From Minisyncoccota bacterium (GTDB lineage: Bacteria; Patescibacteriota; Minisyncoccia; Phycocordibacterales; UBA918): 42,658 nucleotides of DNA. The notes under the pieces were generated by a model. That model did no database searches, had not been told where the DNA came from, and was given only the letters and a program-made list of their open reading frames with translations. This document shows, piece after piece, positions 1 through 42,658 of this stretch (the stretch's first letter is position 1; each line of letters opens with the position of its first letter). The stretch spans positions 321,217 to 363,874 of the forward strand of contig JAJOLD010000001.1 in NCBI GenBank assembly GCA_021129515.1. Direction: 5' to 3'. The position numbers and the translations under genes were made by a program.

Positions 1-1249
1 GCACCACTGCGTAAAAGATGTAGCTTACAATATTATCGAACACAAATAAGTTATGGAAGAAATATCCAGCAAGTAATCCAACCAATATACCTCGTTCAGT
101 AGGTATGAACACCTCACGCCCAGCACCAATAGTGCGTGGTGCAACTATCAAGTAATACAAGGCAGCAAGCAGGATTGCGGCATACGCTAAGAATCCAACA
201 ATGCCTCCAGCAATTAACCAGTCTACAACAATATTGTGCACCCTATCAAACCATGCTTCCTGGTCATAGAGCGATGGCTCATAATAAGTATTAAAGACAT
301 AGTTAAAATTACCCTGACCCCACCCAAGTAACGGACGTTCTTTGACACCTTCAAGAGCCATACCCCAAATCTCAAAACGTGTAGCGCCTGCCTCGAGAGA
401 GATATCAGCAATACGATCTAAGTACCGATTATCTTGTATAAATGCTGAGTCTTTTGCGAGGAAAAATACACCTGTCAACGCAACAATACTCAACAGTACA
501 CCAGTGGCTATTTTTCTGAGTAAGCGTTGTTCTTTTGCAAAGCAGGCAATACATCCAGCAGCAACAAGAAATCCTCCGACAAGACCAAGCGTTGTACCTC
601 GCGTTGCTGTTTGGAAAAGCAAAAATACAAAGACCGCGAGAAGCATTACAAATGCTCCCACTGCCCATTTATTTTGGAACACCCGCATACGCACAAAGAG
701 TAACAATGTCAGGAATGACGAGAAGAGCATATATACCGCCATGTAGGTAGCATTTCCAAGCGTACCATCGGCACGGAAACCTTTATATCGATGTTCCACG
801 AAACCACCTGCCTGTGCAAATGCAACAACACCAACAAGTGCAGCAGCAAACAAAATAGTGCCAAGATACCGAGTCCACAATTTCTCAGTGGTACACACAC
901 TTCCCAACACCACCATATATAGAAATGTATGGATGAGCGCCATAAAACCTTCCATACGCTCATAATTACTCCAAAAACTTTTCAGAGGATACTCGCCCAA
1001 TAGATTTGCCAAAAATGTAACACCTATAAAGGCGGTAAATCCTCCCAAAATCCATGAGAACCGTGGTCGATAGACAGGCTCATACAGTGCAAGGAGTATC
1101 CACGCCGCAAATATAATTTCAACAATAATACGGAATGTAAAATTCTTCCCTGTTATAAATGGGAAAAATAATGAATCACTCACAATGAGTGGAATAAATG
1201 GGATGGCGAACAGTCCTGCAAAGACGGTCATTTTAGCGATGTCTTTCAT
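1..1249 (-). CDS. O-antigen ligase/polymerase-like membrane protein (3' end outside window)
   Basis: The minus frame is open from an ATG at 1249 to the window edge, about 416 residues without a stop, so the C-terminus is missing. The protein is mostly hydrophobic segments. Near the end of the visible part it shows the Wzy_C pattern: R-FEIWGMAL, then RPLLGWGQGNF, then a VHNIVVDWL stretch, which resembles the periplasmic loop of O-antigen ligases and polymerases. These proteins sit in the cytoplasmic membrane and join or polymerise lipid-linked glycans. It leads into a glycan locus with a flippase and many glycosyltransferases, which supports the call. There is no SD before the ATG; AT-rich TATATA lies shortly upstream. 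Polymerase versus ligase cannot be decided from sequence alone. Confidence 0.75.
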   Translation of the reverse strand, partial: MKDIAKMTVFAGLFAIPFIPLIVSDSLFFPFITGKNFTFRIIVEIIFAAWILLALYEPVYRPRFSWILGGFTAFIGVTFLANLLGEYPLKSFWSNYERMEGFMALIHTFLYMVVLGSVCTTEKLWTRYLGTILFAAALVGVVAFAQAGGFVEHRYKGFRADGTLGNATYMAVYMLFSSFLTLLLFVRMRVFQNKWAVGAFVMLLAVFVFLLFQTATRGTTLGLVGGFLVAAGCIACFAKEQRLLRKIATGVLLSIVALTGVFFLAKDSAFIQDNRYLDRIADISLEAGATRFEIWGMALEGVKERPLLGWGQGNFNYVFNTYYEPSLYDQEAWFDRVHNIVVDWLIAGGIVGFLAYAAILLAALYYLIVAPRTIGAGREVFIPTERGILVGLLAGYFFHNLFVFDNIVSYIFYAVV

Positions 1250-1288
1250 ATGCGTCGGTTATATATGTAATTATGTATGCACTCTAGA

Positions 1289-2014
1289 CTACTGTTTCTT
1301 GCCCCATACTGCAACTGTAGGAAAAGACTTTTCACGAATAGCAAGTGGAATAGTATTGATGGCGTCCTGATGTGTAAACTCCCAAACATTTATCTCCTTG
1401 AGCGCTTGCTTCATAGGTGTACCCGCCGCAATGTTTTCAATTGCTTTTGTTCCAGTAAGTCCGTGGAAGCTATGTCGATACGGAACAACGCCTAAGTGAC
1501 GTCCCATAGTTTGTTCAACCTCCATCAGTGGTACATACCGTACAAATCTCCGTTCTGGCAACACCTGCGGGATAGTATTTCCTAAAAATACATGAAACTG
1601 CTCTTTCAAAGAATGCGGATAGAGTGCGTGACCTAAATCGTATCGATGTACTACATGTCCTCCACTTTTTGTATACCGTACAGACATCTTTATAAAACTA
1701 TCTAAATCCTTTACATGCTCAAGTACACTTAATGAAAATACGATATCAAAGGAGGCGTCATCGACACCATCGATTTTTTCATATCCTAGTTGCTTATAGA
1801 GTGTAGCGCGACTGTCGTCTGTGAGTAACTGCTCCGCAGCTGCATATGATGAGTCTTTTGGCTCCAACCCAACATAGGTGATATCTGGAAAAGCATCCAA
1901 CAACTCGGGCACGTAGCGAGCGTTGCCGCATCCTAAATCCAAAACACGTACACCAGTCTTAGTGCTTGCTCCCACTTCCTCAAGTACCTGCTTTATAAAA
2001 TACAATTTTGACAT
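1289..2014 (-). CDS. class I SAM-dependent methyltransferase
   Basis: This is a Rossmann-type methyltransferase. Motif I reads VLDLGCGNARYVPEL, followed by an acidic residue in VGLEPKDS, and FSLSVLEHVKDLDSF fits motif IV and its surroundings. It probably methylates a sugar or lipid intermediate of the surrounding glycan pathway; the substrate cannot be read. The frame is open from an ATG at 2047 directly after the stop of the PAPS synthetase gene. I prefer the ATG at 2014 because a TATATT -10 box lies exactly 6 nt before it, the spacing also seen at 12952, 26114, 32628 and 34673, and because the homologous-looking sequence starts at MSKLYFIKQVLEEVG. The protein is then about 241 residues. Confidence 0.78.
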   Translation of the reverse strand: MSKLYFIKQVLEEVGASTKTGVRVLDLGCGNARYVPELLDAFPDITYVGLEPKDSSYAAAEQLLTDDSRATLYKQLGYEKIDGVDDASFDIVFSLSVLEHVKDLDSFIKMSVRYTKSGGHVVHRYDLGHALYPHSLKEQFHVFLGNTIPQVLPERRFVRYVPLMEVEQTMGRHLGVVPYRHSFHGLTGTKAIENIAAGTPMKQALKEINVWEFTHQDAINTIPLAIREKSFPTVAVWGKKQ

Positions 2015-2047
2015 AGCAAAAATATAGCACACACCCTTCTCTGACAT

Positions 2048-3721
2048 CTACCGTATGGGCATAGCTCCGACAGAAGCAAGATATGTCAGAATCTTCTCCA
2101 CTAGCACATCGGGTGTTGTACCCTCTGTGTCTAGTACTAATTCTGCACTTTCAGGCTTTTCGTATGGGTCGCTCACCCCAGTGAAGTTTTTAATCTCGCC
2201 ACTGCGTGCTTTTGCATAAAGCCCTTTCGTATCCCTTCGTTCACACTCCGCAAGTGACGTATCGACAAATATTTCAATGAAGATTCCCTGCTCTTCCACC
2301 AGAGTACGCACATACGTTCGTGCGTCTTCGTATGGCGCAATAAGCGAACACAGTGCAATGCCTCCATGCTTAGCAACCTCAGCAGCAACAAACCCAACGC
2401 GTTTTACATTTTCATCTCTATCCTCTTTTGAAAATCCAAGTCCCTTCGTCAGATGTTGCCGTATCACATCACCATCAAGAAAGGTAATGTCTCTGTTCTG
2501 TATCTCCTGGAGACGCGCGAGCAGCATCTCCGCAAGCGTCGATTTTCCTGCGCCTGAAAGCCCGGTAAAAAAGAGCACCACTCCTGGTCGCGTGTCGCGC
2601 TTCACTCCCTCCCGCAAAATATCAATACTTTCTTTGAATGAAAACCAATCAGGTATGGTTGCACCCTCACGGAGCCGAGTTCTAAACTCAGTACCAGAAA
2701 TATGTTCTACCGATTCATTGTCAGCAAGCTCCGTAGTGGACACATAGGCAGATCGCTGTTTTGAATACGCAAGTTCATCAGATGGCAAAATGGTAATACC
2801 CAATTCAGCTGCGTGTGCGAGCGCTACATCACGAGCAGCATACGGCTCATAAAACGCTTCACCATTACTATCAATACCAGGACCCGCATGATCTCGCCCT
2901 ACAATAAAGTGGGTACAGCCATAGTTTCTCCGAATCAGGGCATGCCAGAGTGCCTCACGAGGACCGCCCATACGCATAGCAAGGGGAAGCAACGAGAGAT
3001 AGGTAAATTCACTACCATACGTATTACACACGACATTGTACGTACGTACTCGAGTCACATAATCAATATCACCAGGCTTCGTCATACCAACCACTGGATG
3101 CACCAACACCGGTGCACCAATGCGCTCATGCGCCCGCTTCACCAACTCAAAGTGCGCGCGATGCATCGGGTTCCGCGTTTGAAACCCAATCACCTGTTCC
3201 CAGCCACGAGCAGTAAACACTTCTTTGAGTTCCGCTGGCGTATGTCTGAAGTGTTGAAAGTCATTGCGAACAGGCAGAGCTATCTGCTCAACCGTACCAC
3301 CGAGATACACCGGATGCATTTCGTGTTGTACATACCACACACCAGGATGTGTGGTATCGGTAGTGCCGTACACTAGCTCCACTTCTTTTTTCTTATCGGG
3401 TGTAAAGCGTGACGCTATGTTGAACACCGCAAGCGGATTCCCAAACTGGTCGCACAACACTATATTCTCTCCGACCCCACACGGACACGTTTCCGGGACA
3501 TCGAGCACAATAGGCATTGGAAACAGTGTGCCATCAGCAAGTCGCATGGTCTCAACCACAGACATATAGTCATCCTCGTTCATAAACCCAGTGAGAGGTG
3601 CAAACCCGCCGATCATACTCATTTCAAGGTCATAGAGTTGCCGGTTTCGAAGGTTAAGCCGTGGCAATGTATTGATATCGTCAGCGTAATGCATATGCGC
3701 GTATAAATTGTGTATAACCAT
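2048..3721 (-). CDS. sat-cysC: bifunctional sulfate adenylyltransferase / adenylylsulfate kinase (PAPS synthetase)
   Basis: This 557-residue fusion makes PAPS, the activated sulfate donor. The N-terminal two thirds are an ATP sulfurylase: QTRNPMHRAH near residue 180 is the catalytic HxxH region and VGRDHAGPG follows near residue 275. The C-terminal about 180 residues are an APS kinase with the P-loop GLSGAGKST and the following LDGDVIRQ segment. ATP sulfurylase makes APS from sulfate and ATP, and APS kinase phosphorylates it to PAPS. No sulfate-reduction genes are visible, but a sulfotransferase lies at 16477-17307 in the same locus, so PAPS is probably used for glycan sulfation. The start codon is preceded by an AT-rich TATATG at close range with no SD. 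The neighbouring methyltransferase follows without a gap. Confidence 0.93.
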   Translation of the reverse strand: MVIHNLYAHMHYADDINTLPRLNLRNRQLYDLEMSMIGGFAPLTGFMNEDDYMSVVETMRLADGTLFPMPIVLDVPETCPCGVGENIVLCDQFGNPLAVFNIASRFTPDKKKEVELVYGTTDTTHPGVWYVQHEMHPVYLGGTVEQIALPVRNDFQHFRHTPAELKEVFTARGWEQVIGFQTRNPMHRAHFELVKRAHERIGAPVLVHPVVGMTKPGDIDYVTRVRTYNVVCNTYGSEFTYLSLLPLAMRMGGPREALWHALIRRNYGCTHFIVGRDHAGPGIDSNGEAFYEPYAARDVALAHAAELGITILPSDELAYSKQRSAYVSTTELADNESVEHISGTEFRTRLREGATIPDWFSFKESIDILREGVKRDTRPGVVLFFTGLSGAGKSTLAEMLLARLQEIQNRDITFLDGDVIRQHLTKGLGFSKEDRDENVKRVGFVAAEVAKHGGIALCSLIAPYEDARTYVRTLVEEQGIFIEIFVDTSLAECERRDTKGLYAKARSGEIKNFTGVSDPYEKPESAELVLDTEGTTPDVLVEKILTYLASVGAMPIR

Positions 3722-3848
3722 GGTTCATATATCAGCAATAACTCTCCTACGCACCAATACGTTACTCCACGAATGTGTATGGTAGCATGTGCTCAATAGC
3801 AGTGCGTTATCCAGGAACCAACACTACTTTTTTTGAGTTACATACCAT

Positions 3849-5114
3849 ATGAAACAAAGACTACGACAGCTGCTCATTTGGAGTCAGAAATATACCAAAA
3901 CCGATATGCTCTACATTGCAAAGGGCGGTTTTTGGCTCACACTTGGTCAAGGAGTGCGTATGGTGAGTGGATTAGTACTCGTAGTCGCTTTCGCAAATAT
4001 GCTCCCAAAAGAAACATATGGCACCTATCAATTTGTGATGTCTGTGGCAACAATTTTGAGCGCGTGCACGCTGTCAGGGATGGGAGCGTCTATCACACGA
4101 GCAACGGCACAGGGAAATGAAGGCGCACTCCGTTATGGATTCCGTACACAACTTATCTGGAGTATTGGCATTGTACTCGCCGCGGGAGCAGTGGCGCTGT
4201 ATTATTGGCTACATGAAAATACACCACTTGCGATTGCGTTCCTTATTGTTGGTGCATGTGCACCGTTTCTTGAGAGCTTTCGTCTCTACCGATTTTATTT
4301 ACGTGGCAAACAACACTTTCGGGAGAGCGAAATACTCGGCATCATTCGACTCTTTTTACCACTGGTAGTCATACTCACCACTCTTGTATATACAGAAAAC
4401 CTTGTAGTGCTCATCGCTGCATATTTTCTATCCCATACACTCGCTGTTGGATTGGTATACCTGCAAGTACTTCGCACCTACACACCTCCCTATACAAAAG
4501 ATGCCGATATGGTAAACCTGAGCAAACATCTCAGTTTCTTAAATATCATTGGTACACTTGGCAAACACCTTGATAAACTACTGATATTCCATCTACTTGG
4601 TCCCGCAACAGTGGCTGCGTATATACTGGCGCATGTACCACTTACGCATATGCGTAAAGCACTTGCCATCCTCACCGAAATGGCAATCCCCAAACTGAGT
4701 CAGAGACAATTTACCGTATTACAAAAAACACTTCCGAAAAAAGTATGGCTCTTTCTGTTGGTAACGATTGTTGTCGCGATACTCTATATACTTGCAGCAC
4801 CACTGTTATTTGGTTTCTTTTTCCCAGACTATCCAGAGTCAGTGGTACTGACACAGGCACTTGCACTCGTGTTACTTTCATATCCTCGAAGCATATACGC
4901 ACAGGCGTTTAAAGCGCATGCGCTCAAACGAGAAATGTATCTAACACGCTTGAGCATACCCATCTTAACCATTATATTTTTTAGCATCCTCATACCAGTC
5001 TATGGTGTATGGGGTGCGGTATATGCAATTCTAGCAACACATCTTATCAGTAATGTACTGGTTCGATATCTCTTTGCGCGTGCACGCATCATCCCAACTG
5101 ATACATCCGTATAG
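3849..5114 (+). CDS. Wzx-type polysaccharide flippase (MOP superfamily)
   Basis: The 421-residue protein has about 12 predicted hydrophobic segments and a typical Wzx start: IAKGGFWLTLGQGVRMVSGLVLVVAFANMLPKETYG, in which the LGQG and LPKETYG parts match the polysaccharide transporter family pattern. Such proteins flip lipid-linked repeat units across the cytoplasmic membrane for the polymerase or ligase. It is divergent from the PAPS synthetase gene (127-bp spacer) and ends 4 bp from the convergent gene at 5119, with no room for a terminator. The start is the ATG at 3849; no SD is visible. The next in-frame Met lies inside the first conserved region, so this start is favoured. Confidence 0.85.
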   Translation: MKQRLRQLLIWSQKYTKTDMLYIAKGGFWLTLGQGVRMVSGLVLVVAFANMLPKETYGTYQFVMSVATILSACTLSGMGASITRATAQGNEGALRYGFRTQLIWSIGIVLAAGAVALYYWLHENTPLAIAFLIVGACAPFLESFRLYRFYLRGKQHFRESEILGIIRLFLPLVVILTTLVYTENLVVLIAAYFLSHTLAVGLVYLQVLRTYTPPYTKDADMVNLSKHLSFLNIIGTLGKHLDKLLIFHLLGPATVAAYILAHVPLTHMRKALAILTEMAIPKLSQRQFTVLQKTLPKKVWLFLLVTIVVAILYILAAPLLFGFFFPDYPESVVLTQALALVLLSYPRSIYAQAFKAHALKREMYLTRLSIPILTIIFFSILIPVYGVWGAVYAILATHLISNVLVRYLFARARIIPTDTSV

Positions 5115-5118
5115 CAGG

Positions 5119-6435
5119 CTATATACCACGCAGTGTCTCAAACAGCATCTGTTTACACTCAAGTAATACAGCTTCACGTGAACGGCTTGCATCGACGACT
5201 TGCAGTGGGATTTCTGTATTGGCTGCAATAAGTGCATCTATACCATTGAGCTTTCGTATACGAGTCTCTGTAGGCACGGTACTATCACGCAAACGTAGTA
5301 TCTCCTCGGGAACTCGAAGCACAACCAACCGCCCTGGAGCTGGTATGGCGCGATAGAGCGTCCGTTCAATGCTACTCAAAAAACCAGTTGCCCGAGGTCC
5401 GTCTGACACCTGCCACAACAATGGTGTTGGATACCTATCAGTCAGTACAATACACCCGTTGTGGGCAGCGCGGCGCGCACGCAATGCAGTGGCTAACCTG
5501 TATAGCGCTGCATATAACCGAAAAACCCACCGACTTCCCGGCACTTTTCGAGTCACCTTATAGAGCACACCACCAAATCCACATTTCTTGGGAGTACCTA
5601 AATAAAACATTTGTGCATTAAATTTCCAACCAAACCATGCTCGTAGCTCAGACACGAGTGTCGTCTTCCCTGATCCATCAACCCCCACAAACGCAAACAC
5701 TGGTGTGGGACGTTGCAATGTCTTCCCACCTTTCTTTCGTCGTGCACATATCCGATATGGTGTTATATATCGAAGCACCAACAACCGCATACGTAGCAGT
5801 AACGGAATATAACGATAGAAAGGTGCTGATGTATCGTTCATGATTACACGTAATGACTGCACACATGCAGAAAAGCCAGCAGACAACACCGGACAAGATA
5901 GAGTATCGATATCTTGTGCAACCAACCATTGAAACTCTTTTCGGAGATTAGGCGGCACCACATCTCGCGTACGCACGTATGCTCCTGCCAAATTTCGAGG
6001 ACCTGACTTCAATGCAAATCGGAGTATCAACATAAACAATTCAGTTTCAGGAGAGGCTGTCCATACACCATCAGTACGAACCCGTTGTGTCAATACCCAA
6101 TCACTCACCGATTGTGGCAGCGTGTAGATTTTTCGTTTTGACGGACCAACTGGTAACCCAGCCGTGTGTAAGTGTATATGCAACAAACGACCACTCGCAG
6201 TGTCAAACCCCATCCAATGCTCCATTTCAGTAAACGGCGGAGCAGCATCGTACAACCATCCATGCGACGTAAGCACCTCACGACACTGCGAAGCTTGGTC
6301 ATGCGCGACCAACATGTCGATATCTGTCTCACCGCATAGACCCGCGTCCAAATGCTCATTACTCTTCCAATGGCAATACCGTATACCAGCAGTATCGAGC
6401 GATTCCAGTACTGTATACAATGCAGATTTAGACAT
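5119..6435 (-). CDS. nucleotidyltransferase-like / thymidylate-kinase-like fusion protein
   Basis: The 438-residue protein has two parts. The N-terminal 200 residues look like an uncharacterised nucleotidyltransferase (IRYCHWKSNEHL, then ETDIDMLVAHD with a D-x-D). The C-terminal 190 residues look like a thymidylate-kinase-fold P-loop protein: FVGVDGSGKTTLVSEL near residue 250, and later LTDRYPTPLLW, which resembles the DRY/DRW lid region. Fusions of this kind occur in polysaccharide loci, but their substrate is not known to me. The start ATG at 6435 overlaps the end of the upstream kinase-like gene in ATGTCTAA, indicating translational coupling. The two P-loop proteins are therefore probably made together. 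Real dTMP kinase activity is unlikely given the extra domain and the context. Confidence 0.7.
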   Translation of the reverse strand: MSKSALYTVLESLDTAGIRYCHWKSNEHLDAGLCGETDIDMLVAHDQASQCREVLTSHGWLYDAAPPFTEMEHWMGFDTASGRLLHIHLHTAGLPVGPSKRKIYTLPQSVSDWVLTQRVRTDGVWTASPETELFMLILRFALKSGPRNLAGAYVRTRDVVPPNLRKEFQWLVAQDIDTLSCPVLSAGFSACVQSLRVIMNDTSAPFYRYIPLLLRMRLLVLRYITPYRICARRKKGGKTLQRPTPVFAFVGVDGSGKTTLVSELRAWFGWKFNAQMFYLGTPKKCGFGGVLYKVTRKVPGSRWVFRLYAALYRLATALRARRAAHNGCIVLTDRYPTPLLWQVSDGPRATGFLSSIERTLYRAIPAPGRLVVLRVPEEILRLRDSTVPTETRIRKLNGIDALIAANTEIPLQVVDASRSREAVLLECKQMLFETLRGI

Positions 6436-7117
6436 AGTGAGTGTGTTGTACGTGAGTAACTAATAACGCGGCATTTGTTTCAGGAGTCTGCATACCATCC
6501 AACAGTAGTACCGATACATGTGCTGCCGTGAGTTTTTGCACCATACGCTCTTGCATCGCTTGTACTGCCTGAATAAATTCCATACGGGCAGGGTCATCTT
6601 TTTCTTGCTCAAGTCGCGCAAGCGCTGCCGCAGATTCCCAGGCTATTGCTCTCTTTCGTTTTCTATTACGTGACTCAGCAAGAGATGTATTGAGAAACAC
6701 GATAACACCCTGTGCTGGTATGTGTTTTTGTATCAAAAAAAACGCATCCTCCTCAGAAACGAAACCCATAACTGCCAATTTTGAAAATAACTGTACAAAA
6801 CCACTGTCCCAGAGCGCAACAGTATCCGTATCCATCGTTGCTGTAAGCTGACGTATTTTTATATACTCATGTATCTTCATACACGCATTTTTGACCCCCT
6901 TTGCACGTGCCCATTGCAGTAACAGACGCAGTGTGCCGACCTCAAGGCGCCATAGATGCACCACAGTCCACCATGCTTTGAAATACTTTCTCCTCTGTGG
7001 TGCAAAAAATGTCTTTCGCGTCACACACACCCGCCCTGCCGCACTCAGTACTTGTGCCGTATGCGCTACAATAGTTGTCTTTCCTGCCCCAGAGGCACCA
7101 ATACATTCTATATACAT
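6428..7117 (-). CDS. P-loop kinase-like protein of the glycan locus
   Basis: This is a 229-residue protein beginning MYIECIGASGAGKTTIVAH, a Walker A motif right at the N-terminus. The middle contains DTVALWDSGFVQLFSK and VIVFLNTSLAESRNRKRKR, matching the layout of nucleoside/nucleotide kinase-like P-loop proteins (a DxGF-type segment and an arginine-rich lid). The substrate is unknown. It overlaps the NTase/kinase fusion downstream by 8 bp and follows the GT4 gene at 7122 by 4 bp, so it belongs to a tightly packed minus-strand operon. It could phosphorylate a lipid or sugar precursor. A role in nucleotide supply is possible but not supported by context. Confidence 0.6.
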   Translation of the reverse strand: MYIECIGASGAGKTTIVAHTAQVLSAAGRVCVTRKTFFAPQRRKYFKAWWTVVHLWRLEVGTLRLLLQWARAKGVKNACMKIHEYIKIRQLTATMDTDTVALWDSGFVQLFSKLAVMGFVSEEDAFFLIQKHIPAQGVIVFLNTSLAESRNRKRKRAIAWESAAALARLEQEKDDPARMEFIQAVQAMQERMVQKLTAAHVSVLLLDGMQTPETNAALLVTHVQHTHYV

Positions 7118-7121
7118 ACCA

Positions 7122-8276
7122 TTATTGCTGATTGCTGATTATCTTTTTATACACGGCGAACACCGCTTCACCAAATGGTTTTTTCTGCTCCATGGTGTTT
7201 CGTGCAGCATTGCCCATGTGCACAGTTGCAGTTCGATGTGTATAGCATACCGTAATTTTTTCTTGTAACGCCTGCACATCACGTATTGGCACCACATATC
7301 CACTGACACCATCTTCGACCACACTCTGTGCATTTGGTGTGGTAATCACAGGCAACCCATGTGCCATAGCCTCCATGACTACTTTTGGATTCCCCTCAGA
7401 TAATGACGGAAAGACAAAGAGTGATGCATCACGATAATATGATGTGGTATCAGTAACCTTGCCGACCCATGTAATAGACGGATTACGCGCTATGATGGCA
7501 TCACAATATGTCTTAAATTCCTTGGGTGTATACGCTTCGCTTCCATATCCACCCACCACCACGAGTTCCGCATCAGGCAAATCCAACATGTCCCACGCTT
7601 CAAGCAGATACTGCAAACCTTTGCGAGGCGTTGCATATGCCAAAAATAATACTTTAAATGTACCTGTTGTATGCCGCACCGGCACCTTTTGTGGTAGTGG
7701 AATATCAGAATATGCGACAAATATCTGCTCTTCTGGAAACCCATGCTGTACGTATGTCTCTTTCACAAAATCAGAATATGCAATGATGTAATCAATGGAA
7801 GCTAACGCAGCATGCAATGTATCAAACCGCCCGCATGCATCAAATGTGACTCCAAATCGAGCATATTCCTTAGTGTATAGTGCCGCTTCAAATACCGGAT
7901 GGGCAACCGTCGCAATACCAATAGTAGTGCTCCCTCTTTTTTTTGCCTTCCGTGCTACACGCGCAAATTGGGCTGCAGGATGCACAAACACAACAGCTGC
8001 GCATTGTAGCTGCATACTTGCAAGTGCATCAGGCACAAATCGTCGAACACCCTGCATCGAGATGCCAGGAATATACTCCAAGATACGTAGCACATATCGG
8101 TACCATGCGGGAGCATATGAGTGAGTGTTTGGAACGTCAAAATGCGTATGCATCTGACAAAGTATTTGCACCAACAATTTCTGCTTCGCAAATACAGCGA
8201 TGACCGGCATAATACCATCTGTCTTAAGGTTTTTTTTCTCGCCTAAATTTGCTTTCGTAACAATAGAAACTGACAT
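7122..8276 (-). CDS. GT4-family glycosyltransferase
   Basis: The 384-residue protein has the GT-B layout. The C-terminal half carries FKVLFLAYATPRKGLQYLLEAW and then the GT4 signature FVFPSLSEGNPKVVMEAMAHGLPVIT, where SEGNPKVVMEA corresponds to the E-x7-E retaining-transferase motif. It presumably transfers a sugar from a nucleotide donor to a lipid-linked acceptor at the cytoplasmic face. Donor and acceptor cannot be deduced. It is the first gene of the run with 6428 and 5119. The annotated ATG at 8276 has no SD. A later Met near the sequence IMPVIAVFAKQ could also be the start, because the first 22 residues look unlike the family. Confidence 0.8.
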   Translation of the reverse strand: MSVSIVTKANLGEKKNLKTDGIMPVIAVFAKQKLLVQILCQMHTHFDVPNTHSYAPAWYRYVLRILEYIPGISMQGVRRFVPDALASMQLQCAAVVFVHPAAQFARVARKAKKRGSTTIGIATVAHPVFEAALYTKEYARFGVTFDACGRFDTLHAALASIDYIIAYSDFVKETYVQHGFPEEQIFVAYSDIPLPQKVPVRHTTGTFKVLFLAYATPRKGLQYLLEAWDMLDLPDAELVVVGGYGSEAYTPKEFKTYCDAIIARNPSITWVGKVTDTTSYYRDASLFVFPSLSEGNPKVVMEAMAHGLPVITTPNAQSVVEDGVSGYVVPIRDVQALQEKITVCYTHRTATVHMGNAARNTMEQKKPFGEAVFAVYKKIISNQQ

Positions 8277-8289
8277 TATGTATGATACG

Positions 8290-9156
8290 TTATGTTGCTA
8301 TATAGCGCGTATAATATGCTTTAAAAGCGCGCGCATCTTTTATAGCACCTCCAAAATGGACAAAGGTACTCGCTACTTTTGTGAGTGTGTCTGGTCCCCG
8401 ATAGTGATTATGATAGGGGCCATATCCAAATAAACTATATGGAGCAAGTATGTGTATATCGCTGTAATGCCTGAGCACTACCGCTTGCAGTGCAGGCTGG
8501 TCATAATCTATATCTTTTTGCACCTCCGCTCTCCACGCTTCCATAAGCTGCTTGCCGTCTGTATTGGTTGGAATGCACACAATATCTGAACAAAGTGCTT
8601 TTTTAAACCAGTATCGAAAAAGTTCACCGGTGGTCAAATTTGCTGCAGAGAACGTTCGCACCCGTCTGCACTCACGAAGGGAAAAGTTTCCTCTCCCTCC
8701 AAGACGTTGTCCATTCTGATTTTGCGCAGTAATAATAGCTCCTTTGTGCTGTACCAAAAAATCTTCCATAACTGAAGCTGACCCCTGCGCGAGTACATCA
8801 ACATCGAGATATACAACATATTCGTATGCATCAAATGTAATGTACTGGTCAATCAATGTTTTTGCCCGACAAATACTCCACTTGCGAGGGTTCCGAGCAC
8901 TTCGTGGATTACGTGTATCAAGTCGCCGTACATCGAAAAACGCATATGGCATATCCGTGTCTGCATCGAGATTGAGATGCTCATCCTTAATTTTTAATAT
9001 ATGCGTATTGGATGATGTCGCAAATGGTACAGATGCTTGATCACACAATATATACACATCGTTTGTAAAACCAGCCTTTCGAAGTGACGTGTACGCCAAT
9101 GAAAGACACCTACGCGCATTATCCCCCACTGCCAAAAAATAGATAGCGTATTTCAT
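8290..9156 (-). CDS. DxD-motif glycosyltransferase (GT-A-like)
   Basis: The protein begins MKYAIYFLAVGDNARRCLSLAY, typical of a GT-A fold enzyme. It contains YVVYLDVDVLAQG near residue 125, a D-x-D metal and nucleotide-sugar binding motif. Near the end, TFVHFGGAIKDARAF resembles the C-terminal HF-G element of GT8-like enzymes. The frame is open to an ATG at 9171, but that ATG overlaps a TATAAT -10 box (9170-9175), so it would not be transcribed. The ATG at 9156 would then have a leader of only a few nucleotides. The resulting protein has 288 residues. It is divergent from the cytidylyltransferase-like gene at 9310. Substrates are unknown. Confidence 0.72.
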   Translation of the reverse strand: MKYAIYFLAVGDNARRCLSLAYTSLRKAGFTNDVYILCDQASVPFATSSNTHILKIKDEHLNLDADTDMPYAFFDVRRLDTRNPRSARNPRKWSICRAKTLIDQYITFDAYEYVVYLDVDVLAQGSASVMEDFLVQHKGAIITAQNQNGQRLGGRGNFSLRECRRVRTFSAANLTTGELFRYWFKKALCSDIVCIPTNTDGKQLMEAWRAEVQKDIDYDQPALQAVVLRHYSDIHILAPYSLFGYGPYHNHYRGPDTLTKVASTFVHFGGAIKDARAFKAYYTRYIAT

Positions 9157-9309
9157 ATCCGTTGTACCCATTATACTACGACCACACTCAGCAGCACCGC
9201 TGGTACGATGCCAATCCTCTTGTATAACTTAATCCACCATATGAAAGTTATACTGAGTACACCCAATTAGTGGTACTATAAGTAACCTATCGCATATATT
9301 CTATAATTC

Positions 9310-10065
9310 ATGAAAGCACTTATACTCGCAGCGGGTGAAGCAAAACGACTCCGACCACTTTCAGCAGACATACCCAAGTGTATGCTTCCCATTGACGGAA
9401 AATCCATCATCAACTACCAAATTGAAAATCTTGTTGCCGCAGGCATCACTGAAGCAGTGGTCGTCACAGGCTACATGGCAGAGAAGCTCGAAGACCACCT
9501 CGTCACCAGCAACCCTGATTTTTCTTTCATCTTTATCAGAAGCAAAGACTACGCCAAAACATATCCCGCACACGGACTCTGGCTCGCAAAAGACTGCTTT
9601 ACCGAAGACTGCCTCTACCTCAATGCAGATGTGATTTGTCATCCACATATTATTTCATGCATTGTAGAGGACCCTCGTGGTTCGGTGACAGCCGTCCAGC
9701 GGAATCCCTGGGATGAAGAGGAAGTTAATGTAATTCTCGGTAGTGATTCATCGCAAGTGGTTGAACTTGGCAAATATATATCAAAAAGCCTAAACGATGG
9801 TGAGTTTATTGGTGTTACCAAAATAGCTGCAGGATTCGGACAGACACTCATCACTGTACTTGATGACTTTATAGCAAAAGAAGAGTTTAAAAAATTTGCG
9901 GCTGACGCACTCAACCTCACCATTCAACGCGGAGAATCGCTCTACGCACTCGATGTATCACACCTCCCTGCCATCGAAATCGACACCAAAGCCGATCTCG
10001 ATGCTGCACAGGATAAACTGGCAGCGATACAGAACGACCCCGACACACCATGTTTCACAAAATAG
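9310..10065 (+). CDS. LicC-like sugar/choline-phosphate nucleotidyltransferase
   Basis: The 251-residue protein opens with [34 protein letters not shown], the NTP-transferase signature (LAAGxxxRLxPLTxxxPK). The [27 protein letters not shown] stretch resembles LicC-type enzymes that make CDP-choline or related activated alcohols. Its stop overlaps by 16 bp the start of a CDP-glycerol glycerophosphotransferase-like gene. The pair therefore probably activates and then transfers a phospho-alcohol such as glycerol phosphate, but the exact substrate cannot be read. A TATATT box (9295-9300) lies 9 nt before the ATG and there is no SD, so a leaderless transcript is likely. Confidence 0.75.
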
Positions 10066-11219
10066 GCACGGCACTACAACTACTCGGTGCATACTGCATA
10101 CGCGGCTGTTCGTATTGCATACCACGCTCATCAAAGATTGTGGTGTGTATTGGCTGGCACCACGGCAAGACGCGAGAGATGTTTGCAGATAATGCAAAAT
10201 ATTTCTTCCTCCACCTCCAACATGCACATCCTGACGTTACCTCAGTGTGGCTTGCCAAAGACAGAGCCCTCGCTACGGTTTTACAGCATGCTGGACTGCG
10301 CGCGCACTACCTGCATTCATGGAAAGGCATCTACTACGCGCTCCGTGCTGGACACACGATCGTAGACGCGCACCTCCAAACAGAAAATTGGAAGTTTTCT
10401 GGTGGCAGCACCCTTACCCAGCTGTGGCATGGAAAAGGCATGAAGAAATCAGGACACGCAAGCAAGCGCACGCAGCATGTCCCAGCATTGGTACAACCAG
10501 GTCGCCATACCACATACGACACACTCATTGCCACATCACACAAAACTGCCGAACTCCTCGCAACCACATTTACGCACCCCGCTGACGCCATTGCCGTCAC
10601 CGGTCATCCACGAACTGACTTGTTCTACAAAGACATACCGGGAGCAGCAATTGACGCACACACCACGTTTGCTGAAGCGATACAGCGTGCCAAAGCAAAC
10701 GGTGCAAAAAAAATAGTACTGTATGCGCCAACATTTCGCCCCGACGGCAGCAACCCGCTTGCAACCTTTGATGTGGCACGAGCAAATGCGTATATGGCGC
10801 AACATAACTATCACCTGATGGTCTCATTGCACCCAAAGTTCAGTGCACGAGACTCTGGCATCTCTGAACACAACTCACACCTCACCTATATTGCTGCTGG
10901 CTACGACATTTACCCGCAGCTCACTGAGGTCGATATACTCATTACCGACTACTCTTCCTTGTATGTTGATTTTCTCCTCCTTGATAGACCAATTATATTT
11001 TATGTCTATGATTTCGATTGGTATGCACAAGAAGCAGGCCTCTATCCAGATTTCAACACACTCACCCCCGGACCACACCCTCGTTCATTTGATGACCTAC
11101 TCCTTGCCATAACCGCTGCCGACACCTACACCGAAGCACGCAAAACTGTGCGTGAGACACTCTTTACCCACAACGACGGCAACGCCTCACACCGCATCAC
11201 TCAATTACTGAATATGTGA
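10050..11219 (+). CDS. CDP-glycerol glycerophosphotransferase-like protein (TagB/TagF family)
   Basis: The protein has 389 residues. Family landmarks are [14 protein letters not shown] near residue 125, [11 protein letters not shown] near 180, [13 protein letters not shown] near 220, and [24 protein letters not shown] near 300. These correspond to the GT-B glycerophosphotransferases that build teichoic-acid-type poly(glycerol phosphate) from CDP-glycerol. It overlaps the upstream LicC-like gene by 16 bp, so the two are translated as a pair. The stop TGA lies inside the left arm of a 15-bp terminator hairpin. The predicted product is a peripheral membrane enzyme adding phosphodiester-linked polyol units to a lipid or glycan. 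This is unusual to see next to PAPS synthesis genes. Confidence 0.82.
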
Positions 11220-11244
11220 CAAAAAATAGTTTTTGTCACATATT
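11211..11244. terminator. bidirectional 15-bp terminator hairpin
   Basis: The left arm AATATGTGACAAAAA (11211-11225) and the right arm TTTTTGTCACATATT (11230-11244) are perfectly complementary, with the tetraloop ATAG. The A run on one side and the T run on the other let it work in both directions. It contains the stop codon of the TagF-like gene and separates it from the Nudix unit. Confidence 0.8.
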
Positions 11245-11269
11245 GAGTACCGAACACATTTCTGTACAC
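11242..11269 (+). promoter_or_regulatory. promoter of the Nudix unit
   Basis: TTGAGT (11242-11247) and TACACT (11264-11269) are separated by 16 nt. The predicted start of transcription near 11276 leaves a short leader containing AAAGGAGAT, a strong SD, before the GTG at 11294. A -35 box and an SD set this unit apart from the core genes of the window. Confidence 0.5.
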
Positions 11270-11293
11270 TGAACCTTATAAAGGAGATATTTT

Positions 11294-11771
11294 GTGAACA
11301 ACACAAACAAAGTCGCCGTTGGCGCACTTATCCTGACCCATAATTATAGAGGAGATATAGAACACCCTTTTTGGCAACAACTTCAAAACGGCACCACGCA
11401 TACTCTTGTTACGACGAGGACTCTTGGCGCCCACCTGCCCTGGTACACATGTCTGCCCTGCCGGTCTGATTGAAACGGGCAAAACTCCGCAGGAAGCACT
11501 CAGAAGAGAGGTGTTTGAAGAAGCCAGAATAACCGCAGATGCGGTCGATGACCCATACTATGAGGGAGTCTGGAACGACAAGAGAACCGTTCAGTATTTC
11601 CTCCCCCAGTGGAGGTTTACTCGACCTGAAGGCGTTGCACTAGAGCCAACCGACGGTATTGCCGAACATATAGGTTTCGATTGGTATACCCACGAAGAGA
11701 CGCAAACTCTTACTCTCGGATTTCTCTATCGTGAAGCTATAGATATGCTCCATAGGCAAGGGATGTTGTAG
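11294..11771 (+). pseudogene. Nudix hydrolase, split by a +1 frameshift
   Basis: The frame starting with GTG at 11294 (SD AAAGGAGAT just upstream) gives VAVGALILTH...NGTTHTL. The Nudix box GLIETGKTPQEALRREVFEE lies in the +1 frame (open from 11361 to the stop at 11769-11771). Joining the frames at CTT-G-TTA near 11405-11409 gives THTLLRRGLLAPTCPG, a normal Nudix N-terminal half of about 158 residues in total. Only one extra base separates the two. The context is not a homopolymer, so a simple sequencing slip is less likely, though not excluded. The box keeps REVFEE, but has K for the usual first E and R for the final G. Arg is often AGA/AGG here, unlike the neighbours. Decay of a transferred gene or programmed frameshifting are the alternatives. 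The substrate is unknown. Confidence 0.65.
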
Positions 11772-11796
11772 CAGTGCTACACCACTGTCACTGTAC

Positions 11797-11826
11797 TGCA
11801 CTGGTCTCACCGACCAGTGCATTTTA
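11797..11826 (+). terminator. terminator of the Nudix unit
   Basis: TGCACTGGT (11797-11805) pairs with ACCAGTGCA (11813-11821) around a 7-nt loop and is followed by TTTTATATA. It closes the self-contained Nudix unit before the convergent glycosyltransferase gene. Confidence 0.75.
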
Positions 11827-11836
11827 TATATACTGC

Positions 11837-12952
11837 TTACCGCGCATAGGTTTCGAAGAGCTGTTCGTATTGTTGCACGGTTTTTTCAATGGTAAACTCC
11901 TGTGCTTTTTTCTTTGCCGCCTGACGCATATTGTTGCTCATATGTTGGGTAAATGTATGGAGTGTCTCTGCAACGGCTGCTGGTGTGTATGCTGGCACAA
12001 TGAATCCCGTTTCTCCTTCAACAATCAACGCACTGGTACCTCCTGTAGGTGTGGTAAGTACTGGCACCCCATGTGCAAGTGCTTCTAGGTGCGTGTTACT
12101 CATACCTTCAATATGTGACGTTGACACAAGACAATCGGCAATCTGGTAATACGGATACACCTGCCGCTGTTCACCCACAAAACGCACCTGGTCGGTAATA
12201 CCCAACGATTGCGCGTGTACCTCAAGTGTCTGACGAATTGGACCATCTCCAACAAGCACTAACACCCACGAGGTATGCGCTTTGCAAAATTGTGCAAAAC
12301 CCTCAAGGAGCAGTGGCACATTCTTTTGTGCAGCAAAACGCCCGACAAATAAACACAGGTGTGCATCCGCTGCGATACGTAGAGACGATCTATCAATACT
12401 ATGCGTTGTATCTAATGCAGCACTATCAATACCATTATGAATCACCAAAAATTTTTCTCTTGGTATGTGCTCTTGTGCACTCGTGAAATCGGCAACCTCT
12501 TCTGACACCGCTACTATTTTTTTGCTCACCCGCGCTAACACTCTATCAGTCCAGATAGCGACCACACCTTTATGAATATAGGTATTATGCTCACGTGTAA
12601 TAACCGGATAGCCAAAAAATGGCTGTATGATACGCATAATCGTATTGCTAAAAAACAAACTGGTCATAACTAAATCAGGCTGTATCGCTCTGAGCGCACG
12701 ACACAGCCCGAACACCGACCAAAGGTCAAAAAAACCGCTAAAGCGCAATTGATGTACCTGAATATGCGGTGGCACATCGTCCGCAAGACTGCGTGCATCC
12801 ACACACGCAAAGAGTGCCATAACATGTATCTCAAAACGTGCCGCATCAAAACGCGGCAACTGGCGAATCAGTTGTTGTTGCGCACCACCTATGGACAAAC
12901 TCGTGAGCACAATGAATATCTTTTTTTTGGTAGGGTTTGCCTGTGTTCCCAT
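11837..12952 (-). CDS. GT4-family glycosyltransferase
   Basis: This is a retaining GT-B enzyme. Near the N-terminus IFIVLTSLSIGGAQQQLIRQL contains the GGAxxQ acceptor-side motif. The C-terminal half has LCLFVGRFAAQKNVPLLLEGF, then CLVSTSHIEGMSNTHLEALAHGVPVLTT, with the E-x7-E motif in EGMSNTHLE. The frame is open to 12997, but I choose the ATG at 12952: a TATAGA -10 box (12959-12964) lies exactly 6 nt upstream, and the product then starts MGTQANPTKKKIFIVL with the normal family beginning. This start also removes the overlap with the methyltransferase gene at 12988. The protein has 371 residues. Sugar donor and acceptor are unknown. Confidence 0.8.
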   Translation of the reverse strand: MGTQANPTKKKIFIVLTSLSIGGAQQQLIRQLPRFDAARFEIHVMALFACVDARSLADDVPPHIQVHQLRFSGFFDLWSVFGLCRALRAIQPDLVMTSLFFSNTIMRIIQPFFGYPVITREHNTYIHKGVVAIWTDRVLARVSKKIVAVSEEVADFTSAQEHIPREKFLVIHNGIDSAALDTTHSIDRSSLRIAADAHLCLFVGRFAAQKNVPLLLEGFAQFCKAHTSWVLVLVGDGPIRQTLEVHAQSLGITDQVRFVGEQRQVYPYYQIADCLVSTSHIEGMSNTHLEALAHGVPVLTTPTGGTSALIVEGETGFIVPAYTPAAVAETLHTFTQHMSNNMRQAAKKKAQEFTIEKTVQQYEQLFETYAR

Positions 12953-12987
12953 ATATCGTCTATAACTATCACCGTACCGTATACGTT

Positions 12988-13680
12988 CTACGTACACACT
13001 GCAACAAAAATGGCAGTTTCTTCAAGTAGACCCTTCGGATACGGTCGCACCTCATAGTCACGTCGCTCTATGGTGCGCAACCGACCGAATAGCTTATAGA
13101 GCATATAGAGCGGCACCATATACCACCGACGCTTAAAAATAGTTTTCTGTCCATAGAATCCGGTTATCTCGAATGTAGTTTCAAGCGTTTGTGTGAATGT
13201 GTGTGGCACGTACTCACGCACATGGTAAGGATTGAGCGGTTTTGATGCAAAGTAATTCTTGAGTGATTTTGCTTTGTTTGGTGTAGAAATAAGTGCAATG
13301 CCACCCGGTTTAAGCACCCGTCGTAATTCTTTGAGATACCCTATATCATCCTCAATATGCTCAATTGTTTCAAATGACACCACCACATCAACAGCATTGT
13401 CGGGCAGATCGATTGCAAGCGCATCACACACACGGTACTCAAGATGCTCCGCCTGATAGTGCTCCTTTGCAAAATCAATGGCCTCCTCACTCACATCCAT
13501 CCCAATAACCCGTGCAGCCTTGGCTTCGGTCGCAAACATATGCTCGCCATAGCCGTTCCCGCACGCAATACTCAAGACCGTCTTCCCCGCTACATACGGC
13601 TGTGCAAATATGTATCGCTTCATATGATGCTCCAATGTCTCATCTGACATTCCAGCATGTGGTGATACTCGTTCTGGCAT
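12988..13680 (-). CDS. class I SAM-dependent methyltransferase
   Basis: The 230-residue protein carries VLSIACGNGYGEHMFA (motif I), GMDVSEEAIDFAKEH (acidic residue binding the SAM ribose), VVSFETIEHIED (motif IV area) and LRRVLKPGGIALISTPNK, the usual post-IV strand of glycan-locus methyltransferases. It probably O-methylates a sugar or adjusts chain termination; the substrate cannot be seen. It lies 11 bp downstream of the GT4 gene at 13692. A TATATT box about 5 nt before the ATG could give an internal leaderless transcript. There is no SD. Confidence 0.82.
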   Translation of the reverse strand: MPERVSPHAGMSDETLEHHMKRYIFAQPYVAGKTVLSIACGNGYGEHMFATEAKAARVIGMDVSEEAIDFAKEHYQAEHLEYRVCDALAIDLPDNAVDVVVSFETIEHIEDDIGYLKELRRVLKPGGIALISTPNKAKSLKNYFASKPLNPYHVREYVPHTFTQTLETTFEITGFYGQKTIFKRRWYMVPLYMLYKLFGRLRTIERRDYEVRPYPKGLLEETAIFVAVCT

Positions 13681-13691
13681 AGATAAATATA

Positions 13692-14750
13692 TTAGGCAAT
13701 ATGGTCTATAAGATTAGTAACTATCTGTTTTGGCACAAACCGTGCTTCAGTAATTGCTCGTGCATGGTGCGCAATATGCGCTCGCAATGCAGCATTGTCA
13801 CGAAGCTCCACAATATGACGAGCAATATCCTCAGGATCTGCGTCCTTACATACTACTATGTTTTCCTTGTGCGTAAAAAATGTGCGTATGGCAGGTGTGT
13901 CAGCAGTCAGTACCACCTTGCCCAAGGCAAGTGCATCATATACTTTGTGCGGTACCACCATTTTGGTTTTGGCAGTACCACCAAAAATACCGAGACACAC
14001 ATCTGCTTCTTGTATGAACTGCACCAACTCATCAATTGGTACGCGCGACTCAACAAACGACAGGTTCGGTACTTGAAGTGTTGCGTGCAGTGCTTTTGCG
14101 TCCGCCAATGTTTGTCCATGACCAAGCAGTGTAAACACGATGTCTGATTCATTACGAAGCAATGCAGCTGCGCTGACAATAGCTGACACGCCCTGGAGGG
14201 GTGAGAAGGTACCATAGAAGCGGACGGAAAATGGTGCATCTGATTGCCGAGGCTCATTCTTGGTATACGCCTTCACAAATGCATCGTTTGCACCAACGGG
14301 TACCACAATACATTTTTTGCGTGACACCCGGAACGTACTCACATAATACTCAACATGTGCCTGCGTGTCTGCCAAGACAATATCAGCCATGCGCATTGAC
14401 CACGTATCTAACAGAGACGCTCGCCACGCCTTCAGACTCCATTTGGTAGCGTGTCCTCTATCCTCCACCGTCGTGTTATAGAGCGAAATGAAGGGGTCAA
14501 AAATGATTGGCTTTCTAGTGATAAGCCGCGCAAGCAGCATAAGCCCATGACCCGGAAACCCAACCATGAGATAGTCGTATGCATGACGAAGTTTCCAGTG
14601 CTTCGCAAACAGCCTCAAGTACTTCATCGGCTTTCTTGAGTTGTCATAACACTCTTCTACCACGAGGTCGTGCGCACGAAGCCCCGCCATTAAGGAATGC
14701 GTTCGGTGTGTTTTGTTATAACTCCCAAAAAAACAAATGCTCTTTGTCAT
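13692..14750 (-). CDS. GT4-family glycosyltransferase
   Basis: The 352-residue protein opens ICFFGSYNKTHRTHSLMAGLRAH, an N-terminal glycine-containing loop common in GT4 enzymes. The C-terminal half has FSVRFYGTFSPLQGVSAIVSAAALL and later KMVVPHKVYDALALGKVVLTADTPAI, equivalent to the E-x7-E region but with K-x-YDAL. The first catalytic Glu of the motif is not obvious, so activity on a standard donor is less certain than for the other GT4 genes. It is the upstream partner of the methyltransferase at 12988. Confidence 0.75.
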   Translation of the reverse strand: MTKSICFFGSYNKTHRTHSLMAGLRAHDLVVEECYDNSRKPMKYLRLFAKHWKLRHAYDYLMVGFPGHGLMLLARLITRKPIIFDPFISLYNTTVEDRGHATKWSLKAWRASLLDTWSMRMADIVLADTQAHVEYYVSTFRVSRKKCIVVPVGANDAFVKAYTKNEPRQSDAPFSVRFYGTFSPLQGVSAIVSAAALLRNESDIVFTLLGHGQTLADAKALHATLQVPNLSFVESRVPIDELVQFIQEADVCLGIFGGTAKTKMVVPHKVYDALALGKVVLTADTPAIRTFFTHKENIVVCKDADPEDIARHIVELRDNAALRAHIAHHARAITEARFVPKQIVTNLIDHIA

Positions 14751-14806
14751 ACGTATGTCGTGTTTGATATCAAGGGTGTGCTTCAGAATGACATATACTT
14801 AGATTT

Positions 14807-15535
14807 TTAATCTGCATTTTTGCTGTTTGCATTTTGCCCTTTGCTTTTTACTTCGCAGACATACATCATGCGAAATCCTAAGAAGTTTTTCCAAAGATTT
14901 GGAAGCCATGGCAAGAGTCCACGAAAGGTGAAACCGTCAGTCACCGACACGGTGGTGACCGTAATGCCCATTGCCGTAAGCCAATCCATAAAATCTAGGT
15001 GCGACCAGTACCGCACATGTTCTGAAGGATGCATAACCCATTGCGTAAAAAAACGCCCCTTAAACATGAGTCCAAATCGGAAGAGATACGCAGCACTGTT
15101 TGGAACCGTGATAACAAACTGTCGGGTGTATTGCTTGAGTATCAGTATCACTTCCTCGGGATTAGCAACATGTTCAAGCACCTCACTCATAATGATGTAG
15201 TCATAGGTTTCCGTGAGTGTGTGCTGTTCAATAGCAGTGAGGTCAATCTGGTGACCGCTGATACCAAACGTCTTATATCCCTCAAGCACTTTGGGCGCAA
15301 CATCAGCAACTGTAATCGCAACTCCTTTTTCCTTGAGCGCTACTGGTAATCGAGAATTACCACAACCAATATCAATAACCCGTGCACCTGCTGGTATCGC
15401 GCTATATATCAACTGTTCACGTGGTTTGAGTCCTTTTGCAATCTTCCAACCTCGCGTCTCCCAGTAGGCATTATAGTCAAACTGTCCATTTGCTGGAAAA
15501 TCTGGTTTTCGAATCCATGGTGAAGAAAAAAACAT
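14807..15535 (-). CDS. class I SAM-dependent methyltransferase
   Basis: The 242-residue protein begins with QFDYNAYWETRGWKIAKG, a lead-in often seen in glycan-locus methyltransferases. It then has ARVIDIGCGNSRLPVALKEKG (motif I), ITVADVAPKVLEGYK and IIMSEVLEHVANPEEVILIL. The C-terminal tail is hydrophilic and repetitive in N and K. It sits between a gene remnant at 15539 and the GT4 gene at 13692. The substrate is unknown. The start ATG at 15535 is separated from the remnant stop by only a few bases; no SD is visible. Confidence 0.8.
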   Translation of the reverse strand: MFFSSPWIRKPDFPANGQFDYNAYWETRGWKIAKGLKPREQLIYSAIPAGARVIDIGCGNSRLPVALKEKGVAITVADVAPKVLEGYKTFGISGHQIDLTAIEQHTLTETYDYIIMSEVLEHVANPEEVILILKQYTRQFVITVPNSAAYLFRFGLMFKGRFFTQWVMHPSEHVRYWSHLDFMDWLTAMGITVTTVSVTDGFTFRGLLPWLPNLWKNFLGFRMMYVCEVKSKGQNANSKNAD

Positions 15536-15538
15536 AGT

Positions 15539-15616
15539 TTAGAGTGATTTGAGTGTACGGAGTAACTGATCAACCGAATGACCATGTGTGAAGTGATATG
15601 CTGGTAGGGATAATTT
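15539..15616 (-). pseudogene. C-terminal remnant of a lost gene
   Basis: Between the deacetylase stop (15635) and the methyltransferase start there is a short minus frame without a start codon. It reads K-L-S-L-P-A-Y-H-F-T, then HGHSVDQLLRTLKSL and a stop. The composition looks like the amphipathic C-terminal helix of a glycosyltransferase or similar enzyme, and the rest of the gene is gone. It probably marks a deletion in the locus. The exact family cannot be identified. Confidence 0.35.
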
Positions 15617-15634
15617 TTAAACTAAGTCATAGCA

Positions 15635-16489
15635 TCATACCACACCCTTATTTTGGGTAGGCACATGCGCCGCATGTATACTTCCCTTTCCTTGTATCAT
15701 ACGAAACATATCATATCCGCCCTCAATCCATCGCACTATCGATGTTCGTGACTGATTCTTCTCAAGCAAGGTGCGTGGAATATCAAGCAGCTCAGATGTA
15801 TAGAACCCAGTCATTGCACTGTACGTATGCTGATACCCCGCGTCATACACAACTGAACGAGTGCGTGCAGTATAGTGCATCTCGGTACCAAAGGGATACG
15901 CAAAATGCTGAAGTGTCACACCAAGCATCGATTCCGTCTTCTTTTTGTCCTCAATAATTTCACGTTGCATTTCTTCAGACGACGCATCCATGAGATTGCG
16001 ATGCGTCACCGTATGCCCCCCAATCGTATGCCCGGCTGCAAGCAATACCCGTGTACCCTCCCAAGACAGTGCTGCTTTTGGAGTAATGCGCAACTGCGCA
16101 CGCATAAACTGCTCAGTCCGAGCGATGTCACCCGCGCCGTCAAGTAACCCTGAGCATACAAAAAAAAGCCCTTTGCAGTTGTATTTTTTTAAGACAGGCG
16201 CACAGACATCAACCCAACTTTGGTACCCGTCATCAAAGGTAAGCAGGAGATTTATTTTTTCTGTATGAAATTTTTTTGCATAAAACTCCGCAGGTGTCAG
16301 TACATGGTACCGCGTGGTAAATTTTTGTATAACCTTTTCAAACCAGTGACCGTCAGCAACATCATGAAAACAGAGCACCCGCACCAAAGGACCTTGCGCA
16401 CGTAGTTTACTGCGATATATCGCAGTAATACCAACTATACTTACAAGCCACACAATACTGTCTCGAATCAAATGCTTCATAGATTCCAT
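15635..16489 (-). CDS. polysaccharide deacetylase (NodB homology domain)
   Basis: The 284-residue protein has an N-terminal hydrophobic stretch (IVWLVSIVGITAIY) that acts as an anchor or signal. The NodB domain follows: INLLLTFDDGYQSW (motif 1, catalytic base and metal Asp), GGHTVTHRNLMDAS (motif 2, metal-binding HxxxH) and HFAYPFGTEMHY (motif 3). It should remove acetyl groups from N- or O-acetylated glycans at the cell surface. The ATG at 16489 or the ATG at 16480 (embedded in ATGA with the sulfotransferase stop) may be used; both couple translation to the sulfotransferase gene. Deacetylation could expose amines for N-sulfation by its neighbour. Confidence 0.85.
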   Translation of the reverse strand: MESMKHLIRDSIVWLVSIVGITAIYRSKLRAQGPLVRVLCFHDVADGHWFEKVIQKFTTRYHVLTPAEFYAKKFHTEKINLLLTFDDGYQSWVDVCAPVLKKYNCKGLFFVCSGLLDGAGDIARTEQFMRAQLRITPKAALSWEGTRVLLAAGHTIGGHTVTHRNLMDASSEEMQREIIEDKKKTESMLGVTLQHFAYPFGTEMHYTARTRSVVYDAGYQHTYSAMTGFYTSELLDIPRTLLEKNQSRTSIVRWIEGGYDMFRMIQGKGSIHAAHVPTQNKGVV

Positions 16490-17307
16490 TCTCTCTTCAT
16501 ATCACGTTTTAAAAATACTCCAAGCGCCGCAACGTCTTCGGTGAAGTAACTGCTGTACGCTGAGAGGTCTGGTTCTGTGGTCTTCTTCTTTGGTTCTTTG
16601 GTATTAAGCGAACGTACGAGGTCAGGAATTTTAAGGCGACGGATGCCATATACGAGCTTGTCTAAACCAATCTTCCGCAACCCTTCAGCAACAGTATGCA
16701 TCAACCTATCGATCCACACTGCCTTTGGTGCACGCGCTACATTAATACGCGCATTGAGGGACGGCGGTACAAAGGAGTCATCGACCCCAATATGTGCATA
16801 TATATTTTGTATAAACGTCAGCGGGTCTTTCTCGATATCTTCATACACCAACACAAGGAGCTGTTCGTCAGAAAAGTACTTCCGGTAGCGATTAATCTGC
16901 TCCATATAAAGCCCCTGCCCCAAACAGCTCGTCTCTTCTTTTGTATAGGTTTCAAAAGAGACCGCTGCGGTAATTTCGCCAGCCTTGATTGCATTGCGGT
17001 ATTGCGAGTACGCACGAGCAATTGGATTGCGCACGATAGCGATGAGCTTGGTATCAGGATAGAGTGACGCGATACGCTCAGCCGTCTCGGGAGTGTAGAG
17101 ATATGACGTAGAATACTCACCCACCTTCTTACCTTCGGCGCACCGCGTGAAGTGACCTTCGTACCACTCCTTCCCTTTTGCAAACCGGGGTCGACTGAAA
17201 AAATGCAGCTCCTTAATAGGTGCACAAATTTCAGGATGCTCATACAAACATGCATACACCCATGACGTACCAGATTTCTGAGCTCCTACCCCTATAAAAT
17301 CAACCAT
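16477..17307 (-). CDS. PAPS-dependent sulfotransferase
   Basis: The 276-residue protein starts MVDFIGVGAQKSGTSWVYACL, the 5'-phosphosulfate-binding loop (QKSGTSW) of the sulfotransferase family. LIAIVRNPIARAYSQY near residue 90 is the 3'-phosphate-binding motif (RNP-xx-R-x-S). It should transfer sulfate from PAPS to a hydroxyl or amine of a glycan or lipid. The donor is presumably made by the PAPS synthetase at 2048-3721. It overlaps the deacetylase by 13 bp and follows the GT4 gene at 17315. The C-terminal third is basic and contains LNTKEPKKKTTEP, perhaps a linker to the membrane. Acceptor identity is unknown. Confidence 0.88.
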   Translation of the reverse strand: MVDFIGVGAQKSGTSWVYACLYEHPEICAPIKELHFFSRPRFAKGKEWYEGHFTRCAEGKKVGEYSTSYLYTPETAERIASLYPDTKLIAIVRNPIARAYSQYRNAIKAGEITAAVSFETYTKEETSCLGQGLYMEQINRYRKYFSDEQLLVLVYEDIEKDPLTFIQNIYAHIGVDDSFVPPSLNARINVARAPKAVWIDRLMHTVAEGLRKIGLDKLVYGIRRLKIPDLVRSLNTKEPKKKTTEPDLSAYSSYFTEDVAALGVFLKRDMKREWNL

Positions 17308-17314
17308 ACCGTAA

Positions 17315-18328
17315 CTATAATTTAAATACCCTATCTACAAATGTATCAAGGCTGTGTACCTTCACCACCTCCTCACGCAGTTGTGCGCGTCGCTCAGTAG
17401 GCACTTCTGTGTTCATTCGAATCATCTCCACATACCGCGCAGCGTCTTGCGTGTCTGCATATAATCCAAATGGACTCAGGAGTGTTTCAAATGCATGATT
17501 GGCAGTGATGGGCAGGCAGCCACACAACATGGCTTCAAGCACGGTTTTGTCCATACTGTGTGTGAGCGACGTGTTTAAAAGTATACTTGCTTGCTGGTAC
17601 AACGACACCAACTCCTGCTGCGTTTTGCTGCCCACAAACGTAACCGGCAAACCCTCAGCCGAGTGCATCAGCGTTTCTGCATATGCGGTGTCATCGTGAG
17701 GACCAATAACAGAAAAGGTGTAGCCATCATCTTTCAGTACCCGTGCAACGGTGATGAACACTTCAATATGTTTTATCGAAGCCACTCTCCCAACAAAAAT
17801 AATATGCTTCTGGTCACGCTCCTGGTCAGACTGTGGAAGTGCAAAACGCGTGGTATCGATTGCCTGCCCGACAATGCGTCGTTTTGCTAATGCAATCGGG
17901 AAGCCAGACTCCGTTGACGTCACCACCTCGTCACAAAAGAATGACGCGAAGCGTCCTACCCAATTGATATGTCCATGTGCCTTCCACCAGAGAAACCGCA
18001 CGCCACGGAGCTTCCGCATCAGAAAGAATGGTGCTGCGAGTATCGTAAATATCGCCCCCATATGCAAAAACACGTGGGTTACCTGATGCGTGCGGTAGAT
18101 GTGCCAAAAGTGTCTGTAAAAACGCAGCACATACTGCACCCTACGCTGCCTCGTTTCTTTGCCGAGCGAATAGACATGCACGTTTTTAGGCAACTCGTAT
18201 GCTCCTTGCTTGAGGCATATGACATGTACCTCCTCAAACCGCTCTGCAAATGCACTCAGCCATGCGTGAAAAAAGCCGAGTATCGGATCGGTCTTGTCTA
18301 CCACCTGCGTGTATACCAGTAATTTCAT
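17315..18328 (-). CDS. GT4-family glycosyltransferase
   Basis: The 337-residue protein begins MKLLVYTQVVDKTDPILGFFHAWLSAFAERF, typical of GT4 enzymes. The C-terminal half shows HIIFVGRVASIKHIEVFI, then ILLNTSLTHSMDKTVLEAMLCGCLPIT, where DKTVLEAM fits the second part of the E-x7-E motif while the first Glu is replaced (HSMD). It is part of the minus-strand run that includes the sulfotransferase (8-bp gap) and the long GT at 18332 (3-bp gap). Donor and acceptor are unknown. Confidence 0.78.
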   Translation of the reverse strand: MKLLVYTQVVDKTDPILGFFHAWLSAFAERFEEVHVICLKQGAYELPKNVHVYSLGKETRQRRVQYVLRFYRHFWHIYRTHQVTHVFLHMGAIFTILAAPFFLMRKLRGVRFLWWKAHGHINWVGRFASFFCDEVVTSTESGFPIALAKRRIVGQAIDTTRFALPQSDQERDQKHIIFVGRVASIKHIEVFITVARVLKDDGYTFSVIGPHDDTAYAETLMHSAEGLPVTFVGSKTQQELVSLYQQASILLNTSLTHSMDKTVLEAMLCGCLPITANHAFETLLSPFGLYADTQDAARYVEMIRMNTEVPTERRAQLREEVVKVHSLDTFVDRVFKL

Positions 18329-18331
18329 AGA

Positions 18332-19792
18332 TTATTCCTCCGCTGCTGCCTCCTGGTCTTCTCTATAACTATCTGCAATCAAACAACGTTCTATACTCTC
18401 GCGATATGCGCGCATGTACATATCATACCGTTGTTCAACCCTATCAAAGACAATATTTGTGGCATTCATAGCAAAGCGCGCACGCAACTGGTTTTCACTG
18501 AGAAATCGATTGATTTTTTCACCCATACATACCGGATTGTCATCGGGACAAATAAATGCTGATTCGCCATCAACAAAGAGCTCATCTGCAATACCCGACT
18601 CACCAACCACCATAGGCAGTCCTGCAGCCGCAGCACGAAGCACCACCAAGTCACCCTCTGCTTCGCCCGAGAAGTGGAGTAAGAGATTTGCCGTCTTCAT
18701 ATATGACTGTAGCTTGTCTATATCCGTATCAATAATCACCTTCCCCGTTAGTCCATACGCAGCGATTTGATCCTCAATCGTTTCTCGCTGTGGACCAGTA
18801 CCCACAATAATCAAACCAACCGTTGGATACTGATTTAAAATACGTGCCGCACCCAAAATTACTTTGTCGGTACGTGAATGCTCCAGCATAGAGCTCACAT
18901 GCAACAATATAAACTTAAATTGCGGGTAGGAGTCATGTACATCACACGTTGGCGCAGCGCTCCGCCATGCTTCCAGGTTGTTATACATAGGAAGCATCTC
19001 GGTCGCCGATGTGAGGTCAGGATATTTTGCCACAATACGGTCGGTGAGATATTCAGAACGAGTCCGCACGCAGTCTACCCGTGCCAATACAAACCGTGCC
19101 ATCCATACACGCAAATCATTATGTGGTGCCATGTCAGGAAATTGTGGGTCAAAAAAATCATCGGTCACATGTACCTGAAACGCGCGACCATACTTGCGAG
19201 CAACCCGATACCCCACCAGCCCACACTCAAAGGCATCTTCAGCGATGACCATATCTGCACGAAACCCGTTTCCAAATACCAGCTGCTCACGCGCAACTCG
19301 ATATGCATCAAATGGTGTGCGCCACCATGCATTGGAATGCGTCGGATACACCCAGGCATTGCGTGACACCCGAATGCGCTCGTCACGCCTACTCACATCA
19401 ATATTAAGTACAATCACATGCACTTCTTCAAACATTGCTGCCAATTCAAGCACCCGCTTTTGTGACGCACTTTCGTCGGCAATCATGGTGGTGTCACGGG
19501 TAAAGATAAGCAGTCGCGCACGCTGTCTACCAGACGCATAGTGCAGTACTGGCTGTTCTGTGAGGGCGACGTCTACGGGAACCTCAGCCGATGCTTCAGC
19601 TTCATGCACCTCCTGTACTGCAACCTCTGCAGTTTTGCGTGCTTGATGCTTTTTGCGCAGCGCTGCATCAAGCACGACGATATCGTCCTCTTCAGACAGG
19701 ATATCATCGATAGCTGCATGGAGCCCTTTTGCGGCTTTCTCTGCAGGATCAAGTGATGCAAATTGTTTGTACTGTTTCTCTTCTTCTGCCAT
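18332..19792 (-). CDS. GT4-family glycosyltransferase with acidic N-terminal extension
   Basis: The 486-residue protein has an N-terminal stretch of about 110 residues rich in E, A and K (MAEEEKQYKQFAS, later KKHQARKTAEVAVQEVH) that looks helical or disordered. The catalytic part contains FKFILLHVSSMLEHSRTDKVI and then LLLHFSGEAEGDLVVLRAAAAGLPMVVGESG, a GT4-like C-terminal domain with EGDLVVLRA in the E-x7-E place. The frame is open to 19819, but a TATAAT box (19802-19807) spans part of that extension and lies 9 nt before the ATG at 19792, so this start is preferred. AAGGTG before the ATG is at best a weak SD. Confidence 0.72.
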   Translation of the reverse strand: MAEEEKQYKQFASLDPAEKAAKGLHAAIDDILSEEDDIVVLDAALRKKHQARKTAEVAVQEVHEAEASAEVPVDVALTEQPVLHYASGRQRARLLIFTRDTTMIADESASQKRVLELAAMFEEVHVIVLNIDVSRRDERIRVSRNAWVYPTHSNAWWRTPFDAYRVAREQLVFGNGFRADMVIAEDAFECGLVGYRVARKYGRAFQVHVTDDFFDPQFPDMAPHNDLRVWMARFVLARVDCVRTRSEYLTDRIVAKYPDLTSATEMLPMYNNLEAWRSAAPTCDVHDSYPQFKFILLHVSSMLEHSRTDKVILGAARILNQYPTVGLIIVGTGPQRETIEDQIAAYGLTGKVIIDTDIDKLQSYMKTANLLLHFSGEAEGDLVVLRAAAAGLPMVVGESGIADELFVDGESAFICPDDNPVCMGEKINRFLSENQLRARFAMNATNIVFDRVEQRYDMYMRAYRESIERCLIADSYREDQEAAAEE

Positions 19793-19802
19793 GTCACCTT
19801 CA

Positions 19803-20939
19803 TTATACCTGTTCAGCATCGGCGGTGAGGGCGTCTACCCACGCTTCTGCATATGCCGCATCAGGAGTTGCCGCAATTGTATGTGCCGCAGCAAGTCCCT
19901 GCGTACGATACGCAACCCGCGTATCGTACGAGGACGCGAGCGCAATCATGGCAGCAGTGAGTGCAGCACCATCCCCCGGCGCTATAACATGCCCATGCAC
20001 AGCATGCTGTACCGTATCCCCCACACACCCCACATTGGTAGTAATGAGAGGCAGTCCTGAAGCCATCGCCTCAATCAGTACCATGGCATGCCCCTCATGC
20101 CATGAGTTGAGCACATATACATCAGCTGCCCGCATAATCGGTGCCACGTCCTCAGTCCACGGTGTTATGGTCACTACCTCTGTAAGTCTGTGTTGTGTGA
20201 TATAGGTGCGTATGGCGTCTTCTTCTGGACCACCACCAACAAGTTGTAGCGTGCATGAAGGCACTGCTGTACGAGCCTCCTTGAAAGCGCGCAGTATGCC
20301 GAGTATGTTTTTTTCTGCCGCAAACCGTCCAACGTATAAAAACGTAATGGGCGACGTATCCGCATAGGTATCTCTTGGCGAAAAACTTTCCAATGTTCCC
20401 TGTACGGGCAGCACGGTAATACGCGCTGCAGGTACACCAAGCGCAATCAGTGAGTCCTTAATACGTTTTGAAACCACACGTATACGAGATGCCCGACGCA
20501 CCACGCGTTTCCCCCACCAATATCGCACACGATTGAGCCATGACTCCCTGCGCCAATAGGGACTTCCAAAAAAATCTCCATGGACCTGCACATGCACCGT
20601 CACCCTCGGATGGCGCGCAAAGAGACGTGTCACGAGGCTTGTTTCAAACGGGTCTTGTGCAGAAATAATAAACGTAGCGTCCGGATTATCCTTAAGCGCA
20701 GCGTTGACCATACGATATGCACCCCACAGTTTCCCGAGTTTGGTGCGTGCATGGGTCCCCAAAACGGTGAAGTTGCCGTCAGTAACGACTGAGGGTTTAG
20801 TGCTTTTTGTTGAAAAGACAATGGCATGAAAGGAATGCACCAATGTTGCATACTGCCGTAGCCGCGCAAATTGCCGACTGTGCTTTTCAAGCAGAGTCCC
20901 TGCATATCCGATAGTAATAATGTGGGTGTCTGTATGCAT
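19803..20939 (-). CDS. GT4-family glycosyltransferase
   Basis: The 378-residue GT-B enzyme has GYAGTLLEKHSRQFARL at the N-terminus. In the C-terminal half, ITFLYVGRFAAEKNILGILRAF and VYVLNSWHEGHAMVLIEAMASGLPLITTNVG give a complete E-x7-E motif (EGHAMVLIE). It is probably a cytoplasmic retaining transferase in repeat-unit assembly. It follows the GT4 gene at 20943 by 3 bp and precedes the long GT by 10 bp. Substrates are unknown. Confidence 0.82.
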   Translation of the reverse strand: MHTDTHIITIGYAGTLLEKHSRQFARLRQYATLVHSFHAIVFSTKSTKPSVVTDGNFTVLGTHARTKLGKLWGAYRMVNAALKDNPDATFIISAQDPFETSLVTRLFARHPRVTVHVQVHGDFFGSPYWRRESWLNRVRYWWGKRVVRRASRIRVVSKRIKDSLIALGVPAARITVLPVQGTLESFSPRDTYADTSPITFLYVGRFAAEKNILGILRAFKEARTAVPSCTLQLVGGGPEEDAIRTYITQHRLTEVVTITPWTEDVAPIMRAADVYVLNSWHEGHAMVLIEAMASGLPLITTNVGCVGDTVQHAVHGHVIAPGDGAALTAAMIALASSYDTRVAYRTQGLAAAHTIAATPDAAYAEAWVDALTADAEQV

Positions 20940-20942
20940 AGA

Positions 20943-22031
20943 TTATTGTACGAGTTTTGTGCACACAGCATGCACGCCCGATACGGTGTGCGCAATTGAA
21001 AATTGTTTCGCTTTTTTTTGTGCCTGTATGCTGCGCTGTTCCCATGCTGCAGTATCGGTTTCAATACTCCGCAGTGCTGCCACATACGCATCGGTATCAT
21101 TTGGAGTCAGTAGCACCCCTTCTTCCCCATCAATAACGAGCTCGGGAAGGCTCCCAATACGATTGGTGATAATCCGCGCACCACTGTGCATCGCTTCTGC
21201 AATTTGAAACGAAAAGCTTTCAAAATGAGTATTGAGCACAAACGCGTCAGCTGCTGCACACCACCCTAGCACCTCAGCCCGTGGCAGCGATCCAAGAAAC
21301 ACGACCCTGTCCGTAACCCCCAGCCTCACCGCCTGCGCTTCAAGCGCCATGCGCTGCGGACCGTCTCCTATAATATACAGTTTCCAATCACTGAGTGTGG
21401 GCAATAACGAGATAAGAAAGTCCATCCCCTTCCATGGCACCAAACGTCCTGCGGTCACCATTATGGTACCTGATGGTTTTGAGATTTCCTTTGGCGTACT
21501 GGTTGTATCAATACCGTTGTACACCGTTGTGACTGCTTCAGGGCGCACACCCCAACCACACACAAGGTCACTGAAGTAGTTGCTCGGGGTCATAATCGCA
21601 TCTGCCCGACGGGTGACAAATTGTTGCAATGAGCGCAGGAGTTCGACACGAAAGCCGTATCGCTTTTTCTGAAATACATCAATGGTGTCAATCACTCCAA
21701 ATCGCTGTGTCGACTGCTCCCATGCATAATCACCCGGCATACGAATCACAAACTTTTTTCGACGCAGCTTTGCCGCATACATACTTGGAAGCCCTACTGA
21801 CACTGGATCTTGTGCAAGCACTATATCCTGACCACGTGCGGCACGAAATACCCGCACAAAAAAATGAATGTGTCGAAACACCTTTGGCAAATGACGCGAA
21901 GCACCAAACGAAACTACCGTTACCTCATATCCGTGCTGCGGCAACTCTCGTTCAAGGAGTGTCGTATAGGTTGCAGGTCCCCCAATATCGGGTGGATAGA
22001 GTGGCGTTGCAATGAGTACTTTTATCGACAT
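20943..22031 (-). CDS. GT4-family glycosyltransferase
   Basis: The 362-residue protein begins with KVLIATPLYPPDIGGPATYTTLLE, the classic GT4 N-terminal loop with a GG-xx-Y acceptor motif. The C-terminal half has TIMVTAGRLVPWKGMDFLISLL and AFVLNTHFESFSFQIAEAMHSGARIIT, giving ESFSFQIAE as the E-x7-E motif. Its ATG overlaps the stop of the upstream HAD gene in ATGTCGATAA, so the two are translationally coupled. Donor and acceptor are unknown. Confidence 0.83.
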   Translation of the reverse strand: MSIKVLIATPLYPPDIGGPATYTTLLERELPQHGYEVTVVSFGASRHLPKVFRHIHFFVRVFRAARGQDIVLAQDPVSVGLPSMYAAKLRRKKFVIRMPGDYAWEQSTQRFGVIDTIDVFQKKRYGFRVELLRSLQQFVTRRADAIMTPSNYFSDLVCGWGVRPEAVTTVYNGIDTTSTPKEISKPSGTIMVTAGRLVPWKGMDFLISLLPTLSDWKLYIIGDGPQRMALEAQAVRLGVTDRVVFLGSLPRAEVLGWCAAADAFVLNTHFESFSFQIAEAMHSGARIITNRIGSLPELVIDGEEGVLLTPNDTDAYVAALRSIETDTAAWEQRSIQAQKKAKQFSIAHTVSGVHAVCTKLVQ

Positions 22032-22525
22032 AATGCTTCTATAGTAGCATCCAATTCGGAAAGCGAGGCAATAGACGGGACCGTGCGTGTGGTTGGATAG
22101 TGTGCTGACCGACCTATATGCACTACATGCACTTCTGGACAGCGCGCAGCCACTGCTGAGAGATGCTTGTCCATATCATCAACAAATACAGTCTCACCAT
22201 CAGCCAAAGAGACGACTGCATCGACCTTTGTATCCTCAACAACAATCACATCAGCGACATACGCATCAACCCGACTTTTGGCAATCTTTGCACTTTGGTA
22301 GGCGCGGTCATATACACTTTGAAAACCGGTACATGAAGAAACAATATACATATCTTCTTTAGCATGTGTTTTTAAAAATGTCAGTGCATCGGAGAACACA
22401 AATCTCGAGGCATCAACCTTCTCTAAGCTCTCAGGAGTTCCGAGAGCATACCCAGCCTTGAGCACTGCCTTTTTGAAAGCATCCGTATCAAAAAGTGTTC
22501 TATCAAAATCAAGGAGATAACGCAT
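22022..22525 (-). CDS. HAD-family hydrolase
   Basis: The 167-residue protein begins MRYLLDFDRTLFDTDAF. The DFDRT motif supplies the nucleophile and the acid/base Asp of HAD phosphatases. MYIVSSCTGF holds the motif II Ser/Thr, and VFVDDMDKHLSAV the motif IV acidic pair. It likely dephosphorylates a small sugar or nucleotide metabolite. The ATG at 22525 is chosen over a TTG at 22531, as a TATAAT box (22534-22539) lies 8 nt upstream. It is coupled to the GT4 gene downstream. The substrate cannot be told. Confidence 0.75.
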   Translation of the reverse strand: MRYLLDFDRTLFDTDAFKKAVLKAGYALGTPESLEKVDASRFVFSDALTFLKTHAKEDMYIVSSCTGFQSVYDRAYQSAKIAKSRVDAYVADVIVVEDTKVDAVVSLADGETVFVDDMDKHLSAVAARCPEVHVVHIGRSAHYPTTRTVPSIASLSELDATIEALCR

Positions 22526-22534
22526 ATGCAAACA

Positions 22535-23530
22535 TTATAATAAATCAATGATTGTCCCTGCGATTTTGCGTGCATCATGGCGAATCAAACTCCGCTTCAA
22601 TACATCCCCCTTAGCAGTTGTCACTGCTTCGGTTGCCAGAAAATCATCTTTGATGACCTTGCACCGAGCACCATCACAGTTCACTTCGACCGGATACTCG
22701 TTTTCAGTCGCGTAGCGAGCAAGGAGCTCTTCGGGAAGTGGCGCGGTGTTTGAGAGCATGACATCTGGCTCTCGACCTATGAATCGTGTAATTTCTGCAA
22801 GCTGCTCCTTGGTACCCATACCACTAGTCTGCCCAACCTTCGTCATAAGACTCGACACATACACCACCTGTGCGCCTGAGCGGCGGATGGCCTCGGGCAC
22901 TCCATCAACCACACAGTTTGCAAGCACGCTGGTGTAGAGGTCACCAGGCCCGAGTACAATGATGTCGGCATTGAGAAGTGCATCTTCTGCTCGGGTGTTC
23001 ACTGATGCATGCGGGATAATGGACAAATCAGTAATTCGTTTTGTGTCTTTGTGTGCTGGTTCGTCGATATGATGCTCCCCCACCAACTCAGACCCGTCAT
23101 CATACGTAGCAACCAAATCCACTTTCTCAGTAGTGACCGGTACCACCCGCCCGTGTACTCGGAGCACCCGCGCAGCAGCAGAAATCGCTGCTTCTTCGCT
23201 TCCCAAAATATCAGTGAGTGCAACAAGGAGTAGGTTTCCAAAATTATGTCCATTGAGCCCTGCACCCTTATCAAACCGATATAAAAAAAGCTGTCGCAAC
23301 AGTTCGTCATGGTCACCATTTTCTCGCGCAAGCGCAACGAGCGACATGCGCACGTCTCCCACCGGCAAGCACCCAAACTCATCACGAAGCACACCCGTAG
23401 AACCTCCCGCATCAGCCATAGTCACCACCGCAGTTACATCCACCTGCTTGCGATACTGCTTTAAACCCGAGAGCACCGCAAACGTTCCCGTACCCCCGCC
23501 GATGACTACAATTGACCTTTTATCTATCAT
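22535..23530 (-). CDS. yvcK: YvcK/CofD-family protein (gluconeogenesis factor type)
   Basis: The protein of about 331 residues opens IVVIGGGTGTFAVLSGLKQY, the YvcK nucleotide-binding loop. It continues with TMADAGGSTGVLRDEF and LPVGDVRMSLVALA, all family hallmarks. IIVLGPGDLYTSVLANCVVDG is the second conserved block. YvcK proteins bind UDP-sugars and influence peptidoglycan and carbon metabolism, which fits a glycan locus. The ATG at 23530 is preferred over a TTG at 23536. A TATACT box upstream would give a leader of only about seven bases. No SD is seen. Confidence 0.88.
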   Translation of the reverse strand: MIDKRSIVVIGGGTGTFAVLSGLKQYRKQVDVTAVVTMADAGGSTGVLRDEFGCLPVGDVRMSLVALARENGDHDELLRQLFLYRFDKGAGLNGHNFGNLLLVALTDILGSEEAAISAAARVLRVHGRVVPVTTEKVDLVATYDDGSELVGEHHIDEPAHKDTKRITDLSIIPHASVNTRAEDALLNADIIVLGPGDLYTSVLANCVVDGVPEAIRRSGAQVVYVSSLMTKVGQTSGMGTKEQLAEITRFIGREPDVMLSNTAPLPEELLARYATENEYPVEVNCDGARCKVIKDDFLATEAVTTAKGDVLKRSLIRHDARKIAGTIIDLL

Positions 23531-23705
23531 TATCAATTACAACTAGTATACGCGCTTCATTGGTACACAACCAAACACAAACAATGGATATTGTATCTTG
23601 TCAAACAGTTGGTCGTATAAAATGTAACAACGTATATGCTTTGTTCGTTGTTATAGCAATATACATCAGCTGTATAAATTTGATACACTTTCACTACGAT
23701 TACGT

Positions 23706-24248
23706 ATGCATATAACTATCGCAACACCATTGTTTCCACCTGACCAAGATGAAACTGCACGCTATACCAAAACACTTGCAGCATCACTCGGAAAAGAAGA
23801 CACGATAAGCGTCCTATTATACGGCTCACTCCCTGAGTCGGTGACCAATACTGCACTCATTACCATTTCTAAAAATACCCCTCTCCCCATTCGAATGTTC
23901 TCATTTGCTTGGAAACTTATTTTTTCACTCAAAAAAACAGACATGCTGTATGTAATCAACGGACCTTCAGTTGAATTTCCCGTACTACTCGCTTCATACA
24001 TCAGAAACATACCGATTATATTGATAATCGCTGATATGCATGCACACACCACAACAATACACAATAGCTTTACACATCAGGTACATCGAGCGCTTGTCCG
24101 TCGATCAGTTGCAACAGTATCTGCACAACACAGCATGCTTGTGCGTCCTGTACTGCATCCACTTGAAAACTATCCTACAACTGCCATGGAAGCCTATGAG
24201 CGTAGCTGGAAAAATCATCTTATGGAAATTAAAAATAAGTCGATATGA
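23706..24248 (+). CDS. stand-alone GT4 N-terminal domain
   Basis: The 180-residue protein begins MHITIATPLFPPDQDETARYTKTLAASLG, the normal start of a GT4 enzyme. It then has a membrane-proximal hydrophobic stretch (VLLASYIRNIPIILIIADMH). It stops where the C-terminal nucleotide-sugar domain would begin. The E-x7-E domain is absent both here and in the next gene, so it is either a truncated pseudo-enzyme or the acceptor-binding half of a two-protein transferase. Its stop overlaps the ATG of the downstream kinase-like gene in ATGA. A TACGAT box lies 5 nt upstream and there is no SD. Confidence 0.65.
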   Translation: MHITIATPLFPPDQDETARYTKTLAASLGKEDTISVLLYGSLPESVTNTALITISKNTPLPIRMFSFAWKLIFSLKKTDMLYVINGPSVEFPVLLASYIRNIPIILIIADMHAHTTTIHNSFTHQVHRALVRRSVATVSAQHSMLVRPVLHPLENYPTTAMEAYERSWKNHLMEIKNKSI

Positions 24249-25333
24249 CATTTACCCAAAAGACATGGCAAGAATTTGTTGCGCATGAAAAAACATCCCT
24301 GCAGCCTTTTCTTACAAAACATAACCTCGTACTTACTCCCGAGCAACCGCATATTTCTGGCGAACGCTTTCTTATGAGTGGACCAAAGGTAGTACTACTT
24401 GCAACCAACATGCAGGGCGTGCCGTACGTCATTAAAACAACTGAAAATCCAGAAAGTAAAAAAGAAATTGAGGCTGAGCGACATACGAACACGATCCTGA
24501 AGGAACTTCCTTTTGCATATAAGAAAATTCTTTCCCCTTCAGAGCACATTTACACGAAAGAAGGAAAACGTATCATTATCGTGACTGAGTTTATAAAAGA
24601 AACGACTCCTTTTTTGACACTTTCACTCAAGAAACAGTTTGACCTTATCCTTGGTGCATTCACCATGCTTGCAGGAGCACATGCAACCACGGCATCACAC
24701 CAAAAAATCACACAATATTCATTTGATGTCTGGGATGCAGATGCCTATAAAAATGCAGCATCACGCTTTGTGCACAATGCTGGAATTTGTAGTGATGTAT
24801 CGTCCACACTTCTCACTACACTCAAGAAAGCCATACGACTCTTTAATAGTAATCCTGATACCATTACGCGTTACTGTGGTTTTTTGACACACAACGACTT
24901 TGTTCCACATAATTTCCGATTTTCAGGAGATGCAATCTATCTTATCGATCAATCATCCTTAGTATTTGGCAACAAACATGAAAGCTGGGCACGACTTATG
25001 AATTATATGAACCTGCATAATCCAGCGCTTGAAAGAGCGCTTGATACATTTGTACTTAAAAATTATGCATCAGAAGAATATGACTCTCTGCGTAGTATGC
25101 GTATCTATAAACTCATTGAGCTGCTTTCATACCACTGCAATGCAGTAAAAACGAGTTCGGGAGATATACAAACCTTGAGCAAAGCACGTGTTTGTTTCTG
25201 GGAAGCTGTGTTGGTAAGTATTTTTGAGAACAGTCAACTTCAGGAACATATCCGTACACAGTACATCGCACAACGCAATAATCTTCGAAGTACTGCAGAG
25301 ACTGCACGACAGAAGACACTCGGACAGCTCTAG
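24245..25333 (+). CDS. APH/kinase-fold phosphotransferase-like protein
   Basis: The 362-residue protein resembles aminoglycoside-phosphotransferase/kinase-fold proteins. VLLATNMQGVPYVIKTTEN looks like the nucleotide-binding strand with its Lys. FLTHNDFVPHNFRFSGD matches the catalytic H-x-D-x4-N loop and IYLIDQSS the following metal-binding segment, although the usual Asp is followed by Gln rather than Phe. It probably phosphorylates a small molecule or lipid-linked sugar. It is translated with the half-GT upstream (4-bp ATGA overlap). It ends 1 bp before the convergent IMPase-like gene, with no terminator. The substrate is unknown. Confidence 0.65.
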   Translation: MTFTQKTWQEFVAHEKTSLQPFLTKHNLVLTPEQPHISGERFLMSGPKVVLLATNMQGVPYVIKTTENPESKKEIEAERHTNTILKELPFAYKKILSPSEHIYTKEGKRIIIVTEFIKETTPFLTLSLKKQFDLILGAFTMLAGAHATTASHQKITQYSFDVWDADAYKNAASRFVHNAGICSDVSSTLLTTLKKAIRLFNSNPDTITRYCGFLTHNDFVPHNFRFSGDAIYLIDQSSLVFGNKHESWARLMNYMNLHNPALERALDTFVLKNYASEEYDSLRSMRIYKLIELLSYHCNAVKTSSGDIQTLSKARVCFWEAVLVSIFENSQLQEHIRTQYIAQRNNLRSTAETARQKTLGQL

Positions 25334-25334
25334 C

Positions 25335-26114
25335 TTATTCCACCATTAACAGCGAAATGAGGTCCTCAGCAGTTTTTCTCGTATTTCCTATAAATACACG
25401 CTGCGGACTTTTGCGTAATGCTGCGGTATTACCATCCTCAGTGAGTACAACACCTCCTTGTTCATACACCATACCTATTGCAGCAGCTATATCTCGCGTC
25501 GTAAATGTACCAGCAACCACTCCTTCAATACGACCCGACGCCACATAACACAATGCAAGCGCTGACGAACTAAAGTTTTTTGTTTTATGCACTGAACCCA
25601 AGAGGCGTTTAAACGATTCACCAGCCCACTCTCGTTGCTCATCTTTCCTGCCTGCTGCAAAGAGGACAAAACTGCTTTTGAGGTCTGACTCAATTGAGGC
25701 AACAACCGGTTCTCCGTTGAGGAATACCCCCTTCCCTTTTTCATATGAAAATAATTCACGTGTTGCTGGATCATAGACTACACCAAGCACAGGAGCGCCT
25801 CCCTCAAGGAGTCCGATAGAAATTGCATATTGTGGAATACCACGCGCAAAAGCTGCTGAACCATCAATCGGATCAATTGCCCATTGGCATTCATTACCCG
25901 CAACCTCAGAAGCTTCTTCGCTATATATCGTGTGTTCTGGGTAGTACTTTTGAATCTCAGCGGTAATAAAATCATTCATCTCTATGTCGAGACTCGTTAC
26001 TACATCTTTCGGGTTATCGTCTTTAAACGAAACGGAAAATGCTTCTTTTCTTTTTTCCTGTAGCATCTCCCCTGCACGAATAATAAGGTCGATACAAAAA
26101 TTGCAGGTTTTCAT
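25335..26114 (-). CDS. inositol-monophosphatase-family enzyme
   Basis: The 259-residue protein has the IMPase motifs in order: YSEEAS (metal-binding Glu pair) near residue 70, QWAIDPIDGSAAFARGIP (DPxDG) near 87, and TTRDIAAAIGMVYEQGGVVLTEDG near 215, where the usual WD-x-A-G motif is relaxed to RDIAAA. Family members hydrolyse inositol phosphate, fructose bisphosphate or 3'-phosphoadenosine phosphate. The last is attractive because the sulfotransferase in this locus releases PAP, but the sequence does not decide. The frame is open to 26264, but the ATG at 26114 is the likely start: a CATAAT box lies exactly 6 nt before it, and the upstream stretch is the terminator of the next gene. Confidence 0.82.
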   Translation of the reverse strand: MKTCNFCIDLIIRAGEMLQEKRKEAFSVSFKDDNPKDVVTSLDIEMNDFITAEIQKYYPEHTIYSEEASEVAGNECQWAIDPIDGSAAFARGIPQYAISIGLLEGGAPVLGVVYDPATRELFSYEKGKGVFLNGEPVVASIESDLKSSFVLFAAGRKDEQREWAGESFKRLLGSVHKTKNFSSSALALCYVASGRIEGVVAGTFTTRDIAAAIGMVYEQGGVVLTEDGNTAALRKSPQRVFIGNTRKTAEDLISLLMVE

Positions 26115-26121
26115 GTTCTTA

Positions 26122-26577
26122 TTATGACAAAAACGGAAAGCCCAAGCCAGTTTCCTGACTTGGGCAATATAGGGTTTGTGTATACAGACCTTCCACACCA
26201 ACGTTGTTGAGCACAGTATACATGACACCATCAATTTCAAGCGAAGCCTGCTTACGCCCACCATGAGTCATTGCACATTGGTCCCCGTCGAGAAAATGGA
26301 AATATGGTGGTAAGAAAACATCCAATGGGGATCTGCCATCCAATATTTTCAAAGCAACTGGATGAAACACTCGGACGACCGCACCCAGCCCTCCTTGGGA
26401 TTGCCCCACTTCCTGCGCTGGTTGAAGAACCAAACGACCAGTCGAACGAGCTTCAAAACACGCATTGTCTCTAAAAGGAGACTCAAGGAATACACCGTTT
26501 CCGTCTTCCCAATATGCTCCTGTTATCCGCTCGGTAAACTCCTGGTGACTCCAATCGATATAGGATGTTCCTGAAAT
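26122..26577 (-). CDS. orphan protein of unknown function, no ATG/GTG start
   Basis: The minus frame is open from the TAG of the GT4 gene (26623-26625), which is in the same frame, to a stop at 26122. No ATG, GTG or TTG occurs until a TTG at 26433. An ATT at 26575-26577 is preceded by GAGGTGGT and would give about 151 residues (SGTSYIDWSHQEF, later LEIDGVMYTVLNNVGVEG). The sequence has a soluble, beta-rich look but no recognised domain. A terminator hairpin sits right behind the stop. Options are an AUU start, a gene that lost its 5' end, or readthrough of the upstream TAG. I do not recognise the family. Confidence 0.4.
   Translation of the reverse strand: MSGTSYIDWSHQEFTERITGAYWEDGNGVFLESPFRDNACFEARSTGRLVLQPAQEVGQSQGGLGAVVRVFHPVALKILDGRSPLDVFLPPYFHFLDGDQCAMTHGGRKQASLEIDGVMYTVLNNVGVEGLYTQTLYCPSQETGLGFPFLS
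26129..26165 (-). terminator. terminator behind the 26.1-kb orphan gene
   Basis: GCCCAAG (26140-26146) pairs with CTTGGGC (26159-26165), with an inner CAG/CTG extension. On the minus strand it is followed by TTTCCGTTTTTG. It overlaps the last codons of the orphan gene and separates it from the IMPase-like gene. Confidence 0.75.
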
Positions 26578-26622
26578 ACCACCTCGACCTGTTTTTCTGT
26601 GTCTCAGAATGCCACAATAAAT

Positions 26623-27834
26623 CTATTCTGGCAACACTTTCGCAAAGATTTTTGTTTCCATATTCGCTGCGATTGTTTCCCAGTTATACTGTTCTTCAAC
26701 CATCTTCTTGGTGTTCTGAAGCACTCTCTCTACCTGCTCAGGATGCTCCATAATGTCTTGCACTGCTGAGGCAATCTGTTCGGGACTATCGATATCGACT
26801 GCCCAGCCCGTGGTTGGTTTATCTGGATTACGCTGTGCATCAAACAGAAAATCTTTAATACCCCCCTGCTGCGTTGCAACCATCGGCAGTCCCGCTGCCA
26901 TGGTTGAAAGGAATGAAATTCCAAGTCCTTCAGAGCGAGACGGGAGCACAAACACATCAGCAATTTTTCGATACTTCGAGGTCATTGAACGGTCAACACG
27001 CCCCATAAACACAACGCGATCGGCCACTCCCTCTTCCTGTGCAAGTGCCTTAAGACTCTCCATATCAGGCCCATCACCAACTACAACGTATCGAACGTTC
27101 TCTGGCAGCAGCGCAACCGCCTTAATATTCATATCAATTGCCTTTTGATGTACGAGCCGTGAGACGCTCACCATGACAAACTCTCCTTCCTTCTTTCCAA
27201 CTTCCCGCGCAAGCGCATCAAGCTCAGCTTGGTCATACTCAGTATCAGTCGAGATTGACGCGCCGTTTGGAATAATCTCAAGAGGACCGGTAAACCCGCG
27301 ACGTAGCGCCCAGTCACCGAGGAACGTCGAGACAGCCTGCACGACATCAGCTTTTGTAAACGCACGTGAGAAAAATGGCCAGAGTGGCTTCATGGTTTTC
27401 TCAATCTGCTCTGGTGGATCCCCTTCCTGCAAGGTAAGTACAAACGGTACTTTTGGGTTACACATTTTAAAGATTGCGGCAGGAACACCACTTGAGTGCG
27501 CCATGAGCGCCCAGATGCCATCAAATTTATACTTAAGATGCAAACGCAGCGCTTCCCAAGCTGCAGCAAACTGAAAGAGGGGTTTATTTATATGAAGCGG
27601 CATCTTTCCGAGGTCCTCAAAGGTTGGATCTTTTCGAGTAATACCAATCCGATGTACACACACATTGCCAACCTGCTCAGTCTTGGCAACATTACTGTTA
27701 TACCGCAGCGTTACCATATGAAACTCATAGTCCTCTGGAGAGAATCGATCAGTCACTTCCTTAATTGCTACCTCTGCCCCACTCACGTGATTTGGGTAAT
27801 ACGCGAGACTGAGGATTAAAATTTTCTTTTTCAT
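26623..27834 (-). CDS. GT4-family glycosyltransferase
   Basis: The 403-residue protein begins KKKILILSLAYYPNHVSGAEVAIKEV (GAE acceptor loop). In the C-terminal half, FVMVSVSRLVHQKAIDMNI and VFVLPSRSEGLGISFLSTMAAGLPMVATQQGG carry EGLGISFLS, where the second Glu of the usual E-x7-E is Ser. It is two base pairs downstream of the epimerase stop-to-start junction (27834/27836), so the two are one transcript. The TAG stop is followed in frame by the orphan reading frame at 26122. Donor and acceptor are unknown. Confidence 0.82.
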   Translation of the reverse strand: MKKKILILSLAYYPNHVSGAEVAIKEVTDRFSPEDYEFHMVTLRYNSNVAKTEQVGNVCVHRIGITRKDPTFEDLGKMPLHINKPLFQFAAAWEALRLHLKYKFDGIWALMAHSSGVPAAIFKMCNPKVPFVLTLQEGDPPEQIEKTMKPLWPFFSRAFTKADVVQAVSTFLGDWALRRGFTGPLEIIPNGASISTDTEYDQAELDALAREVGKKEGEFVMVSVSRLVHQKAIDMNIKAVALLPENVRYVVVGDGPDMESLKALAQEEGVADRVVFMGRVDRSMTSKYRKIADVFVLPSRSEGLGISFLSTMAAGLPMVATQQGGIKDFLFDAQRNPDKPTTGWAVDIDSPEQIASAVQDIMEHPEQVERVLQNTKKMVEEQYNWETIAANMETKIFAKVLPE

Positions 27835-27835
27835 A

Positions 27836-28723
27836 CTAAGCTTTCTTTGCTGCTATATATACTTCTAGTGACTCTTTTGGTTTCCACCCAAGCGCAACTG
27901 TTTTTTCAATATTCAGATTCGCATACGGTCGACTCGTTTTACGAGACGGCTTTAAATCAACATCAAGTCCATAGAGTGCTGCAAGCTGTAGTGGTGAATA
28001 TGCTGCCTCAGCTGCAATACCATAGCCGTCACCCAGCCCTTCTTTACCGATACGCAACAATGCATCGACAGTATCACTCACATGCGTATAATTACGCGTC
28101 TGTGTTCCCGGCCCATTAACCGTGCATTTCTTACCATGCTTGTAGCACTGATAGAAAATTTCAACAACAGTACCATAACGACCTGAAAGTTCTCGTGGTC
28201 CATACACATTGTAGAAATATGAAATAGCATAGGACAAGTCATACCACCGTGCATAATTTGTTACCAACTCTGTATTAATAGCTTTACTCCATGAATATGG
28301 TGAGAGATTACGACCAGCAACACCATCGTCTCGGTCGGGAGCTCCTTTTGTTGAGGAACCAGCATATACCAGTTTACAGTTTTGAGTACGCCAAAATTCT
28401 AGAACTGCCATTGTTCCGTGTGTGTTCATATCAAAGACGAGTGCCGGCTCTTCCATAGCTACAGCGACACGTGAATACTCACCCAAATGAAATATAACAT
28501 CAACGGTCTCTGGCACGTGTGTTGCAATATCCTTCGTGTGTCCCTCCCGGTACTCCACCCCTGCAACATGGTTGTCCACTGAACCCGTGAAGTAGTTATC
28601 GAGCGAAATAACCGTATGCCCTTCTTTCGCTAATCGTTCACACAAGTGTGAACCCACAAAACCAGCCCCACCTGTCACCAAAATACACTGCGTTCCATCA
28701 AGTGCATGCTCAGCATCATTCAT
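27836..28723 (-). CDS. NAD-dependent sugar epimerase/dehydratase (SDR family)
   Basis: The 295-residue extended SDR has [19 protein letters not shown] (NAD-binding GxxGxxG) near residue 14 and [16 protein letters not shown]. The catalytic YSWSK near residue 155 is the YxxxK motif. [20 protein letters not shown] resembles the substrate region of UDP-glucose 4-epimerase-like enzymes. It probably converts a nucleotide sugar for the glycan locus. A TACTAT box (28733-28738) lies 9 nt before the ATG with no SD. It is the first gene of the pair with the GT4 gene at 26623. Confidence 0.83.
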
Positions 28724-28758
28724 ATGTACCTAATAGTACCAAAAACACATCAAAAACG

Positions 28759-30216
28759 TTACTTATTTGGGGGTCGTGCATACACCGCAAGAATGCCCAG
28801 CACCAGTACCGCAATGAGTCCCAGGTATGGTAGACGCTCATTTTTGAGTGGTACGTGTGCTTGTTGTACTGATGCTGTGTGCTGCGCGTCGGCGGTCTTG
28901 GTTGGAACAACAGCAACATCTTGCACAGTAGGGGCAGCAACCTCGTGTACTGGCGGCACTGACACCGCATGCCCTACTACCTGTGCGCGTGGTACCACAC
29001 CCGTCTCTTGAACGACTGCGTTTTGGTATACAACCTCTGTTTCAGGTGCTTCTGCCACAACAAAATCGTGCGGAGCGCGTGCATACGGCATTACTGACGC
29101 AACCATTGCACCAGTGCGGTCATACACCGCAATCATCTTCCGCACATCCTGTTCCAAACGCTCTTTCGGAATCGTGATGGTTGCATGTGGAAGCATAATA
29201 GTATGTTCTGGGAAGGACATACGGACATCGCCCAATACAGACATACCCGACACATCAACCTCGTAGACGGCATCATTGTGTATCTGTATATCTCCATTTG
29301 CTGCGCGTGTGATTGAAAACGACATAGGCAACACCGTGAGTTCATGCCGTACTGCGGCTTTGTGTCTTGAGAAGGCACCCGATGCAACAACCACATAGGT
29401 TCCCGGATGCATAAACGTATGCTGTACGTTTGCTCCAGTAGCAGTATGCATATCACCAAAGTTCCACTGGTATACCAGTGAATCAATCCACGTTTTTCCA
29501 AGACCAGACCCTTGGACAGAAAAGGAAACTGGCTGCCCTACAAATGCAACCGATGGACCATACAGATCTAATGACAACGCGATATCGGGGAGTGTTAATG
29601 TAATACCTTTTCCAGTATTGCTTCTTTGTTCAGTGTCCGTCTCTGGTGCTGTTGTTTCACTATCAGACGCCGCATCAAGTGGTATCTCCGCTTCCTCCGT
29701 GTGTGCAGCCATAGCATCTTCTGTCGCCACCCCATCACTATTTGCATATCCTGGTGTTGCTGGCGCTGTCACCCACCCAGCGTTAGTCCGTTGCGCAGTC
29801 TCCTTGCTCGTATTATCACCACCAATCTGTTCCCAATTACTTCCCCCTGCCACCTGATCTTCAAGGGAGCCGTCGCCACGCACCAGGGACAGTGTCCGCC
29901 CATCATTTCCGAGTCCTCCGGTATATATCAAAAACGCAGTACCTGGTGCCGAAGAATCATCAGTCCGCTCAAGCACAGCATACTCCCCGCTTCCAATACT
30001 GCCCATGAGTGGAATTTCTAAGCCAACAGAGTCCGCAAGCATCCAGCCATCAAGTGCAACTGTGTCCGACCCACTATTAAAAAGCTCTATCCATTCGTCG
30101 TTTGCTGAGGCGTCGGTGCCCATCCAAGCAACCTCATTAATCAGTACCGCTGCGTATGCAGCTACTGGGCAAAATACTATGAGACCTATGCACGCCGAAT
30201 GAATGACTGTGGACAT
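28759..30216 (-). CDS. surface protein with lamin-tail (LTD) and PKD domains
   Basis: The 485-residue protein has an N-terminal signal peptide (IGLIVFCPVAAYA) followed by an LTD domain (LINEVAWMGTDASANDEWIE, then DGWMLADS) over about residues 22-150. An acidic/threonine linker follows, then a PKD-type domain near residues 230-290 (YQWNFGDMHTATG, then HPGTYVVVASG). A C-terminal Pro/Thr/Val-rich tail ends in a hydrophobic segment (LGLIAVLVLGILAVYA) and a short basic end. LTD/PKD proteins are exported and probably adhesive or structural. The gene follows the VirD4-like gene by 6 bp, with AAATAA just before its ATG, so it may be cotranscribed. The partner is unknown. Confidence 0.8.
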   Translation of the reverse strand: MSTVIHSACIGLIVFCPVAAYAAVLINEVAWMGTDASANDEWIELFNSGSDTVALDGWMLADSVGLEIPLMGSIGSGEYAVLERTDDSSAPGTAFLIYTGGLGNDGRTLSLVRGDGSLEDQVAGGSNWEQIGGDNTSKETAQRTNAGWVTAPATPGYANSDGVATEDAMAAHTEEAEIPLDAASDSETTAPETDTEQRSNTGKGITLTLPDIALSLDLYGPSVAFVGQPVSFSVQGSGLGKTWIDSLVYQWNFGDMHTATGANVQHTFMHPGTYVVVASGAFSRHKAAVRHELTVLPMSFSITRAANGDIQIHNDAVYEVDVSGMSVLGDVRMSFPEHTIMLPHATITIPKERLEQDVRKMIAVYDRTGAMVASVMPYARAPHDFVVAEAPETEVVYQNAVVQETGVVPRAQVVGHAVSVPPVHEVAAPTVQDVAVVPTKTADAQHTASVQQAHVPLKNERLPYLGLIAVLVLGILAVYARPPNK

Positions 30217-30222
30217 TATGTA

Positions 30223-32628
30223 TTATTTAAACGGTGGCGTGTCGCTTGTGGTCACCCGCATCATACGTTCAAGTTCCTTTGGTGATACCGATGCAGGAGT
30301 GGCAGAAGCATCTTCAGTTGCAGGTGCAGGTGCTGCTGGTGTATCGCGCTTCGGTATACGCTGCCGTGGCGGTTGTGGTTGCTGCGATGTAGCATGCATC
30401 TCGGGGGTTGCTCCTGCCCTGGATGCAGACGCCGTTGAGTGGTCTGCAGCAGGAGGTGCGTCGGTATGTCGTGCCTGCGATGTGCGCCGTACTGACGGAC
30501 GTACCGGGCGAGGTTTCGTTCGTCGAGGCGGTGCAGTCTCTGCAGCTGGGACTGCCTTTGGTGACGATGTCGGTGTTGCCGCCTGTGCGGTGTTACGCTT
30601 GACAGTCACTGCGTCTGTTGGTGACACATGTATGGAGCGTTTGCGCGGCATTGTGCTACTACGTGACTCTGTGTGCGAAGTCTCACGCTTCTGTGTGGTG
30701 TGTCGCTGTGGTGTGGCAGGTGTTGGCGCATGTGGAGCGCGCGGTGTTGCTGCCGTCTGCTTCGGCACGCCTTCTTTTTGCGGCCTTCGTTGTACGGTTT
30801 CTTTTTGCGCTGTCTGTACCTTTGGTGATGCTGCCGATGGTGTTGTTTCCTTGCTCTCTACCTTCATTTGTGCAAGCACATCACGCAGTCCATGTTTTGC
30901 TGGAGATTCTTTCTGTGGCTTTTTTTTCTCGTTTTTCTCAGCAGGTGTGGCTGATGGTGACTGTGTTTTTGGTTCGTCCGACTCCTTCTTTTTTTGGTCG
31001 GTAGACATACCCTTCAAGATTGCGCGCAGTTCACCCAAGTCCTTTTTGCCCGTACGAGCATGCTCTTGGTTTCTATGCGCTGACGTGTTCGTGTGGGAAC
31101 GCCCGTCGCCACCCCGTCTGAATGTTGCAGGGTTTTGAGCAGGCTTTCGGTCATCGGCACCGGTAGTGCGCTCGCTGCGAAACTCCCGCGGTGCTTGTCG
31201 GGGTCGCTCAGTGGTAGTGCGTTGGTGTGATTGCTGCGTGGTGTCTGCACTACCAAATGGTGTATCTGGTTTTTTGTATGTCCCATTAGCTTTCGCTTTC
31301 TCTCGTGCAATACGTGCGTTGCTCAGTTCTGCCTGCTCGGACACCATGAGCTTATTTACCTGCTTTTCAACATCCACACGATTGTGCGCATAATGCTTCC
31401 TGCTCGCGGTCGTCACCACATCTTTATATGAAATATGCGGCTCCTCAATTGGTGGCAGTGTTACCGCAGAAAATGGCTGCGAACCAATGCCGTCAATCAT
31501 TAAGGTGAGATAAATCTGAGCAAAGCCAAGGTTCACGAGGTCAGCAGCCACAAACTTTGGGGTAAAGACGGTCTCAAGCACCTCAGCATCAAAGGGACCA
31601 ACGCGAAATGCCACCGTCGTACCGACGTTCCCAAAGACTGCATTTTTCACCTCCTCTTCCATCTGCTCAATATATTGGTGTGCGATGGTAAGGTTCAGTT
31701 TATATTTTCGTGCCTCTGAGAGAATATCTGCGAAGGTTGAGTTTGCAAATGACTGAAATTCATCAACATAGAAATAAAAGTTCGGTGCCGCTTTCATTTG
31801 TTGTGGCGTAAGGTCTGCGCGACTCATGGCAGCAAGGTAAATACGAGTGGTGAGCATGGAACCCAAGAGGTTTGCATTCGTCTCACCCACAAGCCCTTTG
31901 GAGAGGTTCATAATGAGAATTTTCTTCTCATCCATTATCTCTCGAATATCAAATGATGACTTCGGCTGTCCTACAATATTTCTAATCAAAGGGTTCCCGG
32001 TGAATTGTCCAATTTTGTTCTGAATCGCTGGCGTTGCTTCAGCTGCAAAGCGCTCAGTGTAGTTAGCAAATTCATCCACCCAGAATGAACGTACCGCAGG
32101 GTCCTTGATGTTGTCGACCACCTTCCGCCGATAGTTTTTGTCTGCAAGCATTTGGCTGACGCTCAAGAGCGTTGAACCAGGATATTCAAGGAGCGCAAGC
32201 AGTGTATTGGTGAGAATGTACTCCATACGCGCAGACCACGCATCAACCCAAATCTTTTTGAAGGTCGACATCAACCCCGAAACCACCAAGTGCCGTCGAT
32301 CCGCACCCACATCCTCCATGACATTGAAGGAGATTGGATAGTTCATATCAAACGGTGCAAAGTACACCACATCGTCAATACGATGTTCGGGTACGTAGCT
32401 AAGAAGCTTTTCTGCAGTCGAACCATGCGGGTCGATAAACGCGAGACCCTCACCATTTTGAATATCCTGCACTGCCATGTTCTCAAGCATGGTCGATTTA
32501 CCCATACCCGTCTTCCCAATGACATACATGTGCCGCGCACGGTCCTTTGCCTTAATACCAAACGGCACATGCTTGCCGCGCGCATCGGTTTGTCCGAAAA
32601 ATGTAATTTTTTCTGGGTCGAAACTCAT
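30223..32628 (-). CDS. VirD4/TraG-like ATPase with long disordered C-terminal tail
   Basis: The 801-residue protein has a P-loop MYVIGKTGMGKSTMLENM near residue 40 and FYFYVDEFQSFANSTF near residue 290, the Walker B and Q motif of conjugative coupling/HerA-like ATPases. Residues from about 440 to the end are low-complexity, rich in P, T, A, K, R and Q, and probably disordered. No transmembrane segment is seen at the N-terminus. Such proteins power DNA or protein export, or pilus-type machines, in Patescibacteria. A TATACT box (32635-32640) stands exactly 6 nt before the ATG, which therefore is likely the first transcribed base; there is no SD. A terminator hairpin upstream isolates it from the gene at 32714. 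Confidence 0.82.
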   Translation of the reverse strand: MSFDPEKITFFGQTDARGKHVPFGIKAKDRARHMYVIGKTGMGKSTMLENMAVQDIQNGEGLAFIDPHGSTAEKLLSYVPEHRIDDVVYFAPFDMNYPISFNVMEDVGADRRHLVVSGLMSTFKKIWVDAWSARMEYILTNTLLALLEYPGSTLLSVSQMLADKNYRRKVVDNIKDPAVRSFWVDEFANYTERFAAEATPAIQNKIGQFTGNPLIRNIVGQPKSSFDIREIMDEKKILIMNLSKGLVGETNANLLGSMLTTRIYLAAMSRADLTPQQMKAAPNFYFYVDEFQSFANSTFADILSEARKYKLNLTIAHQYIEQMEEEVKNAVFGNVGTTVAFRVGPFDAEVLETVFTPKFVAADLVNLGFAQIYLTLMIDGIGSQPFSAVTLPPIEEPHISYKDVVTTASRKHYAHNRVDVEKQVNKLMVSEQAELSNARIAREKAKANGTYKKPDTPFGSADTTQQSHQRTTTERPRQAPREFRSERTTGADDRKPAQNPATFRRGGDGRSHTNTSAHRNQEHARTGKKDLGELRAILKGMSTDQKKKESDEPKTQSPSATPAEKNEKKKPQKESPAKHGLRDVLAQMKVESKETTPSAASPKVQTAQKETVQRRPQKEGVPKQTAATPRAPHAPTPATPQRHTTQKRETSHTESRSSTMPRKRSIHVSPTDAVTVKRNTAQAATPTSSPKAVPAAETAPPRRTKPRPVRPSVRRTSQARHTDAPPAADHSTASASRAGATPEMHATSQQPQPPRQRIPKRDTPAAPAPATEDASATPASVSPKELERMMRVTTSDTPPFK

Positions 32629-32674
32629 ACTGTAAGTATAGCAAACACTGTGTCAGGTTTTCTTTTCCCCATTG

Positions 32675-32704
32675 AAAAATGGCGGATAGGTATCCGCCAT
32701 TTTT
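32675..32704 (-). terminator. terminator hairpin downstream of the 32.7-kb orphan gene
   Basis: AAAAATGGCGGATA (32675-32688) and TATCCGCCATTTTT (32691-32704) are complementary. The A and T tracts at the two ends make it bidirectional. On the minus strand it closes the frameshifted orphan gene before the VirD4-like promoter. Confidence 0.75.
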
Positions 32705-32713
32705 GACCCTGTG

Positions 32714-33014
32714 TTATTCAGAAAGACATTCTTGACTAAGCACTGCAGCTTCAGCTGCAACTGCAAGCCGAAAGATTTCTTTCTCATCTGCAGTTTCGGG
32801 CAATACGCCCTCACTATGAACAAGTGCATATACGCGGGCAGGAGATACACCTTCTACAAAACTCTCCCAGGTGTCTTCCCAGCCGAGATATATCCTGAGG
32901 TTTTCATACGTAATCCCTCATGAAGATACAATGTGCTTCGTCCGATTCATCCCTTTCAACCTTGACCGAGCATAAAGGTGCAACTGCATTTTCATCACAC
33001 GACAAACCTTTCAT
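32714..33014 (-). pseudogene. orphan gene interrupted by a +1 frameshift at TGA
   Basis: An ATG at 33014 with SD GAGGTGA seven bases upstream opens a 36-codon frame (MKGLSCDENAVAPLC...) that ends at TGA (32904-32906). Skipping the T of this TGA enters the +1 frame, GAA-AAC-CTC, which runs as ENLRIYLGWEDTWESFVEG and on to a TAA at 32714. The joined product would have about 99 residues. The site reads AGG-GAT-TAC-GTA-TGA, with an SD-like GAGGG shortly upstream, similar in layout to the RF2 frameshift signal but without CTT before the stop. It may be programmed, a decayed gene, or an assembly error; there is no homopolymer. I recognise no domain. Confidence 0.45.
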
Positions 33015-33054
33015 AATCTTCACCTCTCACGGTTATAAAAGACAGATATACAGA

Positions 33055-33079
33055 TAGATGGTATGTGTGAGACCATCTA
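33055..33079 (-). terminator. weak hairpin behind the GHL13 gene
   Basis: TAGATGGT (33055-33062) and ACCATCTA (33072-33079) form an 8-bp stem. No clear U run follows, so termination is uncertain. It lies between the hydrolase stop and the SD of the orphan gene. Confidence 0.35.
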
Positions 33080-33093
33080 GTTCTAGTGAAGCG

Positions 33094-34434
33094 TTAACGG
33101 ATGTATTCGTCAACCACAGCAGGTTCAGTTGTTGAAGCTGCTCCTTCAGGTCCATGGAGCGCTTCGCGAGTATACCGATTGCTCGGTGCCCATATCATCC
33201 AACTCATAACACCCGCATCATACGATGCTTGAATTTGCGCACGCACATCCGCAGCGTCGTAGTCGCCTCCATAATCAAAGTCCTGAATCCAGGTGCGGAA
33301 TTTATCAGCCGTATACACTGGCTTGCGGTAAACCGCAGGTGTTGAAGTGCCGATACGCGCATGCATAAATCCTTCAACCGTAGTGGTGTCGCTCTCCATA
33401 CGCTTCACACCTTCACTCATAGCGTAGTGGACTATTTTGTATGGATAGAGGTTGGGATTGCCAAGTCCCAAAAATGAACCCGGGTAGTGTGAGGGATAGA
33501 CCATTGGTGCAATAAAATCAAAGTATGGTGCTGCGCGTTCTTGCACCTGCCCAATAGAGAGGTCGTCAGTGTTGGTCGTCGTCATACCAAAGAGGTCAGC
33601 TGAGGTCCAGGGAGTAGCAGTGGCGCGCCCGGTGTTTTCATGTCGAAATTCGGCATATCGCTCGGGTTGCCCTACCGCTTCGTGCAGGTATGCAAAAAAC
33701 GTCTCGAGGTTTTCTTGTTTAGTACCCGTAGCACTATGCGTATATGCTGTGTCAGCCATATTGCCATCAGACGGATAGCGCACATAGTCATAATTCAGTT
33801 CATCAAATCCGATATTGTATGACAATCGAGAGAGCTCGACGACATGACCCCAGTACTCACGCGCACCCACGTCAATAAAGGACAGACCTTTGTGGTCTTG
33901 CCACACCGTCACACCATCTGCCCGCTTCACGGCGAGGTCGGGGCGTACCTTGGTATAGAACAGGTCTTGGAATACCGTGATACGCCCAATGACAAAAATG
34001 TTGTTGTCGTGGAGCATTTCGATAAACGCTCGCATATCAAGCGCACCACACTCCGCTGCCATCCATGCAGCATGCCAGGGACCTTCGCCAGGGTTAAAAG
34101 AAATCGTGCCTGAGTAGTCTTTAATATCGAGCACCACGGCATTGAGTTCAGTTTCGTTGATAAGCCGCACTAAGGATGACCGAAAACTCGGTGTCCCCGC
34201 AACACACGACGACATATAAATCGCTTTTACCTGTTCAGGAAGTGGTACATGACGCACCACTGGTCGGGTATCAGCAATCACTTCTGGCAGCACCTCCTCA
34301 GGCTCGGCGTCCTCACGCGCAATAATTTCTTTCATTGGGGCACTATACTCAAGCTGTATAAGTTGGGGCACTACGTAATGCAGCGCACTGAGTACACCGA
34401 CAACACATACCGTTCCAATCGCCCACTTTGTCAT
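33094..34434 (-). CDS. putative glycoside hydrolase (GHL13/DUF4015 family)
   Basis: The 446-residue protein has an N-terminal signal anchor (IGTVCVVGVLSALHYVV). It then carries a TIM-barrel family pattern: ELNAVVLDIKDYSGTISF, IGRITVFQDLFY, GFDELNYDYVRYPSDG and FIAPMVYPSHYPG, plus GVMSWMIWAPSNRYT at the end. DELNYDYVRYPSDG holds the predicted catalytic acidic residues. It should cut a surface polysaccharide outside the membrane. Its ATG overlaps the stop of the small membrane protein gene in ATGA, so expression is coupled to the rsmI transcript. The target glycan is unknown but could be the product of the locus in this window. Confidence 0.82.
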   Translation of the reverse strand: MTKWAIGTVCVVGVLSALHYVVPQLIQLEYSAPMKEIIAREDAEPEEVLPEVIADTRPVVRHVPLPEQVKAIYMSSCVAGTPSFRSSLVRLINETELNAVVLDIKDYSGTISFNPGEGPWHAAWMAAECGALDMRAFIEMLHDNNIFVIGRITVFQDLFYTKVRPDLAVKRADGVTVWQDHKGLSFIDVGAREYWGHVVELSRLSYNIGFDELNYDYVRYPSDGNMADTAYTHSATGTKQENLETFFAYLHEAVGQPERYAEFRHENTGRATATPWTSADLFGMTTTNTDDLSIGQVQERAAPYFDFIAPMVYPSHYPGSFLGLGNPNLYPYKIVHYAMSEGVKRMESDTTTVEGFMHARIGTSTPAVYRKPVYTADKFRTWIQDFDYGGDYDAADVRAQIQASYDAGVMSWMIWAPSNRYTREALHGPEGAASTTEPAVVDEYIR

Positions 34435-34673
34435 ATATGTTTCTCTGAAGGCTCCTCGTCGTGTACGTGTTCAACAAATTCCTCACTCCGACGCTCTCCT
34501 TCTTCCGATTCAATCGAACGGAGAAAGGCGGTACGTCGCAGACTATATCCAGCCCACATAAGTAATACCCCAACCCCAATAGCAATCGTTTCCTTCCAAT
34601 CATTCGGGAGACCTAAAAATGGCGTTATAAACACCACCAGTCCCAACAGAAATACAAATGATTCTCGGCTCAT
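34431..34673 (-). CDS. small membrane protein
   Basis: The 80-residue protein MSRESFVFLLGLVVFITPFLG... has two hydrophobic segments (FVFLLGLVVFITPFLG and IAIGVGVLLMWAGY) and a charged Glu-rich C-terminus (ESEEGERRSEEFVEHVHDEEP). The frame is open to 34811, but a TATAAT box (34680-34685) lies exactly 6 nt before the ATG at 34673 and coincides with the rsmI stop, so 34673 is the start. No SD is seen. It overlaps the GHL13 gene by 4 bp. The function is unknown; it may anchor or regulate the hydrolase. Confidence 0.7.
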   Translation of the reverse strand: MSRESFVFLLGLVVFITPFLGLPNDWKETIAIGVGVLLMWAGYSLRRTAFLRSIESEEGERRSEEFVEHVHDEEPSEKHI

Positions 34674-34680
34674 ACCCGCA

Positions 34681-35379
34681 TTATACCGTATCGCCGATAA
34701 GAACCACAAATTCACCACGTACCTTATCTGAATTCGCCTCGAAATACGCCAAAACCTCTGCTGCAGAACCTTGTACCACCTCTTCATGAAGCTTTGTGAG
34801 CTCGCGAGCAATACTCACCGTTTTCCCTACATCAGCGTCAACAAGTGCTTGGAGTGTTTTCATAATTCGATGTGGTGATTCGTAGAAGATAACCGGGAGT
34901 TCGCTCTCTGCAACGCGCGCAAAAAATGTGTGTCGTCCCTTTTTATGGGGCACAAAACCAAGGAAGGTAAATTGGTTGCCTGAAATACCCGCAATCGAGA
35001 ACGCGGCAGTGACCGCAGACGGACCCGGGATGGTTTCCACGCGCACGTCCGATGTTTCGTGTAGGACGCGCGCCACCAACAGCACTCCGGGGTCACTCAC
35101 CCCTGGAGTACCTGCATCAGAGACCAAGGCTATATGCTTCCCACCTTGCAAGTCTTCGATAATTGCCTCATGCACTGACACTGAAGCATGCGCATCATAC
35201 CGCTTGGGTGTCGCTTCGATACCATGATGCTTCAGGAGCTTGCCGGTCACCCGGGTATCCTCACACAGCACATAGTCAGCGTCACCAAGCACACGCAACG
35301 CCCGAAGAGTGATGTCCTCCATATTACCAATTGGTGTTGCCACCACTGAGAGCACGCCTGTTTCCATAGAGAGCACCAT
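34681..35379 (-). CDS. rsmI: 16S rRNA C1402 2'-O-methyltransferase RsmI
   Basis: This is a tetrapyrrole-methylase-fold enzyme with LSVVATPIGNMEDITLRAL at the N-terminus, VLCEDTRVTGKLLKHHGI, HIALVSDAGTPGVSDPG and TIPGPSAVTAAFSIAGI, all standard RsmI motifs. RsmI methylates the 2'-OH of C1402 in helix 44 of 16S rRNA with SAM. The frame is open to 35460, but a terminator hairpin occupies 35405-35429, so the start must be the ATG at 35379 or 35367 (METGVLSVVATP). The protein has about 229-233 residues. It is notable beside a 16S gene with an altered 3' tail. Confidence 0.9.
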   Translation of the reverse strand: MVLSMETGVLSVVATPIGNMEDITLRALRVLGDADYVLCEDTRVTGKLLKHHGIEATPKRYDAHASVSVHEAIIEDLQGGKHIALVSDAGTPGVSDPGVLLVARVLHETSDVRVETIPGPSAVTAAFSIAGISGNQFTFLGFVPHKKGRHTFFARVAESELPVIFYESPHRIMKTLQALVDADVGKTVSIARELTKLHEEVVQGSAAEVLAYFEANSDKVRGEFVVLIGDTV

Positions 35380-35393
35380 ACCATTTTTGAGAT

Positions 35394-35429
35394 ATAAAAA
35401 AAGAGTGTGGGAACAAACCGTACCCACAC
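35394..35429 (-). terminator. terminator behind the 35.4-kb orphan gene
   Basis: GTGTGGG (35405-35411) and CCCACAC (35423-35429) pair around an 11-nt loop. On the minus strand the stem is followed by TCTTTTTTT. It lies immediately upstream of the rsmI start. Confidence 0.8.
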
Positions 35430-35438
35430 CCATATACT

Positions 35439-35757
35439 TTACGACACCGGCTTTACCCACGCACGACCAAGGACACTGAGGCCTGGATCATCGTAAAAAT
35501 GATAGAAAATTAAGGCAATATTCTTAAGCGTGATTGGTTCTAGACCATTACCAATCTCTAAAGAAAGCATCACTTTGAGCAACTGCTGACTTGCAGCACT
35601 TGACTCCCGCTGTGGACCAAAACAATCCAAGAATTCCAAATTAAATTGGGCCTCTGCGAATGCACGCGCCATTTGAAAAGCATATGCAGTTTCTAGACCC
35701 TCTTCGAATGTATCACAGTCTGCTATTGAGCGACCATCAACAAGACTTCTTATCATC
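35439..35757 (-). CDS. small hypothetical protein
   Basis: The 105-residue protein is MIRSLVDGRSIADCDTFEEGLETAYAF... and ends RAWVKPVS. It looks soluble and helical, with no recognised domain. The frame is open to a TTG at 35840, but an ATG at 35757 is preferred: a TATTAT box lies 4 nt upstream, and a 17-bp dyad at 35796-35831 would otherwise fall inside the coding region. It lies downstream of murC and has its own terminator before rsmI. I do not recognise the family. Confidence 0.5.
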
Positions 35758-35795
35758 GGTATAATACCTTTTGCTATTGTGTACGTATATTCTGC

Positions 35796-35831
35796 TTTTA
35801 TACAACTGTATGCCCATACAATTGTATAAAA
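35796..35831. promoter_or_regulatory. near-perfect 17-bp dyad, candidate operator
   Basis: The arms 35796-35812 and 35815-35831 are inverted copies (TTTTATACAACTGTATG against CATACAATTGTATAAAA) with a single C/A mismatch and a 2-nt centre. There is no GC core and no adjacent U run, so it is unlike the terminators of this window. It sits between the murC stop and the start of the small gene at 35757. A homodimeric repressor site is plausible; the protein is unknown. Confidence 0.5.
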
Positions 35832-35860
35832 AGCGCCCAAAGAAATATACTGAATAATAT

Positions 35861-37183
35861 CTATTCCGTCAAGCGTGAGGCAACCTGAGTAATATCCCCC
35901 GCCCCCATCACCATCACCACATCACCACCTGAGACTGATGCTTTGACGGTTTCAATGATTTCATCAAACGTTTCAATATAGGTTGCATGCCCTCCAGCGG
36001 CGACCACCGCCTCTGCAAGCTGCGCACTCGACACACCAGACGATTCCTCTTTCCGTGCCGCGTAGATTGGCGCAAGTATCACCGTATCGGCCTTTGCGAG
36101 TGCTGATGCAAAACCATCAAAAAGCCCCTCCGTACGCGAGAAGGTGTGCGGCTGAAAGATAACGGTTAGTTTTTTGTCGGCACACTTGGTGCGCGCCGTT
36201 TCAATTGCTGCAGCAACCTCAGTGGGGTGATGCGCATATTCATCGTATACTGGTGCGCCGTCTGTCCGTCCATCGTCAGATGCATTAGGATTGACCATAC
36301 CCTTGTACTCAAACCGGCGCCATGTTCCAGAAAATTCCTCAAGCGCAGCTTTGACCACCTCGCGGTCTATACCTTCATGCGCTGCCACCGCAGCGCCCGC
36401 TGCCGCATTCATAAGGTTATGGAGTCCTGGCTGCTCTAGGTTGAGCATTGGGTCTACATACTCTTTGTAATCAATAACCTGTGCCGACAATCCTGCAAGT
36501 ATTGGTGTAATGTTTGTATCGCTAACATTGGTAACCACCGCACCCTCTTCAGGTACTTTTGCAGCCAATGTCTTAAATGCGTCTTGCACATCAGCGAGGT
36601 CAGCGTAGTAGTCAACGTGCTCGTGTTCGAGATTGGTAATCACCAAGACATCAGGTTCGAGATGGAGAAAATCACGCTTATACTCACAGGCCTCAACAAT
36701 AAAGTACTTGCTCTTCCCCGCTCGGTAGTTACTCCCTGTCTTGCCGCGCAGTGAACCCACCACCACCGATGGGTCAAGGTCTGCTGCTTCAAAAATATCG
36801 GCAAGCATCGCGGTAGTTGTCGTCTTGCCATGGGTTCCTGACACTGCAATGACATAGTACTCGTTTGCAACAAGCCCCAACGCTTCAAAGTAGTTGATGG
36901 TCTGTATACCCTGCTCCATAGCACGTACATATTCAGGATTGTCTTCTTTTGAAATGGCTTCTGTATAGATGACCAAATCAACGTCGTCCGCAATGGTAGC
37001 AGCGGTATGTCCATATGTCAGAGTCACCCCTGCCGCTCCAAGCGCTTTGGTATTGTCCGATGCTGCTGCGTCTGACCCACTCACCACCTTTCCCTCATGC
37101 ACAAAAAGCCGCGCAAGTGCTGACATGCCAATACCGCCAATACCAATAAAATGGACCTTCTGAATTGCACCAATGTTTGACAT
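35861..37183 (-). CDS. murC: UDP-N-acetylmuramate--L-alanine ligase MurC
   Basis: The 440-residue Mur ligase has KVHFIGIGGIGMSALARLF at the N-terminus (UDP-MurNAc-binding domain). The ATP loop VSGTHGKTTTTAML is near residue 115. EACEYKRDFLHL and later YDEYAHHPTEVAAAIE are MurC-specific. It adds L-alanine to UDP-MurNAc in the cytoplasm. Start ATG at 37183 has TATAGT/TACTAT boxes 9-12 nt upstream and no SD. It is divergent from the pgeF/yfiH gene, a family reported to guard MurC specificity. The annotation is firm. Confidence 0.95.
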   Translation of the reverse strand: MSNIGAIQKVHFIGIGGIGMSALARLFVHEGKVVSGSDAAASDNTKALGAAGVTLTYGHTAATIADDVDLVIYTEAISKEDNPEYVRAMEQGIQTINYFEALGLVANEYYVIAVSGTHGKTTTTAMLADIFEAADLDPSVVVGSLRGKTGSNYRAGKSKYFIVEACEYKRDFLHLEPDVLVITNLEHEHVDYYADLADVQDAFKTLAAKVPEEGAVVTNVSDTNITPILAGLSAQVIDYKEYVDPMLNLEQPGLHNLMNAAAGAAVAAHEGIDREVVKAALEEFSGTWRRFEYKGMVNPNASDDGRTDGAPVYDEYAHHPTEVAAAIETARTKCADKKLTVIFQPHTFSRTEGLFDGFASALAKADTVILAPIYAARKEESSGVSSAQLAEAVVAAGGHATYIETFDEIIETVKASVSGGDVVMVMGAGDITQVASRLTE

Positions 37184-37238
37184 ATAGAAACCACTATAGT
37201 ATCAAATACATAGACATTCAAACAGTACGGAGCATCAT

Positions 37239-37973
37239 ATGGAATACACAATGGGCTATGCATATGAAAATTTGCAGATTGCAGTATTTGGTCAAGGTGT
37301 TCTTGATATAACAGAACCAAACACCGTGATGAATACACTCTGGCAAGGTACGAAGGAGTACTTTGCATACAGAGCTCAAAGCATACATTGGCAACGTGTT
37401 GCAAATGACGCGCACCCAAGCGCCGCACGTACAATTCGTACGCAGGTACAAACGCAGACTCAGACACACACTGACGACATGCGTGCTGACGGGTATATTA
37501 TAAAGACACGTGGACATGTCGTAGGCATGCTCACGCGAGACTGTCATACTGCTGTACTCCATTTTGGAGACGAGCGACCTATCGCAGTACTCCACTGCTG
37601 GAGAGGATCCGTATGCAATCCACAACAACTTCAAGACTGGGAGGACAGCGTTGTATTGAAAGCGGTAACAAAGCTCAGCGAGTATGGTACACCAGATGAG
37701 CTCCATGCGTATATACTTGCAGGCATTGCGCCACAGCACTTCAACAACGAACGATACCCTGAGATACTTGCCAGACTACGTACGTGGGGCGCGCAGGCAG
37801 TGCTAGATGATGTCTGCATTAACATACCTGCAATTGTGCAGTATCAGCTTGTGCATGCTGGCGTTCTTAGAACGCATATACACACCGATACTGTTGATAC
37901 ATTCTTAGACCCAGCATTCGGCAGTTATCGTGCAGAAAAGCCAGGGCACAATGTAGTGTTGGTTGGACATTGA
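37239..37973 (+). CDS. pgeF: PgeF/YfiH-family protein (peptidoglycan editing factor, laccase-domain)
   Basis: The 244-residue protein matches the YfiH layout: THTDDMRADGYIIKTRGHVVGM, then LTRDCHTAVLHFG (family xDC), IAVLHCWRGSV (family HAGWRG, here HCWRG), LAGIAPQHFN and the C-terminal FGSYRAEKPGHN. The H, C and H positions expected for metal binding are present (THTD, RDC, LHC). Family members act on purine nucleosides or, in E. coli, keep L-Ser out of the MurC reaction. The gene is divergent from murC with a 55-bp shared promoter region. GGAG lies 7 nt before the ATG. A strong terminator follows at 38020. Confidence 0.78.
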   Translation: MEYTMGYAYENLQIAVFGQGVLDITEPNTVMNTLWQGTKEYFAYRAQSIHWQRVANDAHPSAARTIRTQVQTQTQTHTDDMRADGYIIKTRGHVVGMLTRDCHTAVLHFGDERPIAVLHCWRGSVCNPQQLQDWEDSVVLKAVTKLSEYGTPDELHAYILAGIAPQHFNNERYPEILARLRTWGAQAVLDDVCINIPAIVQYQLVHAGVLRTHIHTDTVDTFLDPAFGSYRAEKPGHNVVLVGH

Positions 37974-38019
37974 TGCATACAACCCACCACGGTTTGCTCC
38001 CCGAGCTTTAGTTCCCTAG

Positions 38020-38068
38020 CCGCAGCGGTTTGTTACGTCACTGTTTGTCACCGCTGCGGTCTTTTTTT
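38020..38068 (+). terminator. terminator of pgeF/yfiH
   Basis: CCGCAGCGGT (38020-38029) pairs with ACCGCTGCGG (38050-38059) and is followed by TCTTTTTTT. The loop is unusually long (20 nt). Confidence 0.85.
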
Positions 38069-38104
38069 AGTATGGGGTGTATCATGCGCCGCCATGCGCA
38101 GTTC

Positions 38105-38133
38105 TTGACATATATTTTAAAAATGTCATTATT
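38105..38133 (+). promoter_or_regulatory. promoter of the 38.2-kb small gene
   Basis: TTGACA (38105-38110) and ATTATT (38128-38133) are separated by 17 nt. Transcription would begin about 30 nt before the ATG at 38169, leaving a leader with AGGAG. This differs from the leaderless core genes. Confidence 0.6.
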
Positions 38134-38168
38134 GTTTTTAGAATTTCAACCATTGCAGGAGCAATCTC

Positions 38169-38330
38169 ATGTCGAAATATGACATTACCCAAACACACTA
38201 CATCCCTAACGGTGACCGGGCAGAAAACGCATTGAGTGTTATTACCCAAAATCTCAGACACTTCGTAACCTTGATAGCGATAGGAGTCATAGTATCGCCC
38301 ATTTTCTTGTTTGTACGCGCAGGTTGGTAA
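38169..38330 (+). CDS. 53-residue single-pass membrane protein
   Basis: The small gene has an AGGAG SD eight bases before its ATG, a consensus promoter and a dedicated terminator (38361-38393). The protein MSKYDITQTHYIPNGDRAEN... has a hydrophilic N-terminus and one hydrophobic segment, FVTLIAIGVIVSPIFLFV, ending RAGW. It has the look of a small membrane regulator or toxin-like peptide, but no family is recognised and no partner is seen. Its complete, compact transcription unit between yfiH and murD is the main evidence that it is real. Confidence 0.6.
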   Translation: MSKYDITQTHYIPNGDRAENALSVITQNLRHFVTLIAIGVIVSPIFLFVRAGW

Positions 38331-38360
38331 TCATTATCCAAAGAGCACGCATCTCTTTTG

Positions 38361-38393
38361 CTGCAACTACACTATACGTAGTTGCAGTTTTTA
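38361..38393 (+). terminator. terminator of the 53-residue gene
   Basis: CTGCAACTAC (38361-38370) and GTAGTTGCAG (38378-38387) form a 10-bp stem with a 7-nt loop and are followed by TTTTTA. It abuts the convergent murD stop. Confidence 0.85.
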
Positions 38394-39752
38394 TATATCT
38401 GATACCAGCTGCACAAACTCATCATTCCGCTCGTACTCATTTTTATACTGCCCAAAAGACGCAAAGCCAGGTGAGAAGAGCACAATATCTCCATTCTCGG
38501 CAACCAATCGCGCCTCTTCAAATGCCTGCGCAAGATTCTCAACTACCAAATTAGGGATCGTATCCCTAATTTTTTCAAGTTCAGAAAGGAGTCGGTCAGT
38601 ACCCGTGCCAGGAATGAGAATGGTTTGTTTGCAATGCTTTTTAATTGCTTCTACGAGTGGTGCTGGATTCACCGCCTTATACGCACCACCCGCAATGAGT
38701 ACAATGTTCTTATTGCCCACATCGAGCGCTGTAAGTGCCGCAATTGTCGCCTGTGGCGTGGTCGCGTTGTTGTCGTTGTAGTAGCGGACGAAGTCTACCT
38801 CACGTAGATATTGAAGTCTTCCCTCCACCCCTGGGAATGAAGCAAGCCCTTCAAAAATGATATCGTCTGGAAGACTTGTTGCCTTGAGTGCTTCGTACGC
38901 AAGCGCGGCATTGAGCCTATTATGCTCACCCGGCATCGCGAGCAGGCAATCTTCAGGTAGTACCGAACTATCTGCAAGCACCACTTCTTGCCCTAATGAA
39001 CCTGCAACTGTTCTTGCGCGTTCAAATACTTCGGGGGTAGTGATGAGCACTCCGCTTTCCTCCTGATGCAAAAATATCTGTGCCTTGTCTGTAAAGTAAC
39101 GCTCCATCCCCTGCTCCTTAGATTCACCGTCCTTTTGATAGTAATTGAGATGATCTTCCATGAAGTTGGTAAAGACGGCAATCTGTGGACTCATATCTGC
39201 CCAACCCCATCCCTGGAGCTGCCATGAGTCGAGCTCCATGACCGCAATTGAGTCCTCGTGCACATCTTTTAATAATTGAAGATTCGATACACCACGGATA
39301 TTACCACCCAAAAGCACCTCCTCACCTGTCGCTTGACTGAGTACATGGTGAATCATCGAAGTGGTCGTTGATTTACCTCGCGTCCCTGTTACCCCAATAA
39401 TAGGAATACCTGAAAGTTCCGCAAAAAGCGCTGCACTCTGCTTCAGCGGCACTCCTGCCTCCTTCGCAGCAACCAACACCGCATGCTCGTACGGCATGCC
39501 CGCACCAACAAGCACCATATCTGCATCAACAAAATCGTTCAGGTCATATGGACCAAATTTGAAACGTACATTGTCGTACTCCTTGAGCGCATCCACTGAT
39601 GGTTGCATGTCTTCCTGCGATGCATCGTCTACCACCAAGACCTCCGCACCCAGCTCTGCCATAAACGCAGTGTCGCCCACGCCCCGCCCCAGAAGACCAA
39701 TCCGTACAACCGTGACCTTCTTGTCTTTAAAATAGTGTTGATATGTGTTCAT
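38391..39752 (-). CDS. murD: UDP-N-acetylmuramoylalanine--D-glutamate ligase MurD
   Basis: The 453-residue Mur ligase contains VVRIGLLGRGVGDTAFMAELG at the N-terminus and the ATP loop GVTGTRGKSTTTSMIHHV near residue 120. FTNFMEDHLNYYQKDGE is the MurD metal and substrate region, and FVRYYNDNNATTPQATIAAL is close to the D-x-K/N-ATN motif of MurD. It adds D-glutamate to UDP-MurNAc-L-Ala. The R in TGTRGKST replaces the usual N/H. A TATGAT box lies 11 nt before the ATG; there is no SD. It is divergent from the DedA-like gene. Confidence 0.88.
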   Translation of the reverse strand: MNTYQHYFKDKKVTVVRIGLLGRGVGDTAFMAELGAEVLVVDDASQEDMQPSVDALKEYDNVRFKFGPYDLNDFVDADMVLVGAGMPYEHAVLVAAKEAGVPLKQSAALFAELSGIPIIGVTGTRGKSTTTSMIHHVLSQATGEEVLLGGNIRGVSNLQLLKDVHEDSIAVMELDSWQLQGWGWADMSPQIAVFTNFMEDHLNYYQKDGESKEQGMERYFTDKAQIFLHQEESGVLITTPEVFERARTVAGSLGQEVVLADSSVLPEDCLLAMPGEHNRLNAALAYEALKATSLPDDIIFEGLASFPGVEGRLQYLREVDFVRYYNDNNATTPQATIAALTALDVGNKNIVLIAGGAYKAVNPAPLVEAIKKHCKQTILIPGTGTDRLLSELEKIRDTIPNLVVENLAQAFEEARLVAENGDIVLFSPGFASFGQYKNEYERNDEFVQLVSDI

Positions 39753-39844
39753 ACGTGCAACCTATCATATAGAATACACACCACAAAAGCTAGACCATGC
39801 GCTCAATGCACCACAATACGTTATACTGAGCACCACATACGTAG

Positions 39845-40411
39845 ATGACACATCACGCACACAAACAGCTCCTTGCAGGAACACTCGGTATCCTCGTGAT
39901 ACTCGGGGTACTCTATGCAACACACCAACTACTCCAACACACCAATATCGAGGCATCTATTGCCCAATTCGGTGTACTCGGTATGGTACTGGTTGGCATT
40001 ATTGCAGGTTTCAATGTATTCATCCCTATTCATGCGGCAACGCTCACGCCCGCATTCCTCGCTGCAGGCTTCTCCATGCATACTATTGTGCTCAGCTTGG
40101 CTGTTGGCACCACCATAGCCGACCTCATTGCGTTTATGCTCGGTGTATGGGGTAAATCAATCACCGCAGATACCTACCCCCGCTTCCTTGACCGATTGCA
40201 CACCTTTGGTACCACCCACGCACGATTTGCACCACTCGGTATACTGCTCTATGCAGCGTTCGTCCCATTTCCCAACGAGGTGATTCTCATACCACTTGGA
40301 CTTATGGGTTTTTCCTATACCAAAATACTGCTCCCACTTATCGTAGGTAACATACTCAATCAAGCACTCTTTGCATTCGGGTTTGCAGAACTATTCAAAG
40401 TACTCTTCTAA
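39845..40411 (+). CDS. DedA/VTT-like membrane protein
   Basis: The 188-residue protein has about five hydrophobic segments. The pairing of FNVFIPIHAATLTPAFLAAGF and YAAFVPFPNEVILIPLGLMGF is the doubled re-entrant layout of VTT/DedA proteins. FxPFPNE-x-I is a motif seen in this superfamily. Members are thought to move polyprenyl phosphates or phospholipids across the membrane, which would serve lipid II and glycan recycling. The family assignment is fair; the function is inferred. The 3' end overlaps the small antisense gene at 40408 by 4 bp. Confidence 0.7.
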   Translation: MTHHAHKQLLAGTLGILVILGVLYATHQLLQHTNIEASIAQFGVLGMVLVGIIAGFNVFIPIHAATLTPAFLAAGFSMHTIVLSLAVGTTIADLIAFMLGVWGKSITADTYPRFLDRLHTFGTTHARFAPLGILLYAAFVPFPNEVILIPLGLMGFSYTKILLPLIVGNILNQALFAFGFAELFKVLF

Positions 40412-40515
40412 GAACCAGTCCTAAATACATTGCATGACCATGCTGCACTGAAAGGATCCTTCGGCTTCTGAAACGAAGCATGTAATAACTCAAGTCTCCT
40501 CTGAATATGTTGCAT
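40408..40515 (-). CDS. 35-residue peptide with canonical SD
   Basis: A perfect AGGAGGTG lies 5 nt before an ATG at 40515. The frame, M-Q-H-I-Q-R-R-L then HASFQKPKDPFSAAW, ends at a TAG whose last base is 40408, overlapping the DedA-like 3' end. Upstream, TTGTTT and TATAAG with 17-nt spacing (40577 to 40549) make a promoter directly after the hairpin at 40575. The peptide is amphipathic and basic, with no recognised family. It may be a gene cut short where the unit joined the DedA gene. Confidence 0.45.
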   Translation of the reverse strand: MQHIQRRLELLHASFQKPKDPFSAAWSCNVFRTGS

Positions 40516-40574
40516 ATCAACACCTCCTGTAGGACAAATATTCTATACCTTATAGCAAAAATAGGTTTGAAAAA

Positions 40575-40603
40575 CAACAAAACCGCCGATGGCGGTTTTG
40601 TTG
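40575..40603 (-). terminator. terminator of the tRNA-derived RNA unit (bidirectional)
   Basis: CAACAAAACCGCC (40575-40587) pairs perfectly with GGCGGTTTTGTTG (40591-40603), with a GAT loop and U-rich ends on both strands. On the minus strand it closes the tRNA-like array; on the plus strand it could stop DedA transcription. Confidence 0.85.
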
Positions 40604-40644
40604 CGTAAAAATCAAAGTGCAGCTCCCAAGCATACTTTCCAAAG

Positions 40645-40741
40645 TGCGAGTGCCAGGATTTGAACCTACGACTCATTCGTCTTGTCAGGTAAACAGTGTC
40701 TATACACTGTTTACCGCTCTAACACCTTCGCTACACTGCAC
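40645..40741 (-). pseudogene. tRNA-like unit with hairpin in place of the 5' anticodon-stem strand (Val GAC-like)
   Basis: On the minus strand the ends GTGCAGTG and CACTCGCAC pair over 8 bp with one bulged C, as an acceptor stem would. A D-arm-like GGTGTTAGAGCG follows, then hairpin 40688-40715, then CTGACAAGACG, equivalent to an anticodon loop with GAC. AGTCGTAGGTTCAAATCCTGG resembles the variable loop and T-arm. The D-stem and the 5' anticodon strand are damaged, so it is unlikely to be a working tRNA in this form. Confidence 0.55.
40688..40715. repeat. palindromic hairpin, family member 1
   Basis: GGTAAACAGTG and CACTGTTTACC pair perfectly; with an added T-A pair the loop is CTAT on the plus strand (ATAG on the minus). 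On the minus strand it follows GAGCG and precedes CTGACAA, the same position as members 2 and 3. Confidence 0.8.
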
Positions 40742-40851
40742 AATATAAAATCCTTTGTGCAGCTGGTAGGACTCGAACCTGCCTCCTTACAGGAGCTGTA
40801 TACCTTTTGGCTATTTTTGTTCGCTTCACTCCAAAAATATCACAAAAGCTT

Positions 40852-40878
40852 CTTAATCAGTTTCCCAAACTGATTAAG
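40852..40878. repeat. 12-bp perfect hairpin with CCC loop
   Basis: CTTAATCAGTTT (40852-40863) pairs with AAACTGATTAAG (40867-40878). On the minus strand it directly follows the anticodon-loop/variable fragment CTGATAATGACGAGG, where the variable loop and T-arm should come. A shorter 8-bp hairpin (40812-40839) lies next to it. Confidence 0.8.
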
Positions 40879-40892
40879 CCTCGTCATTATCA

Positions 40893-40922
40893 GGTGAGAC
40901 AAAGTCTATACTTTGTCTCACC
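40893..40922. repeat. palindromic hairpin, family member 2
   Basis: GGTGAGACAAAG (40893-40904) and CTTTGTCTCACC (40911-40922) pair perfectly around TCTATA. On the minus strand it follows TAGAGCG of a broken tRNA-Ile and is followed by CTGATAATGACGAGG, so it replaces the CGTCA strand of the anticodon stem. Confidence 0.85.
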
Positions 40923-40929
40923 GCTCTAT

Positions 40930-41062
40930 CTTTGAAAATTAAAGTAACGTTCAGTGTGCAGCTGGTAGGACTCGAACCTACGACCTCGTCATTATCAGTG
41001 ACGCGCTCTAACCACCTGAGCTACAGCTGCACGCTGCACACTACATTATTTAATTTTCAAAG
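40930..41062. repeat. 14-bp inverted repeat enclosing the intact tRNA-Ile
   Basis: CTTTGAAAATTAAA (40930-40943) and TTTAATTTTCAAAG (41049-41062) are exact complements. Inside them AGTGTGCAGC (40953-40962) and GCTGCACACT (41033-41042) extend the symmetry up to the tRNA ends. On the minus strand the repeat begins after CTGTAGCTCAGGTGGGGG and ends before ATAGAGCG, i.e. within the D-loop of a broken tRNA-Ile copy. Confidence 0.85.
40957..41030 (-). tRNA. tRNA-Ile(GAT)
   Basis: The 74-nt gene folds cleanly: acceptor GCAGCTG/CAGCTGC with discriminator A, D-arm GCTC/GAGC, anticodon stem CGTCA/TGACG with loop CTGATAA (anticodon GAT, T33 present), T-stem GTAGG/CCTAC with loop TTCGAGT. CCA is not encoded. 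It is transcribed on the minus strand inside the palindrome-rich unit. Its 5' leader repeats GTGCAGC, which could pair with the 3' acceptor strand in competition with the mature acceptor stem. Confidence 0.93.
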
Positions 41063-41106
41063 CCCCCACCTGAGCTACAGTCGAACAGACGCCCGAAAGA
41101 TTATCA

Positions 41107-41134
41107 GTAAAACAAAGTATAGACTTTGTTTTAC
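41107..41134. repeat. palindromic hairpin, family member 3
   Basis: GTAAAACAAAG (41107-41117) and CTTTGTTTTAC (41124-41134) pair around TATAGA. On the minus strand it follows GGTTAGAGCG and precedes TGATAATC, as in the other family members. The loop is in the opposite orientation to members 1 and 2. Confidence 0.85.
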
Positions 41135-41270
41135 CGCTCTAACCAACCCTATCGCCTCATAAATATCGGCGATTCCTTCGGACCGGATGAAAAGCAAAAC
41201 TGTTTACTTTTCATAGCCACCGCTGCACAAAGGATTTTACATGGGACTCTATTCCCTCTTTAGCCCGCAA

Positions 41271-41299
41271 ATACTACCAAACTATTCACAATTCATCAA
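41271..41299 (-). promoter_or_regulatory. promoter of the tRNA-derived RNA unit
   Basis: On the minus strand TTGATG (41299-41294) and TAGTAT (41276-41271) are separated by 17 nt. Predicted transcription starts near 41264, about 25 nt before the 18-bp closing stem. It lies directly behind the terminator at 41309. Confidence 0.55.
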
Positions 41300-41304
41300 T
41301 AACG

Positions 41305-41330
41305 ATAAAAGGCGCAACGATGTGCGCCTT
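41305..41330 (-). terminator. terminator of the 41.4-kb membrane protein gene
   Basis: AAGGCGCA (41309-41316) pairs with TGCGCCTT (41323-41330). On the minus strand the stem runs into TTTTATCG. Confidence 0.8.
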
Positions 41331-41349
41331 CCAAATATATTTGGTCACG

Positions 41350-41685
41350 TCACTCATTACGCAACCACGTATCCCATACAGATCTATAGGAGGCTGTCAC
41401 TAGGAGCATACACGCGACTATGGATTGGGCTATCATCCCCCCCATAGTAGCAGAGTCCTCTGGACCTGATATGCCACTCGCCGTGCACAAACCCAGAGCA
41501 AACAAGAGAGCTTCAGACACTGTCTGTATATTTTCTTCTCTCTTTGTAAGCCATCGATGTGAACCAATGAAACATATGATGAAGAGCCCTCCGCTTATCA
41601 TCAACAAACCCAAATTAAAATTATCATTGATACAACCAATAACAATAAATATCCAGGCTATGACGGTAGCTGTTCCAAATAACAT
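41350..41685 (-). CDS. orphan four-helix membrane protein
   Basis: The 111-residue protein has hydrophobic segments near residues 3-20 (TVIAWIFIVIG), 25-42 (LGLLMISGGLFIICFIG), 60-72 and 83-98 (AQSIVACMLLVTASY). A charged loop, WLTKREENIQTVSE, sits in the middle. A consensus promoter (TTGACA, 16 nt, TATAAT) and the SD GAGGAGGG seven bases before the ATG drive it, and a terminator follows. These signals make it the clearest SD-type cassette of the window. No family is recognised, and the function is unknown. Confidence 0.7.
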   Translation of the reverse strand: MLFGTATVIAWIFIVIGCINDNFNLGLLMISGGLFIICFIGSHRWLTKREENIQTVSEALLFALGLCTASGISGPEDSATMGGMIAQSIVACMLLVTASYRSVWDTWLRNE

Positions 41686-41720
41686 AAAATCCCTCCTCGG
41701 GATTATTAAAATATGGATAT

Positions 41721-41748
41721 ATTATATTAAAAAAATAATATTTGTCAA
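41721..41748 (-). promoter_or_regulatory. near-consensus promoter of the 41.4-kb gene
   Basis: On the minus strand TTGACA (41748-41743) and TATAAT (41726-41721) are both perfect consensus boxes with 16-nt spacing. The leader is about 30 nt long and ends in GAGGAGGG before the ATG at 41685. Confidence 0.8.
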
Positions 41749-41801
41749 CCCTGTGTACTCCCCTCTTTTTTGAGAGAAACCTAGGGTATGATTAAGGCTA
41801 T

Positions 41802-42218
41802 ATGGGATTAATTGGATTTTTAGGAAACCTTACTGCATTTTTAAGTAAAACGGTTATACCGTTTATACTTGCAATTGCCGCGCTTGCATTCTTTTGGAAT
41901 GTTGCACGATTATTTATTTTTAAAGGAGATAATGCTGCAGAACACGAACGTGCGCGCACATATGCTCTCTGGAGCCTTATTGGTTTTGTCTTGATACTTA
42001 GTTTCTGGGGTATTGTGGGACTGTTCACCAAAAATCTCTTTACCGGCATGGATGCTGCAGAAGTGTCTGATTACATACAACTAAACCCAAATGGTGCGTC
42101 TAACACATCTGGAAATAACGGAAACAATACTACTGGTGACACACAAGGCAATCCAAACAACATTCCACTTGGCGTTGAATGTTCTGATGTTGAAAATTCA
42201 CTCCATCCTGATTGTTAG
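41802..42218 (+). CDS. VirB2/TrbC-like small membrane protein (pilin-like)
   Basis: The 138-residue protein has two hydrophobic segments, residues 5-32 (AFLSKTVIPFILAIAALAFFW) and about 52-75 (ARTYALWSLIGFVLILSFWGIVG), separated by a short charged loop (FKGDNAAEHE). It resembles the VirB2/TrbC pilin-like proteins that are common in Patescibacteria, and the VirD4-like ATPase in this window fits a related surface machine. The C-terminal 50 residues are Asn/Gly/Thr-rich and end with two Cys, perhaps exposed. A TATGAT box lies 9 nt before the ATG and there is no SD. The role is inferred only from topology. Confidence 0.6.
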   Translation: MGLIGFLGNLTAFLSKTVIPFILAIAALAFFWNVARLFIFKGDNAAEHERARTYALWSLIGFVLILSFWGIVGLFTKNLFTGMDAAEVSDYIQLNPNGASNTSGNNGNNTTGDTQGNPNNIPLGVECSDVENSLHPDC

Positions 42219-42236
42219 TAATACATAGGCAACCAT

Positions 42237-42273
42237 ACAAAGAAGCCGCGAGCGTAGCTCGCGGCTTCTTTGT
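42237..42273. terminator. 17-bp bidirectional terminator between pilin-like gene and 16S unit
   Basis: ACAAAGAAGCCGCGAGC (42237-42253) pairs with GCTCGCGGCTTCTTTGT (42257-42273) around a GTA loop. It ends the pilin-like gene on the plus strand and can end 16S transcription on the minus strand, about 300 nt after the rRNA. Confidence 0.85.
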
Positions 42274-42324
42274 ATATCAAACTGCATTACATCAGCAGAG
42301 AAAGAATTTCTAACACATATGCCT

Positions 42325-42519
42325 TTACGCCTTACAGGCGCTGTGCAGGTTGTCGTTATTTTTCATAAACTCAAAATAACAGACAACCTCTTGCAAAAGC
42401 ATCCCATGCTTTTTCACTCTTTTTTGCCTTATCCTTTCGCAAAGTCTTTCCTTTGAGTCAAATACCACTTCTGGATGAGTATCATAGCCCGTTTTGTGCT
42501 CAATTGAGGCACAAAACAT
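42325..42519 (-). CDS. doubtful short ORF behind the 16S rRNA
   Basis: An ATG at 42519 opens 64 residues (MFCASIEHKTGYDTH...) that are basic in the middle (RLCERIRQKRVKKHG). The frame extends back to a TTG at 42576, touching the 16S end. No SD or promoter is seen, and the reading frame contains two dyads (TTTTGTGC-type palindrome near 42495-42520 and hairpin 42347-42389), so this may be structured rRNA spacer and not a gene. I recognise no family. Confidence 0.25.
   Translation of the reverse strand: MFCASIEHKTGYDTHPEVVFDSKERLCERIRQKRVKKHGMLLQEVVCYFEFMKNNDNLHSACKA
42347..42389. repeat. 16-bp hairpin in the 16S downstream spacer
   Basis: AGGTTGTC-GTTATTTT (42347-42362) pairs with AAAATAAC-A-GACAACCT (42373-42389), broken only by one bulged A. 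The loop is 10 nt. It has no U run and so is not a plain terminator. It may be an RNase III-type processing stem for the rRNA precursor. Confidence 0.6.
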
Positions 42520-42576
42520 CGACCAATTAGCCGCGAGTTGTCTTTCTGTTACCAGAGAAGACCACGACGTGTCCAA

Positions 42577-42658
42577 TTGGAATTAATCCACGACCAGCTT
42601 CCGCTAGCCGTGCCTTGTTACGACTTAGTCCTTGTTATCGAGCTTACCGTCGGCCGTG
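42577..42658 (-). rRNA. 16S rRNA, 3' end (rest outside window)
   Basis: The minus strand holds the conserved AAGTCGTAACAAGG of helix 44, followed by helix 45, CGGCTAGC-GGAA-GCTGGTCG, with the universal GGAA loop. After helix 45 the tail reads TGGATTAATTCC. Other bacteria have TGGATCACCTCC, so the anti-SD core CACCTCC is not present. The gene runs out of the window to the right. No tRNA or 23S follows within 1.5 kb and a terminator lies about 300 nt downstream, so the 16S gene is not followed by a standard operon. Confidence 0.9.

Follow-up and report, generated by a model that had tools for sequence, protein, structure and literature searches.

The window, i.e., the whole stretch of 42,658 nucleotides analysed here (G000:C1:321217-363874), ends on its right-hand side together with the contig (363874). 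This end cuts through a 16S rRNA gene on the minus strand, and what the window holds of the gene is a fragment, its final ~83 nt (Table 1). Read on the minus strand from 42658 to 42576, it runs ...AAGTCGTAACAAGGCACGGCTAGCGGAAGCTGGTCGTG and then GATTAATTCCAAT, and its elements are, in order, AAGTCGTAACAAGG, CACGGCTAGC, GGAA, GCTGGTCGTG, and GATTAATTCCAATTGGACACG. In the predicted fold, the GGAA loop at 42599-42602 closes ten uninterrupted helix 45 pairs, and the eight bases after helix 45, GAUUAAUU, are unpaired. Helix 45 is followed by GATTAATTCC where GATCACCTCC is the bacterial expectation, and the window's gene has GAUUAAUUCCAA at the place of the bacterial GAUCACCUCCUU. In the 13-nt tail, delimited by homology (42588->42576), CCUCC is absent; having no CCUCC within 13 nt past helix 45 marks bacteria that lack a canonical anti-Shine-Dalgarno (category iv, PMC10783764). 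The original prediction, made from the sequence of the window, that helix 45 and its GGAA loop are kept and that CCTCC is replaced after TGGAT, was correct to the base. The assembly was also searched for a further 16S fragment and for a second 16S copy with CCTCC; neither was found in it, and a full-length 16S gene is absent from it. The one 16S copy seen in the genome is the one truncated by the contig end, and since there is no other fragment in the assembly, the copy number is one, as far as visible.

Table 1. Features at the 3' end of the 16S rRNA gene and in its trailer (window positions)
Feature	Position	Strand	Basis
3' end of the 16S rRNA gene	42576..42658	-	AAGTCGTAACAAGG and helix 45 conserved; relatives have a full-length 16S here
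Helix 45, ten pairs and GGAA loop (KsgA/RsmA substrate loop)	42589..42612	-	fold; KsgA gene present
13-nt 16S tail GATTAATTCCAAT replacing GATCACCTCCTTT, without anti-Shine-Dalgarno	42576..42588	-	sequence; 26 family genomes identical; order-wide absence of CCTCC
CCAATTGG, trailer hairpin, 5' arm (overlaps with the tail)	42573..42580	-	three members folded, z -5.7 to -7.9
CTAATTGG, trailer hairpin, 3' arm	42523..42530	-	comparison and fold
Second trailer hairpin (GTTTTGTGC..GCACAAAAC), position conserved in the family	42491..42517	-	comparison and fold

Downstream of the 16S gene (window 41700-42520), no 23S gene follows within the window; the trailer hairpins, a plus-strand open frame (~41802-42218), and then a tRNA-Ile are found there. 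Because no 23S gene follows, the rRNA operon looks split. On the minus strand between 40640 and 41160, the intact tRNA-Ile (40956-41030) is located among tRNA-like fragments. In the tRNA-like stretch at 40644-40742, a perfect hairpin of 28 nt (GGUAAACAGUGU AUAG ACACUGUUUACC) stands in for the anticodon arm; hairpins of a similar kind occur again at 40893-40921 and 41107-41135. These fragments are possibly decayed or intervening tRNA copies.

Distribution and history of the altered tail

The family and the order were searched in 59 genomes, 48 of which contain the stretch. Within the window's family, GATTAATTCCAA does not differ by a single base among the 26 readable genomes, so the tail is not due to chance. 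This family includes Kaiserbacteria, and the same tail is present in G020:C54 and in the Kaiserbacteria record QKBW01000071. The rest of the gene is in relatives an ordinary full-length 16S (e.g., L017, 1386 bits to RF00177). Given that the window's gene is cut by the contig end and that the assembly holds no full 16S gene, the altered tail could conceivably come from a mistake in assembly or sequencing, or from a 16S pseudogene that accompanies a canonical copy missed by the assembly. Such an origin is very improbable, as independent assemblies of relatives have the same tail, with one match each, and as several relatives bear it in intact, full-length 16S genes.

Other families of the order end in GAATATTTCAA, GATTATTTCAA, GAACATTTCAA, GAATAATTCAA, and similar tails, none of which contain CCTCC. 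In an even draw of 384 genomes from the class, 222 had a readable tail and 77 of these had CCTCC in place; it was missing in 32 of the 32 readable genomes of the order, barring one extra, foreign-looking contig in G168. No own-lineage 16S read in the order has CCUCC in its tail. Altered tails were found as well in named records of Parcubacteria, namely, Kaiserbacteria, Nomurabacteria, Zambryskibacteria, Taylorbacteria, Adlerbacteria, Yonathbacteria, and Harrisonbacteria; the first five of these names occur, among others, in other families of the order. The comparison with relatives by which the original prediction was to be checked gave the same or similarly altered tails.

The extra contig in G168 (G168:C6:263-309) holds a second 16S end with CCTCC, while the genome's own copy reads ACATATCC (GAACATATCC). 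As the helix 45 on this contig is unlike that of the order, the contig was treated as foreign, and it probably represents contamination of the genome bin. Outside the class, nearly all tails end in CCTCC in a draw of 287 genomes from the phylum. Exceptions include G481 and G663 (AATACCGCC), G445 (TCACTTCC), and G628 (TTATCTCC), which may be separate beginnings of the same decay.

A 16S tree was built from 95 sequences with the tail left out. The order members and their neighbours form one clade of 45 sequences in which CCTCC is absent throughout (SH-aLRT 100), nested among lineages that retain CCTCC. The intermediate tails TTTTCTCC, GTTTCTCC, and AATTCTCC are positioned inside this clade but outside the order, near the base of the clade, and the tails ACATCTCC and TCACCTTC are placed elsewhere, beside CCTCC keepers. 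The CCTCC label requires 8 changes on the tree vs 28 in shuffles, of which at least 3 are forced by well-supported branches, the count being approximate because of long branches and open forks. This pattern reads as decay, and not as a single replacement.

The abrupt departure from the bacterial consensus after GGAT would also fit a mobile element or rearrangement that starts at the 16S end and replaced the last bases, as the original prediction had proposed for an alternative. However, the 26 family genomes share the altered tail and the trailer in conserved, co-linear form with no junction, similar alterations occur order-wide, and graded intermediates exist in the class. An insertion or junction at the 16S end was rejected on this ground, and such an origin retains next to no probability. 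That the anti-Shine-Dalgarno (anti-SD) has truly been lost is very probable.

Another part of the gene also varies in these bacteria. The 530-loop pseudoknot (505-507/524-526), elsewhere GGC/GCC, is altered in the 16S of relatives (L007, L017, L025, L028, and others). The replacements are compensated pairs (UCC/GGA, UGC/GCA, UAC/GUA, GCC/GGC, and GAC/GUC), and complementarity is kept in 45 of the 54 readable sequences of the tree set.

Shine-Dalgarno use and -10 boxes near start codons

Genes were called in the same way for every genome, using open frames of at least 120 codons, a coding score, and the first ATG as a simple start rule. The window's genome was sampled as stretches amounting to ~342 kb, window included, and the outgroup G632 was left out, since it gave no usable genes under the standard code or with TGA allowed. 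In the E. coli K-12 control, SD 4-mers precede 16 of 39 genes vs ~3 in control windows. The window's genome is SD-scarce, with 9 of 214 genes vs ~16 in control windows, and the same was found for two other members of the order (8/163 vs 14, and 2/79 vs 4). The original prediction that canonical SD pairing is abolished and that SDs are lacking is supported by both the similarly altered tails of relatives and the lack of SD enrichment in the window's genome.

SDs are in use in genomes from other classes of the phylum (G454, 26/80 vs 11; G608, 12/79 vs 4.4). Within the class, members that keep CCTCC show no clear SD use (G162, 10/134 vs 10; G242, 16/174 vs 17; G192, 5/83 vs 3.4, although longer motifs number 5 vs 1.2 in G192). 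In G175, which has an intermediate tail, the count is 9/76 vs 4.6. As SDs are not in use in CCTCC-keeping relatives either, the SD probably fell out of use before CCTCC was lost in part of the class, an order of events to which these few genomes point.

Of the words enriched ahead of starts in the window's genome, TATACT, a -10 box, ranks first, and it lies near the start codon (e.g., gcTATACTtacagtATG and gaTATAATtttcctATG). A strict -10 hexamer begins at -16 to -11 in 52 of 214 genes, vs 9-19 in control windows (p ~7e-17), with a maximum between -12 and -15 relative to the start codon. The closely placed -10 boxes claimed earlier for this DNA are therefore real. The same placement is found in G036 (49/163 genes, controls 5-18) and in G162 (29/134, controls 3-7); E. 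coli has nothing comparable. T directly precedes ATG in 62% of genes, and most genes have T(-1)A(+1). Transcription starts prefer a pyrimidine at -1 and a purine at +1, so T at -1 is expected where the A of ATG is the transcription start. Upstream of the close -10 boxes, -35 boxes were sought, and a clear peak at 17 nt is absent, so that these putative promoters are recognised by the -10 hexamer, by its spacing, and by T(-1)A(+1).

Many genes have a -10 box at the distance expected for transcription that starts on the start codon or no more than a few bases away from it. Such spacing is the layout of leaderless mRNAs: bacteria with such mRNAs have a -10 box ~7-10 nt ahead of the start codon in a large share of genes, and the counts in the window's genome and G036 agree with this. 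The mRNAs of this group may largely be leaderless or have very short leaders. It could be argued that the main route is non-SD initiation on leadered mRNAs, A-rich or Kozak-like as in Flavobacterium, and that close -10 boxes serve a minority of genes only. About three quarters of the called genes are without a strict close -10 box, which only about a quarter possess; bS1 is retained; and starts are A-rich downstream and moderately A-rich upstream. This route is unlikely to be the main one, although it deserves some weight, in view of the strong -10 peak that the window's genome, G036, and G162 share at -12 to -15, of T(-1)A(+1) in most genes, and of the F. johnsoniae mRNAs being mostly leadered (PMC6847099). 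Leaderless initiation is fairly probable as the main mode of initiation, and as the reason for the loss of the anti-SD.

The present tail and the translation machinery

The altered tail could alternatively be a changed but working anti-SD, in which GAUUAAUUCCAAU pairs with a new SD in mRNAs. Its invariance in the family would suit such a role, as would the enrichment upstream of starts of AT-only words complementary to AUUA (TAAT, 26 vs 7.6; TTAAT, 7 vs 1.8). However, complements that contain G are not enriched (TTGG, 1 vs 5.8; TGGA, 1 vs 3.0; GGAA, 3 vs 2.8; GAAT, 3 vs 3.8), which makes a switched SD code unlikely; TAAT has no fixed distance from the start and belongs to the -10-like sequence, and the tails of other families differ. 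A replacement SD complementary to the new tail is unsupported, no upstream motif complementary to the tail having been found at a fixed distance, and the probability left to this alternative is small. The predicted folds point to another role for the tail in the window's family. The invariant CCAAUUGG is the 5' arm of the trailer hairpin and CUAAUUGG its partner arm, and 27 of 33 family-type folds pair CCAATT. On the most plausible view, the freed anti-SD bases would in this family have become part of a 3' processing signal. The second trailer hairpin probably serves processing or termination.

Among the factors that act near helix 45, Era reads GAUCA and the adjoining CCUCC, the Era-read sequence being GAUCACCUCC (PMC10582724), and most CPR bacteria are without Era (PMC10582724; PMC12641178). 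In none of the 30 genomes tested here, CCTCC keepers included, was Era found above the curated cut-off. The absence of Era lifts one constraint on the tail; alone it is no predictor of CCUCC loss, and loss of Era as the sole cause was rejected, since it is absent from CCTCC-keeping genomes too. KsgA, which acts on the GGAA loop, is retained in 28 of the 30 genomes, including that of the window. S1-domain proteins are also retained, among them a bS1-like multi-domain one. In the window's genome, the bS1-like gene has a weak, divergent bS21-like gene a few kb away. Loss of bS21 as the cause has no clean link to the tail, presence and absence both occurring on either side.

The classical RF2 frameshift site CTTTGA is found 22-24 codons past ATG in four CCTCC keepers (G192, G255, G128, and G141), as read directly from the sequences, one site being confirmed by an automatic test as well. 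In the window's genome, G002, and G004, prfB opens directly behind TATACT and the frameshift site is absent. The prfB of the window's genome (C6:46205-47059) encodes an RF2 without ~50 residues of domain 1 (profile 19-57, then 111-352). G162 and G064, CCTCC keepers of another family, likewise have a shortened RF2 without the frameshift site, and the correlation with the loss is imperfect. With regard to RF2 length in general, the shortening of domain 1 by ~50 residues is also seen in L294 and order relatives, some class relatives (G162, G064, and G242) have almost no match to domain 1, and CCTCC keepers such as G192 have a full-length RF2 with the frameshift site.

Proposed explanation and comparison with known systems

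Taken as a whole, the most satisfactory explanation is that the anti-SD was lost by decay in a context of SD disuse and of leaderless or short-leader mRNAs, and this is considered likely. The ribosome would find a 5'-terminal AUG without pairing between mRNA and rRNA. With SDs gone and, going by the 30 genomes tested, Era absent throughout the class, little would hold CCUCC in place, and it could erode. In the window's family, the hairpin at the trailer start, which probably signals processing, has apparently fixed the freed bases. For genes that lack a close -10 box, another non-SD route would apply, e.g., coupling, bS1 binding, or an open start region. A wider proposal, which stands about an even chance, is that the entire order and several further lineages of the class abandoned mRNA-16S pairing, with mostly leaderless starts, and that a processing hairpin took over the anti-SD bases in the window's family. 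The class would then keep every stage of the transition: I) SD and CCUCC both in use, as in sister classes; II) CCUCC kept unused; III) CCUCC partly eroded; and IV) CCUCC gone.

The anti-SD is among the most constant bacterial sequences, and here its loss extends across an order of species-rich, ultra-small bacteria. As relatives are found at earlier stages, what holds the anti-SD, and how initiation proceeds without it, may be tested by comparison. A practical consequence is that SD-dependent gene finders may set starts wrongly in these bacteria.

Organisms that lack CCUCC already form a recognised category (category iv, PMC10783764). Amin et al. (2018) listed 128 organisms without CCUCCU, most of them Bacteroidetes, Mycoplasma, and Carsonella, and nearly all devoid of SDs (PMC6107228), and a 2024 survey added single Campbellbacteria, Wolfebacteria, and Peregrinibacteria genomes and two SR1 genomes without CCUCC (PMC10783764). 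These listed bacteria resemble the window's order in having no CCUCC past helix 45 and almost no SDs. However, the listed CPR cases are isolated genomes, whereas here the loss extends to all the families of an order that could be read and is tied to a leaderless -10 layout, and the class contains kept and intermediate states besides lost ones. In the literature searched, outside which subscription papers mostly fall, no published account was found of an order-wide loss in Patescibacteria, Parcubacteria, or CPR; the order-wide extent and the leaderless context appear to be new.

The 2024 survey tied the CCUCC loss of Nanoarchaeia to leaderless mRNAs (PMC10783764). A leaderless layout and a lost anti-SD are combined there as here, with the same proposed order of events, but Nanoarchaeia are archaea with TATA-box promoters, whereas the bacteria studied here have a sigma-type -10 box. 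In Flavobacteriia, SDs are absent from genes, as here, and the anti-SD is altered in many genera (PMC6847099, PMC6107228, PMC10783764). In contrast to the -10 boxes at the start codon described here, 87% of F. johnsoniae mRNAs have leaders over 10 nt, with a Kozak-like context (PMC6847099). Lastly, the mammalian mitochondrion is an organelle with an Era homologue (ERAL1), whereas the present case is a cellular bacterium without Era. Mammalian mitochondrial mRNAs are leaderless. In the small-subunit rRNA of this organelle, the anti-SD is absent and helix 45 is kept, as in the bacteria described here (PMC10582724).
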